A DNA stretch of 64,000 bases from Peptacetobacter sp. (GTDB lineage: Bacteria; Bacillota; Clostridia; Peptostreptococcales; Peptostreptococcaceae), in the NCBI RefSeq assembly GCF_029264495.1, contig NZ_JARIBH010000019.1, positions 1 to 64,000 on the forward strand, in the 5' to 3' direction. The notes under the pieces were generated by a model. The model was not told the origin of the DNA and did not search any database. It was given only the letters and a program-made list of their open reading frames with translations. Both the position numbers and the translations under genes were made by a program. Every line of letters starts with the position of its first letter. Position 1 is the stretch's first letter. Shown piece by piece: positions 1 through 64,000 of this stretch.

Positions 1-28
1 AATTAATAAATAATGAAGGAGCGATGTA

Positions 29-910
29 ATGCTAAAAGGAAAAATAATAAAAGGTTTAAGTGGATTTTATTATGTGGATACAGAAACAGGTTTATATGAA
101 TGTAAAGCTAGAGGAATATTTAGAAAACAAAAAATAACTCCTTTAGTTGGCGATAATGTAGAAATAAGTGTTGTTGATGAAGAAAATAAAAAAGGAATAG
201 TAGAAATAATAGAAGAAAGAGAAACTGAACTTGTAAGACCACCAATTGCAAATGTAGATAAGGCACTAATTGTATTTGCTATTAAAGATCCTAAGCCTAA
301 TTTATCTCTTTTAGATAGATTTATTGTTCATGCAGAAAGAGAAAATTTAGATATAGTTATAATATTTACAAAGATTGACTTAGATGATGGCTCTTTAGAT
401 GAATTAATTGAAATATATGAAAAAGCAGGATATAAGGTCATACCAGTAAGTAGTGAAAAACATATAAATATAGATAAAGTAAAAGATGAATTAGTAGGTA
501 ATACAGTCGTATTTGCTGGACCATCAGGTGTAGGTAAATCAAGTTTACTTAATCAAATAGATGAAACTTTCCAGTTGAAAACAGGAACAGTAAGTGAAAA
601 AATAGGAAGAGGAAGACATACAACAAGACATGCAGAGTTATTAAAGCTTGAATGTGGTGGTATGGTAGCGGATACTCCTGGATTTAGTTCTTTAGAATTA
701 GATGGAATTGATGAAATGGAATTAAAAGAATATTTTATTGAGTTTGATGAATATGATGAATGCAAATTTGGTTCAAAATGCGTGCATGAAAATGAACCGA
801 GTTGTGATATAAAAGAAGCTGTTGAAAATAATGAAATATCAAAACAAAGATATGAAAGTTATATACAGTTGCTAAATGAAATAAGACAGAAAAACAGTAG
901 GAGGTATTAG
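29..910 (+). CDS. rsgA: Ribosome small-subunit biogenesis GTPase RsgA
   Basis: Circularly permuted GTPase that assists late 30S subunit maturation in the cytoplasm. Visible: an N-terminal OB-fold-like segment (about residues 1-65), the G4 motif TKID near 114 lying before the P-loop GPSGVGKSS at 164-172 (this order is the RsgA hallmark), G3 DTPG at 215, and a zinc knuckle with Cys245, Cys251, His253 and Cys259. The 293 aa length is normal. The ATG start has AAGGAG 8 bases upstream. rpe follows after 3 bases, so the two are co-transcribed; rsgA-rpe-thiN is a conserved Firmicute order, usually preceded by prkC, which would lie outside the window. Confidence 0.97.
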   Translation: MLKGKIIKGLSGFYYVDTETGLYECKARGIFRKQKITPLVGDNVEISVVDEENKKGIVEIIEERETELVRPPIANVDKALIVFAIKDPKPNLSLLDRFIVHAERENLDIVIIFTKIDLDDGSLDELIEIYEKAGYKVIPVSSEKHINIDKVKDELVGNTVVFAGPSGVGKSSLLNQIDETFQLKTGTVSEKIGRGRHTTRHAELLKLECGGMVADTPGFSSLELDGIDEMELKEYFIEFDEYDECKFGSKCVHENEPSCDIKEAVENNEISKQRYESYIQLLNEIRQKNSRRY

Positions 911-913
911 ATT

Positions 914-1567
914 ATGGTTAAATTAGCACCATCAATATTATCAGCAGATTTTGCTAGATTACTTGAAGATGTAAAAAAAGTTGAAAAAGCGGGATGTGAG
1001 TATTTACACATAGATGTTATGGACGGACATTTTGTACCAAATATAACTCTTGGCCCAGCAATAGTTAAAAGTTTAAGAAAAGACGTGGATATGGTATTTG
1101 ATGCTCATCTTATGATAGAAAATCCAGATAATTATATAGAAGAGTTTGTAAAAGCAGGATGTGATATAATAACAGTTCATGTTGAAGCATGTACACATCT
1201 TCATAGAACTATACAAAATATAAAATCACATGGAATAAAAGCAGGTGTTGTTTTAAATCCAGCGACATCTTTAGATACAATAAAATATGTTCTTGATGAT
1301 GTAGATATGGTACTTTTAATGTCTGTTAATCCTGGATTTGGAGGACAATCATATATACCATGTGTAACTGAAAAAATAAAAGAGCTTAGAAAAATGATAG
1401 ATGAAAGAGGTCTAGATATAGAAATAGAAGTTGATGGTGGAGTTAAACCATCAAATATAAAAGAAGTAGTTGAAGCTGGAGCAGATGTATGTGTAGCAGG
1501 TTCTGCAATATTTGGAAAAGAAGATATAGATGCTGCAGTTAAAGATCTTAGAGAAAACGCAAAATAA
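914..1567 (+). CDS. rpe: Ribulose-phosphate 3-epimerase
   Basis: Interconverts ribulose 5-phosphate and xylulose 5-phosphate in the pentose phosphate pathway. The TIM-barrel family signatures are all visible: [10 protein letters not shown] at the N-terminus, [12 protein letters not shown] (metal and catalytic His/Asp) near residue 35, DAHLMIENP near 67, SVNPGFGGQ near 140, and the phosphate-binding end VDGGVKPSN with AGSAIFG. Length 217 aa is typical. AGGAGG lies just before the ATG. Second gene of the rsgA-rpe-thiN operon. Identity is secure. Confidence 0.98.
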
Positions 1568-1591
1568 ATTTAGAAATAGAGTGATTTTAAT

Positions 1592-2242
1592 TTGAAAATT
1601 TGTATTTTTTTAAATGGGAATGTAAAAGATTATAATGAAATTAAACAAAAAATTGAATCTGAAAACTATGATAAGATTATTTGTGCCGATGGAGGTGCAA
1701 ATCATACATTTAAGATGGATTTAATTCCGAATTATATAATAGGAGATTTAGATTCTGTAAAAGAAAATATTGTAGATTTTTATAAAGAAAAAGATGTTGA
1801 ATTTAAAAAATTCCCAGAAAAGAAAAATGAAACTGATTCAGAATTATGCATAATTTTAGCAGATATGCTTGGTGCGACAAAAGTTGATTTATATGCAGCT
1901 TTGGGAGGAAGAATAGATCATACTTTAGCGAATGTAAAGTTATTAGAGTATATGAGAAGGAAAAATATAGAATCAAGAATAATAACAGAAGATGAGATTT
2001 TATATCTTGTTCATAATGAAAGGATAAATATAAAAGGTAATAAAGGAGATACTATATCTGTTATTCCTATAATGGGAGATGCAAAAGGTATAACTCTTTA
2101 TAATTTAGAATATCCTTTAGATAATTTTACTATGGATTATGCCAAGCCAAGAGGAGTATCAAATGTTATGCTAGGTGAAGAATGTGGAATAGAAATAAAA
2201 GATGGATCTGCAATAGTTGTTAGAAATTTAAAAGAAGTATAA
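1592..2242 (+). CDS. thiN: Thiamine pyrophosphokinase
   Basis: Transfers pyrophosphate from ATP to thiamine, giving thiamine diphosphate. Family motifs are present: ICADGGANH near residue 30, IIGDLDS near 50, TDSELCII near 90, and ALGGRIDHTLAN near 105, followed by a C-terminal beta domain. The frame opens with TTG at 1592; the Shine-Dalgarno sequence is weak, so the start is less certain than the identity. Third gene of the rsgA-rpe-thiN run. A strong terminator follows. A paralogous catalytic-like domain occurs in SteA (43456-44577). Confidence 0.93.
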   Translation: MKICIFLNGNVKDYNEIKQKIESENYDKIICADGGANHTFKMDLIPNYIIGDLDSVKENIVDFYKEKDVEFKKFPEKKNETDSELCIILADMLGATKVDLYAALGGRIDHTLANVKLLEYMRRKNIESRIITEDEILYLVHNERINIKGNKGDTISVIPIMGDAKGITLYNLEYPLDNFTMDYAKPRGVSNVMLGEECGIEIKDGSAIVVRNLKEV

Positions 2243-2251
2243 AGTGAAAAT

Positions 2252-2288
2252 AAAAACAGTAGAATAATGTAAATTCTACTGTTTTTTT
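2252..2288 (+). terminator. Intrinsic terminator after thiN
   Basis: Perfect stem AAACAGTAGAAT / ATTCTACTGTTT with a short loop, followed by a run of seven T. It ends the rsgA-rpe-thiN operon. Confidence 0.9.
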
Positions 2289-2359
2289 GTGAAATTTATC
2301 TTACTATGAAAAGTATTATTATCTAATATTAATAGAATTTGCATTTATATGTAAAAAAT

Positions 2360-2387
2360 TTGCATAATATACAAAAAATGATATAAT
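2360..2387 (+). promoter_or_regulatory. Sigma-A-like promoter for the HAD phosphatase gene
   Basis: TTGCAT at 2360-2365, 16 bases, then TATAAT at 2382-2387. The nonamer AATTTGCAT occurs twice, starting at 2336 and 2357, exactly 21 bases (two helical turns) apart; the second copy overlaps the -35 box, so it could be a regulator site. Confidence 0.6.
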
Positions 2388-2421
2388 AATGATTAATATT
2401 TTTACAAAAATAGGGGGAATT

Positions 2422-3057
2422 ATGAAAAAAATAGATTCAATAATTTTTGATTTAGATGGAACAATGTGGGATACAAGAGAAGATGTTGCACAAATATGGA
2501 ATGAAGTATTAATTAAATATGGTATGGATGCAACTTTAACATCTGATAAAGTTGGAGAATGTATGGGTATGCCATATATTGAAGCAATTAATATTCTTTT
2601 AAGTCATGTACCAGAAAAAATGAGAAGTATCATAATGGAAGAGTGTTCTAGTGTAGAAGTGGAAAAAATAGATGAAAGAAATGGTGGGAAAATATTTGAT
2701 AATGTAGAAAAAACTATAAAAGAATTATATAAAAATTATAAATTATTTATAGTAAGTAATTGTCAAAAAGGATATATAGAAGCATTTTTAAGAATCAACA
2801 AACTTGAAAAATATTTTACTGATATAGAAGATGCTGAAAATACTGGTTTAACTAAGGGAGAAAATAATAAATTAATAATAGAGAGAAATAATTTAAAGAA
2901 TCCTATATATGTAGGGGATACTCAAGGAGATGCAGATAGTGCAAAGTTTGCAGAAATTCCATTTATATTTGCAGAATATGGATTCGGAAAAACCAATTAT
3001 GCTGATAGAAGTATAAAAGATATATCGGATTTATTAAAATTAGATATATTATATTAA
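2422..3057 (+). CDS. HAD-family phosphatase (phosphoglycolate phosphatase-like)
   Basis: Haloacid-dehalogenase superfamily hydrolase, probably a small-molecule phosphatase; substrate cannot be read from sequence. Motif I FDLDGTMWDT lies at the N-terminus with the nucleophilic Asp pair, motif II is the Ser in IVSNCQKGY, and motif IV appears as VGDTQGDADSA. Between I and II is an alpha-helical cap of the Gph/PGMB type. I chose ATG 2422 rather than the upstream ATG 2389 because GGGGGA sits 5 bases before it and the protein then begins MKKIDSIIFDLDGT like its relatives. Monocistronic, between a promoter and a terminator. Confidence 0.9.
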   Translation: MKKIDSIIFDLDGTMWDTREDVAQIWNEVLIKYGMDATLTSDKVGECMGMPYIEAINILLSHVPEKMRSIIMEECSSVEVEKIDERNGGKIFDNVEKTIKELYKNYKLFIVSNCQKGYIEAFLRINKLEKYFTDIEDAENTGLTKGENNKLIIERNNLKNPIYVGDTQGDADSAKFAEIPFIFAEYGFGKTNYADRSIKDISDLLKLDILY

Positions 3058-3071
3058 ACCTATATTAATAT

Positions 3072-3104
3072 AAAAACTGCTGTAAGTTTCACAGCAGTTT
3101 TTTA
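3072..3104. terminator. Bidirectional terminator between convergent genes
   Basis: AAAACTGCTGT / ACAGCAGTTTT stem with T tract on + and A tract (T tract on -) on the other side. It serves the HAD gene and the convergent PHP gene. Confidence 0.88.
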
Positions 3105-3115
3105 TTAATAAAATA

Positions 3116-3946
3116 TTATAAATCATGAAAAATAGGCTTCATTTTATCAAAAGTACAGAATTTTTTAAAACCAATTTCTTTCAATTCGTTTTTTAATTCT
3201 TCTATTTGAGAATTTGATAAATCATTTTTACAATGTGAATCACTACCAATACTCAAAATCTCTCCACCTAACTCTAAATATAATTTTAAAATATCTCTAG
3301 AAGGCATTAAATCGTCTAATTTATATTTTTTAGAAGATGTATTTAATTCAATACCTTTTCTATCTTTTATTATATATTTTAAAATTTTTGTTATTATTTC
3401 TATATTTTCTACAAAAGGATTATAACCATCTTTTTCATCATACCTCTTCATTAAATCCATATGACCGAGTACAGAGTAATTATGATAATTTTGAACTAAG
3501 TAATACATAGTATCAAAATAATTTTTATAATATTCTTTTTCAGTTTTTCCATCTTGATAACTATGATCCCAAAATTCTTTATCATCTATTTGATGAATAG
3601 ATAATATTACAAAATCTAATGGATATTTATGGAATATATTTTCATATTTTTTAATATTGTGCTTTTGAATTCCAAACTCTAATCCATTTTTTATAGTTAT
3701 TTTATCATGGTATTTTTCTCTAAAAAATTCTAAATCAGAAAAATATTTGTCATAATCGACGTTAAAATATTTTTTAGTTGCCTTATTATTTCTAAGATCT
3801 TCCCAATCATCTTTTATACCATAATCAACATGGTCTGTAAAACAAATTTCTTTTATTCCTAAAGAAATAGCATCTTTTATACAATCTTCCATAGGATAAC
3901 ATGAATCACTACTAAAAATTGTATGTGTGTGATAATCACAAAACAT
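3116..3946 (-). CDS. PHP-domain histidinol-phosphatase family protein
   Basis: Member of the HisJ/YtvP branch of PHP metallophosphatases, which dephosphorylate histidinol phosphate. The N-terminal metal motif DYHTHTIFSSDS is intact, further metal ligands occur in CFTDHVDYG, NGLEFGIQ, ILSIHQID and GHMDL, and the C-terminal metal pair is in SIGSDSHC. Length 276 aa fits. AAGGAG precedes the ATG on the minus strand. No other histidine biosynthesis gene is near, so a different phosphoester substrate is possible. Confidence 0.85.
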   Translation of the reverse strand: MFCDYHTHTIFSSDSCYPMEDCIKDAISLGIKEICFTDHVDYGIKDDWEDLRNNKATKKYFNVDYDKYFSDLEFFREKYHDKITIKNGLEFGIQKHNIKKYENIFHKYPLDFVILSIHQIDDKEFWDHSYQDGKTEKEYYKNYFDTMYYLVQNYHNYSVLGHMDLMKRYDEKDGYNPFVENIEIITKILKYIIKDRKGIELNTSSKKYKLDDLMPSRDILKLYLELGGEILSIGSDSHCKNDLSNSQIEELKNELKEIGFKKFCTFDKMKPIFHDL

Positions 3947-4309
3947 AAAATTCTCCTTTTAATCAAATAAATATACTATAATTATACCATTGCTAAATAA
4001 AAAAATGTATATAAGAAAATAAAATTTAAAATATAAATTGTAGGATAATATATGTAATACAATATAAATAAAATTTATTCATAAGACAAATTATAAAGTA
4101 AAGTATAGAATTTCTTAATATAATCTTTAAAAATATATCTACATAATCTTAAAAATTAATATTTATAATAAAGACAAATAAAAGAAAGGAGAGATAGGAT
4201 GAGAATTATAAAAAATATTTTTTATAAATTATAAATCATCTTACAACTTAGTATGTTGTATAATAAAAATTGATAAAATATAAAATTTATATAACATAGG
4301 AGAATAAAA
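3947..4309. other. Divergent intergenic region before the two-component system
   Basis: About 360 bases, extremely A+T rich, between the divergent PHP gene and the response regulator. It holds a very short ORF with a strong ribosome-binding site (4199-4234), and an inverted repeat TACAAC-N7-GTTGTA at 4242-4260 whose right arm overlaps a TATAAT at 4259-4264. That could be an operator on the response-regulator promoter. No RNA gene is seen. Confidence 0.5.
4199..4234 (+). CDS. Possible 11-residue leader peptide
   Basis: ATG preceded at good distance by GAAAGGAGAGA, the strongest ribosome-binding site in this intergenic region, then eleven sense codons (MRIIKNIFYKL) and TAA. It matches no family I know. 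It could be a leader peptide, a tiny membrane-active peptide, or the remnant of a decayed gene. The coding text includes an AT-only near-palindrome. Support rests on the ribosome-binding site alone. Confidence 0.25.
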   Translation: MRIIKNIFYKL

Positions 4310-5026
4310 ATGAATACATATAATATATTAATTGTAGAAGATGAAAAAGAAATTGCTGATGCAGTAGAAATATACTTAAAAAATCAAGGATATAATGTTT
4401 TTAAAGCTTATAATGGAATGGAAGCTATTGAAATAGTAGAAAAAACAGAAATACACTTATCTATTGTAGATATAATGATGCCTATAATGGATGGAATTAC
4501 ATTTACAATGAAAGTTAGAGAAAAATATAATTTTCCAATAATAATGCTTTCAGCAAAATCTGAAGAAGTAGATAAAATAATGGGACTTAATATTGGAGCA
4601 GACGATTATATAACAAAACCATTTAAACCACTTGAACTTTTAGCTAGAGTAAACTCGCAATTAAGAAGATATACAAAATACATGAATATCAAATCAAGCA
4701 ATGATGAAATAATAGAAAAAAATAAAAATATATACGAGATAGGTGGATTAGAGTTAAATGATGATACAAAAGAAGTTAGTGTTGACGGAAATATAGTAAA
4801 ATTAACTCCAATAGAATTTAAAATTTTAGCACTTCTTATGAAAAATCCTGGAAGAGTATTTCCTGCAGAAGAGATTTATGAAAGGGTGTGGAATGAAGTA
4901 GCGATAAATACAGATACTGTTATGGTTCATGTAAGAAATATTAGAGAAAAAATAGAGTTGGATTCAAAGAATCCAAGATATTTAAAGGTGGTGTGGGGAG
5001 TTGGATACAAAATTGAAAAAATATAA
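4310..5026 (+). CDS. OmpR/PhoB-family response regulator
   Basis: Two-component DNA-binding regulator. Receiver domain (about residues 1-120) has the acidic pair in VEDEKE, the phosphoacceptor Asp54 in SIVDIMMPIMDG, the Ser in MLSAKS and the Lys in DYITKPFKP. The C-terminal winged helix (about 140-238) carries LTPIEFKILALLMKNPGRVF and the recognition-helix region TDTVMVHVRNIREKIE. Good GGAG site before the ATG. It overlaps the start of the downstream kinase gene, its obvious cognate. The regulon is not evident from the neighbours. Confidence 0.95.
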   Translation: MNTYNILIVEDEKEIADAVEIYLKNQGYNVFKAYNGMEAIEIVEKTEIHLSIVDIMMPIMDGITFTMKVREKYNFPIIMLSAKSEEVDKIMGLNIGADDYITKPFKPLELLARVNSQLRRYTKYMNIKSSNDEIIEKNKNIYEIGGLELNDDTKEVSVDGNIVKLTPIEFKILALLMKNPGRVFPAEEIYERVWNEVAINTDTVMVHVRNIREKIELDSKNPRYLKVVWGVGYKIEKI

Positions 5027-7271
5027 AAATATAAAATCAAATAAAGTTTTAATTAATATTTTAGTAATAATTATTTTATTAGTATCGTCTTTAGGAGTAG
5101 TAAAAAGCTATAAAAATATAGATAATACTAAAATAGATGAAAATTGCTTAAATAAAAAAGAGGTAGCAACGTATTTTACAAGGAACTATTATAATTTATA
5201 TTGGAATATGAAAAAAAATACAGAAGGTATTCACAATCCATCAGAATTATTTTTGAATGAAAAAGATATAGATATATATTTAAAAGATATAGACTTAACT
5301 GTTAAAAAGGATGATGTTAAAAATGATTTCAATAGAGCTTTTTTTGAACATGAAGATGGATTTGACTCTAATGAAATAATTAAATATAACGTATATAATA
5401 AATTAAATAAAAAAACATATGCAAATGAAGATAAAGATTTAAAATATATAAGGGAATATGATTTAGATAAAAAAAATAATAATAAAATAAATGAATTAAA
5501 ACAGAAGTATTTGCTATTTGCGACTGTAGATTTTAATAATAATGGAGAAGCAACAATAAAATCACTACATGGAGCCGATAAAAATAATTATCAAGAACTT
5601 GAAAATTACAACAATACAATAAATTCAGAAATAACAAGCGATAATTATTTTAATAAATATAGTGATGATTATATGAAGTATAGTTTAAGTCCAATAAAAG
5701 ATACAGTAATAACAATTGGTATAACTAAAAATGATGCTAAAACTGTATTTAAAAATATATACACTTATGAATATTCAGATTATTTAAGTAACATTATATC
5801 AGGATCTAAAATTGATTCTTACAGACAAATAGTTGGATATTCAGTAAGTATTATGATTATATTTGCTATATTAGGATTAATACTACCAAATTCTATAAGA
5901 AATAATATACTAGGAATGGATAAAATCACAAAAATACCTATAGAAATATTATTTATAATTGCAAGTATAATTTTATCATTTTTCATTGCTTTTAATCCAG
6001 TAATTTTTGTAAATAGTACTATAGAAGATATTTTAAAATATGAATTATTAAATGTGTTGCCTATAACAAATGGTATATCAGAGATAATTATTGTAATAAT
6101 AAACTTATTATATTGGATGTTATTATTTGCAATGTTATTTATGTTAGGTATATATATAAGAAATATGTTATTCTCAAAAGAAGATAGAAAAACAATATTT
6201 AGATCATCTATAATAGTAAAACTTATAAAATGGATGAAAAAACAAATAAAAGCATTTTTAAACTGGGTAGATAGATTAGATTTAAAAGATGGAAGAGAAA
6301 AATTAATATTATCATGTTTAGCTATAAACTTTATATTAATAGTTATTTGTTCTATAATGTGGGGATTTGGAATAATACTAGCTGTGATTTATACTATAGT
6401 TTTATACAAACTTATAAAGAAAAAAACAGCAAAAGTATTTGACGATTACGATAAACTAGAAAAAATAACTAAAGATATAGCAGATGGAGATTTTAAAGAA
6501 ATTTCAGATGAAGATTTAGGTATATTTAATCCTATAAAAGAAAATTTACAGAATATAAAAGTTGGATTTAGTAATGCTGTAAATGAAGAAGTAAAAAGTC
6601 AGAAAATGAAAACAGAACTTATAACAAATGTTTCACATGACTTAAAAACTCCTCTTACTTCTATAATAACTTATGTAGATTTGTTAAAGAAAGAAGATAT
6701 AACAGAAGAAGAAAGAAAAAAATATTTAGAAACTATAGAAAAAAAATCAAATAGATTAAAATTCCTTATTGAAGATTTATTTGAAGTGAGTAAGGCTACA
6801 AGTGGCAATATAACTATGAATCCTATGAAAGTAGATGTTGTATCATTAATAAAACAAACTATAGTAGAGCTAGAAGATAAGTTAAATGCATCACATCTTA
6901 AAATAAAGACAGATTTTCCAAGTGAAAAAGTTATATTAGAACTAGATAATATGAGGACATTTAGAATATTCTCTAATCTAATATCAAATATATCTAAATA
7001 TTCTATGCCATATACTAGAGTCTATATAAGTGTAAAAAAAGAAGAGGAAACAACAGAAATAGAATTTAAAAATATATCAGCTGAAGAATTGAATTGCAAT
7101 GTAGAAAATCTCACAGAAAGATTTGTTAGAGGAGATAAGTCTAGAAATACAGAAGGAAGTGGACTTGGACTTGCAATAGTAAAAAGTTTTACAGAACTTC
7201 AAGGTGGTAAAATAAATATAAGTTCTGATGGAGATTTATTCAAAGTAAATTTAACATTTAAGAATAAATAA
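5001..7271 (+). CDS. Membrane sensor histidine kinase
   Basis: Partner of the preceding regulator. One N-terminal membrane helix (about 17-36), an extracellular sensor domain of about 230 residues rich in Asn/Lys/Asp, then about five further hydrophobic segments between 275 and 475, so it is polytopic. A HAMP-like linker leads to the H-box NVSHDLKTPLTS with His546 and to the ATPase domain: N-box NLISNISKYS and G2 GSGLGLAIV near 719. The canonical DxGxG box is replaced by a diverged stretch (EFKNIS), as in a known clostridial subgroup. Starts are TTG at 5001 or TTG at 5013 (GGGGAG upstream); both overlap the regulator gene. The sensed signal is unknown. Confidence 0.93.
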   Translation: MDTKLKKYKNIKSNKVLINILVIIILLVSSLGVVKSYKNIDNTKIDENCLNKKEVATYFTRNYYNLYWNMKKNTEGIHNPSELFLNEKDIDIYLKDIDLTVKKDDVKNDFNRAFFEHEDGFDSNEIIKYNVYNKLNKKTYANEDKDLKYIREYDLDKKNNNKINELKQKYLLFATVDFNNNGEATIKSLHGADKNNYQELENYNNTINSEITSDNYFNKYSDDYMKYSLSPIKDTVITIGITKNDAKTVFKNIYTYEYSDYLSNIISGSKIDSYRQIVGYSVSIMIIFAILGLILPNSIRNNILGMDKITKIPIEILFIIASIILSFFIAFNPVIFVNSTIEDILKYELLNVLPITNGISEIIIVIINLLYWMLLFAMLFMLGIYIRNMLFSKEDRKTIFRSSIIVKLIKWMKKQIKAFLNWVDRLDLKDGREKLILSCLAINFILIVICSIMWGFGIILAVIYTIVLYKLIKKKTAKVFDDYDKLEKITKDIADGDFKEISDEDLGIFNPIKENLQNIKVGFSNAVNEEVKSQKMKTELITNVSHDLKTPLTSIITYVDLLKKEDITEEERKKYLETIEKKSNRLKFLIEDLFEVSKATSGNITMNPMKVDVVSLIKQTIVELEDKLNASHLKIKTDFPSEKVILELDNMRTFRIFSNLISNISKYSMPYTRVYISVKKEEETTEIEFKNISAEELNCNVENLTERFVRGDKSRNTEGSGLGLAIVKSFTELQGGKINISSDGDLFKVNLTFKNK

Positions 7272-7291
7272 ATTTATACAGAATTAATTAT

Positions 7292-7326
7292 AAAAAAGAA
7301 GTTATCTAAATAGATAACTTCTTTTT
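7292..7326 (+). terminator. Intrinsic terminator after the histidine kinase
   Basis: AAGAAGTTATCTA / TAGATAACTTCTT stem with a two-base spacer and a T run; the A-rich 5' side means it may also serve the convergent copZ gene. Confidence 0.9.
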
Positions 7327-7399
7327 AAATATATTAAACTTTTATATAAATTATTAGTTTAGCATATATGTTATATGAATAATTTGAATTTATTCAATA

Positions 7400-7612
7400 T
7401 TATTTTATAACTTCTATAGCTTCAAATCCTTCTTCATTTACAGCATTCATTAATGCTTCATCAGTTACTGAATCATTTGCATTTACAGTAGCAGATTTAT
7501 TTTCTAAACTAACTTCTAAAACTTCTACACCATCTAGAGCTGAAAGAGCTTCAGTTATTCTATTTATACAGTGTTGGCATCCCATACCTTCTATTTTTAC
7601 TATTCTTTTCAT
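7400..7612 (-). CDS. copZ: CopZ-like heavy-metal chaperone
   Basis: Single heavy-metal-associated domain of 70 aa, normally binding Cu(I) and delivering it to a CopA P-type ATPase or to CsoR. The metal loop GMGCQHC is at residues 9-15, followed by the ferredoxin-like fold pattern (EALSALDGV, then DEALMNAVNEEGF). AGGAGG-type site on the minus strand before ATG. Stands alone: no copA or csoR in the window. A CsoR-like inverted repeat lies immediately upstream. Confidence 0.9.
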   Translation of the reverse strand: MKRIVKIEGMGCQHCINRITEALSALDGVEVLEVSLENKSATVNANDSVTDEALMNAVNEEGFEAIEVIK

Positions 7613-7636
7613 AATAAACCTCCAAATATTAAAATT

Positions 7637-7657
7637 ATATACCTATAAGGGGTATAT
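7637..7657 (-). promoter_or_regulatory. CsoR-like operator upstream of copZ
   Basis: On the minus strand this reads ATATACCCCTTATAGGTATAT, 21 bases with inverted ends (ATATACC / GGTATAT). It resembles the TACCC...GGGTA-type copper operators bound by CsoR. It lies 25-45 bases upstream of the copZ start codon, where promoter elements are expected. Assignment is by resemblance only. Confidence 0.55.
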
Positions 7658-7761
7658 TTATTATAATTTGATTATAGACATAAAATACGCTAAAGTCAAT
7701 ATAGTGTTGATTTTATTTTAAAATTGTGATAATTTAATAGTAGACAACTGAATCAATTAAG

Positions 7762-7897
7762 ATGTCTTCAGGGCAGGGTGAGATTCCCGACCGGCGGTAT
7801 AGTCCGCGAGCGTTTTTACGCAGGAATTGGCAAAGGTTCAATTCAGGATTTGGTGAAATTCCAAAACCGACAGTATAGTCTGGATGAGAGAAGATGT
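7762..7897 (+). promoter_or_regulatory. FMN riboswitch (RFN element)
   Basis: The conserved RFN blocks are all present in order: TCTTCAGGGCAGGGTGA, ATTCCCGACCGGCGGTAT, AGTCCGCGAGCG, GATTTGGTGAAATTCC, CCGACAGTATAGTCTGG and ATGAGAGAAGA, the last closing the P1 helix with the first. It senses FMN in the nascent mRNA. A terminator lies about 115 bases downstream, before ribU, so FMN binding is expected to cause premature termination. Confidence 0.97.
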
Positions 7898-8010
7898 GTT
7901 AATAATAATCTATAATAAAATAAATATATTTTGCTTATGAATAAATAATTAGATATAAATAATCTAGTTTAATAAAGTAATAAATTAAAAATTTTAAAAT
8001 AGAGAGTTAG

Positions 8011-8050
8011 AACACCTGAAAGACACTTAAGTCAAATCAGGTGTTTTTTA
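8011..8050 (+). terminator. Riboswitch-controlled terminator before ribU
   Basis: AACACCTGA / TCAGGTGTT stem with an 18-base loop and a T run, 27 bases before the ribU start. Because it sits between aptamer and gene it is the likely expression platform. Confidence 0.88.
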
Positions 8051-8076
8051 TTTTAAATTTTTAGGAGGAATCAGAT

Positions 8077-8727
8077 ATGATTGAAAGTAAGACAAAAAAA
8101 TTAACAAGAGTGGCAATGCTTAGTGCATTAGCATTTGCAGCGGTATTATTTATAAGAATACCATTAGTATTATTTCTTGAGTATGATCCAAAAGATGTAA
8201 TAATCACTATTGGTGGTTTTATATGGGGACCAAGTATATCATTTGCAGTAGCTATAGTAACTGCTTTTATAGAATTTTTAACTATAAGTGAAGATGGAAT
8301 AATAGGATTAATAATGAATATAATTTCTATTTGTTCATTCTGTTGTACAGCAGCATTTATATATAAAAAAGATAGAACTTTAAGAGGATCTATAATAGGA
8401 TTAATATCAGGAACAGCTCTTTTAACAGTAGTTATGATAATTTGGAATTATTTAGTAACTCCAATATATATGGGAATACCAAGAACTGAAGTTGTAAAAT
8501 TACTTGTACCTGCAATACTACCATTTAATTTAATAAAAGGTGGAATAGATTCAGCTATTATACTTTTAATATATAAACCAATAGTGTCTGCATTAAGAAG
8601 AACTATATTAAAAACTGAAAATAATAATTCAGAAAAAATGAAAATTCATCCAGGAATAATGGCTATAGCATTATTAATAATAGTTACTTGTATTTTATTT
8701 GTAATGACAATAAAAGGTATAATTTAA
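8077..8727 (+). CDS. ribU: Riboflavin ECF transporter S component RibU
   Basis: Substrate-binding membrane subunit of an energy-coupling-factor transporter for riboflavin. Five to six hydrophobic segments are seen across 216 aa; the N-terminal region has the S-component pattern (RVAMLSALAFAAVLF) and the signature ILPFNLIKGGIDS near residue 148. AGGAGG precedes ATG. The upstream FMN riboswitch makes the substrate assignment strong. The shared EcfA/A'/T module is not here, as usual for group II ECF systems. Confidence 0.95.
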   Translation: MIESKTKKLTRVAMLSALAFAAVLFIRIPLVLFLEYDPKDVIITIGGFIWGPSISFAVAIVTAFIEFLTISEDGIIGLIMNIISICSFCCTAAFIYKKDRTLRGSIIGLISGTALLTVVMIIWNYLVTPIYMGIPRTEVVKLLVPAILPFNLIKGGIDSAIILLIYKPIVSALRRTILKTENNNSEKMKIHPGIMAIALLIIVTCILFVMTIKGII

Positions 8728-8796
8728 ATAAAGGATTTTTAATTTATTTATAGAATATAATATATACTAAAATAAATTAATTTAGGAGGAGTATAT

Positions 8797-9126
8797 ATGA
8801 TAATAACTACAACACCAACAGTAGAAGGATATAAAATAGTAGAATACAAAGGAATAACATATGGAGAAGTTGTTTCAGGTGTAAACTTTTTTAAGGATTT
8901 TGCGGCAAGTATAACAAATATATTTGGAGGTCGTTCAAATTCTTATGAAGATGAACTTCAAAATGCTAGAGTAAAAGCATTAGAAGAATTAGAAGAAAGA
9001 GCACTTGCAAAAGGTGCAAATGCTATAGTAGGAGTAGATACAGATTATGAAGTATTAGGTGCTGACAATGGAATGCTTATGGTTACAGTATCTGGTACAG
9101 CAGTACTTATTGAAAAAGAATATTAA
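8797..9126 (+). CDS. YbjQ-family (DUF74) protein
   Basis: Small cytoplasmic protein of the YbjQ/UPF0145 family, whose members form pentameric rings and have no settled biochemical role. The family features are seen: start [18 protein letters not shown], the glycine/phenylalanine segment in the middle, and the conserved core [19 protein letters not shown] near residues 66-85, ending in a beta strand with [18 protein letters not shown] precedes the start. It lies 69 bases after ribU and could be read through from it. Confidence 0.88.
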
Positions 9127-9160
9127 ATTTAAATATAAAATATAAATTTAATAATGAAGT

Positions 9161-9191
9161 AATAAAACTACCAACTTTGGTAGTTTTATTT
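9161..9191 (+). terminator. Intrinsic terminator after the ybjQ-like gene
   Basis: AATAAAACTACCA / TGGTAGTTTTATT, 13-base perfect stem, four-base loop, T-rich tail. Confidence 0.9.
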
Positions 9192-9246
9192 TTATATAAA
9201 TATTTTGAAATTTAAAATATAAATTTGATTTTTTAAAATTAAGTTA

Positions 9247-9275
9247 TTGACATAAAAAAAAATTACTTGTATGAT
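9247..9275 (+). promoter_or_regulatory. Promoter of the T-box / mtnN / trpS unit
   Basis: Consensus TTGACA at 9247-9252, 17 bases, TATGAT at 9270-9275. Transcription would begin near 9282, just before the T-box leader. Confidence 0.8.
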
Positions 9276-9299
9276 AAAAATATAAAATTTAAAATAAAA

Positions 9300-9525
9300 A
9301 TCTTAAGACTGGAGAGAGTAGCTGTTTTGATTTTAATACAGAGAGTTGCATAAAGCTGAGAATGCAGCATAAATAGATTCAGTGAATGGGTCCACGAGGA
9401 GAGAAGTGAATTATAGTAGCTTAAACGTTTCTGCACGTTACGCAGTAGAGAAATATATTATTTATATATAATTTAGGTGGTACCGCGGAAATTTCGCCCT
9501 AGTGTTTTACACTAGGGTTTTTTTA
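9300..9525 (+). promoter_or_regulatory. T-box leader, probable tryptophan specifier
   Basis: The T-box sequence AGGTGGTACCGCG is at 9475-9487, and the antiterminator/terminator region follows, with the terminator stem CCCTAGTGT / ACACTAGGG and T run at 9497-9524. Stem I elements are visible: AGTA at 9317-9320 opposite GAA at 9384-9386, and GCTGAGAATGCAGC in the upper part. Pairing TGGA (9310-9313) with TCCA (9391-9394) leaves UGG (9387-9389) plus a purine as the specifier, i.e. tryptophan. This agrees with trpS downstream. Uncharged tRNA-Trp would promote read-through into mtnN and trpS. Confidence 0.93.
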
Positions 9526-9547
9526 TTAAAATATTTAGGAGGAGATT

Positions 9548-10246
9548 ATGAATAAAATAGGTATAATAGGAGCAATGGAAGAAGAAGTATCATTACTTTT
9601 AGAAAAGATAGAATTAGAGGAAAAAGTTTTAAAAGCAGGATTAGAATTCTATGTTGGAAAATTAAGAGGAAAAGATGTAATAGTTGTAAAATGTGGTGTA
9701 GGAAAAGTAAACTCAGCAATGTGTACACAGATACTTATAAGTGAATTTAAAGCAGAAGCACTTGTAAATATAGGTGTTGCAGGAGCATTAAATGATGAAT
9801 TAGATGTAAATGATATAGTAATATCAACAGATGCAATAGAATATGATATGGATGCATCTGCATTTGGAGATCCAAAAGGAACTATACCAAGAATGGATTG
9901 TTCTGAATTTAAAGCAGATGAAAAATTAGTAGAAGTTGCGTATGAAGCTGCTATAAAAGAAAATAAAGGACATAATGTAATGAAAGGTAGAATAGCTACT
10001 GGAGATTTATTTGTAGCAGATATGGAAACAAAAAATGAATTAGTAAATGATTTTGGTGGATATTGTTGTGAAATGGAAGGAGCTGCAATGGCACATGTTT
10101 GTTATCTGAATAAAACTCCATATGTAATAATAAGAGCTATGTCAGATAAAGCTGATGGAAGTGCAGATGTTACATTTGATGAATTTGCAAAAAAAGCGGC
10201 AATAACATCAGCGAATATAATAATGGATATGTTAGAAATGATATAA
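9548..10246 (+). CDS. mtnN: 5'-methylthioadenosine / S-adenosylhomocysteine nucleosidase
   Basis: Cleaves adenine from methylthioadenosine and S-adenosylhomocysteine in methionine salvage and methyl-cycle detoxification. Diagnostic parts: IGIIGAMEEEV at the start with the catalytic Glu, the glycine-rich GVGKVNSA, NIGVAGALND near 76, EMEGAAMAHVCY near 175 (ribose-binding Met-Glu), and RAMSDKAD with the catalytic Asp near 200. 232 aa is typical. It is the first gene after the T-box terminator and 33 bases before trpS, so it is under tryptophanyl-tRNA control. Confidence 0.97.
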   Translation: MNKIGIIGAMEEEVSLLLEKIELEEKVLKAGLEFYVGKLRGKDVIVVKCGVGKVNSAMCTQILISEFKAEALVNIGVAGALNDELDVNDIVISTDAIEYDMDASAFGDPKGTIPRMDCSEFKADEKLVEVAYEAAIKENKGHNVMKGRIATGDLFVADMETKNELVNDFGGYCCEMEGAAMAHVCYLNKTPYVIIRAMSDKADGSADVTFDEFAKKAAITSANIIMDMLEMI

Positions 10247-10279
10247 TTTAAAAATCTAATTATAATGGAGGTAATAAAA

Positions 10280-11281
10280 ATGGATGAAAAAAAAATAATT
10301 TTTAGTGGTGCACAACCATCAGGAAAAATGACACTTGGAAATTATCTAGGAGCTATAAAAAACTGGACAGACCTTCAAAATGATTATGATTGTTTTTTCA
10401 GTGTAGTTGATTTGCACGCTATAACAGTACCTCAAGAAGCTAAAGTACTTAGAGAAAATGCAAAAAAACTTTTAGCACAATATATAGCTTGTGGACTTGA
10501 TCCAGAGAAAAATACAATATTTATACAATCTCATGTAAAAGAACACCTTGAACTTATGTGGATTTTAAATACTATGACTTATATGGGAGAGCTTAGTAGA
10601 ATGACACAATTTAAAGATAAATCTCAAAAATCAGAAGCTAATTTAAATGCAGGACTATTTACATATCCTGTACTTATGGCAGCTGATATATTATTATATC
10701 AAACTGATTTAGTACCAGTTGGAGATGATCAAAAACAACATTTAGAATTAGCTAGGGATTTAGCGAATAGATTTAACAATAGATACTCACCTACATTTAA
10801 AATACCGGAAGGATATTTCCCAAAAGGTGGGGCTAGAGTGATGAGCTTACAAGAGCCAACTAAAAAAATGAGCAAATCTGATAAAAATGAAAATGCGTTT
10901 ATACTTCTTGAAGACGATCCAGATACTATAAGAAGAAAAATAAAAAAATGTGTAACTGATTCAGAAGGAGTAGTTAGATATTCAAATGAACAGCCTGGAA
11001 TAAAAAATCTTTTAGAAATATATTCATCTTTATCAGGAAAATCAATAGATGATATAGTTGGAATGTATGAAGGTAAAGGATACGGCATTTTTAAAGAAGA
11101 TACAGCAGAAGTTATAGTAAATACAATAGAGCCAATAAGAGAGAAATATTTATATCTTTTAAATAATAAGGATTATCTTGAAAATATATACTCAGAAGGT
11201 GCAAAAAAAGCAGAGGCAAAAGCAAGAAAAACACTTAGAAAAGTATATAAAAAAGTAGGTTTTTTAGAAAGAAAATACTAA
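10280..11281 (+). CDS. trpS: Tryptophanyl-tRNA synthetase
   Basis: Class Ic synthetase charging tRNA-Trp. The HIGH-type motif is seen as SGKMTLGNYLGA near residue 11, the tryptophan-site region as VPVGDDQKQHLELARD near 140, and KMSKS as KKMSKSDKN near 196. 333 aa from the chosen start is normal. ATG 10280 is preferred over ATG 10265 because GGAGG lies 8 bases before it and falls inside the longer frame. Expression depends on the T-box upstream of mtnN. Confidence 0.97.
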   Translation: MDEKKIIFSGAQPSGKMTLGNYLGAIKNWTDLQNDYDCFFSVVDLHAITVPQEAKVLRENAKKLLAQYIACGLDPEKNTIFIQSHVKEHLELMWILNTMTYMGELSRMTQFKDKSQKSEANLNAGLFTYPVLMAADILLYQTDLVPVGDDQKQHLELARDLANRFNNRYSPTFKIPEGYFPKGGARVMSLQEPTKKMSKSDKNENAFILLEDDPDTIRRKIKKCVTDSEGVVRYSNEQPGIKNLLEIYSSLSGKSIDDIVGMYEGKGYGIFKEDTAEVIVNTIEPIREKYLYLLNNKDYLENIYSEGAKKAEAKARKTLRKVYKKVGFLERKY

Positions 11282-11326
11282 TCTAAATAATATCAAATAT
11301 ATGTAAACTTATTTTGAAATATTGTT

Positions 11327-11390
11327 AAAGGCAACTCAAAATATATCGGAAATAATTATTTTTGAATATATTTTTGGTTGCTTTTATTTT
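11327..11390 (+). terminator. Long terminator hairpin after trpS
   Basis: AAAGGCAAC and GGTTGCTTT form the base of a long, imperfect hairpin whose upper part is AAAATATAT / ATATATTTTT, with AAATAATTATTT at the tip, followed by TTTTATTTT. Confidence 0.7.
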
Positions 11391-11400
11391 AAAATTAGAT

Positions 11401-11515
11401 AAAAAAAATGAGCTATACAAGCTCATCAAAAGGGTAAGGTTATTCCTACTTTTGGGGAAAGTAGAACTTAAGATTAACGATTTTATTTATATTTAAGTTA
11501 ATCTGTTATTTTTTT
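11401..11515 (+). ncRNA. Candidate structured RNA (sRNA or leader) of unknown family
   Basis: Three hairpins in 110 bases without a coding frame. H1 is ATGAGCT / AGCTCAT at 11408-11426. H2 is CTACTTT-TGGGG-AAAGTAG at 11446-11464. H3 is AGATTAAC / GTTAATCT at 11471-11504, followed by a T run, i.e. an intrinsic terminator. AACTTAA (11465-11471) can instead pair with TTAAGTT (11493-11499), which would disrupt H3. The linker AAAAGGGTAAGG between H1 and H2 is more G-rich than its surroundings and partly complementary to CCTACTTTT. I do not recognise an Rfam family. Confidence 0.5.
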
Positions 11516-11629
11516 ATTTATATTTAGAGTATACACGTGATAAATAAAACTGTCAATAAAATATCAATAAAATGTTATAAAAAAATCAATATTAAATTTA
11601 GAAACAAATAATATCTTAAACTTGTATTA

Positions 11630-11638
11630 TGATATAAT
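11630..11638 (+). promoter_or_regulatory. Extended -10 promoter for lspA
   Basis: TGATATAAT matches an extended -10 (TGn plus TATAAT at 11633-11638), 54 bases before the lspA start. No convincing -35 box is seen. It would make lspA independent of the structured RNA upstream. Confidence 0.45.
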
Positions 11639-11691
11639 AAAATATAGATAATTGTGTAGAGTTATAAAAAGTACTTATTAGGGGTGATATA

Positions 11692-12138
11692 TTGATATAC
11701 GAAATAATAATAGTTATTTTAATAGCTATAGATCAGATTATAAAATTTGGAGTACTAGAATTTCTTAAAGAAAAACAAAGTATTTCTATAATACCAAATA
11801 TATTTCATCTTACATATGTAGAAAATAGAGGAGCAGCATTTGGCATGTTTCAAAATAGTCAAATTATATTTGTTTTAATAGCTATAATAGCTACTATAGT
11901 AGGTCTTTATTGGATACATAAAAATGATAATATAAATAAAATTGGTAAATCTGCTGTTATAATGATTATCTCAGGTGCTATTGGGAATTTAACAGATAGA
12001 GTTAGATTAGGCTTTGTTGTAGATTATTTTGATTTTAGAATAATATGGCAATATGTTTTTAATTTTGCAGATATATTAGTAGTATGTGGAACTATATTAT
12101 TATGTTTTTATATATTAAAATATGCTGATACTAAATAA
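11692..12138 (+). CDS. lspA: Lipoprotein signal peptidase (SPase II)
   Basis: Membrane aspartyl protease that removes signal peptides from diacylated prolipoproteins. Four hydrophobic segments are seen, and the conserved boxes are present: ENRGAAFGMFQ near 43, GNLTDRVRLGFVVDYFDF near 101-118 with one catalytic Asp, and FNFADILVV near 123-131 with the second. The start is TTG with GGGGTGAT 3-10 bases upstream. First gene of a run with rluD. A lipoprotein substrate is encoded at 21801-22325. Confidence 0.96.
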   Translation: MIYEIIIVILIAIDQIIKFGVLEFLKEKQSISIIPNIFHLTYVENRGAAFGMFQNSQIIFVLIAIIATIVGLYWIHKNDNINKIGKSAVIMIISGAIGNLTDRVRLGFVVDYFDFRIIWQYVFNFADILVVCGTILLCFYILKYADTK

Positions 12139-12170
12139 ATGATTAGAAACTAAAAATTAGGAGAGATGGA

Positions 12171-13130
12171 ATGTTAAAAAATATAAATAAAGAAGAAACA
12201 TCTAAAGAAAACTACGAAGAAATAAAAAATTTTTTAGTAGAAGAAGATGAAGAAGGAGATAGATTAGATGTATATCTTTCAGACCAATTTATAGATATGT
12301 CTAGGAGTTATATACAAAAAATAATAAAAGATAAAAAGGTAACAGTAAATGGAAAAATAGAAAAAGCTAAATATCTTGTGAAAGAAGAAGATTTTATAGA
12401 AATTGAAATTCCAAAACCAAAAGTTTTAGAAGTAATACCACAAGATATACCAATAGAAATTATATATGAAGATGATGATGTTATTATTGTAAATAAACCT
12501 CAAGGAATGGTTGTACATCCAGCACCAGGTAATTATGAAAATACATTAGTAAACGCTATTTTATTCCATTGTAAAGACAATTTATCTTCTATAAATGGGG
12601 TTATAAGACCAGGAATAGTACATAGAATAGATAAAGATACTTCTGGTATACTTATGATAGCTAAAAATAATAATTCCCATAATTGTTTAGCAGAACAATT
12701 AAAAGATCATTCTATTACTAGAGAATACGAATTTATATGTCATGGAGTATTTAAAGAAGATAAAATTACTGTAGATAGACCAATTGGCAGAAATCCAAAA
12801 GATAGATTAAAAATGGCAGTAGTTGCAAATGGTAAAAGAGCGGTAACTCACTTTGAAGTTATTGAAAGATTTAATGGATATACTCATGTAAGAGCAAGAC
12901 TTGAAACAGGAAGAACTCATCAAATAAGAGTACATGCTATGTCTATAAATCATCCACTAGTTGGAGATCCAGTATATGGACCTAAGAATTCAAAAATAAA
13001 AATAAATGGACAGGCACTTCATGCAAAAAAATTAGGTTTTATACATCCTACAACTCAAAAATATATTGAATTTGATTCTGAGTTACCAGAGTATTTCCAA
13101 AAGCTTTTGGAAAAACTAAGAAAATATTAG
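12171..13130 (+). CDS. rluD: RluA/RluD-family 23S rRNA pseudouridine synthase
   Basis: Isomerises uridines in 23S rRNA helix 69 or related sites; exact positions cannot be read. N-terminal extension of about 20 residues, then an S4 domain (GDRLDVYLSD to VKEEDFIEIE), then the catalytic domain with GIVHRIDKDTSGILMIAK near 145, where the Asp is catalytic, and the late motif ETGRTHQIRVHA near 245. 319 aa is typical. GGAGAGA before the ATG. lspA-rluD-pyrR order is common in Firmicutes. Confidence 0.95.
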   Translation: MLKNINKEETSKENYEEIKNFLVEEDEEGDRLDVYLSDQFIDMSRSYIQKIIKDKKVTVNGKIEKAKYLVKEEDFIEIEIPKPKVLEVIPQDIPIEIIYEDDDVIIVNKPQGMVVHPAPGNYENTLVNAILFHCKDNLSSINGVIRPGIVHRIDKDTSGILMIAKNNNSHNCLAEQLKDHSITREYEFICHGVFKEDKITVDRPIGRNPKDRLKMAVVANGKRAVTHFEVIERFNGYTHVRARLETGRTHQIRVHAMSINHPLVGDPVYGPKNSKIKINGQALHAKKLGFIHPTTQKYIEFDSELPEYFQKLLEKLRKY

Positions 13131-13159
13131 AGAATTTATAATATTATAAAATTTTATAA

Positions 13160-13714
<555 letters not shown>

Positions 13715-13761
13715 TATAAAAAATAATATTATACTTAGTATTATTTAAAAAATACTGAAAT

Positions 13762-13800
13762 AAAAAACACCTAAATGATAAATATTTAAGGTGTTTTTTT
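13762..13800 (+). terminator. Intrinsic terminator after pyrR
   Basis: AAAACACCT / AGGTGTTTTTTT stem with AT-rich inner pairing and T run. Confidence 0.85.
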
Positions 13801-13825
13801 ATTAAAATTTATTAATTGTAAATAA

Positions 13826-13857
13826 TAAAAAATGGTCTATCATCTGATAGACCATTA
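13826..13857 (-). terminator. Intrinsic terminator after rpmB
   Basis: AATGGTCTATCA / TGATAGACCATT perfect 12-base stem with a two-base centre (about four unpaired in RNA), followed on the minus strand by a T-rich tract. Confidence 0.88.
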
Positions 13858-13879
13858 TATCTTTCGAACAAAATTTTAA

Positions 13880-14068
13880 TTAAGCTCTTTCAACTTTTCC
13901 AGAACGTAGACATCTTGTACAAACTTTAACTCTTTTTGGAGTTCCGTCCACTACTGCTCTAACAGTTCTTAAGTTTGCAGACCAAGTTCTTTTGTTGTGT
14001 TTATTTGAGTGTGATACTGTATTTCCTGAATGTTTACCTTTACCACATACGCTACATACTCTTGACAT
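13880..14068 (-). CDS. rpmB: 50S ribosomal protein L28
   Basis: 62 aa basic ribosomal protein. Begins MSRVCSVCGKG and contains CTRC near the end, i.e. the zinc-binding C+ form with CxxC...CxxC, and the conserved NTVSHSNKHNKRTW block. AAGGAGG-type site precedes the ATG on the minus strand. It is the only ribosomal gene here on the minus strand, facing away from asp23/fakA; in B. subtilis rpmB also adjoins yloU. Confidence 0.97.
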   Translation of the reverse strand: MSRVCSVCGKGKHSGNTVSHSNKHNKRTWSANLRTVRAVVDGTPKRVKVCTRCLRSGKVERA

Positions 14069-14437
14069 TTACCGCACCTCCTTAAAAAATAAATAACTAT
14101 TTAAAGACTAAAAACATATTTATAATATCATAAACTAAAAAACTTTGCAAGATAAAAATATATTTCTTTAAATAACATATTGAAGAATACATTTTTATAA
14201 TATAAAATTATATATATAAATGCTTAGAATGTAAATAAAAAAATTTATTATTTGAAAAATAAAAATTTTAATTTTATAAAAATACTTGATATTATCATAA
14301 AAATTAGATTATTATATGCTATATAGATTTAATTTATAATACAATTATGGTATTATATTATTTATATTGATTGTTATAAATTTTAGTATTTAAAATTTAT
14401 TTAATTGTCAAAAAGACTTTTAAGGAGGTTCAGAATT
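14069..14437. other. Divergent AT-rich promoter region between rpmB and asp23
   Basis: About 370 bases, nearly all A/T, between divergent genes. For the + strand, TTGATA at 14286-14291, 18 bases, and TATTAT at 14310-14315 is the best sigma-A candidate. The rpmB ribosome-binding site is at the left edge. No ORF, RNA or repeat of note is seen. Confidence 0.4.
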
Positions 14438-14788
14438 ATGACCGCAAAAATAATAAATGAATACGGATGTATAGAAATAGATAAGCATGTAATAGCACAG
14501 GTTGCCTATAGATCAGCTATGGAAAGTTATGGGCTTGTTGGGCTTGCATCAAGAACAAAAGGTATAGTTGAACTTTTAAAGGGAGAAAATGCCACAAAAG
14601 GTGTAAAAGTAGAAGAAGCCGAAGATAATACTGTTGAGATAGAACTTTCTGTAATAATGCAATATGGCGTTAATATATCTACAGTTGCTAATAATATAAT
14701 AGATAAAATAAAATATACAGTAGAGAATTTAATAGGAATTAAAGTAAGTAAAATAGATATAAATGTACAAGGGATAAGAGTGAAATAG
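14438..14788 (+). CDS. Asp23/Gls24 (DUF322) family protein, YloU-like
   Basis: Small cytoplasmic protein of the alkaline-shock family; members associate with the membrane or envelope stress but the mechanism is unclear. The core pattern GCIEIDKHVIAQVAYRSAMES, then VVEAEDN..VEIELSVIMQYGVNI and a C-terminal VNVQGIRV-like strand (INVQGIRVK), is complete at 116 aa. I chose ATG 14438 because AAGGAGG is 9 bases upstream, inside the longer TTG frame from 14405. fakA follows after 10 bases; yloU-yloV pairing is conserved across Firmicutes. Confidence 0.92.
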   Translation: MTAKIINEYGCIEIDKHVIAQVAYRSAMESYGLVGLASRTKGIVELLKGENATKGVKVEEAEDNTVEIELSVIMQYGVNISTVANNIIDKIKYTVENLIGIKVSKIDINVQGIRVK

Positions 14789-14798
14789 GAGGAAAACA

Positions 14799-16430
14799 AT
14801 GACCGAATATATAAAAGCAAAAGCATTTAGAGAAATGTTTATTTCGGGTGCCAACAATCTTCAAAATAACAAAGATTTAGTAGACAAATTGAATGTATTT
14901 CCAGTTCCAGATGGTGATACAGGTACAAATATGTCTCTTACTATATCTTATGCAATGAAAGAATTGGCAAAAGTAGAAGAAGATGATATTACCAAAATAT
15001 CAAAAGCAATGTCTAAAGGATCATTAATGGGAGCAAGAGGAAACTCTGGTGTTATACTATCTCAAATAATAAGAGGTATAGCAAAATCAGTTGAAGGAAA
15101 AGAAAAACTTTCAACTATGGATATGGCAAAAGCTCTAAAAGGTGGTTCAGATACTGCATATAAAGCAGTTATAAAACCAGTAGAAGGTACAATATTAACT
15201 GTTATAAGAGAAACATCTGAACACGCTATAAAGATAGCAAAAAAAGAAAAAGATATTAACAAATTCCTTGAAAAAGTAGTTAAGGAAGCAAATATTTCAT
15301 TAGAAAATACACCAAACTTATTAAAAAATCTTAAAGATGCAGGTGTTGTAGACTCAGGTGGTAAAGGATTAGCACTTATCATAGAAGGATTCTATTTAGC
15401 TTCTATAGGTAAAGCTGTTGAAAAAGCTTCTAAAGAAAAGGAAGAACTTAAAAATGTTTCTATATCTTCATCTGATTACTCTTCATCAGAAGATATAAAA
15501 TTTGGATATTGTACTGAATTTATATTAGAATCAGATAAAATAGATGATTCTAAAATAAGAGATATAATGTTAGGCTATGGAGATAGTTTAGCAGTAGTTG
15601 GAGATGAAGGTGTAATAAAAGTACATGTTCATACTAATGAACCAGGAAATGTTCTTCAAGAAGCATTAAAATATGGACAGCTTTTAACTATAAAAATAGA
15701 AAATATGAGAATGCAGCATGAAAATATACTTGAAGGATTATCAGAAGAAAGTTATCAAGAACCAGTAGAAGAAAAAGAATTTGCATTTATATCAACTTCT
15801 ATGGGTGATGGTTTAGATAGTATATTTAAAGATTTTGGTGTTGATTGTGTAATCCAAGGTGGTCAGACAATGAACCCAAGTACAGAAGATTTTATGAATG
15901 CAATAGATAAAATACATGCTAAAAATATATTTATACTACCAAATAATAGCAATATAATAATGGCAGCAAATCAGGCTAAAGAACTTAGCGATAAAAATAT
16001 AATAGTAATACCTACAAAAAATATTCCACAAGCAGTAAGTGTTCTTGTAGGATTTAGTCCAGATGCAACAGTTGAAGAAAATGAAGCTAGTATGTTAGAT
16101 GCATTAAGCTATGTTAAATCAGGACAAGTTACATTTGCAGTTAGAGATACTGTTATGAATGGTATAGAAATAAAAGAAGGAAATATAATCGGTATTGCAG
16201 AAAAAGAAATGATTGCAGCTGGAGATGAAGTTGACGATGTAACAACTAAATTAATAGAAAGCTTAGTTGATGAAGACTCAGCTATAATAACTTTATTCTA
16301 TGGAGAAGATGTTACAGAAGAACAGGCAGAAGAATTAAGAGAAAAATTAGAAGAAAAATTTGAAGACATAGACATAGAACTTTACTATGGTGGTCAACCT
16401 CTTTATTACTACCTGATTTCAGTTGAATAA
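14799..16430 (+). CDS. fakA: Fatty acid kinase catalytic subunit FakA (DAK phosphatase family)
   Basis: Phosphorylates exogenous fatty acids carried by FakB so that they enter phospholipid synthesis. N-terminal DhaL-type domain (residues 1-200) with the ATP/Mg motif PDGDTGTNMSLT near 37 and GARGNSGVILSQ near 78; a middle domain; and a C-terminal DegV-like region to 543 aa with GQPLYYYLISVE at the end. The length is typical for YloV. Adjacent to asp23; a FakB/DegV partner is not in the window. Fits with the plsX/fab operon further on. Confidence 0.94.
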   Translation: MTEYIKAKAFREMFISGANNLQNNKDLVDKLNVFPVPDGDTGTNMSLTISYAMKELAKVEEDDITKISKAMSKGSLMGARGNSGVILSQIIRGIAKSVEGKEKLSTMDMAKALKGGSDTAYKAVIKPVEGTILTVIRETSEHAIKIAKKEKDINKFLEKVVKEANISLENTPNLLKNLKDAGVVDSGGKGLALIIEGFYLASIGKAVEKASKEKEELKNVSISSSDYSSSEDIKFGYCTEFILESDKIDDSKIRDIMLGYGDSLAVVGDEGVIKVHVHTNEPGNVLQEALKYGQLLTIKIENMRMQHENILEGLSEESYQEPVEEKEFAFISTSMGDGLDSIFKDFGVDCVIQGGQTMNPSTEDFMNAIDKIHAKNIFILPNNSNIIMAANQAKELSDKNIIVIPTKNIPQAVSVLVGFSPDATVEENEASMLDALSYVKSGQVTFAVRDTVMNGIEIKEGNIIGIAEKEMIAAGDEVDDVTTKLIESLVDEDSAIITLFYGEDVTEEQAEELREKLEEKFEDIDIELYYGGQPLYYYLISVE

Positions 16431-16442
16431 AAATAACTAAAA

Positions 16443-16482
16443 GAATCCTGTATAACTTTAACCTGTTATACAGGATTTTTTT
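16443..16482 (+). terminator. Intrinsic terminator after fakA
   Basis: ATCCTGTATAAC / GTTATACAGGAT stem, eight-base loop, seven T. Confidence 0.92.
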
Positions 16483-16512
16483 ATTAAATAATAACTTAAG
16501 AAGGTGATAGAT

Positions 16513-18576
16513 TTGTTTGGCATAATGAATGAAAGCATACAATATGTTAAAGGGATTGGTCCTAAAAAAGCTGAAAAACTAAATAGATTAGGAATATATT
16601 CAATAAGAGATTTATTATATTATTTTCCAAGACAATTTGAAGATAGAAGTATTATAAAAAAAATAGCTCAATTAGAAAATGATGAAAAAGTTACAGTCAA
16701 AGCAATAATAACAAATATAGAAACGTATACTGTAAAAAGAGGAATGACTATAACTAGAGTAGATGTAAAAGACGATACAGGATTTGCCAAACTTATATTT
16801 TTTAATAGAGAGTATATAAAAAATACATTTAGAGTAGGAGATAGTATACTAGCTTTTGGAAAAGTTAAAAAAAATGGAGGATTTATAGAATTAAATTCTT
16901 GTGAAGTAGAGTATTTATCAAATACTCCTAAAAACATAGGTAAAATGTTTCCTGTATATCCTCTTAGCTATGGTATAACAAATAAAGATATTTCTAATAA
17001 TATAAGAAATGTATTTGAAAATAAAGATATAAAAATACCAGAATATCTGCCAAAAGAAATATTAGAAAAATACAGACTATGTGGAATAGAATATGCGATA
17101 AAAAATATACATTTTCCACAAAATAAAGAAGCATTAAAAATAGCATTATATAGACTTATATTTGAAGAACTTTTAATACTTCAATTAGGTTTATTTATGT
17201 ACAGAAGTGGAAGTGAAAATGAAAAAGGAATTATCTTTAAAAAAGACAATAGACTAGATGATATTTTAGAATCATTACCTTTTAGACTTACCAAAGCACA
17301 GAGTAGAGCATTAGATGAAATAATTGATGATATGTGTTCTGAAAAGGTAATGAATAGATTAGTACAAGGTGATGTTGGTAGTGGTAAAACCGTTGTAGCT
17401 CTTTTAGCATTATCAGAATGCGTTTTTAATGGATATCAAGGCGCTATGATGGCTCCTACAGAAATACTAGCAAAACAACATTATGAATCATTTATGGAGA
17501 CATTTAAAGATATAGGAATAACTGTTGAAATATTGACAGGAAGTACTTCAAAAAAACAAAAAGAAATTATTCTTGAAAAAGTAAAAAATGGAGAGATTGA
17601 TATTTTGATAGGGACACATGCTTTAATAGAAGATAATGTGGAATTTAAAAATATTGGGCTTGTTATAACAGATGAGCAACATAGATTTGGAGTTAGACAG
17701 AGGGGAAAATTATCTTCAAAAGGAAATCCAGATATACTTGTTATGACAGCCACACCCATTCCTAGAACACTTGCACTTATATTATATGGAGATTTAGATA
17801 TATCTATAATAGATGAACTTCCTCCAGGGAGAATGCCTATAGAAACAATTGCTGTTGAAAAAAAGAAAAGAGAAAAAGTCTATAATACATTAGTAAGAAA
17901 AGAAGTAGAAAAAGGTAGACAAGTTTACATAGTGTGTCCTCTTGTTGAAGAAAGCGATGTATTAGATATAACATCAGCAACAGAAACAGAAGAAGAAATA
18001 AAAAATGAATTTTTCCCAGATTTAAGAGTGGGACTTTTACATGGGAAAATGAAAGCCTCTGAAAAAGAAAATATAATGAATGATTTTAAAAATCATAAAT
18101 TAGATATATTAGTTTCAACAACTGTTATAGAAGTGGGTGTAAATGTTCCTAATTCTACACTTATGATAATAGAAAATGCTGAAAGATTTGGACTTGCACA
18201 GCTTCACCAGCTTAGAGGAAGAGTTGGTAGAGGGAAATATCAATCTTATTGTATTTTGATTTATAATTCTAAAAGTGAAGTTTGTAGAAAAAGAATGGAA
18301 ATAATGGAAGATACAAATGACGGATTTAAGATTTCTGAAAAAGATTTAGAAATTAGAGGTCCTGGAGAATTTTTTGGAACAATGCAGCATGGAGTACCAG
18401 AACTAAAAATTGCAAATTTATTTAAACATATGAAAATATTAAAAGTTGTCCAAAAAGAAGCAAGAATTATTATAGGCGAAGATCCTAATTTAGAATTTAA
18501 AGAACATAAAGGCTTAAAAAAAGAAATAGAATTAAAATTTAAAAATAAAATAGATGAAGATATAACTATGAATTAA
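16513..18576 (+). CDS. recG: ATP-dependent DNA helicase RecG
   Basis: Branch-migrating helicase that remodels stalled replication forks and Holliday junctions. N-terminal wedge/OB domain beginning YVKGIGPKKAEKLNRLGI, helicase motif I GDVGSGKTV near 292, motif II DEQHRFG (DExH box), MTATPIPRTL, IEVGVNVPNST and QLRGRVGRG in the C-terminal helicase lobe. 687 aa is standard. Start choice: TTG 16513 has AAGGTG six bases upstream; GTG 16504 overlaps that site and ATG 16525 lacks one. Neighbours on both sides are separated by terminator or promoter gaps. Confidence 0.97.
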   Translation: MFGIMNESIQYVKGIGPKKAEKLNRLGIYSIRDLLYYFPRQFEDRSIIKKIAQLENDEKVTVKAIITNIETYTVKRGMTITRVDVKDDTGFAKLIFFNREYIKNTFRVGDSILAFGKVKKNGGFIELNSCEVEYLSNTPKNIGKMFPVYPLSYGITNKDISNNIRNVFENKDIKIPEYLPKEILEKYRLCGIEYAIKNIHFPQNKEALKIALYRLIFEELLILQLGLFMYRSGSENEKGIIFKKDNRLDDILESLPFRLTKAQSRALDEIIDDMCSEKVMNRLVQGDVGSGKTVVALLALSECVFNGYQGAMMAPTEILAKQHYESFMETFKDIGITVEILTGSTSKKQKEIILEKVKNGEIDILIGTHALIEDNVEFKNIGLVITDEQHRFGVRQRGKLSSKGNPDILVMTATPIPRTLALILYGDLDISIIDELPPGRMPIETIAVEKKKREKVYNTLVRKEVEKGRQVYIVCPLVEESDVLDITSATETEEEIKNEFFPDLRVGLLHGKMKASEKENIMNDFKNHKLDILVSTTVIEVGVNVPNSTLMIIENAERFGLAQLHQLRGRVGRGKYQSYCILIYNSKSEVCRKRMEIMEDTNDGFKISEKDLEIRGPGEFFGTMQHGVPELKIANLFKHMKILKVVQKEARIIIGEDPNLEFKEHKGLKKEIELKFKNKIDEDITMN

Positions 18577-18729
18577 TAAATATGAATACAATATCAATTA
18601 CTATATGATATAATCTAGTTATATTAGTATCAAAATTTAAATTATTAAAATATATATTTTAAAATCGAAAAATATTTTTAAGTTTATAAGATGATAAAAT
18701 AAATTATAAGAAAATGGAAGGAGAAAAAA

Positions 18730-19299
18730 TTGAGAGTTATTTCTGGTAAAATTAGAGGGTTAAAGCTTAATCCACCAAAAGATCAAAGCGTAAGACCAAC
18801 AACAGATAGAGTTAAAGAATCACTTTTTAATATCATAAATTCATATGTAATGGATTCAAATGTATTAGATCTTTTTTCGGGGTCTGGATCTTTGGGTATA
18901 GAATGTTTATCAAGAGGTGCAAAACATTGTGTATTTTCAGATTTAAGTAAAGACAGTATAAATATTATAAAATCTAATATAAAAAAAGCAAGATTAGAAA
19001 GTGAAAGTACAGTCATAAATAAAGATTATAAAAACGTTATATCAGAGATGGGAATTAAAAGGAATAAATTTGATATAATTATGATCGATCCACCATATTA
19101 TGAAGGACTTTTTATAGATTGTATAGAAAGAATAGATAATAATAATATACTTTCAGAAGATGGAATAATAGTAGTTGAACATGATAAAAAAGATGAACTT
19201 CCAGAGCAAATAGGAAATATTATAAAAATCAAAGAAAAAAAATATGGAATAACAATATTAAGTTTTTATAAATTAGATGTGGAGGATTGTGATGAATAA
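18730..19299 (+). CDS. rsmD: 16S rRNA (guanine966-N2)-methyltransferase RsmD
   Basis: SAM-dependent methyltransferase acting on 16S rRNA G966. N-terminus MRVISGKIRGLKL and VRPTTDRVKESLFNI are family hallmarks; SAM motif VLDLFSGSGSLGIE is near residue 43, and catalytic motif IV is MIDPPYYEG near 117. Begins with TTG, preceded by AAGGAG. Its last 8 bases overlap the start of coaD, a classic Firmicute pair (ylbH-coaD in B. subtilis). Confidence 0.96.
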   Translation: MRVISGKIRGLKLNPPKDQSVRPTTDRVKESLFNIINSYVMDSNVLDLFSGSGSLGIECLSRGAKHCVFSDLSKDSINIIKSNIKKARLESESTVINKDYKNVISEMGIKRNKFDIIMIDPPYYEGLFIDCIERIDNNNILSEDGIIVVEHDKKDELPEQIGNIIKIKEKKYGITILSFYKLDVEDCDE

Positions 19300-19795
19300 A
19301 TGTAATAGAACGAAAGCTATTTTTGCAGGAAGTTTTGATCCTATTACTAATGGACATTTAGATGTTATAAGAAGAGCATCTAAATTATTTGCAGAACTTC
19401 AGATAGGAATACTTATAAATCCTAATAAAGAACCTTTATTTACGTTAGAAGAAAGAGTAAAACTTATAGAAGATTGTACTGCTGATTTAGACAATATAAA
19501 AGTAGTTGCTTTTGATGGATTACTTATAAAATACTGTGAAGAAAATGGAATAGATGTATTAGTTAGAGGTATAAGAAGTGCAGCTGATGTAGATTATGAA
19601 TTACAGATGGCACATATGAATAAAGAATTGGATTCATCTATAGAGACAATCTTTTTACCAAGTAATACAAAATTTTCTTTCATAAGTTCATCGCTTATTA
19701 AAGAAGTATTATCCTTTGGTGCAGATATAGAAAATTTAGTCCCAGAACAAGCTTTAAAAGAGCTAAAAATAAAGATTGAAAAAAAGGAGATATAA
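19292..19795 (+). CDS. coaD: Phosphopantetheine adenylyltransferase
   Basis: Fourth step of coenzyme A synthesis: ATP plus 4'-phosphopantetheine to dephospho-CoA. AGSFDPITNGHLDVI near residue 9 contains the TxGH nucleotidyltransferase motif; VRGIRSAADVDYELQMA near 90 and FISSSLIKEV near 130 complete the family pattern. 167 aa from ATG 19292, chosen because GGAGG is 6 bases upstream; the longer frame from 19277 includes that site. Translationally coupled to rsmD. Confidence 0.97.
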   Translation: MNKCNRTKAIFAGSFDPITNGHLDVIRRASKLFAELQIGILINPNKEPLFTLEERVKLIEDCTADLDNIKVVAFDGLLIKYCEENGIDVLVRGIRSAADVDYELQMAHMNKELDSSIETIFLPSNTKFSFISSSLIKEVLSFGADIENLVPEQALKELKIKIEKKEI

Positions 19796-19796
19796 T

Positions 19797-20318
19797 ATGC
19801 AAATAGAAGAATCACACATACTAGAACTTATAAAAGAGTTAGAGTTTCTTATACAAGAGGCATCTTCAGTACCTTTTTCAACACATAAATGCAGTATAGA
19901 AAGACAAGATGCTTTAGACATAATTAGTGATATAAAAAGGGCTCTTCCAAAAGAACTAGAACAAGCAGTAAGCGTTACTGAAGAAAGTAAAGATATAATG
20001 AATAGAGCTATAAGTGAAGCACATCAGATGATAGAAGATGCTGAAAATAAAGCCAATGAAATAATAGAAGATGCAAAAATAGAAGCAGAAGAACTAAGAC
20101 AAGATACAGAAGATGCTGTAAATGAATATATAAATAGCAGCAAACCAGTTTTAGAAGCAGAAGAAAAAGCACATAAAATAATAAGTAATGCAAAAGCTGT
20201 ATCAGAGGAAATAAAAGTTGGTACAGCAGAATATGCAGACGAACTTTTATTGGAAGTTGAGCAGCATATTGTATCAATTTTGGACGAAATCAGACAAAAT
20301 CGCGAAGAATTTAAGTAA
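19797..20318 (+). CDS. Coiled-coil protein of unknown function
   Basis: No named function recognised. 173 aa, strongly acidic, predicted almost wholly helical, with a long coiled coil between about 60 and 150 of the ATP-synthase-b/DivIVA look (AENKANEIIEDAKIEAEE). N-terminal block LIKELEFLIQEASSVP plus RQDALDIISDIKRALPKEL resembles a family found after coaD in clostridia. AAGGAG precedes ATG 19797; coaD ends one base before it. In B. subtilis the sporulation gene ylbJ follows coaD; it is not here. Confidence 0.75.
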   Translation: MQIEESHILELIKELEFLIQEASSVPFSTHKCSIERQDALDIISDIKRALPKELEQAVSVTEESKDIMNRAISEAHQMIEDAENKANEIIEDAKIEAEELRQDTEDAVNEYINSSKPVLEAEEKAHKIISNAKAVSEEIKVGTAEYADELLLEVEQHIVSILDEIRQNREEFK

Positions 20319-20355
20319 AAATCAAAAAAATATTTGCTAATATGCTGATTTTTTT
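20317..20355 (+). terminator. Weak terminator after the coiled-coil gene
   Basis: AAAAATCA ... TGATTTTTTT with inner AAATATT / AATAT pairing. AT-rich, so moderate support. Confidence 0.5.
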
Positions 20356-20452
20356 ATATACTATGAAAGGAAACTTTGTTAAGAAGAATAAATTTTCTTG
20401 AAATAATTTTAGTTAAGACCAATTAATTTATATAAAGAAAGGTGATACCAAC

Positions 20453-21643
20453 ATGGAAAGAAAAGTAGGAACAATTTCTAGAGGAGTAAGAGCTCCAATC
20501 ATAAGAGAAGGAGATGATCTAGCAACAATAGTAGTAGATTCTGTTTTAGAAGCAGCAAAAAGTGAAAACTATGAAATGAGAGATAAAGACGTAGTAGCTG
20601 TTACAGAAGCAATAGTAGCTAGAGCACAGGGAAACTATGCAAAAATAGATGACATAGCTGAAGATGTAAAAAATCAGTTAGGTGGAGAAACAATAGGAGT
20701 TATATTCCCAATATTAAGTAGAAATAGATTTGCTATATGTTTAAAAGGTATAGCAAGAGGAGCTAAAAAAGTAGTACTTATGCTTAGCTATCCATCTGAT
20801 GAAGTAGGAAACCATCTAGTAGACATAGAACTTCTTGATGAAAAAGGAGTTAATCCATATTCAGATGTACTTACTCTTGAAAAATATAGAGAATTATTTG
20901 GAGAAAATAAACATACATTTACAGGTGTAGATTATGTTGAATATTATTCATCTCTAATAAAAGAAGCAGGAGCAGAAGTAGAAGTTATATTTGCTAACAA
21001 TCCAAAAGTTATATTAAACTATACTAAAAATGTATTAACTTGTGACATACATACAAGAAAAAGAACTAAGAGAATACTTAAAGAAGCAGGAGCAGAAGTT
21101 GTAATAGGTCTTGATGATATATTAACTAAATCTATAAATGGAAGCGGATTTAATGAAAATTATGGACTATTAGGAACAAACAAATCAACAGAAGAAACTG
21201 TAAAATTATTCCCAAGAGATTGCAAAGATTTTGTTGAAGAAGTTCAGTCACAGTTTAAAGAAAAAACTGGTAAAAATGTAGAAGTAATGGTATACGGAGA
21301 TGGAGCATTCAAAGATCCAGTAGGAAAAATATGGGAACTTGCTGACCCAGTAGTATCTCCAGCATATACTTCTGGTCTTGAAGGAACTCCAAATGAAGTT
21401 AAATTAAAATATTTAGCTGATAATGACTTTGCTGATTTAAAAGGTGAAGAATTAAAAAATGCTATATCAGAATATATAAAAAATAAAGATAATGATTTAG
21501 TTGGTGAAATGGTATCTCAAGGTACAACTCCAAGAAGATTAACTGACCTTATAGGTTCATTATGTGACCTTACATCAGGAAGTGGAGATAAAGGAACTCC
21601 AATAGTACATATACAAGGATACTTTGATAACTTTACTAATTAA
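20453..21643 (+). CDS. CofE-like (coenzyme F420-0:L-glutamate ligase family) protein
   Basis: Matches in pattern the F420-0:gamma-glutamyl ligase family (GTISRGVRAPIIREGDDLA, then DVVAVTEAIVARAQGN, then FPILSRNRFAICLKGIARGA), at 396 aa longer than archaeal CofE (about 250). Clostridia of this type are not known to make F420, so the real amino-acid-ligase substrate is uncertain. Well-formed ribosome-binding site AAAGGTGAT and codon use suggesting good expression. It stands alone between terminators. The C-terminal 150 residues contain repeated Gly/Thr-rich loops typical of the clostridial version. Confidence 0.75.
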   Translation: MERKVGTISRGVRAPIIREGDDLATIVVDSVLEAAKSENYEMRDKDVVAVTEAIVARAQGNYAKIDDIAEDVKNQLGGETIGVIFPILSRNRFAICLKGIARGAKKVVLMLSYPSDEVGNHLVDIELLDEKGVNPYSDVLTLEKYRELFGENKHTFTGVDYVEYYSSLIKEAGAEVEVIFANNPKVILNYTKNVLTCDIHTRKRTKRILKEAGAEVVIGLDDILTKSINGSGFNENYGLLGTNKSTEETVKLFPRDCKDFVEEVQSQFKEKTGKNVEVMVYGDGAFKDPVGKIWELADPVVSPAYTSGLEGTPNEVKLKYLADNDFADLKGEELKNAISEYIKNKDNDLVGEMVSQGTTPRRLTDLIGSLCDLTSGSGDKGTPIVHIQGYFDNFTN

Positions 21644-21663
21644 TTATGAAGATTAATATAAAT

Positions 21664-21697
21664 AAAAATGCTGTTGCTGTTTAGTAACAGCATTTTT
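21664..21697 (+). terminator. Intrinsic terminator after the CofE-like gene
   Basis: AAAAATGCTGTT / AACAGCATTTTT stem, T run. Confidence 0.9.
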
Positions 21698-21735
21698 AAT
21701 CTGTATTATATAAAAATTTATATAATACAGATTAA
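21696..21735. repeat. Perfect 19-bp inverted repeat upstream of the lipoprotein gene
   Basis: Left arm TTAATCTGTATTATATAAA, a two-base centre AA, and the exact reverse complement. It begins where the preceding terminator T run ends and stops 15 bases before an extended -10 (TGTTATAAT; hexamer at 21751-21756), so it covers the -35 position. Operator or second terminator are both possible. Confidence 0.8.
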
Positions 21736-21800
21736 AAAATACATTTGTGTTATAATATTAAAATAGAGATTGAAAAAATACTTTATTGGAGGGTATTATT

Positions 21801-22325
21801 ATGAAAAAGAAATTATTATCATTTATACTTATTTCTACAGTTATATTTTCATCTATAATAATGACAGGATGTAATAAATCTGATAAAGAAGAAAATAAAG
21901 ATCCAAATATAAATGTAGAAGTAGATATTGCAAAACCTAATATAGAAGAGTTTAAAAGTATAGAAATTCCTCAATTAGGTAGAAATATAAATAGAGATGA
22001 ATTTAAAGTAATAAATATTTCTGTTTATACTAGTTATAGTGATAAATATTCAAATATGAAAATGACTATTCCTAAATTTGAAGGTAAATGTGGAACAGTA
22101 GACTCTATACAAAGATACATATCAGGAGACGTTTCATCAAGTGAAAATGATATAGATAGAGTGTTTAAATATGATGAAGATTTTATACTATATACAAAAG
22201 GACTTGATAATAAAGGGATAAAAAAATTATTAAATGAACATAAACTTGTATTTGAATATAATAAAGGTGATGAAAAAGAAAAACAGGTTATATCATTAGG
22301 AAATGAAGCTAATTTTATAAAATAA
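21801..22325 (+). CDS. Putative lipoprotein of unknown function
   Basis: Signal peptide with MKKK n-region, hydrophobic h-region and a lipobox ending IIMTGC, so Cys24 would be lipidated by Lgt and the peptide cut by the LspA encoded at 11692-12138. The mature part is about 150 residues, charged, without a domain I recognise; it looks like a mixed beta fold with repeated KxxxxEIP strands. ATG 21801 follows GGAGGG; the longer frame from 21786 includes that site. Expression probably involves the 19-bp palindrome upstream. Confidence 0.8.
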   Translation: MKKKLLSFILISTVIFSSIIMTGCNKSDKEENKDPNINVEVDIAKPNIEEFKSIEIPQLGRNINRDEFKVINISVYTSYSDKYSNMKMTIPKFEGKCGTVDSIQRYISGDVSSSENDIDRVFKYDEDFILYTKGLDNKGIKKLLNEHKLVFEYNKGDEKEKQVISLGNEANFIK

Positions 22326-22330
22326 AAAGT

Positions 22331-22380
22331 AAAAAGTGTTGATTTTAAAGACTTTCAATCTTACTAATCAACACTTTTTT
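22331..22380. terminator. Bidirectional terminator, lipoprotein / tmcAL
   Basis: AAAAAGTGTTGATT / AATCAACACTTTTTT with a loop of about 21 bases that pairs weakly inside; usable by both convergent genes. Confidence 0.85.
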
Positions 22381-22383
22381 TAT

Positions 22384-23760
22384 TTATCTTATATATATTG
22401 GTTTTTCAAAATAATCCATAGAACCTTTCAAAAGATGTCTATTTTTTCTATAATAAACACTATTGTATAAATCTGTACACTTTATATCATTTTCTATTAA
22501 AAATTTAAATGATTCATCATCCATAAAATGCTCTATTTCTGAAAATTTATTTATTATTTTAATATCAGATGAATTTTTTATTTTTTTTATAATCTCTCTA
22601 CCTTTTGAATTAAAAGCTAATATTCTTACATATGGAATAGTTTCAATACTTTTAGCGAATGTTATATCCTCTTTTTTTATATCTAATAAAATATTATTCA
22701 AACATCTCTTTACTCTAGTCATAGTATAGCGTTTAGACTTTATCAAATGAATTAAATCATTATAATCTTTTGCTATAAGAGCAGATTTGAAAATTTTATT
22801 TTCGATTCCCTCAGAGATATCAAAATAAGAATCTAAATAAATTTTGTTTCTTATAATAGTTGATATTAATATATCAAAAAAATCTTTAGGATATACTGGA
22901 TTAAAATTATTATTTATACGACTTAATACCATATTTAAAGTTGAATCGGGTATAGAGTTAGAAATATTATCAGATATAGTGCTAATCAAATAATTATTAT
23001 CTACATGATTATTGTTAGAGTTAATATCTATTAAAATATCATCTATTTTTTTTCTAACTGCACTTGCAGAATTTATATTCCCAGATATTTCCTCTGAATT
23101 GTACTCAGACATAATACGTCCTATTGTAAAAGGTTTTATATCACTTTTTGATAATAATATCTGTTTAATATATTCAATCCCTAAAATATTGTTTGGAGAA
23201 TTTAAAATATTACTTAAATTTTCTTCAGATAAATTATATTTTTTTAAATCATTTACTACAAATGAAAAATCATGTAAATTATCACATAGTCTAAAATCAT
23301 TGTTTTTAATATAGTCAAATAAAGCTTTGTTCCTTGCAGATGGAAATAATATTCCATCATCTAAATATGATGTAAGGTAATTTTTAAATTCTATAGGTTC
23401 TAGACAAAGTATGTAAGCAATAAGAGATAATATACCAATATCACCCTCTTCACTTCCAAAACAAATAGAATTAACACAATTTAGAGAGTTTAATAGAGAT
23501 ATAGCCCCTTTAGCAAAAAGTTCAGCACTTTGAGATGCATAAATAGATGGAAGTTCAACAACTAAATCAACCCCTGACTCTACTGCACTTTTAGCCCTAG
23601 AGAATTTATCAAATAAAGCTGGTTCACCTCTTTGTATAAAATTACCACTCATAACAGCTATAGAAGCATCAGCACCTGTTTTTTCTAGTGATTTTTCAAG
23701 ATGATATACATGTCCGTTATGAAATGGATTATATTCGACAATTAGACCTGTTATATTCAT
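22384..23760 (-). CDS. tmcAL: tRNA(Met) cytidine acetate ligase TmcAL (YlbM)
   Basis: Makes N4-acetylcytidine at the wobble base of elongator tRNA-Met from acetate and ATP. The nucleotidyltransferase core is clear: GLIVEYNPFHNGHVYHLE (HxGH-type motif) at residues 5-22, VMSGNFIQRGEPA near 38, and FDKFSRAKSAVESGVDLVVELP with the conserved block near 50-72. C-terminal helical region with YRKNRHLL near the end. 458 aa is long compared with about 400-415 in many relatives. Ackowledged neighbour: acetate kinase lies divergently upstream, so both acetate users share a 209-base intergenic region. Confidence 0.93.
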   Translation of the reverse strand: MNITGLIVEYNPFHNGHVYHLEKSLEKTGADASIAVMSGNFIQRGEPALFDKFSRAKSAVESGVDLVVELPSIYASQSAELFAKGAISLLNSLNCVNSICFGSEEGDIGILSLIAYILCLEPIEFKNYLTSYLDDGILFPSARNKALFDYIKNNDFRLCDNLHDFSFVVNDLKKYNLSEENLSNILNSPNNILGIEYIKQILLSKSDIKPFTIGRIMSEYNSEEISGNINSASAVRKKIDDILIDINSNNNHVDNNYLISTISDNISNSIPDSTLNMVLSRINNNFNPVYPKDFFDILISTIIRNKIYLDSYFDISEGIENKIFKSALIAKDYNDLIHLIKSKRYTMTRVKRCLNNILLDIKKEDITFAKSIETIPYVRILAFNSKGREIIKKIKNSSDIKIINKFSEIEHFMDDESFKFLIENDIKCTDLYNSVYYRKNRHLLKGSMDYFEKPIYIR

Positions 23761-23969
23761 ATAAATTTAAACTCCTTATAAAATTTCTACTAATAACAAG
23801 AGTATAACTCAAGTGAATGAAATAAAAAAGTAAAAAGGCTTTAAATTTATGCAAAAAAATGATATATTATTAATGTTAATTCGGTTTTTATATAAGTAAT
23901 TATATTGTGGGATTAAATAGGGATACTTACAATATTAGAATGATAACAAAATTTCTGGAGGTATAAATA

Positions 23970-25166
23970 ATGAAAGTATTAGTTTTAAACTGTGGTAGTT
24001 CTTCATTAAAATATCAGTTAATAGATATGGAAAATGAATCAGTTTTATGTAAAGGTTTAGTTGAAAGAATAGGAATAGAAGGTTCTGTTCTTAAACACGA
24101 AAAAGATGGTCTAGAAGAAAAATATGTTGTTGAACAGCCAATGAAAGACCATAAAGATGCTATAAAACTTGTATTAGATGCTGTTGTTGATGAAAAAGTT
24201 GGAGCAGTTAAAGATATGAAAGAAATAGATGCAGTAGGACACAGAGTTGTTCATGCAGGTGAAAAATTTGCTCATTCAGTAGTAATAAATGATGAAGTAA
24301 TAGAAACATTAAAAGAATGTATAGACCTTGCTCCTCTACACAACCCAGCTAACTTAATGGGTATAGATGCATGCAAAGCTATATTACCAGATGTACCAAT
24401 GGTAGGTGTATTTGATACAGCTTTCCATCAGACAATGCCTAAATCATCATACTTATATGGTCTTCCATATGAATTATATACTAAATATGGTGTAAGAAGA
24501 TACGGATTCCACGGTACTTCTCATAACTACGTTTCTCAGAAAGCAGCAGAAATGTTAGGAAAAGATATAAAAGACCTTAAAATAGTAACTTGTCACTTAG
24601 GAAATGGTGCTTCTATAGCAGCAGTAGATGGTGGTGAATGTGTAGATACATCTATGGGATTCACTCCACTTGAAGGTTTAATAATGGGAACTAGATGTGG
24701 AGATATAGATCCAGCTATACTACCATTCTTAATGAGAAAAGAAGGTTTAGATGCAGACGGTCTTGATAAATTAATGAATAAAGAATCTGGTGTATACGGA
24801 ATGACTGGTATATCTTCAGACTTCAGAGATATAGAAAGTGCAGCTAGTGAAGGAAATGAATTAGCACAGGCTACTTTAGATGCATATGTTAAAAAAGTTC
24901 AGAAATATATAGGTGCTTATGCAGCTGAAATGAATGGATTAGATGCAGTTGTATTCACAGCTGGTGTTGGTGAAAACGGAATAGGAATAAGAGCTGAAAT
25001 AGCATCTAATATGGAATTCTTAGGAATGAAATTAGATGAAGAAGCTAATAATGTTAGAGGAAAAGAAACTGTAATATCTACAGCTGATTCTAAAGTAAAA
25101 ATGTTATTAATACCAACTAATGAAGAATTAATGATAGCTAGAGATACTTTATCTTTAGTAAAATAA
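23970..25166 (+). CDS. ackA: Acetate kinase
   Basis: Acetyl phosphate plus ADP to acetate plus ATP, the ATP-yielding end of fermentation. Signatures: [15 protein letters not shown] at the N-terminus, catalytic region [11 protein letters not shown] near 148, [14 protein letters not shown] near 172, THLGNGAS-type [12 protein letters not shown] near 207, and FTAGVGENG near 330. 398 aa is standard. No pta adjacent. GGAGG before ATG. Codon choice (more C-ending codons than neighbours) suggests high expression. A 7-base inverted pair ATATTGT / ACAATAT lies in its leader. Confidence 0.98.
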
Positions 25167-25202
25167 TTTATTAGAGTATAAATATATAATTTTAAATAAA
25201 TT

Positions 25203-25266
25203 ATTTACCTATCAAGTAAAAATACTTGACAAACAAATTTATGATTTGTATAATAATTAGGTAAAT
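25203..25266 (+). promoter_or_regulatory. Promoter of the yceD-rpmF unit with nested inverted repeats
   Basis: Consensus TTGACA (25226-25231), 17 bases, TATAAT (25249-25254). It is bracketed by a 9-base inverted repeat, ATTTACCTA (25203-25211) and TAGGTAAAT (25258-25266), and its -35 box overlaps a second one, TCAAGTA-AAAA-TACTTGA (25212-25229). This is more symmetry than a plain promoter needs and suggests regulator binding. Confidence 0.75.
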
Positions 25267-25284
25267 GTAAAAGAGGTGAGCTTT

Positions 25285-25818
25285 ATGATAATTAATATTG
25301 AAAACCTACGCAGAAAAGAAATTGATAAAATTGACTTGAATTTTTGCGAAGAAATTGATACTATTAGTTACTGTGATGAAAAATATAAATTAGCTTCACC
25401 TATTGAAGTTGAGGGTAAGATTACTCGCAACGGAAAAGGTCTGTATATAAATGCAAATATCAAGATGTCTATTGTGGATAGATGTTCTAGATGTTTGGAC
25501 GAGGTAGAAGTTCCTTTAGATTTTAATATACAGGGCTTTATAGTACAAGATAAGAATTATTCTGAGGATGAATATGAAGAATTCGATGCATTTGTGGTAG
25601 AAGATTTAGAAAATGTAGATCTTTTAAACATAATAAGTCAGAATTTAGATTTTAATATGCCTCATAAAGTTCTTTGTGATGAAGATTGTAAAGGTCTTTG
25701 TCATGGATGTGGAGCAAACCTTAATAGAGAGGATTGCAGATGCAGCGAAAAGATAAATGACGAGGATAATATAGATCCACGTTTTGCTAAATTAAAAGAA
25801 TTACTGAAAAATGAATAA
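25285..25818 (+). CDS. yceD: DUF177 / YceD-family protein
   Basis: Conserved bacterial protein nearly always encoded just before rpmF (L32); in bacteria and plastids it is linked to 23S rRNA accumulation. Here it has the beta-rich core with DRCSRCLDEVEVPLDF and the C-terminal tail with a Cys cluster (CDEDCKGLCHGCGANLN, DCRC), which may bind zinc. ATG 25285 follows AGAGGTGAG; GTG 25276 lies inside that site. rpmF starts 16 bases after the stop. It heads the rpmF and probably fab region. Confidence 0.92.
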   Translation: MIINIENLRRKEIDKIDLNFCEEIDTISYCDEKYKLASPIEVEGKITRNGKGLYINANIKMSIVDRCSRCLDEVEVPLDFNIQGFIVQDKNYSEDEYEEFDAFVVEDLENVDLLNIISQNLDFNMPHKVLCDEDCKGLCHGCGANLNREDCRCSEKINDEDNIDPRFAKLKELLKNE

Positions 25819-25834
25819 AGAGGAGGTGTCTTAA

Positions 25835-26011
25835 ATGGCAGTACCAAAGAGAAAAACTTCTAAATCAAAAAGAGATATGAGAAGAGCAGCTAACTCAAAA
25901 ATGGTTGCACCAGGTTTCGTAGAATGCCCACAGTGTCATGAACCAAAATTAGCACATAGAGTTTGTCCTGATTGTGGATATTATAAAGGTAAAGAAATCG
26001 TAGAAAAATAA
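25835..26011 (+). CDS. rpmF: 50S ribosomal protein L32
   Basis: 58-aa ribosomal protein. The translation begins [18 protein letters not shown] and carries a zinc ribbon CPQC ... CPDCG, so it is the C+ form. AGGAGGTG lies 7-14 bases before ATG. It is directly downstream of yceD, the universal arrangement. A terminator follows, so the fab genes have their own promoter. Confidence 0.97.
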
Positions 26012-26024
26012 TAATTTTAGAAAT

Positions 26025-26059
26025 AAAAAACATGTAGATTTTGTCTACATGTTTTTTTA
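26025..26059 (+). terminator. Intrinsic terminator after rpmF
   Basis: AAACATGTAGA / TCTACATGTTT stem and T run. Confidence 0.92.
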
Positions 26060-26173
26060 TGTCTTTTTCTATATATTATAGATTTTATGTAATGTATAAT
26101 ATAATTATAAATTTAAAATTTTTAACAAAAGATGTATTTTTTAGGGGTAAATAAAAAATACAAAAAATATATG

Positions 26174-26202
26174 TTGAAAAAAAGGAAAATATAATATATA
26201 CT
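26174..26202 (+). promoter_or_regulatory. fapR-fab operon promoter
   Basis: TTGAAA (26174-26179), 17 bases, TATACT (26197-26202). The FapR operator starts 4 bases downstream, over the transcription start. Confidence 0.8.
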
Positions 26203-26205
26203 ACT

Positions 26206-26223
26206 ATTAGTAGCTGGTACTAA
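26206..26223 (+). promoter_or_regulatory. FapR operator
   Basis: TTAGTAGCTGGTACTAA (26207-26223) has the palindromic TTAGTA ... TACTAA arms and central CTGG of the FapR box. Occupying it would block initiation; malonyl-CoA releases FapR in known systems. It precedes fapR itself, so the loop is autoregulatory. Confidence 0.92.
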
Positions 26224-26250
26224 AAACTAGCTATAAAAATTGGAGGTAAC

Positions 26251-26808
26251 ATGAAAAAGAGAAGTAAAGTTCAGAGACAAAAAGAACTAGTGGATATGTT
26301 AAAAACAGATCCGTTCTATACAGATGAAGAACTTGCGGATGTATTCAATGTAAGTGTACAGACTATCAGGCTAGATCGAATGACTCTTAATATCCCAGAA
26401 CTCAGAGAAAGAGTAAAATCTATAGCTGAATCACAAAGTACAAAAGTAAAAACATTAGGAATGAAAGAAATCACAGGAGAAATTATAGATCTTTCTGTAG
26501 GAGAAATAGGAATTTCTATGTTGGAAATCAGCGAAGAGATGGTTTACTCGAAAACTGGTACTTTGAAAGATGCGTATATATTTTCGCTTGCAGAGTCGCT
26601 AGCGATGGCGATTATAGATACGCCAAAAGTAATAATGAGAGTTGCAAATATAAAATGTATTAAATTTGTTGAAAAAGGTGATAGACTAATAGCAAAAGCA
26701 GAGTTATATAGAAATATAGATAAAAAGCATTATGTCAAAGTTATTATAAATAACAAAAAACAAGAACAAATTTTTAGAGGAAAGTTTATATTTGAAGAAA
26801 TGGAATAG
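26251..26808 (+). CDS. fapR: Fatty-acid biosynthesis transcriptional repressor FapR
   Basis: Malonyl-CoA-responsive repressor of lipid synthesis. N-terminal helix-turn-helix (about residues 15-60: DEELADVFNVSVQTIRLDR), a linker helix, then a hot-dog fold effector domain (about 75-185) that binds malonyl-CoA. 185 aa matches B. subtilis FapR. GGAGG before ATG. Stop is 9 bases before the plsX ribosome-binding region; first gene of the eight-gene operon fapR-plsX-fabH-fabK-fabD-fabG-acpP-fabF. Confidence 0.96.
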   Translation: MKKRSKVQRQKELVDMLKTDPFYTDEELADVFNVSVQTIRLDRMTLNIPELRERVKSIAESQSTKVKTLGMKEITGEIIDLSVGEIGISMLEISEEMVYSKTGTLKDAYIFSLAESLAMAIIDTPKVIMRVANIKCIKFVEKGDRLIAKAELYRNIDKKHYVKVIINNKKQEQIFRGKFIFEEME

Positions 26809-26820
26809 GAGGAATTTATA

Positions 26821-27855
26821 ATGAGAATAGCTTTAGATGGAATGGGTGGAGATAATGCTCCAATATCAAATGTTAAAGGAGCAGTAGATGCAATAAATGA
26901 ATACAAAAATGTAGAAATAATTGTTACAGGAGATAAAGAAACTCTTGAAAATGAGTTTGCAAAATATAATTTTGATAAAAGTAGACTTGAAATAATACAC
27001 ACAACAGAAGTAGTTAGAAATGAAGATAAACCTGTAAAGGCTATAAGAAGTAAAAAAGATTCTTCTATGGTTGTAGCATTAAAATTAGTAAAAGATGGTC
27101 AAGCAGACGCTATTGTTTCTGCAGGTAATACAGGAGCACTTCTTGCTGGAGGATTGTTTGTAGTTGGAAGGATAAAAGGAATAGATAGACCTTGTTTATG
27201 TCCGACAATTCCAAATATAAATAAAGGAATGACTATACTTGCAGATGGAGGAGCAAATGCTGATTGTAAGCCTAGAAATTTAATTGAATTTGCAGCTATG
27301 TCAAATATATATGCAAAAAAAGTTCTAGATATAGAAAATCCTAGAGTTGCATTAGCAAATGTGGGTGCAGAAGAAGGAAAAGGGAATGATTTAGTAAAAA
27401 AATCATATGAAGAATTAAAAACACTTAATTTAAACTTTATAGGAAATGTAGAGGCTAGAGATGTTATAAACGATGCTACTGATATTATAGTTTGTGATGG
27501 GTTTACTGGAAATATACTTCTTAAATCCGTTGAGGGAGTTGCCCTTTCAGTTATGAAGCTTATAAAAGAAACTCTAATGTCTAGTACTAAAAGTAAAATA
27601 GGAGCTCTTTTAATAAAAGATGATATGAGAAAATTAAAAGATTTTATGGATTATTCAGAGTATGGAGGAGCACCACTATTAGGAGTTAAAGGCGGAGTAA
27701 TAAAAGCACATGGAAGTTCTGATAGTAAAGCAATAAAAAATGCTATAAGACAAGCAATAAAATTTACTGAAGGAAATGTTGTTGAAGATATAAAATGTTT
27801 TATAGATGAGTACAGTAAAAAAGAGGAAGAAAAAGCTAACGGTGATGAAGAATAA
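26821..27855 (+). CDS. plsX: Phosphate acyltransferase PlsX
   Basis: Converts acyl-ACP to acyl phosphate for the PlsY route to phosphatidic acid, a peripheral membrane enzyme. Hallmarks: MRIALDGMGGDNAP at the start, IVSAGNTGALLAGG near 97, DGGANADCKP near 143, ANVGAEEGKGN near 180, and VCDGFTGNILLKS near 223; then the mobile hydrophobic helices and GGAPLLGVKG. 344 aa is slightly longer than usual because of a charged C-terminal tail. Follows fapR closely with AGGAGG. Confidence 0.97.
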   Translation: MRIALDGMGGDNAPISNVKGAVDAINEYKNVEIIVTGDKETLENEFAKYNFDKSRLEIIHTTEVVRNEDKPVKAIRSKKDSSMVVALKLVKDGQADAIVSAGNTGALLAGGLFVVGRIKGIDRPCLCPTIPNINKGMTILADGGANADCKPRNLIEFAAMSNIYAKKVLDIENPRVALANVGAEEGKGNDLVKKSYEELKTLNLNFIGNVEARDVINDATDIIVCDGFTGNILLKSVEGVALSVMKLIKETLMSSTKSKIGALLIKDDMRKLKDFMDYSEYGGAPLLGVKGGVIKAHGSSDSKAIKNAIRQAIKFTEGNVVEDIKCFIDEYSKKEEEKANGDEE

Positions 27856-27878
27856 ATCACTAATAGGAGAATAATAAT

Positions 27879-28865
27879 ATGGATATAAAAGCAGGTATTA
27901 TTGGAGTTGGAAGTTATGTACCTAAAAATGTAATTACTAATTCTGATTTAGAAAAGATAATGGATACCTCAGATGAATGGATAAAAACGAGAACAGGTAT
28001 TTCTGAAAGAAGAATAGTATCTGAACTTGAAGCGACATCTGATATGGCATCAAAAGCAGCCTTAAACGCTATATCAAACTCAAAAATTAATGTAAATGAT
28101 ATAGATATGATAATTGTTGCTACAGTAACACCAGATAGTCCATTACCATCTACAGCATGTATAGTACAAGAAAAAATTGGTGCTACAAATGCTATAGCAT
28201 TTGATTTGGCTGCAGCTTGTTCTGGATTTTTATATGCTATGAATATAGCAAAACGGTTTGTAGAATCTAAAATGTACAATAATATATTGTTAATAGGAGC
28301 AGAAACACTGTCTAGTGTTGTTAATTATGATGATAGATCTACAGCTGTTTTATTTGGAGATGGAGCTGGAGCAGCTATTATTTCAAAAGTAGAAGAAGGT
28401 GGAATATTATCTATTATCAATGGTGCAGATGGAACAGGTAAAGATTATCTTAAAATACCTGCTGGAGGATCCAGAATAAAAGCTGGAGAATATAGCATAA
28501 AAAATAAACTTCACTCAATAAAAATGTCTGGAAATGATGTATTTAAATTTGCAGTGAGAAAAATGTCAGAGGAATCTGTAAAAGCTATAGAAAAAGCTAA
28601 ATTATCTCTAGAGGATATAGATTTTCTTATACCACATCAAGCGAATATCAGAATAATAGAATCTTCAGCAAAAAGATTAGGCCTTAAAAAAGATAAAGTT
28701 TATGTAAATCTAACTAGATATGGAAATATGTCATCAGCATCTATACCGGTAGCAATGGATGAAGCTTTTAGAGAAGGAAAAATAAAAAAAGGTGACAAAA
28801 TTGTACTAGTCGGATTTGGTGGAGGTCTTACATGGGGATCTTCTGTTGTCCAGTGGAGTATATAG
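27879..28865 (+). CDS. fabH: 3-oxoacyl-ACP synthase III (FabH)
   Basis: Condenses acetyl-CoA (or branched acyl-CoA) with malonyl-ACP to begin fatty acid synthesis. Triad visible: Cys in [13 protein letters not shown] near 113, His in [10 protein letters not shown] near 253 and Asn in [11 protein letters not shown] near 283; C-terminal GFGGGLTWG motif. 328 aa is standard. Third gene in the fab operon; its end is 8 bases before the fabK start codon, with a shared AGGAGG. Confidence 0.97.
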
Positions 28866-28873
28866 GAGGATTT

Positions 28874-29800
28874 ATGAATAAAATCTGTGAAATACTTAAT
28901 ATAAAATATCCGATAATACAAGGAGGAATGGCTTGGGTTGCAGATGCGAATTTAGCATCAGCAGTATCAGAGGCAGGAGGATTTGGTATTATTGGAACAG
29001 GAAGTGCTACAGCTGATATTGTAAGAGAAGAAATAAGAAAATGTAAAAAAATGACTGATAAGCCTTTTGGTGTAAATGTCATGCTTATGTCACCGAATGT
29101 AGAATCAGTAATAGAGGTTATAATAGAAGAAAAACCAAAAGCTATAACTACAGGAGCAGGAAATCCGGCAAAATATATGGAAAAATTAAAAAAAGCAGGT
29201 ATAAAAGTTATACCAGTTGTTCCTACTATAGCTTTAGCAAAAAGAATGGAAAAATTAGGTGCTGATGCTATAATTGCTGAAGGAACAGAAGCGGGAGGAC
29301 ATATAGGAGAGCTAACAACGATGGTTTTAATTCCTCAAATATCAGATGAAGTAAAAATACCAGTGATTGCAGCTGGAGGTATAGCTAACGGAAAAGGTAT
29401 GGCAGCATCATTTGCACTTGGAGCACAAGGAGTTCAAATAGGAACTAGATTTATATGTTCTAAAGAATGTAATATACATGAAAATTATAAACAAGCAGTT
29501 TTGTCAGCAAAAGATAGAGATGCTATTGTAACAGGAAGAACAACAGGACATCCAGTTAGAACATTAAAAAATAAATTTTCTAAAGAATATTTAAAAATGG
29601 AAAAAGAAGGTGCTTCTAGTGAAGAATTAGATAGACTTGGAGCAGGATCACTCAGATTAGCAGTTATAGATGGAGATTTAGAAAAAGGATCTTTTATGGC
29701 AGGACAAAGTGCATCTATGATAAAAGAAATTAAATCTTGTAAAGAAATAATAGAAGAAATTGTAAAAGAATCTTCAAATATAATGAAAGAAATTTATTAG
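28874..29800 (+). CDS. fabK: FMN-dependent enoyl-ACP reductase II (FabK)
   Basis: Final reduction of each elongation cycle; a TIM-barrel flavoprotein unrelated to FabI and naturally insensitive to triclosan. [19 protein letters not shown] near residue 11, FGVNVML near 75, [14 protein letters not shown] with the active-site His near 144, and [14 protein letters not shown] near 173 match. 308 aa from ATG 28874, which has AGGAGG upstream; the longer frame from 28832 overlaps fabH coding sequence and is a shadow. No fabI in the window. Confidence 0.96.
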
Positions 29801-29810
29801 GAGGTACAAC

Positions 29811-30773
29811 ATGGGTAAAGTAGCATTAGTATTTCCTGGTCAAGGTTCTCAATATACAAATATGACAAAAGATTTGTATTATAAATTTGATGAAGCCAAA
29901 GAAATTATCGATAAAGCAAATTCTTTATTAGATTTCGATTTAATAAATATGATGCACAATGAAGAAAATAACAAACTTTTATCTAAGACTGAAAATACTC
30001 AACCTGCACTCTTGGCACATAGTATGTCTATCATAAAAATATTAGAAAAAAAGATTGATTTTAAGTACGATACATGTTTAGGGCTATCTTTAGGTGAATA
30101 CACAGCTTTGACAGTAGCAGGAGCTATAAAATTTGAAGAAGCAGTTTCATTAGTAAGGAAAAGAGGACTCATAATGAGTAGAGAAGTACAAGATATAGAA
30201 GGAGCAATGTGTGCTGTAATAGGAGTAGATAAAAGCATTGTAGAAAAATGTATTCTCAAATTAAAATCAAACTTAGTTGAAATTGCAAATTATAATTCAC
30301 CAAATCAAATAGTAATCTCTGGTGAAAAAAAAGCAGTAATAAATTTAGCTGAAATTCTAAAAAATAATGGTGCTAAAAGAACAATAATGTTAGATGTAAG
30401 TGGACCTTTTCATTCATCTTTGCTAAAAGGTGCTGGTAAAAAATTAAAAAATGAATTAGAAAAAGTAGATATTAAATATACAAAAGTACCTGTAATATCA
30501 AATGTAGATGCAAAAGAATATAAAAATATATGTGAAATAAGAGAAAAACTAGAAAAACAAATATACAGTTCTGTACTTTGGGAAGATTCGATAATAAATT
30601 TACTAGATAATGGATTTGATAGATTTATAGAGATAGGACCTGGAAAAACATTAAGAGGATTTATAAAAAAGATAGCATCAAAGAAAAAAGTCGATGTAGA
30701 AATAATCAATATAGATACATATGATGATGTAAATTCTTTTATAAAATCTTTTGGAGGGAACTATGGAAAATAA
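29811..30773 (+). CDS. fabD: Malonyl-CoA:ACP transacylase (FabD)
   Basis: Loads malonyl groups onto ACP. Active-site Ser in GLSLGEYTAL near 90, oxyanion/second site in GPFHSSLL with His near 200, N-terminal VFPGQGSQYTNM, and ISNVDAKEY and IGPGKTLRGF at the C-terminal side. 320 aa is standard. AGGAGG before ATG. Its last bases overlap the fabG start, so the two are coupled. Confidence 0.97.
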   Translation: MGKVALVFPGQGSQYTNMTKDLYYKFDEAKEIIDKANSLLDFDLINMMHNEENNKLLSKTENTQPALLAHSMSIIKILEKKIDFKYDTCLGLSLGEYTALTVAGAIKFEEAVSLVRKRGLIMSREVQDIEGAMCAVIGVDKSIVEKCILKLKSNLVEIANYNSPNQIVISGEKKAVINLAEILKNNGAKRTIMLDVSGPFHSSLLKGAGKKLKNELEKVDIKYTKVPVISNVDAKEYKNICEIREKLEKQIYSSVLWEDSIINLLDNGFDRFIEIGPGKTLRGFIKKIASKKKVDVEIINIDTYDDVNSFIKSFGGNYGK

Positions 30774-31521
30774 CAAAATGAATTTTGAAGGAAAAAATGT
30801 ATTAGTTACAGGTGGTTCTAGAGGGATTGGAAGAGCTATTGCATTATCCTTTGCAAAAAATGGAGCAAATATAATTATCAACTATACATCAAATGAAGAA
30901 GCAGCAATTAATGTAAAAAAAGAAGTCGAAAAATTCGGTAAACAATGTGAAATAATAAAATGTGATGTATCAAATTATGAAGATGTTTTAGGAATGATTG
31001 ATAATATAATAAAAAAATTTAAAAAAATAGATGTACTTATAAATAATGCTGGAATAACAAAAGACAATTTACTTATGAGAATGAAGGAATCTGATTTTAA
31101 AAAAGTAATAGATATTAATTTAAATGGAGTATTTAATGTAACAAAAGCTGTTTCAAAATTTATGATTAAAGAAAAATTTGGGAAGATAATAAATATAACA
31201 TCTGTTGTTGGAATTATAGGAAATGCAGGACAATCTAATTATTGTGCATCTAAGGCAGGTATAATAGGTTTTACAAAATCAATAGCAAAGGAATTAGCAT
31301 CTAGAAATATAAATGTAAATGCAATTGCACCAGGATTTATAGAAACAGATATGACAGAGATATTAAATGAAAAATTAAAAGAAAAAATGATAGAACAAAT
31401 TCCACAGAAAACAGTAGGAAAAGCAGAAAATATAGCAGATACAGCATTATTTTTAGCAAGCGATTTATCTAATTATATAACAGGACAAGTTATAAATGTA
31501 GATGGTGGAATGGTAATGTAA
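30763..31521 (+). CDS. fabG: 3-oxoacyl-ACP reductase (FabG)
   Basis: NADPH-dependent short-chain dehydrogenase. Cofactor loop VTGGSRGIGRAIA near 15, NNAG in DVLINNAGITKDN near 95, catalytic Ser in NITSVVG near 146, and the YxxxK pair in NYCASKAG near 160. C-terminal GQVINVDGGMVM. ATG 30763 follows GGAGGG; the frame can be extended to TTG 30751, which overlaps that site. It overlaps the end of fabD by 11 bases. Confidence 0.97.
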   Translation: MENNKMNFEGKNVLVTGGSRGIGRAIALSFAKNGANIIINYTSNEEAAINVKKEVEKFGKQCEIIKCDVSNYEDVLGMIDNIIKKFKKIDVLINNAGITKDNLLMRMKESDFKKVIDINLNGVFNVTKAVSKFMIKEKFGKIINITSVVGIIGNAGQSNYCASKAGIIGFTKSIAKELASRNINVNAIAPGFIETDMTEILNEKLKEKMIEQIPQKTVGKAENIADTALFLASDLSNYITGQVINVDGGMVM

Positions 31522-31585
31522 TTGATAAAAAATTAAAAATTAGTAAATAAATTATTATAAAAAGAGAAAAATTGGAGGAAATGAA

Positions 31586-31810
31586 ATGTTTAATAAAGTA
31601 GTAGAAATAATAGTAGATCAGTTAGGTGTAGAAAATGAAGGGATTACAATGGAAACATCATTAATGGATGATTTAGAGGCAGATTCTCTTGATGCAGTAG
31701 AAATAATAATGTCTTTAGAAGATGAATTTGATATGGAAATTCCAGATACAGAAGCAGAAAACTTTAAATCAATAGGTGATATAGTTAGATATATAGAGTC
31801 TAATAAATAA
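31586..31810 (+). CDS. acpP: Acyl carrier protein
   Basis: Carries growing acyl chains on phosphopantetheine. The attachment Ser is in [18 protein letters not shown] near residue 37. 74 aa, very acidic, four-helix pattern. TTGGAGGAAAT precedes ATG. The 64-base gap from fabG is the widest in the operon and may allow higher acpP expression from an internal promoter, though none is clear. Confidence 0.98.
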
Positions 31811-31857
31811 ATTTTCATAAATACTAAATCTTAAATTTAATAAATTTGGAGGAAATT

Positions 31858-33099
31858 ATGAAAAGAAGGGTTGTTATAACTGGACTAGGGTGCGTAACAC
31901 CTGTTGGAACAGGTAAAAAAAATTTCTGGGAAAATATAAAAAATGGAGTATCTGGTATAGATAAAATAACTAGATTTAATTGTGAAAGCTATCAGACACA
32001 AATAGCTGGTGAAGTTAAAAATTTTGAACCAGAAAAGTATATAAACAAAAAAGAATTAAAAAAAATGGATAGATTTACACAGTTTGCAATAGCTGCATCA
32101 AAATTAGCTATAGAAGATTCAAAACTAGATTTAGATAGCATTGATAAAACTAGATTTGGGACTATAATAGGAACAGGTATTGGTGGAGTAGAAACTATTG
32201 AAAAGCAATATAAAAATCTATTAGAAAAAGGAAATAGAAGAGTAAGTCCATTTTTTATTCCAATGATGATAGGAAATATGGCAGCAGGACAAGTTTCTAT
32301 AGAGTTTGGTGCAAAAGGTCCAAATTCAAATGTATGTACAGCTTGTGCATCTGGAACAAATTCTATAGGAGATGCATTTAAAATAATTCAAAGAGGAGAT
32401 GCAGATATCATGATAGCTGGTGCAACAGAAGCTGCTATAACTGAGTTTGCATTTTCAGGATTTTGCAATATGAAAGCTATGTCTACAAATAATGATAATC
32501 CTAAAAAAGCATCTAGACCTTTTGATAAAGATCGAGATGGATTTGTGATGGGAGAAGGATGTGGAATTTTAATATTAGAAGAATTAGAAAGTGCTAAAAA
32601 GAGGAATGCTAATATATATGCAGAATTAGTTGGTTATGGAATGACATCTGATGCATATCATATAACTACTCCAGCAGAAAATGGAGAGGGAGCAGCTAGA
32701 GCTATGCAAGTTGCAATAAATGATGCTGAAATAGAAAATAAAAAAATAGATTATATAAATGCTCATGGTACATCTACATATTATAATGATTTATATGAAA
32801 CTATGGCTATCAAAAATGTATTTAAAGAGCACTCAAATAATATATCTATATCATCAACAAAATCTATGACTGGGCATTTATTAGGAGCATCTGGAGCAAT
32901 TGAAGCTATAATATGTGCACTATCAATACAAGATGGATTTATTCCACCAACAATAAATTTAGAAAATACAGAAGAAGAATTAAATTTAGACTATACTCCA
33001 AATAAAGGGAAAAAAAGAGAAGTTTTATATGCTATGAGTAATTCTTTGGGATTTGGAGGACATAATGCTAGTTTAGTATTTAAAAAATTTAAAGTCTAG
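31858..33099 (+). CDS. fabF: 3-oxoacyl-ACP synthase II (FabF)
   Basis: Elongation condensing enzyme. Cys-His-His triad: [10 protein letters not shown] near 163, [11 protein letters not shown] near 304 and [13 protein letters not shown] near 340. N-terminal [15 protein letters not shown] and C-terminal [13 protein letters not shown] are typical. 413 aa. ATG 31858 follows GGAGGAA; the frame from 31846 includes that site. Last gene of the fab operon, then a terminator. fabZ and the acc genes are not in this cluster. Confidence 0.97.
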
Positions 33100-33128
33100 A
33101 ATACAAATTTATTTTATGAAAGATAATC

Positions 33129-33184
33129 AAAATACCTCTTTTACAATAATACACATAGATGTATTTTAAAGGAGGTATTTTTAT
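33129..33184 (+). terminator. Intrinsic terminator after fabF
   Basis: AAAATACCTC / GAGGTATTTTT base with further pairing (TTT / AAA) and T tail. Confidence 0.85.
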
Positions 33185-33315
33185 ATTTTTGAAATTTTTA
33201 ATCCGCTGAAAAATATTACATTCTTGCATTGTTTCTTTCAATTTGGTATTATTATATCTATAAGTAGTTTTAATAATTGCGGAAAAATACCTAATATATA
33301 GGAGGTAAATATAAA

Positions 33316-33660
33316 ATGGAAAATAATAGTTGTGGACAGATAAAAATATCTAATGATGTTGTTACTACAATAGCAGGTATATCAGCTTTAGAAGTTGAAG
33401 GTGTTGAATCGTCTCAGAGTATAGCGGATAAATTATTAAAAAATAATGGAGTTAAAATACAGATAGAAGACGAAAAAGTTTCTATTGATGTTATGATAAT
33501 AGTTCAATTTGGACATGCTATACCAGATGTAGCGTTTAAAGTACAAGAAAATGTAAAAAATTCTGTTGAAACAATGACAGGGCTAGAAGTATCTCAAGTA
33601 AACGTACATGTTCAAGGTGTAAGTTTCAAAAAAGATAAAGAAGAAGCTAAGAAAAATTAA
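33316..33660 (+). CDS. Asp23/Gls24 (DUF322) family protein, YqhY-like
   Basis: Second alkaline-shock-family protein of the window, 114 aa, with GQIKISNDVVTTIAGISALEVEGVE at the start and VNVHVQGVSF near the end. In B. subtilis yqhY stands between accC and nusB and is tied to acetyl-CoA carboxylase control. Here it follows the fab operon directly with no acc genes between, and nusB is next. A short terminator lies between it and nusB. AGGAGG before ATG. Confidence 0.93.
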   Translation: MENNSCGQIKISNDVVTTIAGISALEVEGVESSQSIADKLLKNNGVKIQIEDEKVSIDVMIIVQFGHAIPDVAFKVQENVKNSVETMTGLEVSQVNVHVQGVSFKKDKEEAKKN

Positions 33661-33663
33661 TGG

Positions 33664-33693
33664 ATACCCTCTGGTTTTTCAGAGGGTTTTTTA
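33664..33693 (+). terminator. Intrinsic terminator after the yqhY-like gene
   Basis: ACCCTCTG / CAGAGGGT stem, six-base loop, six T. Confidence 0.92.
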
Positions 33694-33789
33694 AGTGATT
33701 TAATCTTAAAAATCGTGGTTTTATTAAAACTTTAATATTATTAATATTTATTAACCAAAATAGAGCGGAAAGAAATTTAGGAGGAAAAT

Positions 33790-34308
33790 ATGGGATTTTG
33801 CAGAATAAAAACAGTAACATCTAGAGAATATATGATGAAATTTATATATAATTTGGATGTAATAAAAGATGATTTATCGGATTTAAAAAATAAAGTAAAT
33901 AATTTTTTAGAAGGAAATGAAGAATACATAGTTAATAGATTTGAAGAATTAAAACTTCAAAATTCAGATGAAGCTGATATAAATGATTTAGAAAATAATG
34001 AAGAAATAAATATTTCAAATTATATAGATTTAAACTATGTATATAAAGTGTGTGATATATATGAGCAAAAACATCAAGAAATAGACGAGGCTATAGATAA
34101 ATATGCTAAAAACTGGTCAATAATGACTATGCCAAAAGTAGATGTTGCTATACTTAGATTAGCAATAGCTGAAATAACATTTATAGATAGTATTCCAGAA
34201 AAAGTATCTATAAATGAAGCTATAGAAATGGCGAAAATGTACTGCGATGATAAATCTCCAAAATTTATAAATGGGGTTTTAGGTAGTTATTTAAATGATA
34301 GAAAATAA
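33790..34308 (+). CDS. nusB: Transcription antitermination protein NusB
   Basis: Binds boxA with NusE/S10 in rRNA antitermination. N-terminal TSREYMMKFIYNLD and the C-terminal helices MPKVDVAILRLAIAEI and SINEAIEMAKMYCDDKSPKFINGVLG are diagnostic. At 172 aa it is longer than the usual 130-140 because of an acidic Asn/Asp/Glu-rich insert around residues 55-90. AGGAGG before ATG. It overlaps the next gene by 14 bases. Confidence 0.94.
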   Translation: MGFCRIKTVTSREYMMKFIYNLDVIKDDLSDLKNKVNNFLEGNEEYIVNRFEELKLQNSDEADINDLENNEEINISNYIDLNYVYKVCDIYEQKHQEIDEAIDKYAKNWSIMTMPKVDVAILRLAIAEITFIDSIPEKVSINEAIEMAKMYCDDKSPKFINGVLGSYLNDRK

Positions 34309-35278
34309 TCGAATAATAATAGGGATTGATACTAGCTGCTATACAACTTCTATAGCAGCTATAACTTTAAATAGAGAAATAATATTCAATGAAAAGAAAA
34401 TGTTAAAAGTGAAAAATGGAGAAAGAGGTCTAAGACAAAGTGAGGCTGTATTTCAACATATTAAAAATTTTGGAGAAATTTCACAACAAATAAAAAAATA
34501 TTTTAATAATAAAAATTATAAAATAGAATTAGTATGTGCATCTAATAAGCCAAGAAACCTAGAAGAATCATATATGCCAGTATTTGAAGTTGGGAATAAT
34601 TTTGCAAAAACAATTGCATCTTTATGCGATTGTAAAATGATTAATACAACTCATCAAGAAAATCATATAGCTGCATCTCTTTATGGTTGTAAGAAAGAAA
34701 ATCTAAATAAATTTTTATCTGTACATATGTCTGGTGGAACTATGGAAATTCTACTTACTGAAAAAATAAAAAAAGGATATGAAACAAAAATTGTCGGTGG
34801 TACAAAAGATATAAGTTTTGGACAGTTGATAGATAGAGTAGGAGTAAAGATGGGGTATGATTTCCCAGCAGGAATATATATAGATAAAAATGCTATTTCA
34901 TGTAAAGAAGATATAAAAGTTGGATTAAAAACATCAGTAAAAGAATCTTTTATAAATGTATCTGGAGTTGAAAATCAAGCATATAAACTTATGGAAGAAA
35001 AAAATAATAATTATGTATCAAAAGCAGTTATGAATTCTATTATAAAAAGTTTAGAAAAAGCAATAGTATTTTCATGTGAAAAGTTTGAAATATATGATGT
35101 AGTGTTTGTTGGTGGAGTTGCGTCAAGTAAATATATTTCAAATGTACTTACAAAAAAATTATTAAAAAAAGGAATAGATAGCTTTTTCACAGAAAGTGTA
35201 TATTCATCAGATAACGCTTGTGGTTGTGCTATAATAGGGTTAGATAACTATTTAGGAGAAAGTACAAATGAAGATTAA
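34295..35278 (+). CDS. TsaD/Kae1-like ASKHA ATPase paralogue
   Basis: O-sialoglycoprotein-endopeptidase-like protein. IIGIDTSCYTTSIAAI is the phosphate-1 motif, the HQENH at about residue 115 gives an HxxxH metal pair, MSGGTMEILL and VGGVASSKYISN complete the actin-like fold. At 327 aa with atypical details (the usual HHxxGH context is changed) it is probably not the canonical t6A synthase TsaD but the clostridial paralogue encoded between nusB and xseA. Function unknown. Coupled to nusB and to xseA by overlaps at both ends. Confidence 0.8.
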   Translation: MIENNRIIIGIDTSCYTTSIAAITLNREIIFNEKKMLKVKNGERGLRQSEAVFQHIKNFGEISQQIKKYFNNKNYKIELVCASNKPRNLEESYMPVFEVGNNFAKTIASLCDCKMINTTHQENHIAASLYGCKKENLNKFLSVHMSGGTMEILLTEKIKKGYETKIVGGTKDISFGQLIDRVGVKMGYDFPAGIYIDKNAISCKEDIKVGLKTSVKESFINVSGVENQAYKLMEEKNNNYVSKAVMNSIIKSLEKAIVFSCEKFEIYDVVFVGGVASSKYISNVLTKKLLKKGIDSFFTESVYSSDNACGCAIIGLDNYLGESTNED

Positions 35279-36539
35279 AGCTCTTGAAATAAGTGAAGCA
35301 AATTCGTATATAAAAAAGATATTAAATAATGATCCGATATTGTATAACTTGAGAGTAAGAGGAGAAATCTCTAATTTCAAAGTTAATTCTAGCGGACATG
35401 TATATTTAACATTAAAAGATGAAACATCTAAAATGAAATGTATTATTTTTAAAAATAAATATGATAAATCTTTGAAATTGGAAGATGGTATAAAAATAAT
35501 TGCTACAGGATATATTTCTGTATATGAAAGAGACGGATCTTATCAATTATATATAAATGAAATTGAAAGAGAAGGTGTTGGAAAGTTACACCTAGAATTT
35601 GAAAAACTAAAACAAAAACTTTACAAAGAAGGATTGTTTGATGAAAAATATAAGAAAAAAATACCTTATATGCCACAAAAAATAGGTGTTGTAACATCAG
35701 AAACAGGTGCAGTTATAAGAGATATAATAAATGTAGTAAAAAGAAGATTTCCTAAAGTGGAAATATTATTATATCCAGTATCTGTGCAAGGAATGAACTC
35801 AGCAGAAGAAATTGTAAAAGGAATAGAATTTTTTAATGAAGTAAAAAAAGTAGATACTATGATTGTAGGTAGGGGAGGAGGATCACTTGAAGAATTGTGG
35901 TCTTTTAATGAGGAAAAAGTAGCAAGAGCTATTTTTGCATCAGACATACCTATAATTTCAGCAGTTGGTCATGAAGTGGACTTTACTATTTGTGATTTTG
36001 TATCAGATATGAGAGCACCTACACCATCAGCTGCGGCAGAAATAGCAGTACCTAATATAGATGATTTATTATATAGATTAGATAATTGTAAAAAAAGATT
36101 AAAAACAGATATGTACACGTTTATAGACAGAGATAGAAATAAATTAGAAAATACATTTAATGAGATAAATTCTATTATAAAAAATAATATTGTAAAAGAA
36201 GGAAAAAATAATTTAAAATTGCTATCAAATAGACTATCTAAATCTATAGAATCTAAAATAGAAAAAGAAAAATATCAATTAGTTAGTATTTCAGACAGTA
36301 TAAAAAATAATGTAAATCAAAATATAGATAAGAAAAAAGAACAATTAAAAAATAGTGCATCATTACTTCATAGTTTAAGTCCTCTTGCTACAATAGATAG
36401 AGGTTATTGTATGGTACAGAAAGAAGGATGTATAATTAATAGTATAGAAGATGTAAATATAGATGAAAATTTAAAAATTATGATGATTGATGGGAATATA
36501 GAGTGTAAAGTAAATTCAATAGAAAACAAACAATTTTAA
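35268..36539 (+). CDS. xseA: Exodeoxyribonuclease VII large subunit
   Basis: Single-strand-specific exonuclease subunit. N-terminal OB fold (about 1-100: VRGEISNFKVNSSGHVYLTLKD), catalytic region with VGRGGGSLEELWSFNEE near 203 and AVGHEVDFTICDFVSDMRAPTPSAAAE near 232, then a long coiled coil and GYCMV near the end. 423 aa. Overlaps the preceding gene by 11 bases and is followed by xseB after 15 bases. Confidence 0.97.
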   Translation: MKIKALEISEANSYIKKILNNDPILYNLRVRGEISNFKVNSSGHVYLTLKDETSKMKCIIFKNKYDKSLKLEDGIKIIATGYISVYERDGSYQLYINEIEREGVGKLHLEFEKLKQKLYKEGLFDEKYKKKIPYMPQKIGVVTSETGAVIRDIINVVKRRFPKVEILLYPVSVQGMNSAEEIVKGIEFFNEVKKVDTMIVGRGGGSLEELWSFNEEKVARAIFASDIPIISAVGHEVDFTICDFVSDMRAPTPSAAAEIAVPNIDDLLYRLDNCKKRLKTDMYTFIDRDRNKLENTFNEINSIIKNNIVKEGKNNLKLLSNRLSKSIESKIEKEKYQLVSISDSIKNNVNQNIDKKKEQLKNSASLLHSLSPLATIDRGYCMVQKEGCIINSIEDVNIDENLKIMMIDGNIECKVNSIENKQF

Positions 36540-36554
36540 TTGAGAGGTAACTAA

Positions 36555-36767
36555 ATGGATAATTTAGAAAATATGACTTATGAACAAGTTTATACAAGAC
36601 TAGAAGAAGTTTTAAAACTATTAGAAGACAAAAGTACTGGTCTTGATCAATCGCTAGAATTATATGAAGAAGGAATCTCTTTATATAGAAAATGTGTAAG
36701 TCTTCTTGATGAAGCTGAAATGAAAGTAAAAAAATTTAATGAACTAGGTTTAGAGGAAGAACTTTAA
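36555..36767 (+). CDS. xseB: Exodeoxyribonuclease VII small subunit
   Basis: 70-aa helical subunit that binds XseA. MTYEQVYTRLEEVLKLLEDK, then LDQSLELYEEGISLYRKC, is the full family pattern. GAGAGG precedes the ATG. Directly after xseA. Confidence 0.96.
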   Translation: MDNLENMTYEQVYTRLEEVLKLLEDKSTGLDQSLELYEEGISLYRKCVSLLDEAEMKVKKFNELGLEEEL

Positions 36768-36844
36768 ATTAAAATTATTGTAAATCAACTTGAAAATTTT
36801 GAGTGAAATAATAAAATTTAGCTGATTATTGAGGAGGAAATAAA

Positions 36845-37732
36845 ATGGATTTTAAGTCAGAATTAAAAAAGAGAGCTATAGATGCTGAAGAAATTATAAA
36901 AAAATATATGCCTAAAGAAGAAGGATATCAAAAAACAATTATGGAAGCAATGAATTATAGTTTGAGTTCAGGTGGAAAAAGATTAAGACCAATACTTACA
37001 CTTGAAGCATGTAGGATAGTTCAAGGATGTAACAATAATGCAATTCCATTTGCTGCAGCAATAGAAATGATACACACATATTCTTTAATACATGATGATC
37101 TTCCAGCACTTGATAATGATGATTTAAGAAGAGGAAGAGCTACAAATCACAAAGTTTTTGGAGAAGCTATGGCTATTTTAGCAGGAGATGCTTTATTAAA
37201 TTTTGCTTATGAAATAATGCTAAAAGAATCTATAGGAAAAGAAAATCCAGAAAGATATTTGAAAGCAACATATGAGATTGCTAGAGGAGCTGGAATATAT
37301 GGTATGGTTGGAGGACAGGTAGTTGATGTTCAAAGCGAAAACACTAAAATACCAAAAGAAAAATTAGATTATATACATGAAAATAAGACAGCTGCTATGA
37401 TGGTTGGATGTATGAGAGCTGGTGCATCAGTTGGAGGAGCTACTAAAGAGCAAATGGATTATATAACTGACTATGCACAAAAAATAGGCTTGGCATTCCA
37501 AATTGTAGATGATATTTTGGATATTGTTGGAGATGAAGCTAAATTAGGAAAACATGTAGGTAGTGATATAGAAAATAATAAATCAACATATCCTTCATTG
37601 TTGGGACTTGAAAAATCTAGAGAAATAGCTAAAAGCTTAATAGAAGATGCTAAGAAAAGTATATCAAAAGTTACTGATGATACTGAGTTTTTACATGGAT
37701 TAGCAGATTATATTTTATCTAGAGATCACTAA
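36845..37732 (+). CDS. ispA: Farnesyl/geranyl diphosphate synthase (polyprenyl synthetase)
   Basis: Chain-elongating prenyltransferase. First Asp-rich motif DDLPALDNDD near 84 (short-chain bacterial type with the two-residue insertion), second QIVDDILDIVGD near 220, SSGGKRLRP near 40. 295 aa. AGGAGG before ATG. Followed by a PAP2-related gene and dxs, so the block supplies isoprenoid precursors from MEP-pathway DXP. Confidence 0.95.
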   Translation: MDFKSELKKRAIDAEEIIKKYMPKEEGYQKTIMEAMNYSLSSGGKRLRPILTLEACRIVQGCNNNAIPFAAAIEMIHTYSLIHDDLPALDNDDLRRGRATNHKVFGEAMAILAGDALLNFAYEIMLKESIGKENPERYLKATYEIARGAGIYGMVGGQVVDVQSENTKIPKEKLDYIHENKTAAMMVGCMRAGASVGGATKEQMDYITDYAQKIGLAFQIVDDILDIVGDEAKLGKHVGSDIENNKSTYPSLLGLEKSREIAKSLIEDAKKSISKVTDDTEFLHGLADYILSRDH

Positions 37733-37752
37733 TAAAAATAAGGAGGTATATT

Positions 37753-38190
37753 ATGAAATACCTTATAGAATTAACAAATAATGGAGCACTTGCAATAAGT
37801 TTAATAGCTTGTATATTAGCTCAAGTAATAAAGGTTTTTACAGGAAAAGAAAAAAGATTTGATTTGAAAAGAATAACAACTTCTGGAGGGATGCCTAGTT
37901 CTCATACATCTTTTGTAACTAGTTTAGCGACAGTTGTAGGTATGGTTGATGGATTTCATTCTACAAATTTTGCTATAGCTGTGGTTTTTGCGATGATAGT
38001 TATGTATGATGCAGCAGGAGTTAGAAGAGCGGTTGGAAAACAAGCAACAATATTAAATCAAATGTTAGAAGATATTCAACAAGGAAAGATAATACAAAAT
38101 AAAAAATTAAAGGAACTCATTGGACATACACCTTTTGAAGTTTTAGGTGGAGCTATACTAGGTATAGTTGTGGCTTTGATACTGATGTAG
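37753..38190 (+). CDS. Divergent PAP2-family (DUF212) membrane protein
   Basis: 145 aa, about four hydrophobic segments. GGMPSSHTSFVTSLATVVG contains the PAP2 PSSH motif, and MIVMYDAAGVRRAVGKQA the second block; this is the DUF212 / divergent PAP2 family, possible lipid phosphatases. Placed between ispA and dxs, so polyprenyl diphosphate is a reasonable guess for substrate, not shown by sequence. AGGAGG before ATG. Confidence 0.88.
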   Translation: MKYLIELTNNGALAISLIACILAQVIKVFTGKEKRFDLKRITTSGGMPSSHTSFVTSLATVVGMVDGFHSTNFAIAVVFAMIVMYDAAGVRRAVGKQATILNQMLEDIQQGKIIQNKKLKELIGHTPFEVLGGAILGIVVALILM

Positions 38191-38210
38191 TAAAGTAGAG
38201 GTGAAAATTA

Positions 38211-40067
38211 ATGTACAAATATTTGGATCAAGTAAACTCTCCTCAAGATATAAAAAAGATGAATATAGAAGAATTAGATGAACTTGCAAAAGATATTAGA
38301 AAGTTTTTAGTGAGAAATATTTCTAAAACTGGAGGACATTTAGCATCTAATTTAGGAATAGTAGAGTTAACTTTAGCATTACATAAAGTATTTGATAGTC
38401 CAAAAGATAAAATTGTTTGGGATGTGGGACATCAATCATATGTACATAAAATTATAACTGGAAGAAAAGATAAATTTGAAAATTTACGACAGTTAAATGG
38501 TATGAGTGGGTTTCCAAAAGAAAAGGAAAGTTGTCATGATATAATAGATACAGGGCATAGTTCAACATCGATATCTACAGCTATGGGACTTGCATGTTCA
38601 AGAGATATAAAAGGAGAAGATGGAAGTGTTATAGCAGTTATTGGTGATGGTTCTATAACTGGTGGTATGGCAATGGAAGCTATAAATCAACTCGGATATA
38701 TAAAAAATGATATGATAATAATTTTAAATGATAATGAAATGTCTATAGATAAAAATGTAGGTGGAATGTCTACATATATGTCTAGTATTATTAGAAATTC
38801 TAAGGTTCATAAAATGAAAGGTGAAGTGGATAAATTTTTAAATATAACTAGTACAGGTGGACAGATATCTAGAGCTGCTAGTAAATTAACTGATACTATA
38901 ATGTATAGTTTTGTACCACAAGATTGTGCATTTTTTGATTCAATAGGAATAAAATACTACGGACCAATAGATGGGCATGATATAGGAGATTTAATTGCAT
39001 GTCTAAAAAATGCAAAAGATAGAAAAGGACCTATGTTATTACATGTAATAACTAAAAAGGGGAAAGGATATAGATATGCAGAAGAGCATCCAGATAAATA
39101 TCATGGAGTTTCAAAATTTGATATAAAAAAAGGAATACAGCCATCTAATAAAAAGAGTATATCAATAGCGGTTGGAGAAAAACTTTCTCAAATGGCATGT
39201 ATAGATGATAAAATAGTAGCTATAACAGCAGCTATGCCATCGGGAACAGGACTTAATATTTTTGAAAAAAATCATCCAAATAGATATTATGATGTTGGAA
39301 TAGCGGAACAACATGCAGTTGCATTCTCAGCAGGTCTTGCAAAAAATGGTATGAAACCATATTTTGCTGTCTATTCATCTTTTTTACAAAGAGGATATGA
39401 CCAAATTTTACATGATGTCTGTATAACAAATAAAAATGTAACTTTTCTAATAGATAGAGCAGGTCTTGTTGGAAACGATGGAGAGACTCACCATGGGGAA
39501 TTTGATTTATCATATTTAAATAGTGTTCCTGGAATAACAGTAATGGCACCAAAAGATACAAAAGAACTTATGTCTATGATGGATTTATCTTTAGAAATAG
39601 ATGGTCCATGTGCTATAAGATATCCTAGAGGAAATTCATATGAATTAGGTATTGGTGAGTATGGAAAAATAGAAAAAGGAACATATGAAATTTTAAAATC
39701 TGGTGATGAAACAGTAATATTAGCTATAGGTGATATGGTTAAAAACTCTATTGAAGCAGCAAAAATACTTGAAAAAGAAGGTATAAATATAGGTGTAGTA
39801 AATGCTAGATTTTTAAAACCTATAGATGAAAAAATATTAGATGAAATTGTAAAAAAATATAAAAATATTGTAACAGTAGAAAATAATATAATTGTTGGAG
39901 GATTTGGAAGTAGAATATTACAATATATATCAGAAAAAGGATATAATAACAAAGTGATAAATATTGCACTACCTGAAAAGTTTATTCCACATGGAAGTTG
40001 TGAAGAATTACAAGAGTTAGCAGGAATATCTTCTGAAAAAATAATAGAAAGAATAAAAAATATTTAA
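38211..40067 (+). CDS. dxs: 1-deoxy-D-xylulose-5-phosphate synthase
   Basis: First enzyme of the MEP isoprenoid pathway, TPP-dependent. [17 protein letters not shown] near 62, TPP site [15 protein letters not shown] near 143, and the C-terminal transketolase-like region with [17 protein letters not shown] near 357, [15 protein letters not shown] near 415. 618 aa is standard. TlyA and recN follow in the order known from Firmicutes. Confidence 0.97.
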
Positions 40068-40117
40068 ATTTTATAGATTTTATATTATAAAAATCTTGAA
40101 ATTTGGAAAGGATAATT

Positions 40118-40930
40118 ATGAAAAAGAGAATAGATGTACTTTTAGTAGACCAAGGGTATTTTGAAAGTAGAGAAAGAGCTAAAAAAGCTATAATGGCTGG
40201 ATTAGTTTTTGTAGATAATCAAAGATGTGATAAAGCTGGTACAGAAGTAAAAGAAGATGCAAAAATAGAAGTAAAAGGAAATCCTATACCGTATGTAAGT
40301 AGAGGAGGATTAAAATTAGAAAAAGCTATGAAAAATTTTGATCTTACATTAAAGGATAAAATATGTATGGATATAGGGGCATCAACTGGTGGATTTACTG
40401 ACTGTATGCTTCAAAATGGAGCTATAAAAGTTTTCTCTATAGATGTTGGTTATGGTCAGCTAGCTTGGAAGCTAAGAAGTGATGAAAGAGTAGTTTGTAT
40501 GGAAAGAACTAATATAAGAAATGTCACAGTAGAAGATCTTAAAGAATTTCCAGATTTTGCATCTATAGATGTATCTTTCATATCTTTGAAATTAGTTTTA
40601 CCTGTAGCTAAAAAACTACTAAAAGATGGTGGAGAAATAGTAGCTCTTATAAAACCTCAATTTGAAGCTGGAAGAGAAAAAGTTGGTAAAAAAGGTGTTG
40701 TAAGAGAGACATCAACTCATATAGAAGTAATAGAAATGATATCGGATTTTGCAGTTGATAGTGGATTTTCAATAAAAAATATAGATTTTTCACCAATAAA
40801 AGGTCCTGAAGGAAATATAGAGTATCTTATACATTTATGTACATCAAATGAAGGATTTACATATGATAGAGAAAATCACTTTAAAAAAGTGAAAGAAGTG
40901 GTAGAAAGATCACACGAACTTAGTAAATAA
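40118..40930 (+). CDS. tlyA: TlyA-family rRNA 2'-O-methyltransferase
   Basis: S4 domain at the N-terminus (RIDVLLVDQGYFESRERAKK) followed by an FtsJ-like methyltransferase fold with SAM motif DIGASTGGFTDCML near 84 and IDVSFISL near 148. Relatives methylate cytidines of 16S/23S rRNA; often mislabelled hemolysin. 270 aa from ATG 40118 (GGAAAGG upstream; the frame from 40103 includes it). In most Firmicutes argR (and in clostridia nadK) lies between tlyA and recN; both are absent here. Confidence 0.94.
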   Translation: MKKRIDVLLVDQGYFESRERAKKAIMAGLVFVDNQRCDKAGTEVKEDAKIEVKGNPIPYVSRGGLKLEKAMKNFDLTLKDKICMDIGASTGGFTDCMLQNGAIKVFSIDVGYGQLAWKLRSDERVVCMERTNIRNVTVEDLKEFPDFASIDVSFISLKLVLPVAKKLLKDGGEIVALIKPQFEAGREKVGKKGVVRETSTHIEVIEMISDFAVDSGFSIKNIDFSPIKGPEGNIEYLIHLCTSNEGFTYDRENHFKKVKEVVERSHELSK

Positions 40931-40983
40931 TAAACAATATAAATTTAATAAAAATAAAATGATTTTAAGTTTGGAGGTGAGTT

Positions 40984-41006
40984 TGTAGTATAGATAAAAT
41001 ACTACA
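40984..41006 (+). promoter_or_regulatory. Hairpin between ribosome-binding site and recN start
   Basis: TGTAGTAT-N7-ATACTACA, a perfect 8-base stem. It lies between the only good ribosome-binding site (GGAGG 40973-40977) and the TTG at 41015, which are otherwise 37 bases apart. It may fold to bring them closer or be a DNA operator. Confidence 0.5.
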
Positions 41007-41014
41007 GATTTGAT

Positions 41015-42709
41015 TTGATTCTTGAAGTATATATGAAAAATTGTGCTCTTGTAGAAGAGTTAAGACTCACTATAGATAAAAATTTAAATATTTTAACAGG
41101 AGAGACTGGTTCTGGAAAATCTATAATAATAGATGCAATAGGATTATGTTTAGGAAATAAATATGATAAGTCATTTTTAAGAAAAGGAACTGAAAAAGGT
41201 TTTGTAGAAACGGTATTTTCTTCGGATAATAACAATTTAAAAAAGATAATGAAAGAAAATGATATTGATATGGAAGATGGTATAATTACTATTACAAGAG
41301 TTATTTATTCCGATGGTAAAAGTACTGCTAGAGTAAATGGAAGAACGGTAAAATTATCACTTTTAAAAGAGATAGTTTCATATTTAATAGATATACATGG
41401 ACAGCATCAAAATCAACTTTTATTTGATCCTAGTAGGCATTTAACATTTATTGATTCATTTGCTGGAGAAAATATTTTTTATGCTAAAAAAGATTACAAA
41501 GATTTATATGATGAGTATTCTAAAAAAAAGTCAGAGTTATCTAGATTAAATGATAATAAAGATGAAATGGAGATTCAAAGGGAAATAGACTTATTGAAAT
41601 TCCAAATAAATGAAATAGATTCAGCAAATTTAACTCAAGATGAATATGATGAACTTTTGAAAAAGAGAGAAGTATTTAGAAATAGCGAAAAAATATACAA
41701 TAGTCTTAATATATCCTATGAAGCAATACATAACAATGATGTAAATGCAATAGACATTATAGGTAGGATAGTAAGTGAGTTATCGTCTGTATCATCATTT
41801 GATGATAGAATAGAAGCTATTTATAATGATATAGAGAGAATAATGTATGAGTTACAAGATTTATCCGGAGATATAAGAAATTATAAAGATAATATAAACT
41901 TTGAACCATATGAATTGGAAGAAATAGAAATTAGATTAGATGAAATAAATAATCTTAGAAGAAAATATGGTAACACAATAGATGAAATATTTGAGTTTTA
42001 TGATAAAATTTCTAAAAGATTATATGATATTTTAAATAGAGATGAAGAGAAAGAAAGATTAAAATCGGAATTAAAATCTATTGAGATAAAACTAAATGAA
42101 AAAGCAGAAATTTTAACTGATATAAGGAAAAAAGAAGCAGAAAAAATGAGTAATCTTCTTATTAAAGAATTAGAAAGTATGGATATGAAAAATGTTGCTT
42201 TTTCAACGGAATTTACAGAAAAAGATTTTTCACATGATGGAAAAGATAGCATAGAATTTATGGTGTCCTTTAATATAGGAGAAGATTTAAGACCGATTTC
42301 TAAGGTAGCATCTGGAGGAGAAATTTCAAGATTTATGCTAGCATTTAAAACAATACTAGCTGATAGTGATGAAATAGATACATTAGTATTTGATGAAATA
42401 GATACAGGTATTAGTGGTATAGCAGCTCAAAATGTTGGAGAAAAATTATCTGATATAGCTACAAAAAAACAAATTATTTGCATAACACACTTGCCACAAA
42501 TAGCAGCAAATGCAGATACTCATTATTGCATAGAAAAGAAAAGTGATGGGGAAAGAACATTTACAATTGTTGAAAGATTAGATGATGAAGGAAAGAAAAA
42601 AGAAATATCTAGATTGATATCTGGTAAACAAGTTACAGAAAAAACAATAGAACATGCAAAAGAAATACTTACATTGTCTAAAGAATATAAGAATAAAAGA
42701 GTGATATAA
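41015..42709 (+). CDS. recN: DNA repair protein RecN
   Basis: SMC-like ATPase for double-strand break repair. Walker A GETGSGKSIIIDA near 30, a long central coiled coil (about 150-370), the signature VASGGEISRFMLAF near 430 and Walker B VFDEIDTGISG near 458. 564 aa. The in-frame stop at 40991 limits the N-terminus; TTG 41015 gives the family's usual beginning (LEVYMKNCALVEELRL), but no Shine-Dalgarno is close, an oddity discussed with the hairpin upstream. Confidence 0.93.
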   Translation: MILEVYMKNCALVEELRLTIDKNLNILTGETGSGKSIIIDAIGLCLGNKYDKSFLRKGTEKGFVETVFSSDNNNLKKIMKENDIDMEDGIITITRVIYSDGKSTARVNGRTVKLSLLKEIVSYLIDIHGQHQNQLLFDPSRHLTFIDSFAGENIFYAKKDYKDLYDEYSKKKSELSRLNDNKDEMEIQREIDLLKFQINEIDSANLTQDEYDELLKKREVFRNSEKIYNSLNISYEAIHNNDVNAIDIIGRIVSELSSVSSFDDRIEAIYNDIERIMYELQDLSGDIRNYKDNINFEPYELEEIEIRLDEINNLRRKYGNTIDEIFEFYDKISKRLYDILNRDEEKERLKSELKSIEIKLNEKAEILTDIRKKEAEKMSNLLIKELESMDMKNVAFSTEFTEKDFSHDGKDSIEFMVSFNIGEDLRPISKVASGGEISRFMLAFKTILADSDEIDTLVFDEIDTGISGIAAQNVGEKLSDIATKKQIICITHLPQIAANADTHYCIEKKSDGERTFTIVERLDDEGKKKEISRLISGKQVTEKTIEHAKEILTLSKEYKNKRVI

Positions 42710-42760
42710 AAATAATGCCTGTAGTTTAAAATCTGTTAAAAGTAAATAGGAGTAAGAGAT

Positions 42761-43228
42761 ATGACTAATGATGAAAAATTCTTATATATGAGTATATATA
42801 AATATATAGAAGAAAACCAAAAAAACAGTTTAAATGAGAAGGATATTATTTTAATAAACACAATAGAAGAAGATTCAATAGAATTTATGCAAAAAATAGG
42901 TATAAGAAGTAATTTGAAGGGATATAAGTATTTGAAAGAGTCGATATATTTAGAGTTGCTAAGTGATACTAAATATAATATAAAAGAGTATAATACATTA
43001 ATAAAAGCTATAGCAGAAGAAAATAATACTGGAAAGCTAAATATAGAAAGAAGTATGAGATATGCTATAGAAGTTTTAAAAAATAGTAGAGATTATAATG
43101 AATTGAATGAAGTTATAGGTAAAAAAATTTTTTCAAAATATGAAATACCATCAAACTTGGAGTTTGTTTTTTCAGCAGCAGAAAAAATAAGATATTCAAA
43201 GTCTAGACGAAATACTTTTAGAAATTAA
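42761..43228 (+). CDS. Stand-alone Spo0A C-terminal (DNA-binding) domain protein
   Basis: 155 aa. Residues about 46-150 follow the Spo0A effector domain throughout: IGIRSNLKGYKYLKESI matches the IGVPAHIKGYLYLREAI block, NTGKLNIERSMRYAIEV matches the recognition helix TTASRVERAIRHAIEV, and PSNLEFVFSAAEKIR matches PTNSEFIAMVADKLR (compared from memory with B. subtilis Spo0A). The first 45 residues are short, charged and lack all receiver-domain residues; only 51 bases separate it from recN, so no receiver is encoded. Position after recN is that of spoIVB-spo0A. AGGAG before ATG. Likely a phosphorylation-independent regulator. Confidence 0.85.
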   Translation: MTNDEKFLYMSIYKYIEENQKNSLNEKDIILINTIEEDSIEFMQKIGIRSNLKGYKYLKESIYLELLSDTKYNIKEYNTLIKAIAEENNTGKLNIERSMRYAIEVLKNSRDYNELNEVIGKKIFSKYEIPSNLEFVFSAAEKIRYSKSRRNTFRN

Positions 43229-43253
43229 AATAAAAAATAATAAAAAAATTTCT

Positions 43254-43289
43254 AGGAAGTGAAATTCAATTGCACTTCCTTATTTTTTT
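43254..43289 (+). terminator. Intrinsic terminator after the Spo0A-like gene
   Basis: AGGAAGTG / CACTTCCT stem, 11-base loop, T-rich tail. Confidence 0.9.
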
Positions 43290-43455
43290 GTTAAAAATAT
43301 ATTGTTATACTTAAAAAAAGTTTATAAATTTTCAAATAAAAAAATAAATATATATCTAATAAAAATAAAAAAATAAATAAAATGTTAAAATTAGTCGGTT
43401 TATAGAAAAATATGATATAATATAATGTGATTTTATAAAATTTGGAGGGTTCAAT

Positions 43456-44577
43456 ATGATAGTCAAGTCACCGATAAAGGTAGACCGCAAAACAAAGAAA
43501 CTTGCTAAAAGAATCCAACCTGGTGAAATAGCAGTTATAAATCATACAGATATTGATGAGGTTGCAGCAAATTCTTTAGTTGAAGCTAAGGTCAAATTAG
43601 TTATAAATGCCGCTGAGTCTATAAGTGGTAGATATCCTAACAAAGGACCTGGTATTTTAACAGAAAACAACATACTTATAATAGATAGAGTAGGAGAAGA
43701 GCTTTTTAATAGCTTAACTGAAGGAGAAGTATTAGAAGTTGAAGATGGGAAAATATACAGAAATGGAGAGTTTTTAGGCGAAGGTGAAGTTCTTACAAAA
43801 GAAAAAGTAGCAGTTCAAATAAAACTTGCATACGAAAATTTAGGAGAAGAACTTGATAGATTTATAGACAACACAATAGAATATGCTAAAAAAGAAAAAG
43901 GATTTATATTGGGTGAAGTAGAAATTCCAAAAGTAAAAACAAACTATCAAGGTAGACAAGTTTTAATTGTAGTAAGAGGTCAAGATTTTAAAGAAGATTT
44001 AGCTACAATGCTTTCATATATTGAAGAAGTAAAACCTATTTTAGTGGGTGTTGATGGTGGAGCAGATGCACTAATGGAATTTGGTTATAAACCAGATGTT
44101 GTTGTTGGTGATATGGATAGTGTAAGTGATGAAGCTTTAAAAGCAGCTGATGAAATAGTAGTCCATGCATATACAGATGGTAGAGCTCCTGGATTAAAAA
44201 GAGTACAAGATTTAGGTTTAGATGCTGTAGTATTCCCAGCTCCAGGAACAAGTGAAGATATAGCAATGCTTATAGCATATGAATATAACGCAGAATTAAT
44301 AGTAGCTTTAGGAACACATTCAAATATAATAGATTTCCTTGAAAAAGGAAGAAAAGGTATGGCAAGTACATTTTTAGTTAGAATGAAGATAGGTGCTAAA
44401 CTTATAGATGCAAAAGGCGTAAACTTACTTTATAGAAGTAAATTAAAAATAAAATATATTTGGGCATTAATAGCAACAGCATTATTCCCTGTATTAATAG
44501 TGGCATCATTATCACCAAGAATACAGCAGTTTATACATCTAATGCAAATAAAATTGAGAATAATGCTTAGTATGTAG
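43456..44577 (+). CDS. steA: SteA-like protein (cytokinetic-ring/cell-wall regulator)
   Basis: Family named from Corynebacterium SteA, which with SteB controls cell-separation hydrolases. N-terminal domain, then a thiamine-pyrophosphokinase-like catalytic fold: VGVDGGADALMEFG and VVGDMDSVSDEAL near 195-225 mirror the GGAN and GDLDS motifs of ThiN, and ALGTHSNIIDFLEKGRKGMAST. A C-terminal membrane helix (about 335-355) then a short tail. 373 aa. It heads an apparent operon steA-steB-GT2-GT4-DUF3866. GGAGG before ATG. Confidence 0.9.
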   Translation: MIVKSPIKVDRKTKKLAKRIQPGEIAVINHTDIDEVAANSLVEAKVKLVINAAESISGRYPNKGPGILTENNILIIDRVGEELFNSLTEGEVLEVEDGKIYRNGEFLGEGEVLTKEKVAVQIKLAYENLGEELDRFIDNTIEYAKKEKGFILGEVEIPKVKTNYQGRQVLIVVRGQDFKEDLATMLSYIEEVKPILVGVDGGADALMEFGYKPDVVVGDMDSVSDEALKAADEIVVHAYTDGRAPGLKRVQDLGLDAVVFPAPGTSEDIAMLIAYEYNAELIVALGTHSNIIDFLEKGRKGMASTFLVRMKIGAKLIDAKGVNLLYRSKLKIKYIWALIATALFPVLIVASLSPRIQQFIHLMQIKLRIMLSM

Positions 44578-44598
44578 TTATATTAGGAGGAAGTAATT

Positions 44599-45471
44599 AT
44601 GCATATAAATATGAAATACTATATTGTTTCGATAGGAGCGATTTTTCTAGCACTAGGAATAGGAATTCTTGTTGGATTCAATCTAAATAACAATGAAGAA
44701 ATAAGTAAACAGCAGGCAAATATAATAAAACAACTTGATGAAGAATTTAATGACATCAAAGAAGAAAATAGCAATCTTAAAAAAGAATTAAATGGAACTG
44801 ATAAAAAATATAATGCCTTAATAAGTTATGTAAATAAAAATGCGGACTCTTTAATGACAGGTTCATTAACAGATAAAAATGTGGCAGTAATATCTACTTA
44901 TGAAAAATCAGAAAACGTAAATACACTAAAAAATATAATAAATGAATATGGTGGTTCATTAGCCTTTGATTTAACATTTAACAAAGAAATAACAGATGAA
45001 AAAATTATAAAAGAAGCTGCTAAAAAAACAGGAGAAAAATTTGAGTCAACAGCAGATATTGTAAATTATACATTTGATATGATAAAAAGAGGAAATAATG
45101 AATCTTTAAATATATTAAAAGATTTAAAAATTATAAATATAAATTCAGAAAATGGAGAAATAGCTAATTTTTCTTCAGCTATAATATTAGCTCCATCAGA
45201 ATCATCAAATCCTAATGAAAAGTTTAATAAATTAGATAAATTTGTAGTATCAAAATTAAAATCACAAAATAAATATATTGTAGAAGCACAAACTACAAAA
45301 TCAAAGACTTCATATGTTGAACAATATGCTAAGAATAAAGTTGCAACTGTAGACAACATAGATGAAAAAACAGGAACACTTTCATTAGTGTCTTTAGTAC
45401 AAGATGAAAATCTTGTTGGTAATTTTGGAAGATTAGATACAGCATCTTCTTTAATACCAATGGAAAAATAA
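44599..45471 (+). CDS. SteB/MctB-like (copper transporter family) membrane protein
   Basis: Begins MHINMKYYIVSIGAIFLALGIGILVGF, one membrane helix, then a coiled coil (about 37-75, KQLDEEFNDIKEENSNLKKEL) and an extracytoplasmic domain. This is the DUF3186 family, which includes mycobacterial MctB and corynebacterial SteB. The partner gene steA lies 21 bases upstream, so a SteAB-type division complex is more likely than copper transport. 290 aa. GGAGG before ATG. Confidence 0.87.
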   Translation: MHINMKYYIVSIGAIFLALGIGILVGFNLNNNEEISKQQANIIKQLDEEFNDIKEENSNLKKELNGTDKKYNALISYVNKNADSLMTGSLTDKNVAVISTYEKSENVNTLKNIINEYGGSLAFDLTFNKEITDEKIIKEAAKKTGEKFESTADIVNYTFDMIKRGNNESLNILKDLKIININSENGEIANFSSAIILAPSESSNPNEKFNKLDKFVVSKLKSQNKYIVEAQTTKSKTSYVEQYAKNKVATVDNIDEKTGTLSLVSLVQDENLVGNFGRLDTASSLIPMEK

Positions 45472-45481
45472 GGAGAAAAAA

Positions 45482-46180
45482 ATGAAACATTATACTAGTA
45501 TAATAATGCCTGCATTTAATGAAGGTAGTAGAATAAAAGCTACTCTTGAAGGGATAGTAGGTATAGAAGAAATAGATGAGATAATTGTTGTAGATGATGG
45601 TTCATCTGACAATACTGAATCAGAGGCAAAAAGTGTAAAAAGTGAAAAAGTAAAAGTTTTTAGATTGGACAAAAACAGAGGAAAAGGATATGCACTTAAT
45701 TTTGGACTTAAGGAATCTTTAAAAAATGCTGATATAATAGGATTTTTAGATGCAGATTTAGGATCTTGTTCATCAGAAGTAATAAAAATAATTAAACCAG
45801 TAATTGATGGCGAAGTAGATGTTACTATAGCACAATTTCCTGGAGCCAAAAAAAAGGGTGGTTTAGGATTAGTAAAAGGACTGGCAAAAGAATCTGTATA
45901 TGAAATGACAGGAGTAGAATTAAATGCTAGTATCTCTGGACAGAGAATATTTAAAAGAGAAGTAATAGAAAGATTTAAAACTATTCCATATGGTTATGGA
46001 GTAGAGGTTGGTATGTCTATAGATATACTTAAATGGGGATATAAAATAAAAGAAGTTCCAGTACAAATGACTCATAATGAAACTGGAAGAGATTTAAAAG
46101 GTTTTATACATAGAGGGAAACAATATTACCATATTAAAAAAGTTGTTAAGCAAAAGAAAAAAGAATGGGGTGTTAAATAA
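45482..46180 (+). CDS. Family 2 glycosyltransferase
   Basis: GT-A fold. SIIMPAFNEGSRIKATLEGI near residue 5, IIVVDDGSSDNTE near 36, the DxD site in GFLDADLGS near 83, and a C-terminal VPVQMTHNETGRD acceptor-side block. No membrane helix. 232 aa. Between steB and a MraY-type transferase, so envelope polysaccharide synthesis is likely. Its stop overlaps the next start (TAATG). Confidence 0.9.
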   Translation: MKHYTSIIMPAFNEGSRIKATLEGIVGIEEIDEIIVVDDGSSDNTESEAKSVKSEKVKVFRLDKNRGKGYALNFGLKESLKNADIIGFLDADLGSCSSEVIKIIKPVIDGEVDVTIAQFPGAKKKGGLGLVKGLAKESVYEMTGVELNASISGQRIFKREVIERFKTIPYGYGVEVGMSIDILKWGYKIKEVPVQMTHNETGRDLKGFIHRGKQYYHIKKVVKQKKKEWGVK

Positions 46181-47004
46181 TGCCGGATATGTACATGATG
46201 ATTATACTTTCATTGATTGGATTTTTTGGAACACTTTTTATAATACCTATGTTTAAAAAAATGCTAGTAGAAGGTGAAATAGTTAGACCAAACTATAAAA
46301 AAGATATGATTCCCGTAAGTATGGGAATTGTATTTATACCTATGTTAGTTATAGCTTCTATAATACTTGCATATTTTGATAGAGATTTAAATCATATGAA
46401 ATATTTATTTATGTTTTTATTTGCAGTTTTATCAATGTCATTTGCAGGAATAATGGATGATATAATAGGAAATAGAAATGTCAGCGGATTAAAGGGGCAT
46501 TTTAAAAGTCTTTTTAAAGGAACGCTTACAACTGGAGGATTTAAAGCACTTTATGGAGGATTTGTAGGATTATTAATATCTGTAGTATTGACAAATAGTA
46601 TTCCAGAAATAATTTTAAATACATTAATAGTGGCTTTATCAACAAATCTTATGAATCTTATGGATTTAAGACCAGGTAGAGCTATAAAAGTTTATTTATT
46701 AATCATGCTAGTTATGATATTTACACTTACAGGATTTAATAAAGTATTGATGTGTTTATTAGTCCCATCAGTATTAGCATACTTTAATCAAGATCTTAAA
46801 GCTAAATGTATGATGGGAGATGCAGGATCTAACGTACTCGGTATATCAATAGGAATATTTATGGTGTATGGTTATTCTATAAATATAAAAATAGCATGGC
46901 TTGGATTTCTAATTGCAATACATATTTTTACTGAAAAATATTCACTTACTGAAATAATAGAAAAAAATAAAGTCCTTAATTTCTTGGACAGATTAGGAAG
47001 GTAG
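46180..47004 (+). CDS. MraY/WecA-like glycosyl-1-phosphate transferase (GT4 superfamily)
   Basis: About eight hydrophobic segments in 274 aa. DDIIGNRNVSGLKGHFKSL near 88 corresponds to the Asp-rich/Mg site, NLMNLMDLRPGRAIK near 155 to the nucleotide-sugar motif, and MMGDAGSNVLG near 211 to the GDAGS motif. Likely transfers a sugar phosphate to undecaprenyl phosphate, but it is shorter than MraY. Coupled to the GT2 gene upstream. Confidence 0.85.
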   Translation: MPDMYMMIILSLIGFFGTLFIIPMFKKMLVEGEIVRPNYKKDMIPVSMGIVFIPMLVIASIILAYFDRDLNHMKYLFMFLFAVLSMSFAGIMDDIIGNRNVSGLKGHFKSLFKGTLTTGGFKALYGGFVGLLISVVLTNSIPEIILNTLIVALSTNLMNLMDLRPGRAIKVYLLIMLVMIFTLTGFNKVLMCLLVPSVLAYFNQDLKAKCMMGDAGSNVLGISIGIFMVYGYSINIKIAWLGFLIAIHIFTEKYSLTEIIEKNKVLNFLDRLGR

Positions 47005-47010
47005 TTATTT

Positions 47011-48081
47011 ATGCTAAGTAAAAAAGTTGGAGAAGTAGTAGAAATAAAAAAACAAAATGGTCAAATAGATGATATAAGAGTGAAAATAGGTAATGAAATT
47101 TTCAAATCTTATAATTATCCTAAAATGACTGGAAATGTAAATATAGGAGATAAAGTTCTATTAAATACTACAGCTGTTGAACTTTCTTTAGGAACTGGAG
47201 GATATCATTATGTTATATCCAACCTAGATAATATGGAGTCTAATTTAGAAGGAAAAGGTCATATAATGAAACTTAGATATACTCCAATGCAGGTAAGGGT
47301 AGATTCAGTAGAAGATCATGAAAGTAAATATCATAGTATATTTGAAAAATTCGAAAGTTTAAATAACATACCAGTAGTAGTTGGAACATTACATAGTATG
47401 CTGACTCCTTTTGCAGCTACGTATAAAAGACTTAATCCTAATAAAAAACTTGTATATATAATGACAGATGGAGCAGCTCTTCCAATATATTTTAGTATGA
47501 ATGTTGATACATTAAAAAATAAAGGCTTGATAGATTCTACAATAACATTTGGAAATGCTTTTGGTGGAGATTATGAATGTATAAATATATATACAGCATT
47601 AATTACAGCAAAGGAAATCGCAAAAGCGGATGCAGTTTTTGTTAGTATGGGGCCAGGAATTGCAGGTACAGGAACTAAGTATGGTTTTACTGGTATAGAA
47701 CAAGGAACAATACTTGATGCTATATCAAAACTTGGTGGGAGACCTATTGCAATACCAAGAATTAGTTTTGCAGACCAAAGAGAAAGACATAATGGTATAT
47801 CGCATCACAGTATAACAATATTAAGTGAAATTGTTAATGTAAAATCTGAGATACCAATCACTTTATATGATGGTGAAAAAATAAAGAAAATAGAAAATCA
47901 AATAAAAGAAAATAAATTAGATAAAAAACATAAAATAGCATATATAAAAAATAATAGAACGAAAGATGATATAGATAGCTATGGTCTGAAGGTCAGAAGT
48001 ATGGGAAGAAATTATGAACAAGATAGTGAATTTTTTGATTCAGCAGCTTCTGCAGCAATCTATATAACGGAAAATAAATAA
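47011..48081 (+). CDS. DUF3866-family protein
   Basis: 356 aa. No function known to me. Family-typical pieces: VVVGTLHSMLTPFAATYKRLNP near 123, YIMTDGAALPIYFS near 148, FGNAFGGDYECIN, MGPGIAGTGTKYGFTGIEQG and PRISFADQRERHNGISHHS. No signal peptide or membrane helix. It ends the steA operon six genes before mltG; in other clostridia it likewise follows steAB, which ties it to envelope or division work by context only. Confidence 0.85.
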   Translation: MLSKKVGEVVEIKKQNGQIDDIRVKIGNEIFKSYNYPKMTGNVNIGDKVLLNTTAVELSLGTGGYHYVISNLDNMESNLEGKGHIMKLRYTPMQVRVDSVEDHESKYHSIFEKFESLNNIPVVVGTLHSMLTPFAATYKRLNPNKKLVYIMTDGAALPIYFSMNVDTLKNKGLIDSTITFGNAFGGDYECINIYTALITAKEIAKADAVFVSMGPGIAGTGTKYGFTGIEQGTILDAISKLGGRPIAIPRISFADQRERHNGISHHSITILSEIVNVKSEIPITLYDGEKIKKIENQIKENKLDKKHKIAYIKNNRTKDDIDSYGLKVRSMGRNYEQDSEFFDSAASAAIYITENK

Positions 48082-48110
48082 AATTAAATTTATTTTAATT
48101 TATAATAAAA

Positions 48111-48173
48111 CCTGACCTTAAAAGATTTCGTATGAAGTCATACGATAGCTAGAAATCGAATAAGGAGTTAAGG
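48111..48173 (+). promoter_or_regulatory. Structured leader of the xerD-like gene
   Basis: Nested pairing in 63 bases: CCTTAA (48116-48121) with TTAAGG (48168-48173) directly before the ATG; GATTTC (48124-48129) with GAAATC (48152-48157); and GTATG-AAGT-CATAC (48130-48143) at the tip. At DNA level TCGTATGA-AG-TCATACGA is a perfect palindrome. The AAGGAG site (48162-48167) lies in the inner bulge, so translation may be influenced. A TATAAT lies at 48101-48106. Confidence 0.55.
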
Positions 48174-49052
48174 ATGAACAATACAATAGATAAATATATA
48201 GACTATATAGAAAATAAAAGAAAATTATCTTTTAATACTGTTTCATCTTATAGCATGGATTTAAAAAAATATGCAGAATATCTAAAAAGAAAGAATATAA
48301 ATATCAATGATGTAGTAGAAACAGATATATTAAACTATTTAGTAGATTTAGAAAAAAATAATGTATCTGTATCTACTATAGCAAGAATGATATCTTCAAT
48401 AAAATCTTTTCATGATTATTTATTCTTTAGTAAAATATGTGATATAGATCCATCTAAGAGTATAAAAAAACCTAAAATAAAAAAAGAGACAGTAGAAATT
48501 TTAACTGAAGAAGAAATAGAATCGCTTTTAAATTTTGAAAATCTTGATACGGACAAGCTAAAAAGAGATAAAGCTATATTTGAAGTTCTCTATGGAACAG
48601 GAATGAAAGTATCTGAGTTGATAGATTTAAATTTGAGTGATGTTGACTTTGAAATGAGCAACATAACATGTTCTTCAAGTAAGAACAAAAGAGTTATACC
48701 TCTTATAGAAGTGACTAAAAAATATTTAAAACTATATGTAGATGAATCTAGAGATAATATGGCATCAGATGGAGAAAAAGCATTATTTGTTAGTTCTTTA
48801 GGTCATAGATTCACAAGACAAGGACTTTGGAAAATAATAAAAAAATATTCAAATAAAGCAAATATAAATAAAAATATAAATCCAACTATGTTAAGACATT
48901 CATTTGCTATACATATGATAAATAAAGGAGCAAATATTGCTTCTGTAAATAAAATTTTGGGAAATACAAACTTAGCAAGTATTCAATCTTATATAAACTG
49001 TATAGATTCAAATATGAGAAGAGAGATGAATTTAAAACATCCTAGAAAATAA
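48174..49052 (+). CDS. XerD-like tyrosine recombinase with altered catalytic residues
   Basis: 292 aa with the SAM-like core-binding domain (1-85) and a C-terminal tyrosine-recombinase fold. Reading the six active-site positions: the first Arg (GLRVSE in XerD) is Lys in GMKVSE; the beta-hairpin Lys is present (SKNKRVIPL); the His of HxxR is Thr in PTMLRH while the Arg is kept; the His of LLGH is Asn in ILGNTN; the Tyr is kept in IQSYIN. Three of six are changed, so strand transfer is doubtful although the frame is intact. Ribosome-binding site AAGGAG. Confidence 0.85.
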   Translation: MNNTIDKYIDYIENKRKLSFNTVSSYSMDLKKYAEYLKRKNININDVVETDILNYLVDLEKNNVSVSTIARMISSIKSFHDYLFFSKICDIDPSKSIKKPKIKKETVEILTEEEIESLLNFENLDTDKLKRDKAIFEVLYGTGMKVSELIDLNLSDVDFEMSNITCSSSKNKRVIPLIEVTKKYLKLYVDESRDNMASDGEKALFVSSLGHRFTRQGLWKIIKKYSNKANINKNINPTMLRHSFAIHMINKGANIASVNKILGNTNLASIQSYINCIDSNMRREMNLKHPRK

Positions 49053-49089
49053 TAATGCTAAAAAAGGAATTATAATAATTTATATGAAT

Positions 49090-49122
49090 AAAAAGTCTAA
49101 TATTGATTATTAGACTTTTTTT
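49090..49122 (+). terminator. Intrinsic terminator after the xerD-like gene
   Basis: AAAAGTCTAATA / TATTAGACTTTT stem, five-base loop, seven T. Confidence 0.92.
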
Positions 49123-49313
49123 ATGTTTTTTAAACAAGTAAAAAAAATAAAGTTTTTTGATGAATCATTGGAAAAAGTAATGATTATATAATATAATTTA
49201 TAATTGTAGTATTGTATGCTGGATGAAATCTGTAGACATAAATAAAAATATATAATATAATTGCAAATATTAAAGAATTATAATTTAAATTCTATTCAAA
49301 AGGAGAAAAAAAT

Positions 49314-50366
49314 ATGAAGAAGAAGTTTTTAGCTATTTTGATAATTTTGGTTATAATAGTGGCATTTGGGGGTATATATTTTAAGAATCAATCTGGTGCA
49401 TATGATGTAAATGAAGAAAAAGAAGTAATAGTAGACATACCATCAGGATCAAGCATTGATAATATATCAAATATACTTAGCGAATCAAAACTTATAAAAA
49501 ATAAATTAGTGTTTAAAATAAATACTAAAATAAGTGGAAAAGCATCAGAATTTAAAGCCGGAAAATATAGATTTGATCAATCTTATACAAATGAGGAGAT
49601 TATAAATGATATAGCATCTGGAAAAACATATCATTCAGGTCCTAAAATTACAGTTAAAGAAGGAGCAACATCAAAAGAGATAGTTGAAGAATTAGTAAGT
49701 AAAAATCTAGGAAATACAGATGTATATAATAAGCTTATAAATAACCCATCTGAATTTAAAAATGAATTTGAATTTTTAAGAGATGAAAATATAAAAAGTT
49801 TAGAAGGATTTCTTTATCCAAGTACATATTATTGTGAGAAAACAGATAGTGAAAAAGAAATTGTTACTAAAATGTTAAATAAATTCAATGAAATTTATTT
49901 GAGTGGTATAAAAGAAGAAATAAAAAATAAAAATTTAAATTTATATGATATTATAAAAATGGCTTCGATAATAGAAAAAGAAGCTGTTTTAGATGAAGAT
50001 AGACCAATTATTTCAAGTGTATTTTATAATAGATTAGATAAAAAAATGCCACTTCAATCAGATGCAACAATACAATATGCTTTTAAAGAAAGAAAAAAGG
50101 TTGTTAGCTATGATGATTTAAAAATAGAGTCACCATATAATTCTTATAAATATAAAGGATTACCACCTACACCAATATCAAATCCTTCTTTAAAATCAAT
50201 TGATTCAGCAATAAATCCTGATAAAACAGATTATTTATACTTTGTTGCTAAGACAGATGGTGGAGGGAATAATTATTCTAAAACTTATGAAGAACATTTA
50301 AAATATGAAAAACAATATAAAGAGCAGAGAGAAAAACAGAAAAAGGAATCTTCTGAAAAACGATAA
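49314..50366 (+). CDS. mltG: Endolytic murein transglycosylase MltG
   Basis: YceG-like enzyme that cuts nascent glycan strands and terminates elongation. N-terminal membrane anchor (about 4-22), LysM-like sub-domain (IPSGSSIDNISNIL), then the catalytic domain with SLEGFLYPSTYYC near 160, the catalytic Glu in MASIIEKEAV near 222 and SPYNSYKYKGLPPTPISNP near 280. 350 aa. AGGAG before ATG. mltG-trmR-U32 reproduces B. subtilis yrrL-yrrM-yrrO. Confidence 0.95.
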   Translation: MKKKFLAILIILVIIVAFGGIYFKNQSGAYDVNEEKEVIVDIPSGSSIDNISNILSESKLIKNKLVFKINTKISGKASEFKAGKYRFDQSYTNEEIINDIASGKTYHSGPKITVKEGATSKEIVEELVSKNLGNTDVYNKLINNPSEFKNEFEFLRDENIKSLEGFLYPSTYYCEKTDSEKEIVTKMLNKFNEIYLSGIKEEIKNKNLNLYDIIKMASIIEKEAVLDEDRPIISSVFYNRLDKKMPLQSDATIQYAFKERKKVVSYDDLKIESPYNSYKYKGLPPTPISNPSLKSIDSAINPDKTDYLYFVAKTDGGGNNYSKTYEEHLKYEKQYKEQREKQKKESSEKR

Positions 50367-50403
50367 TTTATAATGTTGAAAACTAGATAAGGGGAGAGAT
50401 TTT

Positions 50404-51072
50404 ATGAGCAATATAGTAAACGATCTTGTTGAAGAGTATATAAGAGAAACACTGCAAGAAAAAGATGGTATACTTAAAGAATTAGAAATTTATGCACATG
50501 AAAATAGTGTTCCAATAATTCATAAAGAAGTATCAGATCTTTTGAAAGTTCTGTTGAAAATGAAAAAGCCTAAAAGAATACTTGAGGTTGGGTGTGCAAT
50601 AGGATATTCTTCAATATTTTTTGCGACAGTTTTAGAAAATGATGTAGAAATCATAACAACTGAAAGAAATGAAAAAATGATAGAAAAAGCTAAAGAAAAT
50701 ATAAAAAGAGCAGGCCTAGAAGATAAGATAACTATTCTTGAAGGTGATGCAGAGGAAACATTGAAAAATGTAGATGGAGAATTTGATATGATTTTTATAG
50801 ATGCAGCTAAAGGTCAATATCAATTGTTCTTTGATTTAGTAATAGATAAATTAAAAAGAGGTGGGCTTGTTGTTTCTGATAATATACTATACAAAGGAAT
50901 GGTAGCACATGATGACTTTGTTGTTAGAAGAAAGAAAACAATAGTAAAAAGAATGAGAAATTATTTAGACTATATATGTACATGTGATTATTTAAGTACA
51001 TCTTTAATACCTATTGGAGATGGAGTTGCGTTAAGTTATAAAGAAGGGGAGAGAAATAATAATGGAAAATAA
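50404..51072 (+). CDS. trmR: tRNA 5-hydroxyuridine methyltransferase TrmR
   Basis: O-methyltransferase family 3. Completes 5-methoxyuridine at tRNA wobble position 34 by methylating ho5U. SAM motif ILEVGCAIGYSSIFF near 60, IFIDAAKGQYQLFF near 128 with metal-binding Asp, and VSDNILYKGMV near 157. 222 aa. GGGGAGAG before ATG. Overlaps by 11 bases the U32 gene whose relatives make the hydroxyl group, which supports the assignment. Confidence 0.93.
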   Translation: MSNIVNDLVEEYIRETLQEKDGILKELEIYAHENSVPIIHKEVSDLLKVLLKMKKPKRILEVGCAIGYSSIFFATVLENDVEIITTERNEKMIEKAKENIKRAGLEDKITILEGDAEETLKNVDGEFDMIFIDAAKGQYQLFFDLVIDKLKRGGLVVSDNILYKGMVAHDDFVVRRKKTIVKRMRNYLDYICTCDYLSTSLIPIGDGVALSYKEGERNNNGK

Positions 51073-52309
51073 AAAAGTAGAATTACTGGCTCCAGCAGGA
51101 GACCTTGAAAAATTAAAAACAGCCATAATATATGGAGCAGATGCTGTATATATTGGTGGAGAAGTATTTGGAATGAGATCAGCTGCAAAAAACTTTAGTA
51201 TAGAAGATATGGCTGAAGGAGTAGAATTTGCACATGAAAGAGGTAAAAAAGTATATGTTACAGTAAATATAATACCTCATAATGAAGATTTTAAATATTT
51301 AGATGAATACTTATTAGAATTAGAAAGAATTAATATAGATGCAATAATAGTATCAGACCCAGGTGTTATAAGTGTAGCAAAAAGAGTTGTTCCTAATATG
51401 GAATTACATTTAAGTACTCAAGCAAATACAACAAATTATGAAAGTGCTAAATTCTGGTATAATCAAGGAATAAAAAGAGTTGTTGTAGCTAGAGAAATGT
51501 CTTTTGATGAAATAAAAGAAATAAGACAAAATACGCCAGAAGATATGGAAATAGAAGCTTTTATGCATGGTGCAATGTGTATATCTTATTCAGGAAGATG
51601 TTTAATAAGTAACTACATGACAGGTAGAGAAGCTAATAAAGGTTCTTGTGCTCAATCTTGTAGATGGCAATATTACCTAATGGAAGAAAAAAGACCAGGT
51701 GAATATTTCCCAATATATGAAGATGAAAGAGGAACATTCTTCTTCAATTCAAAAGACCTTTGTATGATAGAACATATTCCAGAGCTTATAGAATCAGGAA
51801 TAATGAGTTTAAAAATAGAAGGAAGAATGAAAACTGCTTATTATGTTGCTACAGTTGTAAGAGCTTATAGAATGGCAATAGATGCATACTATGAAGATCC
51901 AGAAAATTGGAAGTTTAACCCTATGTGGATGGAAGAACTTAAAAAAGGTAGCCATAGACATTTCACAACTGGATTCTACTTAGAAAAACCAGACACAGAT
52001 GACCAGAATTATGAATCAGCATCTTATGTAAGAAATTATGATTTTATAGGTGTTGTAAGAGGTAAAGATGAAGAAACAGGTTTAACAATAGTTGAACAAA
52101 GAAATAAAATGTCTGTAGGTGAAGATATTGAAATAATGGCTCCATATAAAGAAACTATGTTTGCTAAAATATTAGAAATGTATAATGAAGATGGTGAACC
52201 AATAGAGTCAGCACCACATCCAAGACAAATAGTAAAAATGAAATTGGATATTCCAGTAGATAAAGATTATATGCTTAGAAAACCAATAGAAGAAAAAATA
52301 GATAACTAA
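51062..52309 (+). CDS. U32-family tRNA uridine hydroxylation protein (TrhP-like)
   Basis: Peptidase-U32 family protein, 415 aa, like B. subtilis YrrO/TrhP2, which with YrrN/TrhP1 makes 5-hydroxyuridine in tRNA using prephenate. The signature EAFMHGAMCISYSGRC and CAQSCRW near 165-205 supplies four conserved Cys, probably an Fe-S site. N-terminal LLAPAGDLEKLKTAI. Only one U32 gene is here, not two. aroE of the chorismate pathway follows, after a terminator. Confidence 0.9.
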   Translation: MENKKVELLAPAGDLEKLKTAIIYGADAVYIGGEVFGMRSAAKNFSIEDMAEGVEFAHERGKKVYVTVNIIPHNEDFKYLDEYLLELERINIDAIIVSDPGVISVAKRVVPNMELHLSTQANTTNYESAKFWYNQGIKRVVVAREMSFDEIKEIRQNTPEDMEIEAFMHGAMCISYSGRCLISNYMTGREANKGSCAQSCRWQYYLMEEKRPGEYFPIYEDERGTFFFNSKDLCMIEHIPELIESGIMSLKIEGRMKTAYYVATVVRAYRMAIDAYYEDPENWKFNPMWMEELKKGSHRHFTTGFYLEKPDTDDQNYESASYVRNYDFIGVVRGKDEETGLTIVEQRNKMSVGEDIEIMAPYKETMFAKILEMYNEDGEPIESAPHPRQIVKMKLDIPVDKDYMLRKPIEEKIDN

Positions 52310-52313
52310 TAAT

Positions 52314-52350
52314 AAAAACTCTCTCTATCTAATATAGAGAGAGTTTTTAT
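52314..52350 (+). terminator. Intrinsic terminator after the U32 gene
   Basis: AAAACTCTCTCTAT / ATAGAGAGAGTTTT stem with short loop and T tail. Confidence 0.92.
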
Positions 52351-52430
52351 TATAAATTTAATGAATAAAATATTAAAATATGTATATAAAAATTAAAATT
52401 TGAAAATTATATATATTGAAAGGAGAAAAT

Positions 52431-53285
52431 ATGAGTACAAATTATAAAACAAAACTTTTTGCATTAATAGGTCATCCAATTAGTAATAGCTTTTCACCAA
52501 TTATGCATAGTTATTTATTTGAAAAGTATAATATAAATGGCAGTTATCTTTGTTTTGATGTAGAACCTGAAAAAATAGAAGATGTAGTAGATAATATGAA
52601 AAATTTAAAAGTTAGTGGATTTAATATAACGATTCCATACAAAACAGAAATAGTTAATTTACTAGATAAAATAGATAGAAATGCAGAGGTTATAGGCTCG
52701 ATAAATACTGTTAAAAATGAAAAAGGTGTATTTAAAGGATATAATACTGATGGAAAAGGTTTTGTAAAATCTATATTAGATCATAATTATGATATAAAAA
52801 ATAAAAAAGCTTTGATCTTAGGATGTGGAGGTGCATGCAGAAGTATAGTAGTTGAACTTGCATCAAAAGGAATAAAAACAATAGATATAAGAAATAGAAG
52901 TATAGATAATGCTATAAAAATAAAAGAAAACCTAAATAAGTATTTTGATACAGAAATTTTGATATCTCAAAAGTCCATAGAAAAATATGATCTGGAAAAA
53001 TATGATTTTTTAATAAATACAACACCAATAGGAATGGAAAGTGATGAATGTCCTATAGATGAAAGTATTAGAATTTCAAATGATTTAATTGTTTGTGATA
53101 TAGTATATAAACCGCATAGGACGAATTTGATAAAATGGGCAGAAAACAATAACTTAAAAATAATTTATGGTATTGATATGCTTATAAATCAAGGTATTTA
53201 TGCTTTTGAAATATGGACAGGGAAAAAGGTTGATAAAGAAGATATAAAAATATTAAAAAAAATATTTGAAGATAATAAAATTTAA
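52431..53285 (+). CDS. aroE: Shikimate dehydrogenase
   Basis: Reduces 3-dehydroshikimate with NADPH in chorismate synthesis. LIGHPISNSFSPIMHSYLF near residue 12, substrate site FNITIPYK near 66 with catalytic Lys, GYNTDGKGFV near 105, NADP loop ILGCGGACRSI near 128, and GIDMLINQGIYAF near the end. 284 aa from ATG 52431, preceded by AAGGAG; the frame from 52416 includes that site. No other aro genes adjacent; pilin-like genes follow after 19 bases. Confidence 0.96.
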   Translation: MSTNYKTKLFALIGHPISNSFSPIMHSYLFEKYNINGSYLCFDVEPEKIEDVVDNMKNLKVSGFNITIPYKTEIVNLLDKIDRNAEVIGSINTVKNEKGVFKGYNTDGKGFVKSILDHNYDIKNKKALILGCGGACRSIVVELASKGIKTIDIRNRSIDNAIKIKENLNKYFDTEILISQKSIEKYDLEKYDFLINTTPIGMESDECPIDESIRISNDLIVCDIVYKPHRTNLIKWAENNNLKIIYGIDMLINQGIYAFEIWTGKKVDKEDIKILKKIFEDNKI

Positions 53286-53304
53286 TATTCAGAAGGTGAT
53301 ATAG

Positions 53305-53705
53305 GTGGGATAAAAAATTATAAAGTAAATTATAGTTACAAAAATAGAAAAAGAGAAGGGGTTATAATTACAGATGCAATTATAGCACTTTCAATATTGT
53401 TTTTGTCGGTATATCTTTTTTCAACATTTAACAATAATACAAATTCTATGCTAAATGAAAATAAAAATTATAAGGAATTAGTAGAAAAAGCAGAAATAGA
53501 GCTAAATAATGAATTAGATAATATAAAAAATGGTAATATAAGTCAAAGTACAAATATAAATAAAAATAATGATGAAATTAAAATAGAAAAAAGAATAAAT
53601 TTGATAGATAAAAAAAGAAATATTTATAAAGTTACAGTATTTGCACATGAATCTGATAAAAAAATAACTCTAGAAGGATATGAAAAGAAAGATGAATATG
53701 ATTAA
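53305..53705 (+). CDS. Type IV pilin-like protein, start apparently frameshifted
   Basis: The frame ending at 53705 stays open back to the stop at 53283 but has no ATG/GTG/TTG before TTG 53397. Upstream of 53397 it reads NRKREG then VIITDAIIALSIL and LFLSVYLF, i.e. a prepilin leader KREG with hydrophobic helix (Asp at +5, not Glu), so the true protein begins earlier. AAGGTGAT is well placed for GTG 53305, but that reads GTG GGA TAA; one extra G in the G run would put it in frame. Frameshift, sequencing error or ATA start are all possible. About 130 aa if repaired. Confidence 0.65.
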
Positions 53706-54411
53706 ATTTTCAAAACGAAAAAGAGGAAGTGTTTCACTCGCGGCTATAATTGTTTTAACATTTCTTACAATATCTTGTTCAGCACTTCAAGTGAGATTAG
53801 ATGATTATATTAAAAGCGAACATATAGATATAGAATCTGAAAATTTACTGAGAAAAGCTGAAGGGGTTACTTTAATAGCAAAAGAAAAAGTAATAGAAGC
53901 TACTCAAAATTTGTACGATGAGAGTATAAGTAAGAATGATTTAAAAAATAAGATAGAAAGTTTTTCTTATAGAAAAAAATATATATCTACAATAGAAAAT
54001 TTATCAGATGTAAATATAGATAATTCTAAAATAGACGTTTATCAAGATGATATAAAAGAAGATGGTTCTTTATTATATAAATTTTGGATAAATATTACAG
54101 TAAAGGATCCTAAAAAAGATATGATTAGGAAAATGTCTTTGTGTGTGACTTTAAAGAATATATATATAGATAAAGTTAAAAAAGAAGATAAAGAAAAAAT
54201 TGAAGAAAATAAAGAAGATATTAATAAAAAAGATGAAATAAAAGATGTAAATAAAAATAATCCGAATGAGAATATCGAAAGTAATGAAAATAATAATTTA
54301 AAAGAAAATAATAATTTAAAAGAAAATAAAGATATTATTGATGAAGATGATGTACCAATAAAATATAATGCTAAGGATGCACTGATATTTAGAGTAGAAA
54401 AAGAATATTAA
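53680..54411 (+). CDS. Type IV pilus-associated (PilX/GspK-like) membrane protein
   Basis: 243 aa. Leader KRKRG, then SVSLAAIIVLTFLTISCSAL, a prepilin-like helix lacking Glu at +5, as in minor pilins of the PilX/GspK kind. Then an extracytoplasmic helical/beta domain to about 170 and a Lys/Asn/Glu/Asp-rich low-complexity tail with the hexapeptide NNLKEN repeated. It overlaps the preceding gene by 26 bases. ATG 53680 or the in-frame ATGs at 53692 and 53698 could be the start. Function inferred from leader and neighbours. Confidence 0.65.
   Translation: MKRKMNMIKFSKRKRGSVSLAAIIVLTFLTISCSALQVRLDDYIKSEHIDIESENLLRKAEGVTLIAKEKVIEATQNLYDESISKNDLKNKIESFSYRKKYISTIENLSDVNIDNSKIDVYQDDIKEDGSLLYKFWINITVKDPKKDMIRKMSLCVTLKNIYIDKVKKEDKEKIEENKEDINKKDEIKDVNKNNPNENIESNENNNLKENNNLKENKDIIDEDDVPIKYNAKDALIFRVEKEY
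54292..54327 (+). repeat. Perfect 18-bp tandem duplication in the pilin-like gene
   Basis: Two adjacent copies of AATAATTTAAAAGAAAAT. The unit is in frame and would change length in six-residue steps. Confidence 0.9.
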
Positions 54412-54425
54412 ATGGAGATATTATT

Positions 54426-54865
54426 ATGAAAAGAGAAGGAATGTGAGCACTGTAGAACTGATAATAGGTATGAGCCTTATGGTATTACTAGTAGGGCTAT
54501 CAATACCAAAAGTTGATACAGGTTATGCAAAAACAAAATGGGAACGGAGAAAATTTTGCTCTGAAATAAGACTTACAAAAAGAAAAAATCTATCAGGAAA
54601 AAGTGAATCAATTAGAGTTACAAATAAAAATGGAAATAGCTATTATATTATACAAAAAGGTCTTAATATAGAAAAAATAGTTGAAATACCAAACAAAATA
54701 AAGTTGTATAGCTCTATGGATTCAATATCGTTTAAAGAAGATGGAAGGCCTTATGAGTCGGGAATAGTGGATTTTCAATATAGAGAAAAAATATATCAGA
54801 TAACAATAACTCCTATATCAGGTAGAATTTTATTCAAGGAGGATATATATGCTAATGAAAAATAA
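54426..54865 (+). pseudogene. Type IV prepilin-like gene with frameshift at the cleavage site
   Basis: ATG 54426 is preceded by TGGAGATATT and reads MKREGM then TGA. The remaining gene lies in another frame from GTG 54443: STVELIIGMSLMVLLVGL and about 120 further residues to 54865. Removing one TG from the ATGTG at 54441-54445 restores MKREG followed by MSTVELIIG, a textbook prepilin site with Glu at +5. So a two-base duplication has split leader from body. GTG 54443 is only two bases past a GGA, a poor start. It may be decayed, phase-variable or a sequencing error. Confidence 0.7.
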
Positions 54866-55376
54866 AACTTTTCCTAAAAAAGAAGGATATTTAATGGTTG
54901 AAATTTTTTGTGCAATAAGTATATCTTTAATTGTAATGAATATAGTTACCATAATGCTAAAAGATTCTAATAATTTAGTTAATCAAACAGATAATAGAAT
55001 AGAAATAATGGAACAATTTAGTGAAATGAAATCTACTATAAAAAGAGAACTTAGGAATTCAAATAATATTAAATTTTATTATAAAGGAAATAGTATTTTT
55101 TTAGATAATAAATTTGAAAGAATAGATAAAATAAGGTTTTCTCAATTTGAAGATGTAAAAAATGGAAATCCAGTTATAATAAATAGAGAAATGTTTTTAT
55201 CTAGAGATAAAAATAAAATTTTTATATATTACAATGGAGGATCTTTTGAAATAGGAAATTATGTTGTAGATATGGAAGTGAGAAAAGAGTCAAAAGATAA
55301 TTTTTCAATTAAATTAAAACTTAATAAAAATAATAATAACTTTAGTGATATAATAAATATAAGAACAAGAAATTGA
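54849..55376 (+). CDS. Type IV prepilin / minor pseudopilin
   Basis: 175 aa. Leader ...FPKKEG followed by YLMVEIFCAISISL gives a proper prepilin peptidase site with Glu at +5, then a hydrophobic helix to about residue 38 and a beta-rich globular domain (MFLSRDKNKIFIYY, GNYVVDMEV). AAGGAGG lies 6 bases before ATG 54849; the gene overlaps the previous one by 17 bases. It is the intact member of the four-gene cluster. No pilus ATPase, platform protein or peptidase is in the window. Confidence 0.75.
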   Translation: MLMKNKTFPKKEGYLMVEIFCAISISLIVMNIVTIMLKDSNNLVNQTDNRIEIMEQFSEMKSTIKRELRNSNNIKFYYKGNSIFLDNKFERIDKIRFSQFEDVKNGNPVIINREMFLSRDKNKIFIYYNGGSFEIGNYVVDMEVRKESKDNFSIKLKLNKNNNNFSDIINIRTRN

Positions 55377-55399
55377 TGTTATTAGAATAGTAAAAACAC

Positions 55400-55429
55400 T
55401 TGTTTAAATCATATATTATATGATATTAT
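55400..55429 (+). promoter_or_regulatory. Probable efp promoter with AT palindrome
   Basis: TTGTTT (55400-55405), 18 bases, TATTAT (55424-55429) with TGA before it (extended -10). ATCATATA-T-TATATGAT at 55408-55424 fills the spacer, probably chance in AT-rich DNA. Confidence 0.45.
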
Positions 55430-55512
55430 GTTATCAGTAGGATTATGAATTATTATAATAATACGAAAAATAGCCTTTAGAGGTTAAGTAATATTTATTG
55501 GAGGTTATGTAA

Positions 55513-56076
55513 ATGGTAACAGCAAGTGAATTCAGAAAAGGTGTAACTTTTGAAAAAGATGGTCAGCCATGTCTAGTAGTAGATTTCCAGCACGTTAAAC
55601 CTGGAAAAGGGGCTGCTTTCGTTAGAACAAAATACAGAAATCTTATAACAGGAGCAACAAGAGAAGAAGCTTTCAATCCAAGTGATAAATTCCCAAAAGC
55701 TCAGATAGAAACTAAACAGATGCAGTATCTATACAATGATGGTGAATTATACTACTTCATGGATCAGGAAACATTTGATCAGATAGCATTAGATTACGTA
55801 CGGGTTGAAGATGCTATAAAATTCATGAAAGAAAATGAAGTTGCTACAATAAGATTCTTCCAAGGAAGTCCATTTGAAGTTGAAGGACCTAACTTTGTTG
55901 AATTAGAAATAACTGAAACAGAACCAGGTATAAAAGGAAATACAGCAAGTAATGTTACAAAATCAGCTACTGTAGAAACTGGAGCAGTTGTTCAGGTTCC
56001 TTTATTTATAAATGAAGGAGATAAAATAAAAATAGACACTAGAACTGGTGAATATTTATCAAGAGTAAACAACTAA
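55513..56076 (+). CDS. efp: Elongation factor P
   Basis: Relieves ribosome stalling at polyproline. KOW-like N-terminal domain with [29 protein letters not shown] (the modification-loop Lys in PGKGAAF near 32), then two OB domains; C-terminal [16 protein letters not shown] is the family signature. 187 aa. GGAGG before ATG. Codons richer in C-ending forms, consistent with high expression. Confidence 0.98.
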
Positions 56077-56150
56077 TATCAAATTTTTTGTTATTATCGA
56101 TTAATTAATATCGGTACATATTTGAAATCATAGAAGGCGAGGGGCAGGAC

Positions 56151-56669
56151 ATGAAATATTTAAAAGAAGATGTTGCATACCTAAAAGGATTAGCAGAAGG
56201 ACTTGAAATAGCAAGTGAAGGAAGTACTGGAAAAGTTATTGAAAAAATAATATCTAGTTTAGATAATTTTGCTGATGCTATAAATGAACTTCAAAGTGAA
56301 AATGAAGAACTTCGTGAATATATTGAAGATATGGATTCTGATTTAGCAGATATATATGAAGATATGGAAGAAATAGAAGAAAATCTAGAAGATATATATG
56401 ATGAAATGGAAGAAATAGAAGACGATATAGAAGATCTTTACGATTGTGATTGCGAAGATGAAGATGACGAAGATGATTATAGCTATATTGAAATGGAATG
56501 CCCATACTGCGGTGAACTAGTAGAAATAGACGAAGATGAACTTTACGATGATGAATTAGATATAGTTTGTCCATGTTGTAAAGAAGTAATATTATCTTCA
56601 GAGGATTTCGAAGATGAATGCGAAGATGAATGCTGTTCATGCGAAGGATGCTGTGGAGAAGACGAATAA
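56151..56669 (+). CDS. CD1247-like acidic coiled-coil zinc-ribbon protein
   Basis: 172 aa, extremely acidic. N-terminal domain MKYLKEDVAYLKGLAEGLEI matches the family known from C. difficile CD1247; then a coiled coil (about 40-100) of Asp/Glu heptads, a zinc ribbon made by CPYCGE and CPCCKE, and a Cys-rich tail ending CSCEGCCGEDE. Function unknown. It sits after efp and before rnc, as in relatives. GCGAGGGGC lies before ATG, an unusually GC-rich ribosome-binding region. Confidence 0.8.
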   Translation: MKYLKEDVAYLKGLAEGLEIASEGSTGKVIEKIISSLDNFADAINELQSENEELREYIEDMDSDLADIYEDMEEIEENLEDIYDEMEEIEDDIEDLYDCDCEDEDDEDDYSYIEMECPYCGELVEIDEDELYDDELDIVCPCCKEVILSSEDFEDECEDECCSCEGCCGEDE

Positions 56670-56710
56670 TAAATCGATCTTTATAGAAAAATAAAAATCT
56701 ATGTAAAATT

Positions 56711-56750
56711 AAAAAATGCCTATGAGATTGTTTTTCATAGGCATTTTTTT
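56711..56750 (+). terminator. Intrinsic terminator after the CD1247-like gene
   Basis: AATGCCTATGA / TCATAGGCATT stem, T run. Confidence 0.93.
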
Positions 56751-56836
56751 ATGATACAATAAATCATAGGTATAACGGAAATTTAATAAAATATTTGATA
56801 AAGTGAATTCAAATAAAAATAAATGGAGGTATAAAA

Positions 56837-57550
56837 ATGCAATCTTTTAATAGCATAAGAGAAAATATAGATAAATTTGAATCTGTGATAGGATATAACT
56901 TTAACAATAGAGAGTATATATTAGAAGCACTTACACATAGTTCATATTCAAATGAAAATAGAAAGTTTAAATATAATGAAAGAATGGAGTTTTTAGGAGA
57001 TTCAGTACTTGGATTAGTAATAAGTGATCATATATTTAAAAAAGAAAAAAAAGTACCAGAAGGAGAACTTACTAAATTAAGAGCAAATATAGTTTGTGAA
57101 GGTTCTCTTAGTGAAGCTGCTAAAAAAATAGATTTAGGAAAATATATTCTTTTAGGAAGAGGAGAAGAGGCAACTGGAGGTAGAGAAAGAAAATCTATAT
57201 TAGCAGATGCATTTGAAGCAGTTATTGCAGCGATATATTTAGATGGAGGGATTGAAAGTGCATCTAAATTTATACTAAATAATCTTTCTAATATTATAAA
57301 AGACTCAATAGATGGAAAAATATTTAGAGATTACAAAACACAACTTCAAGAAGAATTACAAAAAAATGGAACTAGTAATATATGGTATAAATTATTAGAA
57401 GAAAATGGTCCAGACCATAATAAAACATTCAAAATGATGGTTGGTGTAGACGAAAAAGAACTTGGAATAGGTGAAGGTAAAAGTAAAAAAGAAGCAGAAC
57501 AGGTTGCAGCAAAAGCGGCAATAGCATATTTAATAGATAATGAAAGATAG
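56837..57550 (+). CDS. rnc: Ribonuclease III
   Basis: Double-strand-specific endoribonuclease for rRNA and mRNA processing. Signature NERMEFLGDSVLGLVISD near 45, second catalytic acidic residues in LADAFEAVIAAIYLDGG near 122, and a C-terminal dsRNA-binding domain (about 158-235) ending KSKKEAEQVAAKAAIAYL. 237 aa. GGAGG before ATG. rnc and smc are neighbours in most Firmicutes; here a radical SAM gene is between. Confidence 0.97.
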   Translation: MQSFNSIRENIDKFESVIGYNFNNREYILEALTHSSYSNENRKFKYNERMEFLGDSVLGLVISDHIFKKEKKVPEGELTKLRANIVCEGSLSEAAKKIDLGKYILLGRGEEATGGRERKSILADAFEAVIAAIYLDGGIESASKFILNNLSNIIKDSIDGKIFRDYKTQLQEELQKNGTSNIWYKLLEENGPDHNKTFKMMVGVDEKELGIGEGKSKKEAEQVAAKAAIAYLIDNER

Positions 57551-57560
57551 GTGAATGAAT

Positions 57561-58628
57561 ATGAAAAAAAGAATAATACCTATTTTTGTGCCACATCAAG
57601 GTTGTCCAAATGATTGTATATTTTGCAACCAAAAAAAAATAACAGGTGTTAGTACAACAGTAACACCAGAAATAGTAAGAAATATAATAGAAGAATGTCT
57701 TCCAACAATAGATGAAGATGCTCAAGTAGAAATAGCATTTTTTGGAGGAAGTTTCACAGCAATAGATATAGATATACAAAGAGGCCTTTTATCAGTTGCA
57801 AAAGAGTATAAAGATAAAGGAATTGTAAAAGATATAAGGATGTCAACAAGACCAGATTGTATAACAGATGAAATTTTAGATATGGTAAAAGAATATGGAA
57901 CAACAATAATAGAGTTAGGTGTACAGTCTTTAGATGAAAAAGTACTTGAAGATAGTATAAGAGGACACAATTCAAGTGTAGTATATAAAAGTGCTGAAAT
58001 GATAAAAAAACACGGCATAAATTTAGGACTTCAAATGATGATAGGATTACCAAGTGATAATGAAAAAAAATGTATATATACAGCGAAAGAATTTATAAAA
58101 ATGAATCCATTTTGTGTAAGAATATATCCTACATTAGTGATTAAAGAAACTGGTTTAGAAAGACGGCTTGAAGCAGGAGCATATAAGCCATTTTCTTTAG
58201 AAGAAAGTATTAATATTGTCAAAAAATTATTAGTTTTATATTATACAAATGATATAAATGTAATAAGAGTTGGGCTTCAAGCGACAGATGATATTCAACT
58301 TGGAAAAGATGTTATAGATGGACCATATCATCCTGCTTTTAGGGAATTAGTAGAATCTGAAATGATTAAAGATTATATTATATATGTATCAAATATGAAC
58401 AATGAAAAAAATATAACCATTGGAGTTAATAAAAGAAATATTTCTAAAGCTATAGGTAATAAAAAATCAAATATAAAAAATTTAAAAACAGATAAAGGAA
58501 TTTCTTTAAAAGTAAAAGAAGAAAGTGTAGAAATAGAAACATATAATTTCTATGGAGAACATGGACTAATAGATAGTGTTTCTATAGATGAAATGAATAA
58601 AAAATTATTAGAAATATATGATTTATAA
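57561..58628 (+). CDS. Radical SAM protein (Elp3/YhcC-like)
   Basis: 355 aa from ATG 57561 (AGGTGA seven bases before; ATG 57555 is only two bases from it). PHQGCPNDCIFCNQKK has the CxxxCxxC Fe-S site near 17-24; FFGGSFTAID near 60, STRPDCI, ELGVQSLDEKVLEDSIRGH near 125 and LQMMIGLP near 160 are Elp3-type core motifs. No GNAT domain, so not a true Elp3. Possible tRNA or nucleic-acid modification enzyme; substrate unknown. Conserved between rnc and smc in clostridia. Confidence 0.87.
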   Translation: MKKRIIPIFVPHQGCPNDCIFCNQKKITGVSTTVTPEIVRNIIEECLPTIDEDAQVEIAFFGGSFTAIDIDIQRGLLSVAKEYKDKGIVKDIRMSTRPDCITDEILDMVKEYGTTIIELGVQSLDEKVLEDSIRGHNSSVVYKSAEMIKKHGINLGLQMMIGLPSDNEKKCIYTAKEFIKMNPFCVRIYPTLVIKETGLERRLEAGAYKPFSLEESINIVKKLLVLYYTNDINVIRVGLQATDDIQLGKDVIDGPYHPAFRELVESEMIKDYIIYVSNMNNEKNITIGVNKRNISKAIGNKKSNIKNLKTDKGISLKVKEESVEIETYNFYGEHGLIDSVSIDEMNKKLLEIYDL

Positions 58629-58653
58629 ATAGATAAAGAGAGGAGATGAGGCG

Positions 58654-61600
58654 GTGTTTTTAAAAGAGCTAGAACTAAAAGGGTTCAAATCCTTTCCAGA
58701 AAAAACAGATATAATTTTTAAAAATGGAATAACAGCAATAGTAGGTCCGAATGGAAGTGGGAAAAGTAATATATCTGATGCAGTAAGGTGGGTACTCGGT
58801 GAACAAAGTATAAAAAGTCTTAGAGGAGACAAATTAGAAGACGTAATTTTTGCAGGATCTGAAAAGAAAAAACCTATGAATTATTGTGAAGTATCTCTTA
58901 CTATAGATAATACAGATGGAGAAATAGATTTAGAATTTACAGAAATAACAATAAAAAGAAGAGCTTATAGAAGTGGAGAAAGTCAATTCTTTTTAAATGG
59001 AAAAGCATGTAGATTAAAAGATATTAAAGAATTATTTTTAGACACTGGTATAGGAAAAGATAGTTATTCTATAATAGAACAAGGAAAAGTTGATGAGATT
59101 TTAAGCAATAATCCTATCGTAAGAAGGAAAGTCTTTGATGAAGCATGTGGAATATCAAAATATAGATACAAAAAACAAGAGGCAGAAAAAAATCTTAAAA
59201 ATACATCTGAAAATTTAGAGAGAATAAATGATATTTATATAGAAATAGAAAAGCAAATAAATCCATTGAAAAAGCAAAAAGAAAAAGCAGAAAAGTATAT
59301 AGAAGTTTCTTCTAAACTTAAGGAATTAGAGATAAATAGTTTTTTAAGAGAAATAAACAAGATTGATAAAGAGTCTAAAGAAATAAAAAAACAGTTAGAA
59401 GATAAAGAAAATGAAATAAAAAGAGAAGAAGAATTTAATAGCAATTTAGAAAAAATATCTGAAGAATTAAGATTAGAAATAGATATTTTAGATGAAGAAA
59501 TTGAAAAGGAAAAAGAATATTCATCTTCTTTAAAAGAAATTATTTCTAAAAAAGAATCTGAAATAGATATTATCAAAGAAAAAAATAATAACAAAAATAA
59601 AGAAATAGATAGAAAAAAAGAAGAAATAAAAAATCTAACTATAAAAATTGAAAAAAATGAAGAAGAAATAAAAACTAATTCTCAAAACATAGAGATTTTA
59701 AACGTAAAAAAAGAAGAGTTAGAAAAAAATCTAAATGAAAAAGGATATAAAAATAAAGAACAAAAAGAAAGTTTAGAAAATGTTGAGAAAAAAATAGATG
59801 ATTTAAAAGATGAAATAATAAATCTATTAAATGATAAACAGACTATATCTAATAATATTTCTACGCTTGAAGCCAACAAGAATAATATGAACCAAAGATG
59901 GCGGAGTATAGATGAAATAACTAACGAAAATGAAGAAAAAATAAAGATAATATCTAAAGAAATAGATAAAGAAATTAAAGCATTAGAAAAACTTGACTCT
60001 GAATTAAATGAAGTTAGTAATAATACATCAAAAGTAAAAATTAGAATTGATGAAATATCAAAAGAGTCTTCAGAATTAGAAAAAAATATAGTAGATAATA
60101 AGTATGAATTAAATAAATTAGAATCTAAGAAAAATATATATGTAGAGATGGAAAATCAATATGATGGTTTTAATAGAGGAGTAAAAGAGGTATTAAAAAA
60201 TAAAGGCTTAAAAGGAATAGATGGAGCAGTAGCACAGATAATAAATGTTTCTGAAAAATACGAAAAAGCAATAGAAGCATCACTAGCAGCTGCTATGCAA
60301 AATATAATAACAGAAAATGAAAATAGTGCAAAAGATGCCATAGAATTTTTAAAAAAGAATGAATTAGGTAGAGTTACATTTCTTCCATTAAATGTAGTTA
60401 AATCAAATTTAATAGATTTAAAAGAAATTAATTCAAATATAAAACCTCTTGGAATAGCTTCAGAACTTTTAGACTATGATGATAAGTATAAAAATATCAT
60501 AGAGAGTTTATTGGGGAAAACTATTATAATAGAAAACATAGATGATGCTATAAAGTTTGCAAAAGATACTAATTATAAAATAAAAATAGCTACTCTAGAT
60601 GGAGAAATATTAAAACCAGGTGGCTCTATAACTGGTGGTAGTATAAAAAATAATGGAAAATTATTATCTAGAAAAAGATTAATAAATGAATATACAGATA
60701 AAATAAATAATATTACTAATACTATAGGCGAAAAAGAATTAAATTTAAAAAATTTAAAAGATGAAAAATCTTTACTATACGAAACTAGAGATAAGTATAT
60801 AGGTGAGAAAAATAATATAGAAAAAAATATTCTTCTTAAAAATACAGAAGCAAAAAAATTACAAGAAAAAGTAGATGAATGTAAAATTAATATAGAAAAA
60901 CTTGAAAGAGAAAAAGAAAGTATTAGTTCTAATATGGAGTACACTATATCAAAATTAAAATCTACAAATGAAAAAATTGATTCTATTGATAAAAAAGTTG
61001 AAGTTTCTAAAAATGAAGTTGAAAAATTAAATAAAGATTTAGAAAATAGTAAAAATAGTTATGATAAAAATAAAAATGAATACGATGGATTGAATATAAC
61101 ATTAATAAATTTAAAAAATGAATTGAAGTCTTTAAAAATAGATAATGACAGAGTCTTGTTAGAAACTAAATCTACAAATGAAAAAATAGAAAATATAAAA
61201 AAAGAAATAGATAATGATTTGAAAGAAATAGAAATATTTAAAGAAAAAATAAATAAAGAAGATATTGAAAAAATAAACATACAAGAAGATATTTCAAAAG
61301 TTTTAAAATTATTAGATAACAAAAAAGATAAAAGAAACAATCTTAAGATTGATAGTGATGCAAAAGAAAAAGAAATAAAACAAAATGAACGAAAAATATT
61401 GGAATTCAAAGAAGAACTATATAAAATAAATTCAAAATCAGATAGATTAAAAAATAATAGAGAAAGTTATTTAAGTAAGATGTTTGAACAATACAGTATG
61501 ACATTTGTCCAAGCATCGGAAATTAGAAATGATGATTTAAATATAAGCAAAAAAGAAATAGACGCATTGAAAAAAGAAAAAAAATCAATAGGAAATGTAA

Positions 61601-62208
61601 ATATAGAGTCTATAGAAGAATATAAAGTTAAAAAAGAAAGATATGACCTTTATAGTTCACAAAAATTAGACTTAGAAGAGTCTATTCTTGGTATAAATAA
61701 GCTTATAAAAGAATTAGAACATAATATGAGAATAGAATTTGTTGAACAGTTTGAAAAAATTTCAATTAATTTTAAAAATGTATATTCTAAATTATTTGGT
61801 GGTGGTACAGGAGAATTATCATTGGCAGATAAAGAAAATATATTAGAAAGTGATATAAATATAACAGCACAACCACCAGGTAAAAAGATGAAAAATATAA
61901 ATCTTTTATCGGGAGGAGAAAAAGCATTAACTGCTATATGTATATTATTTGCTATAATAATTTCTAGACCAACACCATTTTGTATATTAGATGAAATAGA
62001 AGCTCCATTAGATGATGTAAATGTTTATAGATTCGGTGAATTTTTAAAAGAATTATCTAATGAAACTCAATTTATAGCGGTTACTCATAGAAGAGGTACT
62101 ATGGAAGCAGCTGAATATATATATGGAGTTACTATGCAAGAAAGAGCTATATCAAAAATAATAAGTTTAAAATTAAAAGAAGCAGAAGAATTTGCAGGTA
62201 TAGTATAA
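58654..62208 (+). CDS. smc: Chromosome segregation ATPase SMC
   Basis: Condensin core, 1184 aa. Walker A GPNGSGKSN near 32, coiled coil to about 500, hinge about 500-660 with GSITGGS, returning coiled coil, signature NLLSGGEKALTA near 1085 and Walker B FCILDEIEAPLDD near 1110. Starts with GTG after AGGAGATGAGG. Coiled-coil arms are extremely Lys/Glu/Asn rich. Followed by ftsY, as in B. subtilis; scpA and scpB are elsewhere. Confidence 0.98.
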   Translation: MFLKELELKGFKSFPEKTDIIFKNGITAIVGPNGSGKSNISDAVRWVLGEQSIKSLRGDKLEDVIFAGSEKKKPMNYCEVSLTIDNTDGEIDLEFTEITIKRRAYRSGESQFFLNGKACRLKDIKELFLDTGIGKDSYSIIEQGKVDEILSNNPIVRRKVFDEACGISKYRYKKQEAEKNLKNTSENLERINDIYIEIEKQINPLKKQKEKAEKYIEVSSKLKELEINSFLREINKIDKESKEIKKQLEDKENEIKREEEFNSNLEKISEELRLEIDILDEEIEKEKEYSSSLKEIISKKESEIDIIKEKNNNKNKEIDRKKEEIKNLTIKIEKNEEEIKTNSQNIEILNVKKEELEKNLNEKGYKNKEQKESLENVEKKIDDLKDEIINLLNDKQTISNNISTLEANKNNMNQRWRSIDEITNENEEKIKIISKEIDKEIKALEKLDSELNEVSNNTSKVKIRIDEISKESSELEKNIVDNKYELNKLESKKNIYVEMENQYDGFNRGVKEVLKNKGLKGIDGAVAQIINVSEKYEKAIEASLAAAMQNIITENENSAKDAIEFLKKNELGRVTFLPLNVVKSNLIDLKEINSNIKPLGIASELLDYDDKYKNIIESLLGKTIIIENIDDAIKFAKDTNYKIKIATLDGEILKPGGSITGGSIKNNGKLLSRKRLINEYTDKINNITNTIGEKELNLKNLKDEKSLLYETRDKYIGEKNNIEKNILLKNTEAKKLQEKVDECKINIEKLEREKESISSNMEYTISKLKSTNEKIDSIDKKVEVSKNEVEKLNKDLENSKNSYDKNKNEYDGLNITLINLKNELKSLKIDNDRVLLETKSTNEKIENIKKEIDNDLKEIEIFKEKINKEDIEKINIQEDISKVLKLLDNKKDKRNNLKIDSDAKEKEIKQNERKILEFKEELYKINSKSDRLKNNRESYLSKMFEQYSMTFVQASEIRNDDLNISKKEIDALKKEKKSIGNVNIESIEEYKVKKERYDLYSSQKLDLEESILGINKLIKELEHNMRIEFVEQFEKISINFKNVYSKLFGGGTGELSLADKENILESDINITAQPPGKKMKNINLLSGGEKALTAICILFAIIISRPTPFCILDEIEAPLDDVNVYRFGEFLKELSNETQFIAVTHRRGTMEAAEYIYGVTMQERAISKIISLKLKEAEEFAGIV

Positions 62209-62235
62209 GAAATTTTAATTATGGAGGAGATAGAT

Positions 62236-63519
62236 TTGTTTAAAAAATTATTTGGCTTTGGAAAAAAGAAAGAAGAAGTAATTGAAAATGAAATCGTTGA
62301 AAATGAAGAACTTTTAGAAGAATCAGAAATAGAAGAATCAGAAGAAGATTCAGTTAAAGAAGAACTTTTAGAAAAAACTATTTCAGAGAAAGTGCAAGAA
62401 GAAACAACTTGTGAAGAAAATAAAACTGTAACAATTTCAGAAAAAGATATAAAATCTATAGAAGAAGATATGTTAGAAGAAGAAACTATAGAAGAAGAGT
62501 TTAAATTAGAAAATGATATAGAAACAAATTGTACTGATGAAGAAGGTATGGAAGAAACTATAGAAGAAGAATTAAATGAAGGTAGAGAAAAACCAAGTTT
62601 TGCAAAAGAAAGTTTATTTTCTAGATTAAAGCAAGGTTTAATAAAAGCAAAACAAGGAATAACAGATAGAATAGATGATGTTTTAAAATCTTATACAAGT
62701 ATAGATGAAGATCTATTTGAAGACCTAGAAGAAGTTTTAATAACAGCAGATGTTGGTGTTAATACAACTATGGAAATAATAGAGGAATTAAATGATAGGG
62801 TCAGAAAAAATAAAATAACTAATCCTATGGATGTAAGAGAAGAATTAAAAGGAATAGTAGAAGAGATACTATCAAAAGGTAATTCAAAATTAGACATAGA
62901 AGCATCACCTTCTATAATAATAATGGTTGGTGTAAATGGAGTTGGAAAAACAACAACAATAGGTAAACTTGCTTTAAGATATAAATCAGAAGGTAAAAAA
63001 GTAATGTTAGCAGCAGCAGATACATTTAGAGCAGCAGCTACTGAACAACTTGATATATGGGCTAAAAGAACTAATACAGAAATAGTAAAACATCATGAAG
63101 GTGCAGATCCTGGAGCAGTAATATTTGATGCAATAAAAGCTGCTAAAGCTAGAAAAACAGACGTTCTTATATGTGATACAGCTGGTAGACTTCATAATAA
63201 ATCAAATTTAATGAATGAGTTAGGTAAAATATTTAAAATAATAGATAGAGAATATCCAGAAGCAAAAAAAGAAGTATTATTGGTTGTAGATGCTACTACT
63301 GGACAAAATGCAGTTGTTCAGGCAAAAAGTTTTAAAGAAGTTGCAGATATAACAGGAATAGTTCTTACTAAGCTTGATGGTACAGCAAAAGGTGGAGTTG
63401 TATTAGCTGTTAAATCAGAGGTAGATGTACCAGTTAAGCTTATAGGAGTTGGAGAAAAAGCAGAGGATCTTCAAGATTTTGATGCAAAAGCATTTACAGA
63501 TGCATTATTTGGCAATTAG
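62236..63519 (+). CDS. ftsY: Signal recognition particle receptor FtsY
   Basis: GTPase that docks SRP-ribosome complexes at the membrane. Start MFKKLFGFGKKK (amphipathic membrane-targeting end) from TTG 62236, with GGAGGAGA before it; the ATG at 62221 overlaps that site. An acidic A domain, about 110 Glu-rich residues, then the NG domain: GVNGVGKTTTIGKLA near 234, DTAGRLHNK near 314, TKLDGTAKGG near 378, GVGEKAEDLQDFD at the end. 427 aa. Confidence 0.97.
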   Translation: MFKKLFGFGKKKEEVIENEIVENEELLEESEIEESEEDSVKEELLEKTISEKVQEETTCEENKTVTISEKDIKSIEEDMLEEETIEEEFKLENDIETNCTDEEGMEETIEEELNEGREKPSFAKESLFSRLKQGLIKAKQGITDRIDDVLKSYTSIDEDLFEDLEEVLITADVGVNTTMEIIEELNDRVRKNKITNPMDVREELKGIVEEILSKGNSKLDIEASPSIIIMVGVNGVGKTTTIGKLALRYKSEGKKVMLAAADTFRAAATEQLDIWAKRTNTEIVKHHEGADPGAVIFDAIKAAKARKTDVLICDTAGRLHNKSNLMNELGKIFKIIDREYPEAKKEVLLVVDATTGQNAVVQAKSFKEVADITGIVLTKLDGTAKGGVVLAVKSEVDVPVKLIGVGEKAEDLQDFDAKAFTDALFGN

Positions 63520-63573
63520 GTATAAATTAATTATTATTGTTGTATAAAAATGTCAAAATTTCAATAAAAACCG

Positions 63574-63602
63574 TTGACAATATAGGTCTTATAATATAAA
63601 AT
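63574..63602 (+). promoter_or_regulatory. Promoter of ylxM
   Basis: TTGACA (63574-63579), 17 bases, TAAAAT (63597-63602); an overlapping TATAAT at 63590-63595 is too close to the -35. The leader of about 105 bases carries AGTTAACCT / AGGGTAACT (63621-63644), an imperfect hairpin. Confidence 0.6.
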
Positions 63603-63714
63603 ACAATAGTAGTGTAAAGTAGTTAACCTTTACAGAGGGTAACTTTAGTAAAAGTTGTATTTTATATTTAAAACCTTATTCGTAAATTTAATAATTGTAA
63701 CAGGAAGTGAAAAA

Positions 63715-64000
63715 ATGAATTTGGAGAAGATGATAGAAGTTGGACAACTATTTGAGGTTTATAAAAATCTACTTACAGATAAACAAAAAGAAATAGTTTC
63801 ACTTTATTATGAAGAGGACTATTCATTAGGAGAAATAAGCGAAAATCTAAAAGTCTCAAGACAAGGTGTGTATGATACGCTTAAAAGATCTGAAAAAGTT
63901 ATGAAAGATTATGAACAAAAACTACATCTTTTATCAGAACTTCGAAAAAAAGAAGAATCTGTTAAAGTTATTAGAGAAAAAATTATTGACATTAAACAAG
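63715..64000 (+). CDS. ylxM: YlxM/UPF0122 family protein (partial, runs off the window)
   Basis: 95 codons before the window ends; the usual length is about 110, so only the C-terminal end is missing. Contains a sigma-70 region-4-like helix-turn-helix: LLTDKQKEIVSLYYEEDYS and LGEISENLKVSRQGVYDTLKR, typical of YlxM, which is linked to SRP function. AGGAAGTG before ATG 63715. ffh normally follows; ftsY precedes, so this is the SRP block. Confidence 0.93.
   Translation, partial: MNLEKMIEVGQLFEVYKNLLTDKQKEIVSLYYEEDYSLGEISENLKVSRQGVYDTLKRSEKVMKDYEQKLHLLSELRKKEESVKVIREKIIDIKQ

Follow-up and report, generated by a model that had tools for sequence, protein, structure and literature searches.

A family-wide XerD orthologue of Peptostreptococcaceae, very probably retired from recombination, alongside a XerS-like recombinase with its own dif-like site

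The gene at positions 48174-49052 of the window (the whole stretch of 64,000 nucleotides analysed, from a Peptacetobacter genome of 1.88 Mb in 88 contigs, 94% complete) is, by its locus and its place in the tree, the positional orthologue of XerD. Judging from the residues it has lost, its product and the orthologues throughout Peptostreptococcaceae are very probably non-recombining XerD proteins in organisms that use a single recombinase. The cutting appears to have passed to an intact XerS-like enzyme, which has a site of its own at the terminus, and XerD has probably been retained for some other chromosomal task. The finding is sound, and it is stronger and broader than an earlier note on this DNA had suggested: a catalytically retired XerD that is family-wide and under selection. 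The features of the locus and of the protein are as follows.

47011..48081, + strand: DUF3866 gene, the conserved upstream neighbour (PF12982, 464 bits)
48119..48155, + strand: hairpin-forming stretch GATTTCGTATGAAGTCATACGATAGCTAGAAATC upstream of xerD (-7.7 kcal/mol; shared only with the sister species)
48174..49052, + strand: xerD orthologue, catalytically degenerate (292 aa)
48606..48608, + strand: K145, at the Arg I position (44 of 53 family orthologues have K, the other nine R)
48675..48677, + strand: S168, at the position of the beta-hairpin catalytic Lys (K at this column in just 3 of 53)
48885..48887, + strand: T238, at the His II (HxxR) position (T, S, R or N in 53 of 53)
48894..48896, + strand: R241, Arg II, retained (53 of 53; 103 of 103 XerD rows of the class-wide tree)
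48963..48965, + strand: N264, at the His III position (N in 53 of 53)
48990..48992, + strand: Y273, the nucleophile Tyr, retained (52 of 53)
49314..50366, + strand: mltG/YceG gene, the downstream neighbour (PF02618, 292 bits)

The full-length frame is real and intact, as the earlier note had it: it opens with an ATG behind an RBS-like AAGGAG, and its translation matches both recombinase domains (Phage_integrase, 125 bits, and Phage_int_SAM_1). In the tree, the family XerD proteins constitute one clade (support 100) inside Clostridial XerD. The order at the Clostridioides difficile locus is DUF3866, NUDIX, SpoIIM, xerD, a phosphopentomutase-like gene and the gene for purine-nucleoside phosphorylase (PNP), which we take to be the XerD (RipX/XerD) neighbourhood of Firmicutes. 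Linkage of DUF3866 and xerD is extant in nearly all family loci and in many loci of the class. In the window, mltG follows xerD directly, and the NUDIX and SpoIIM genes that separate DUF3866 from xerD in C. difficile are gone from the interval 48082-48173. The window XerD thus resembles XerD/RipX of Firmicutes (TIGR02225) in locus, length, two-domain fold, C-terminal HPR motif and tree place, but it differs in the replacement of catalytic residues, in its score of 276.5 bits with the TIGR02225 equivalog model (curated cut-off, 329.6) and in its setting, a family in which neither a XerC above cut-off nor a canonical dif near the terminus was found.

No palindrome upstream of xerD is conserved across the family. 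The hairpin at 48119-48155 occurs in the two closest Peptacetobacter genomes only, and autoregulation via such a palindrome was rejected on that ground. A sporulation role as the reason for the retention of xerD was rejected likewise: while most of the family has Spo0A, no match to its C-terminal domain was found in three Peptacetobacter genomes (G000-G002), which nevertheless keep XerD, and SpoIIM has gone from upstream of it in the window. In Peptacetobacter, xerD would thus have outlived sporulation and is no relic of it. Close to recN and xerD, a SteA-like and a MctB/SteB-like gene adjoin each other (43456-45471; PF12555, PF11382); SteA/SteB-type pairs are associated with actinobacterial cell division.

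Aligned by sequence to the catalytic positions of E. coli XerD (R148, K172, H244, R247, H270 and Y279), the window XerD reads K145, S168, T238, R241, N264 and Y273, so that four of the six residues differ. The earlier note had reported Lys for Arg I, Thr for the His of HxxR and Asn for the later His, with the second Arg and the Tyr remaining, and all of this is borne out; it had also counted the catalytic Lys as present, which does not hold. The beta-hairpin is of equal length in the alignment (IGKGNKERLVPL vs CSSSKNKRVIPL) with Ser at the position of the catalytic Lys, and the nearest Lys, K170 (48681-48683), comes two residues further along. Most family members share K170, but Peptoclostridium has Arg or Gly there, so that K170 is no secure substitute. 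The alignment likewise speaks against the catalytic residues being supplied at shifted positions: only the Lys has a candidate nearby, Arg I and the two His residues having none. The recombinase fold itself is predicted to be intact, since the AlphaFold model (built with 49 sequences) has a mean pLDDT of 89.6 and matches XerA, XerH, XerD and Cre in structure comparison. The retained Arg II and Tyr fit a phosphate-gripping pocket; they could also mean some residual chemistry.

The same pattern is found in 53 distinct XerD sequences of Peptostreptococcaceae, C. difficile included, far too many for chance or sequencing errors to account for it. None of the 53 has a His at the His II or the His III position, the latter being always Asn, and the catalytic Lys is absent from 50. 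Of the 71 family genomes, 61 have the gene, with an open frame free of stops in every one; it is absent from all nine genomes of one genus (g6), presumably Peptostreptococcus. The relatives of the window genome include Clostridioides difficile, Romboutsia, Intestinibacter, Terrisporobacter, Tepidibacter and Peptoclostridium. The dN/dS values of many species pairs range between 0.015 and 0.12, implying that the family XerD is functional, and some surface motifs are invariant (e.g., TRQG-WK). Loss of the cleavage residues under such strong constraint means that XerD is doing something else. The suggestion in the earlier note of a non-cleaving, DNA-binding or regulatory derivative is thereby strengthened, since the loss is fixed family-wide and the gene evolves under purifying selection.

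Outside the family, we considered 75 XerD orthologues sampled elsewhere in the order and class (L181-L240, L039-L053). Just 12 of them keep all six catalytic residues; the set is changed in the other 63. On the tree, the state changed at least 14 times at Arg I, 10 times at Lys, 14 times at His II and seven times at His III, as compared to one change at Tyr and none at Arg II; the count for the hairpin Lys is the least certain of these because this residue is hard to align. Such repeated independent changes suggest that catalytic loss in XerD tends to recur among Clostridia and has gone furthest in Peptostreptococcaceae. Some other Clostridia, with intact His residues, also have Lys at Arg I, and xerD has been lost entirely from Peptostreptococcus and from some other members of the order. 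Across the class, XerD decay is weakly associated with the presence of a XerS-like gene (Fisher p = 0.048, kinship ignored), and decayed XerD is likewise seen in genomes for which no close XerS-like gene turned up.

The genome of the window encodes two tyrosine recombinases besides XerD. One is a XerS-like protein of 374 aa (P0002), the gene of which adjoins lexA. XerS (NF003462) is its nearest model, with a score of 150.8 bits against a cut-off of 267, hence XerS-like rather than XerS. This gene occurs in 68 of 71 genomes of the family and in 183 of 198 of the order; its product is much more conserved than XerD, and R, K, H, R, H and Y are all kept in each of 31 aligned copies. No XerC above cut-off was found in 61 genomes. 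The other recombinase is specified by an integrase-like gene cut by a contig start (L002, G000:C49:1-1065), which adjoins a gene for an ABC-F ATPase-like protein.

Upstream of the XerS-like gene, usually by a few hundred bp, lies a 34-bp imperfect palindrome, AACTA(G/T)TC(T/C)TTAAA-TGTATA-TTTAGGGAATAGTT, with 14-bp arms and a 6-bp centre that is usually TGTATA. In the genome of the window, it is located outside the window at G000:C78:14285-14318 (locus L066), 237 bp before the start codon of the XerS-like gene. Of the 71 family genomes, 63 have the 34-mer; a reversed control pattern gave 0 matches. GC skew turns from plus to minus across it in all six closed chromosomes, where it is found at 39-50% of the record, and we have taken it to be dif for that reason. 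In the Peptostreptococcus-like genome G079 it lies some 100 kb away from the XerS-like gene and still at the skew switch. No canonical 28-bp dif was found within 10 kb of the terminus, as marked by the 34-mer, in six genomes. The arms of the 34-mer resemble two copies of one half-site, unlike the TTATGTNAA arm of XerD. The nine Peptostreptococcus genomes, which are without XerD, keep both the XerS-like gene and the dif. With a complete catalytic set, a gene close to the terminus and a dif near that gene, P0002 has the features of a XerS/XerH-like single recombinase. Accordingly, the expectation in the earlier note that resolution of chromosome dimers would need another recombinase, to be sought along with a dif near the terminus, is supported by the lexA-linked gene with its intact residues and by the 34-mer at the skew switch, both persisting where XerD has been lost.

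Streptococci have a separate leftover XerD-like protein beside XerS. The streptococcal and lactococcal XerS-difSL system is similar in its single recombinase, its nearby dif and its leftover XerD-like protein (PRK02436/NF002685). It differs in that the window XerD is full length and TIGR02225-like, scoring only 58 bits with NF002685, and in that the centre of difSL is 11 bp (PMC5357621), as compared to the 6-bp centre between 14-bp arms in Peptostreptococcaceae.

The explanation that we favour is that XerD of the RipX/XerD locus would have been retired from recombination in an ancestor of Peptostreptococcaceae, chromosome dimers then being resolved at the terminus by the single XerS-like recombinase, acting on the 34-bp dif that lies close to the gene for this recombinase. 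XerD would keep the clamp-like tyrosine recombinase fold with an Arg/Tyr/Asn phosphate-binding pocket, by which it would be expected to attach to DNA but not to cleave it; it would bind in the terminus region and release the SMC-ScpAB condensin that arrives there. As a whole, the explanation is tentative, with slightly less than an even chance of being right. Orthology, the catalytic loss throughout the family, purifying selection, the replacement recombinase and its dif at the skew switch are computational results, whereas the absence of cleavage, the binding of DNA and the unloading of SMC are inferred. By two accounts that cite Karaboja 2021 (PMC8523169, PMC12322038), XerD of B. subtilis unloads SMC at the terminus independently of recombination. 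Since it is independent of recombination there, such a job could survive the loss of catalysis. To our knowledge, no other established job of XerD could do so, which is why SMC unloading ranks first; as the retained role of XerD it is a plausible candidate that is somewhat more apt to be wrong than right. The B. subtilis unloader and the Peptostreptococcaceae XerD are orthologous.

Genomic context bears on SMC unloading in both directions. In some relatives in the order and class, scpA, mostly together with scpB, is located within ~3 kb of xerD, which is circumstantial evidence in its favour. Counting against it, scpA lies ~52 kb from xerD on the same contig in the genome of the window, and ScpA is kept in 19 of 20 genomes that lack XerD, implying that SMC does not need XerD; co-loss of XerD with condensin was rejected on the same count. 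Moreover, Glu184 of E. coli XerD, the main contact residue for FtsK-gamma, aligns with Val180 in the window XerD, which also counts against our explanation.

The main rivals of SMC unloading are regulation of the MrpR type and an accessory role at dif. Structural matches of the XerD model include the SPbeta repressor MrpR/YopR (Z ~13.6) and SroF (Z ~16), which would fit a recombinase-fold transcription factor, i.e., a sequence-specific repressor or activator. MrpR kept Lys and Tyr, lost other catalytic residues and no longer recombines, and mutation of its Tyr nonetheless costs part of its activity (PMC10516654), which would explain why the Tyr is conserved. However, MrpR/YopR and SroF are phage proteins of very low identity to the window XerD; the likeness is one of fold, along with the loss of several catalytic residues and, in MrpR, retention of the Tyr, and the regulatory role has been shown for the phage proteins. 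With xerD in a housekeeping locus rather than in a phage, and the family devoid of a shared palindrome upstream, a transcription factor is unlikely. A non-catalytic accessory subunit of XerS-like/dif recombination, acting beside or within the synapse and setting timing or directionality, would work in the same cellular setting, and XerC-XerD pairs do work via reciprocal control of catalysis. In its favour, symmetry between the dif arms is lower where XerD is present (11-12 of 14 positions) than in one genome without it (13 of 14), but the difference is very small. Against such a subunit, the two arms look like copies of one half-site and not of that of XerD, and the persistence of the XerS-like gene and dif in Peptostreptococcus weakens any accessory role; we consider it quite unlikely.

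An active or weakly active recombinase would have Lys standing in for Arg I, Asn for His III and K170 for the catalytic Lys, and would act at another site or with another partner. Nearly every copy has kept Tyr and Arg II, and in those other Clostridia that have Lys at Arg I with intact His residues, partial activity is possible. Against this, four of the six positions have changed in concert, with nothing to take over from either His. The Tn1549 integrase R225K structures in complexes with DNA, at what we take to be the position matching Arg I, are, as far as their description goes, consistent with DNA binding without full catalysis. Continued activity is highly improbable, and the alternative in the earlier note, that the family tolerates these changes and still recombines, seems correspondingly unlikely. 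The loss of XerD from Peptostreptococcus and other members of the order might point to a gene that is decaying and has no present function; the low dN/dS, the 61 open frames in 61 carriers and the invariant motifs largely refute this, and decay is barely credible.

If SMC unloading is what keeps the non-catalytic XerD, these genomes make a natural experiment on the separation of the two XerD jobs. We put forward as doubtful, and would not expect to hold in full, the wider proposal of a separation of function in which Peptostreptococcaceae XerD, that of C. difficile included, no longer recombines at all and is a dedicated DNA-binding SMC unloader at the terminus, the lexA-linked XerS-like recombinase and its dif resolve dimers, and, going by the step-wise catalytic loss in 63 of the 75 orthologues outside the family, XerD of many Clostridia acts mainly in chromosome architecture. 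Neither a terminus dif nor a single XerS-like recombinase for Peptostreptococcaceae was found in the literature searched, and both are proposed here for the family, including C. difficile. The gene in the family genomes would be annotated as xerD, but its product is almost certainly non-recombining; the presence of xerD in Clostridia is, therefore, unsafe evidence for XerCD/dif resolution.

A XerD half-site, TTATGTNAACT, occurs eight times at the terminus of the closed genome G002 as compared to 0 in the control, and 2 of 400 letter-shuffled motifs were as extreme. Five of these eight copies lie in coding frames and two others, intergenic and 1.9 kb from each other beside the same genes, probably belong to a local operator; at the terminus of G067, six copies were found where 2.65 are expected (borderline), and in G079, which is without XerD, three where 1.69 are expected (not significant). 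For these reasons, we have not counted the clustering as support for binding at the terminus. In intergenic DNA of G002, two dif-like palindromes (1167360 and 1169274; locus L262), with TTATGTTAAC as their arms, lie at a distance of 1.9 kb from each other and are possibly operators of the genes between them.
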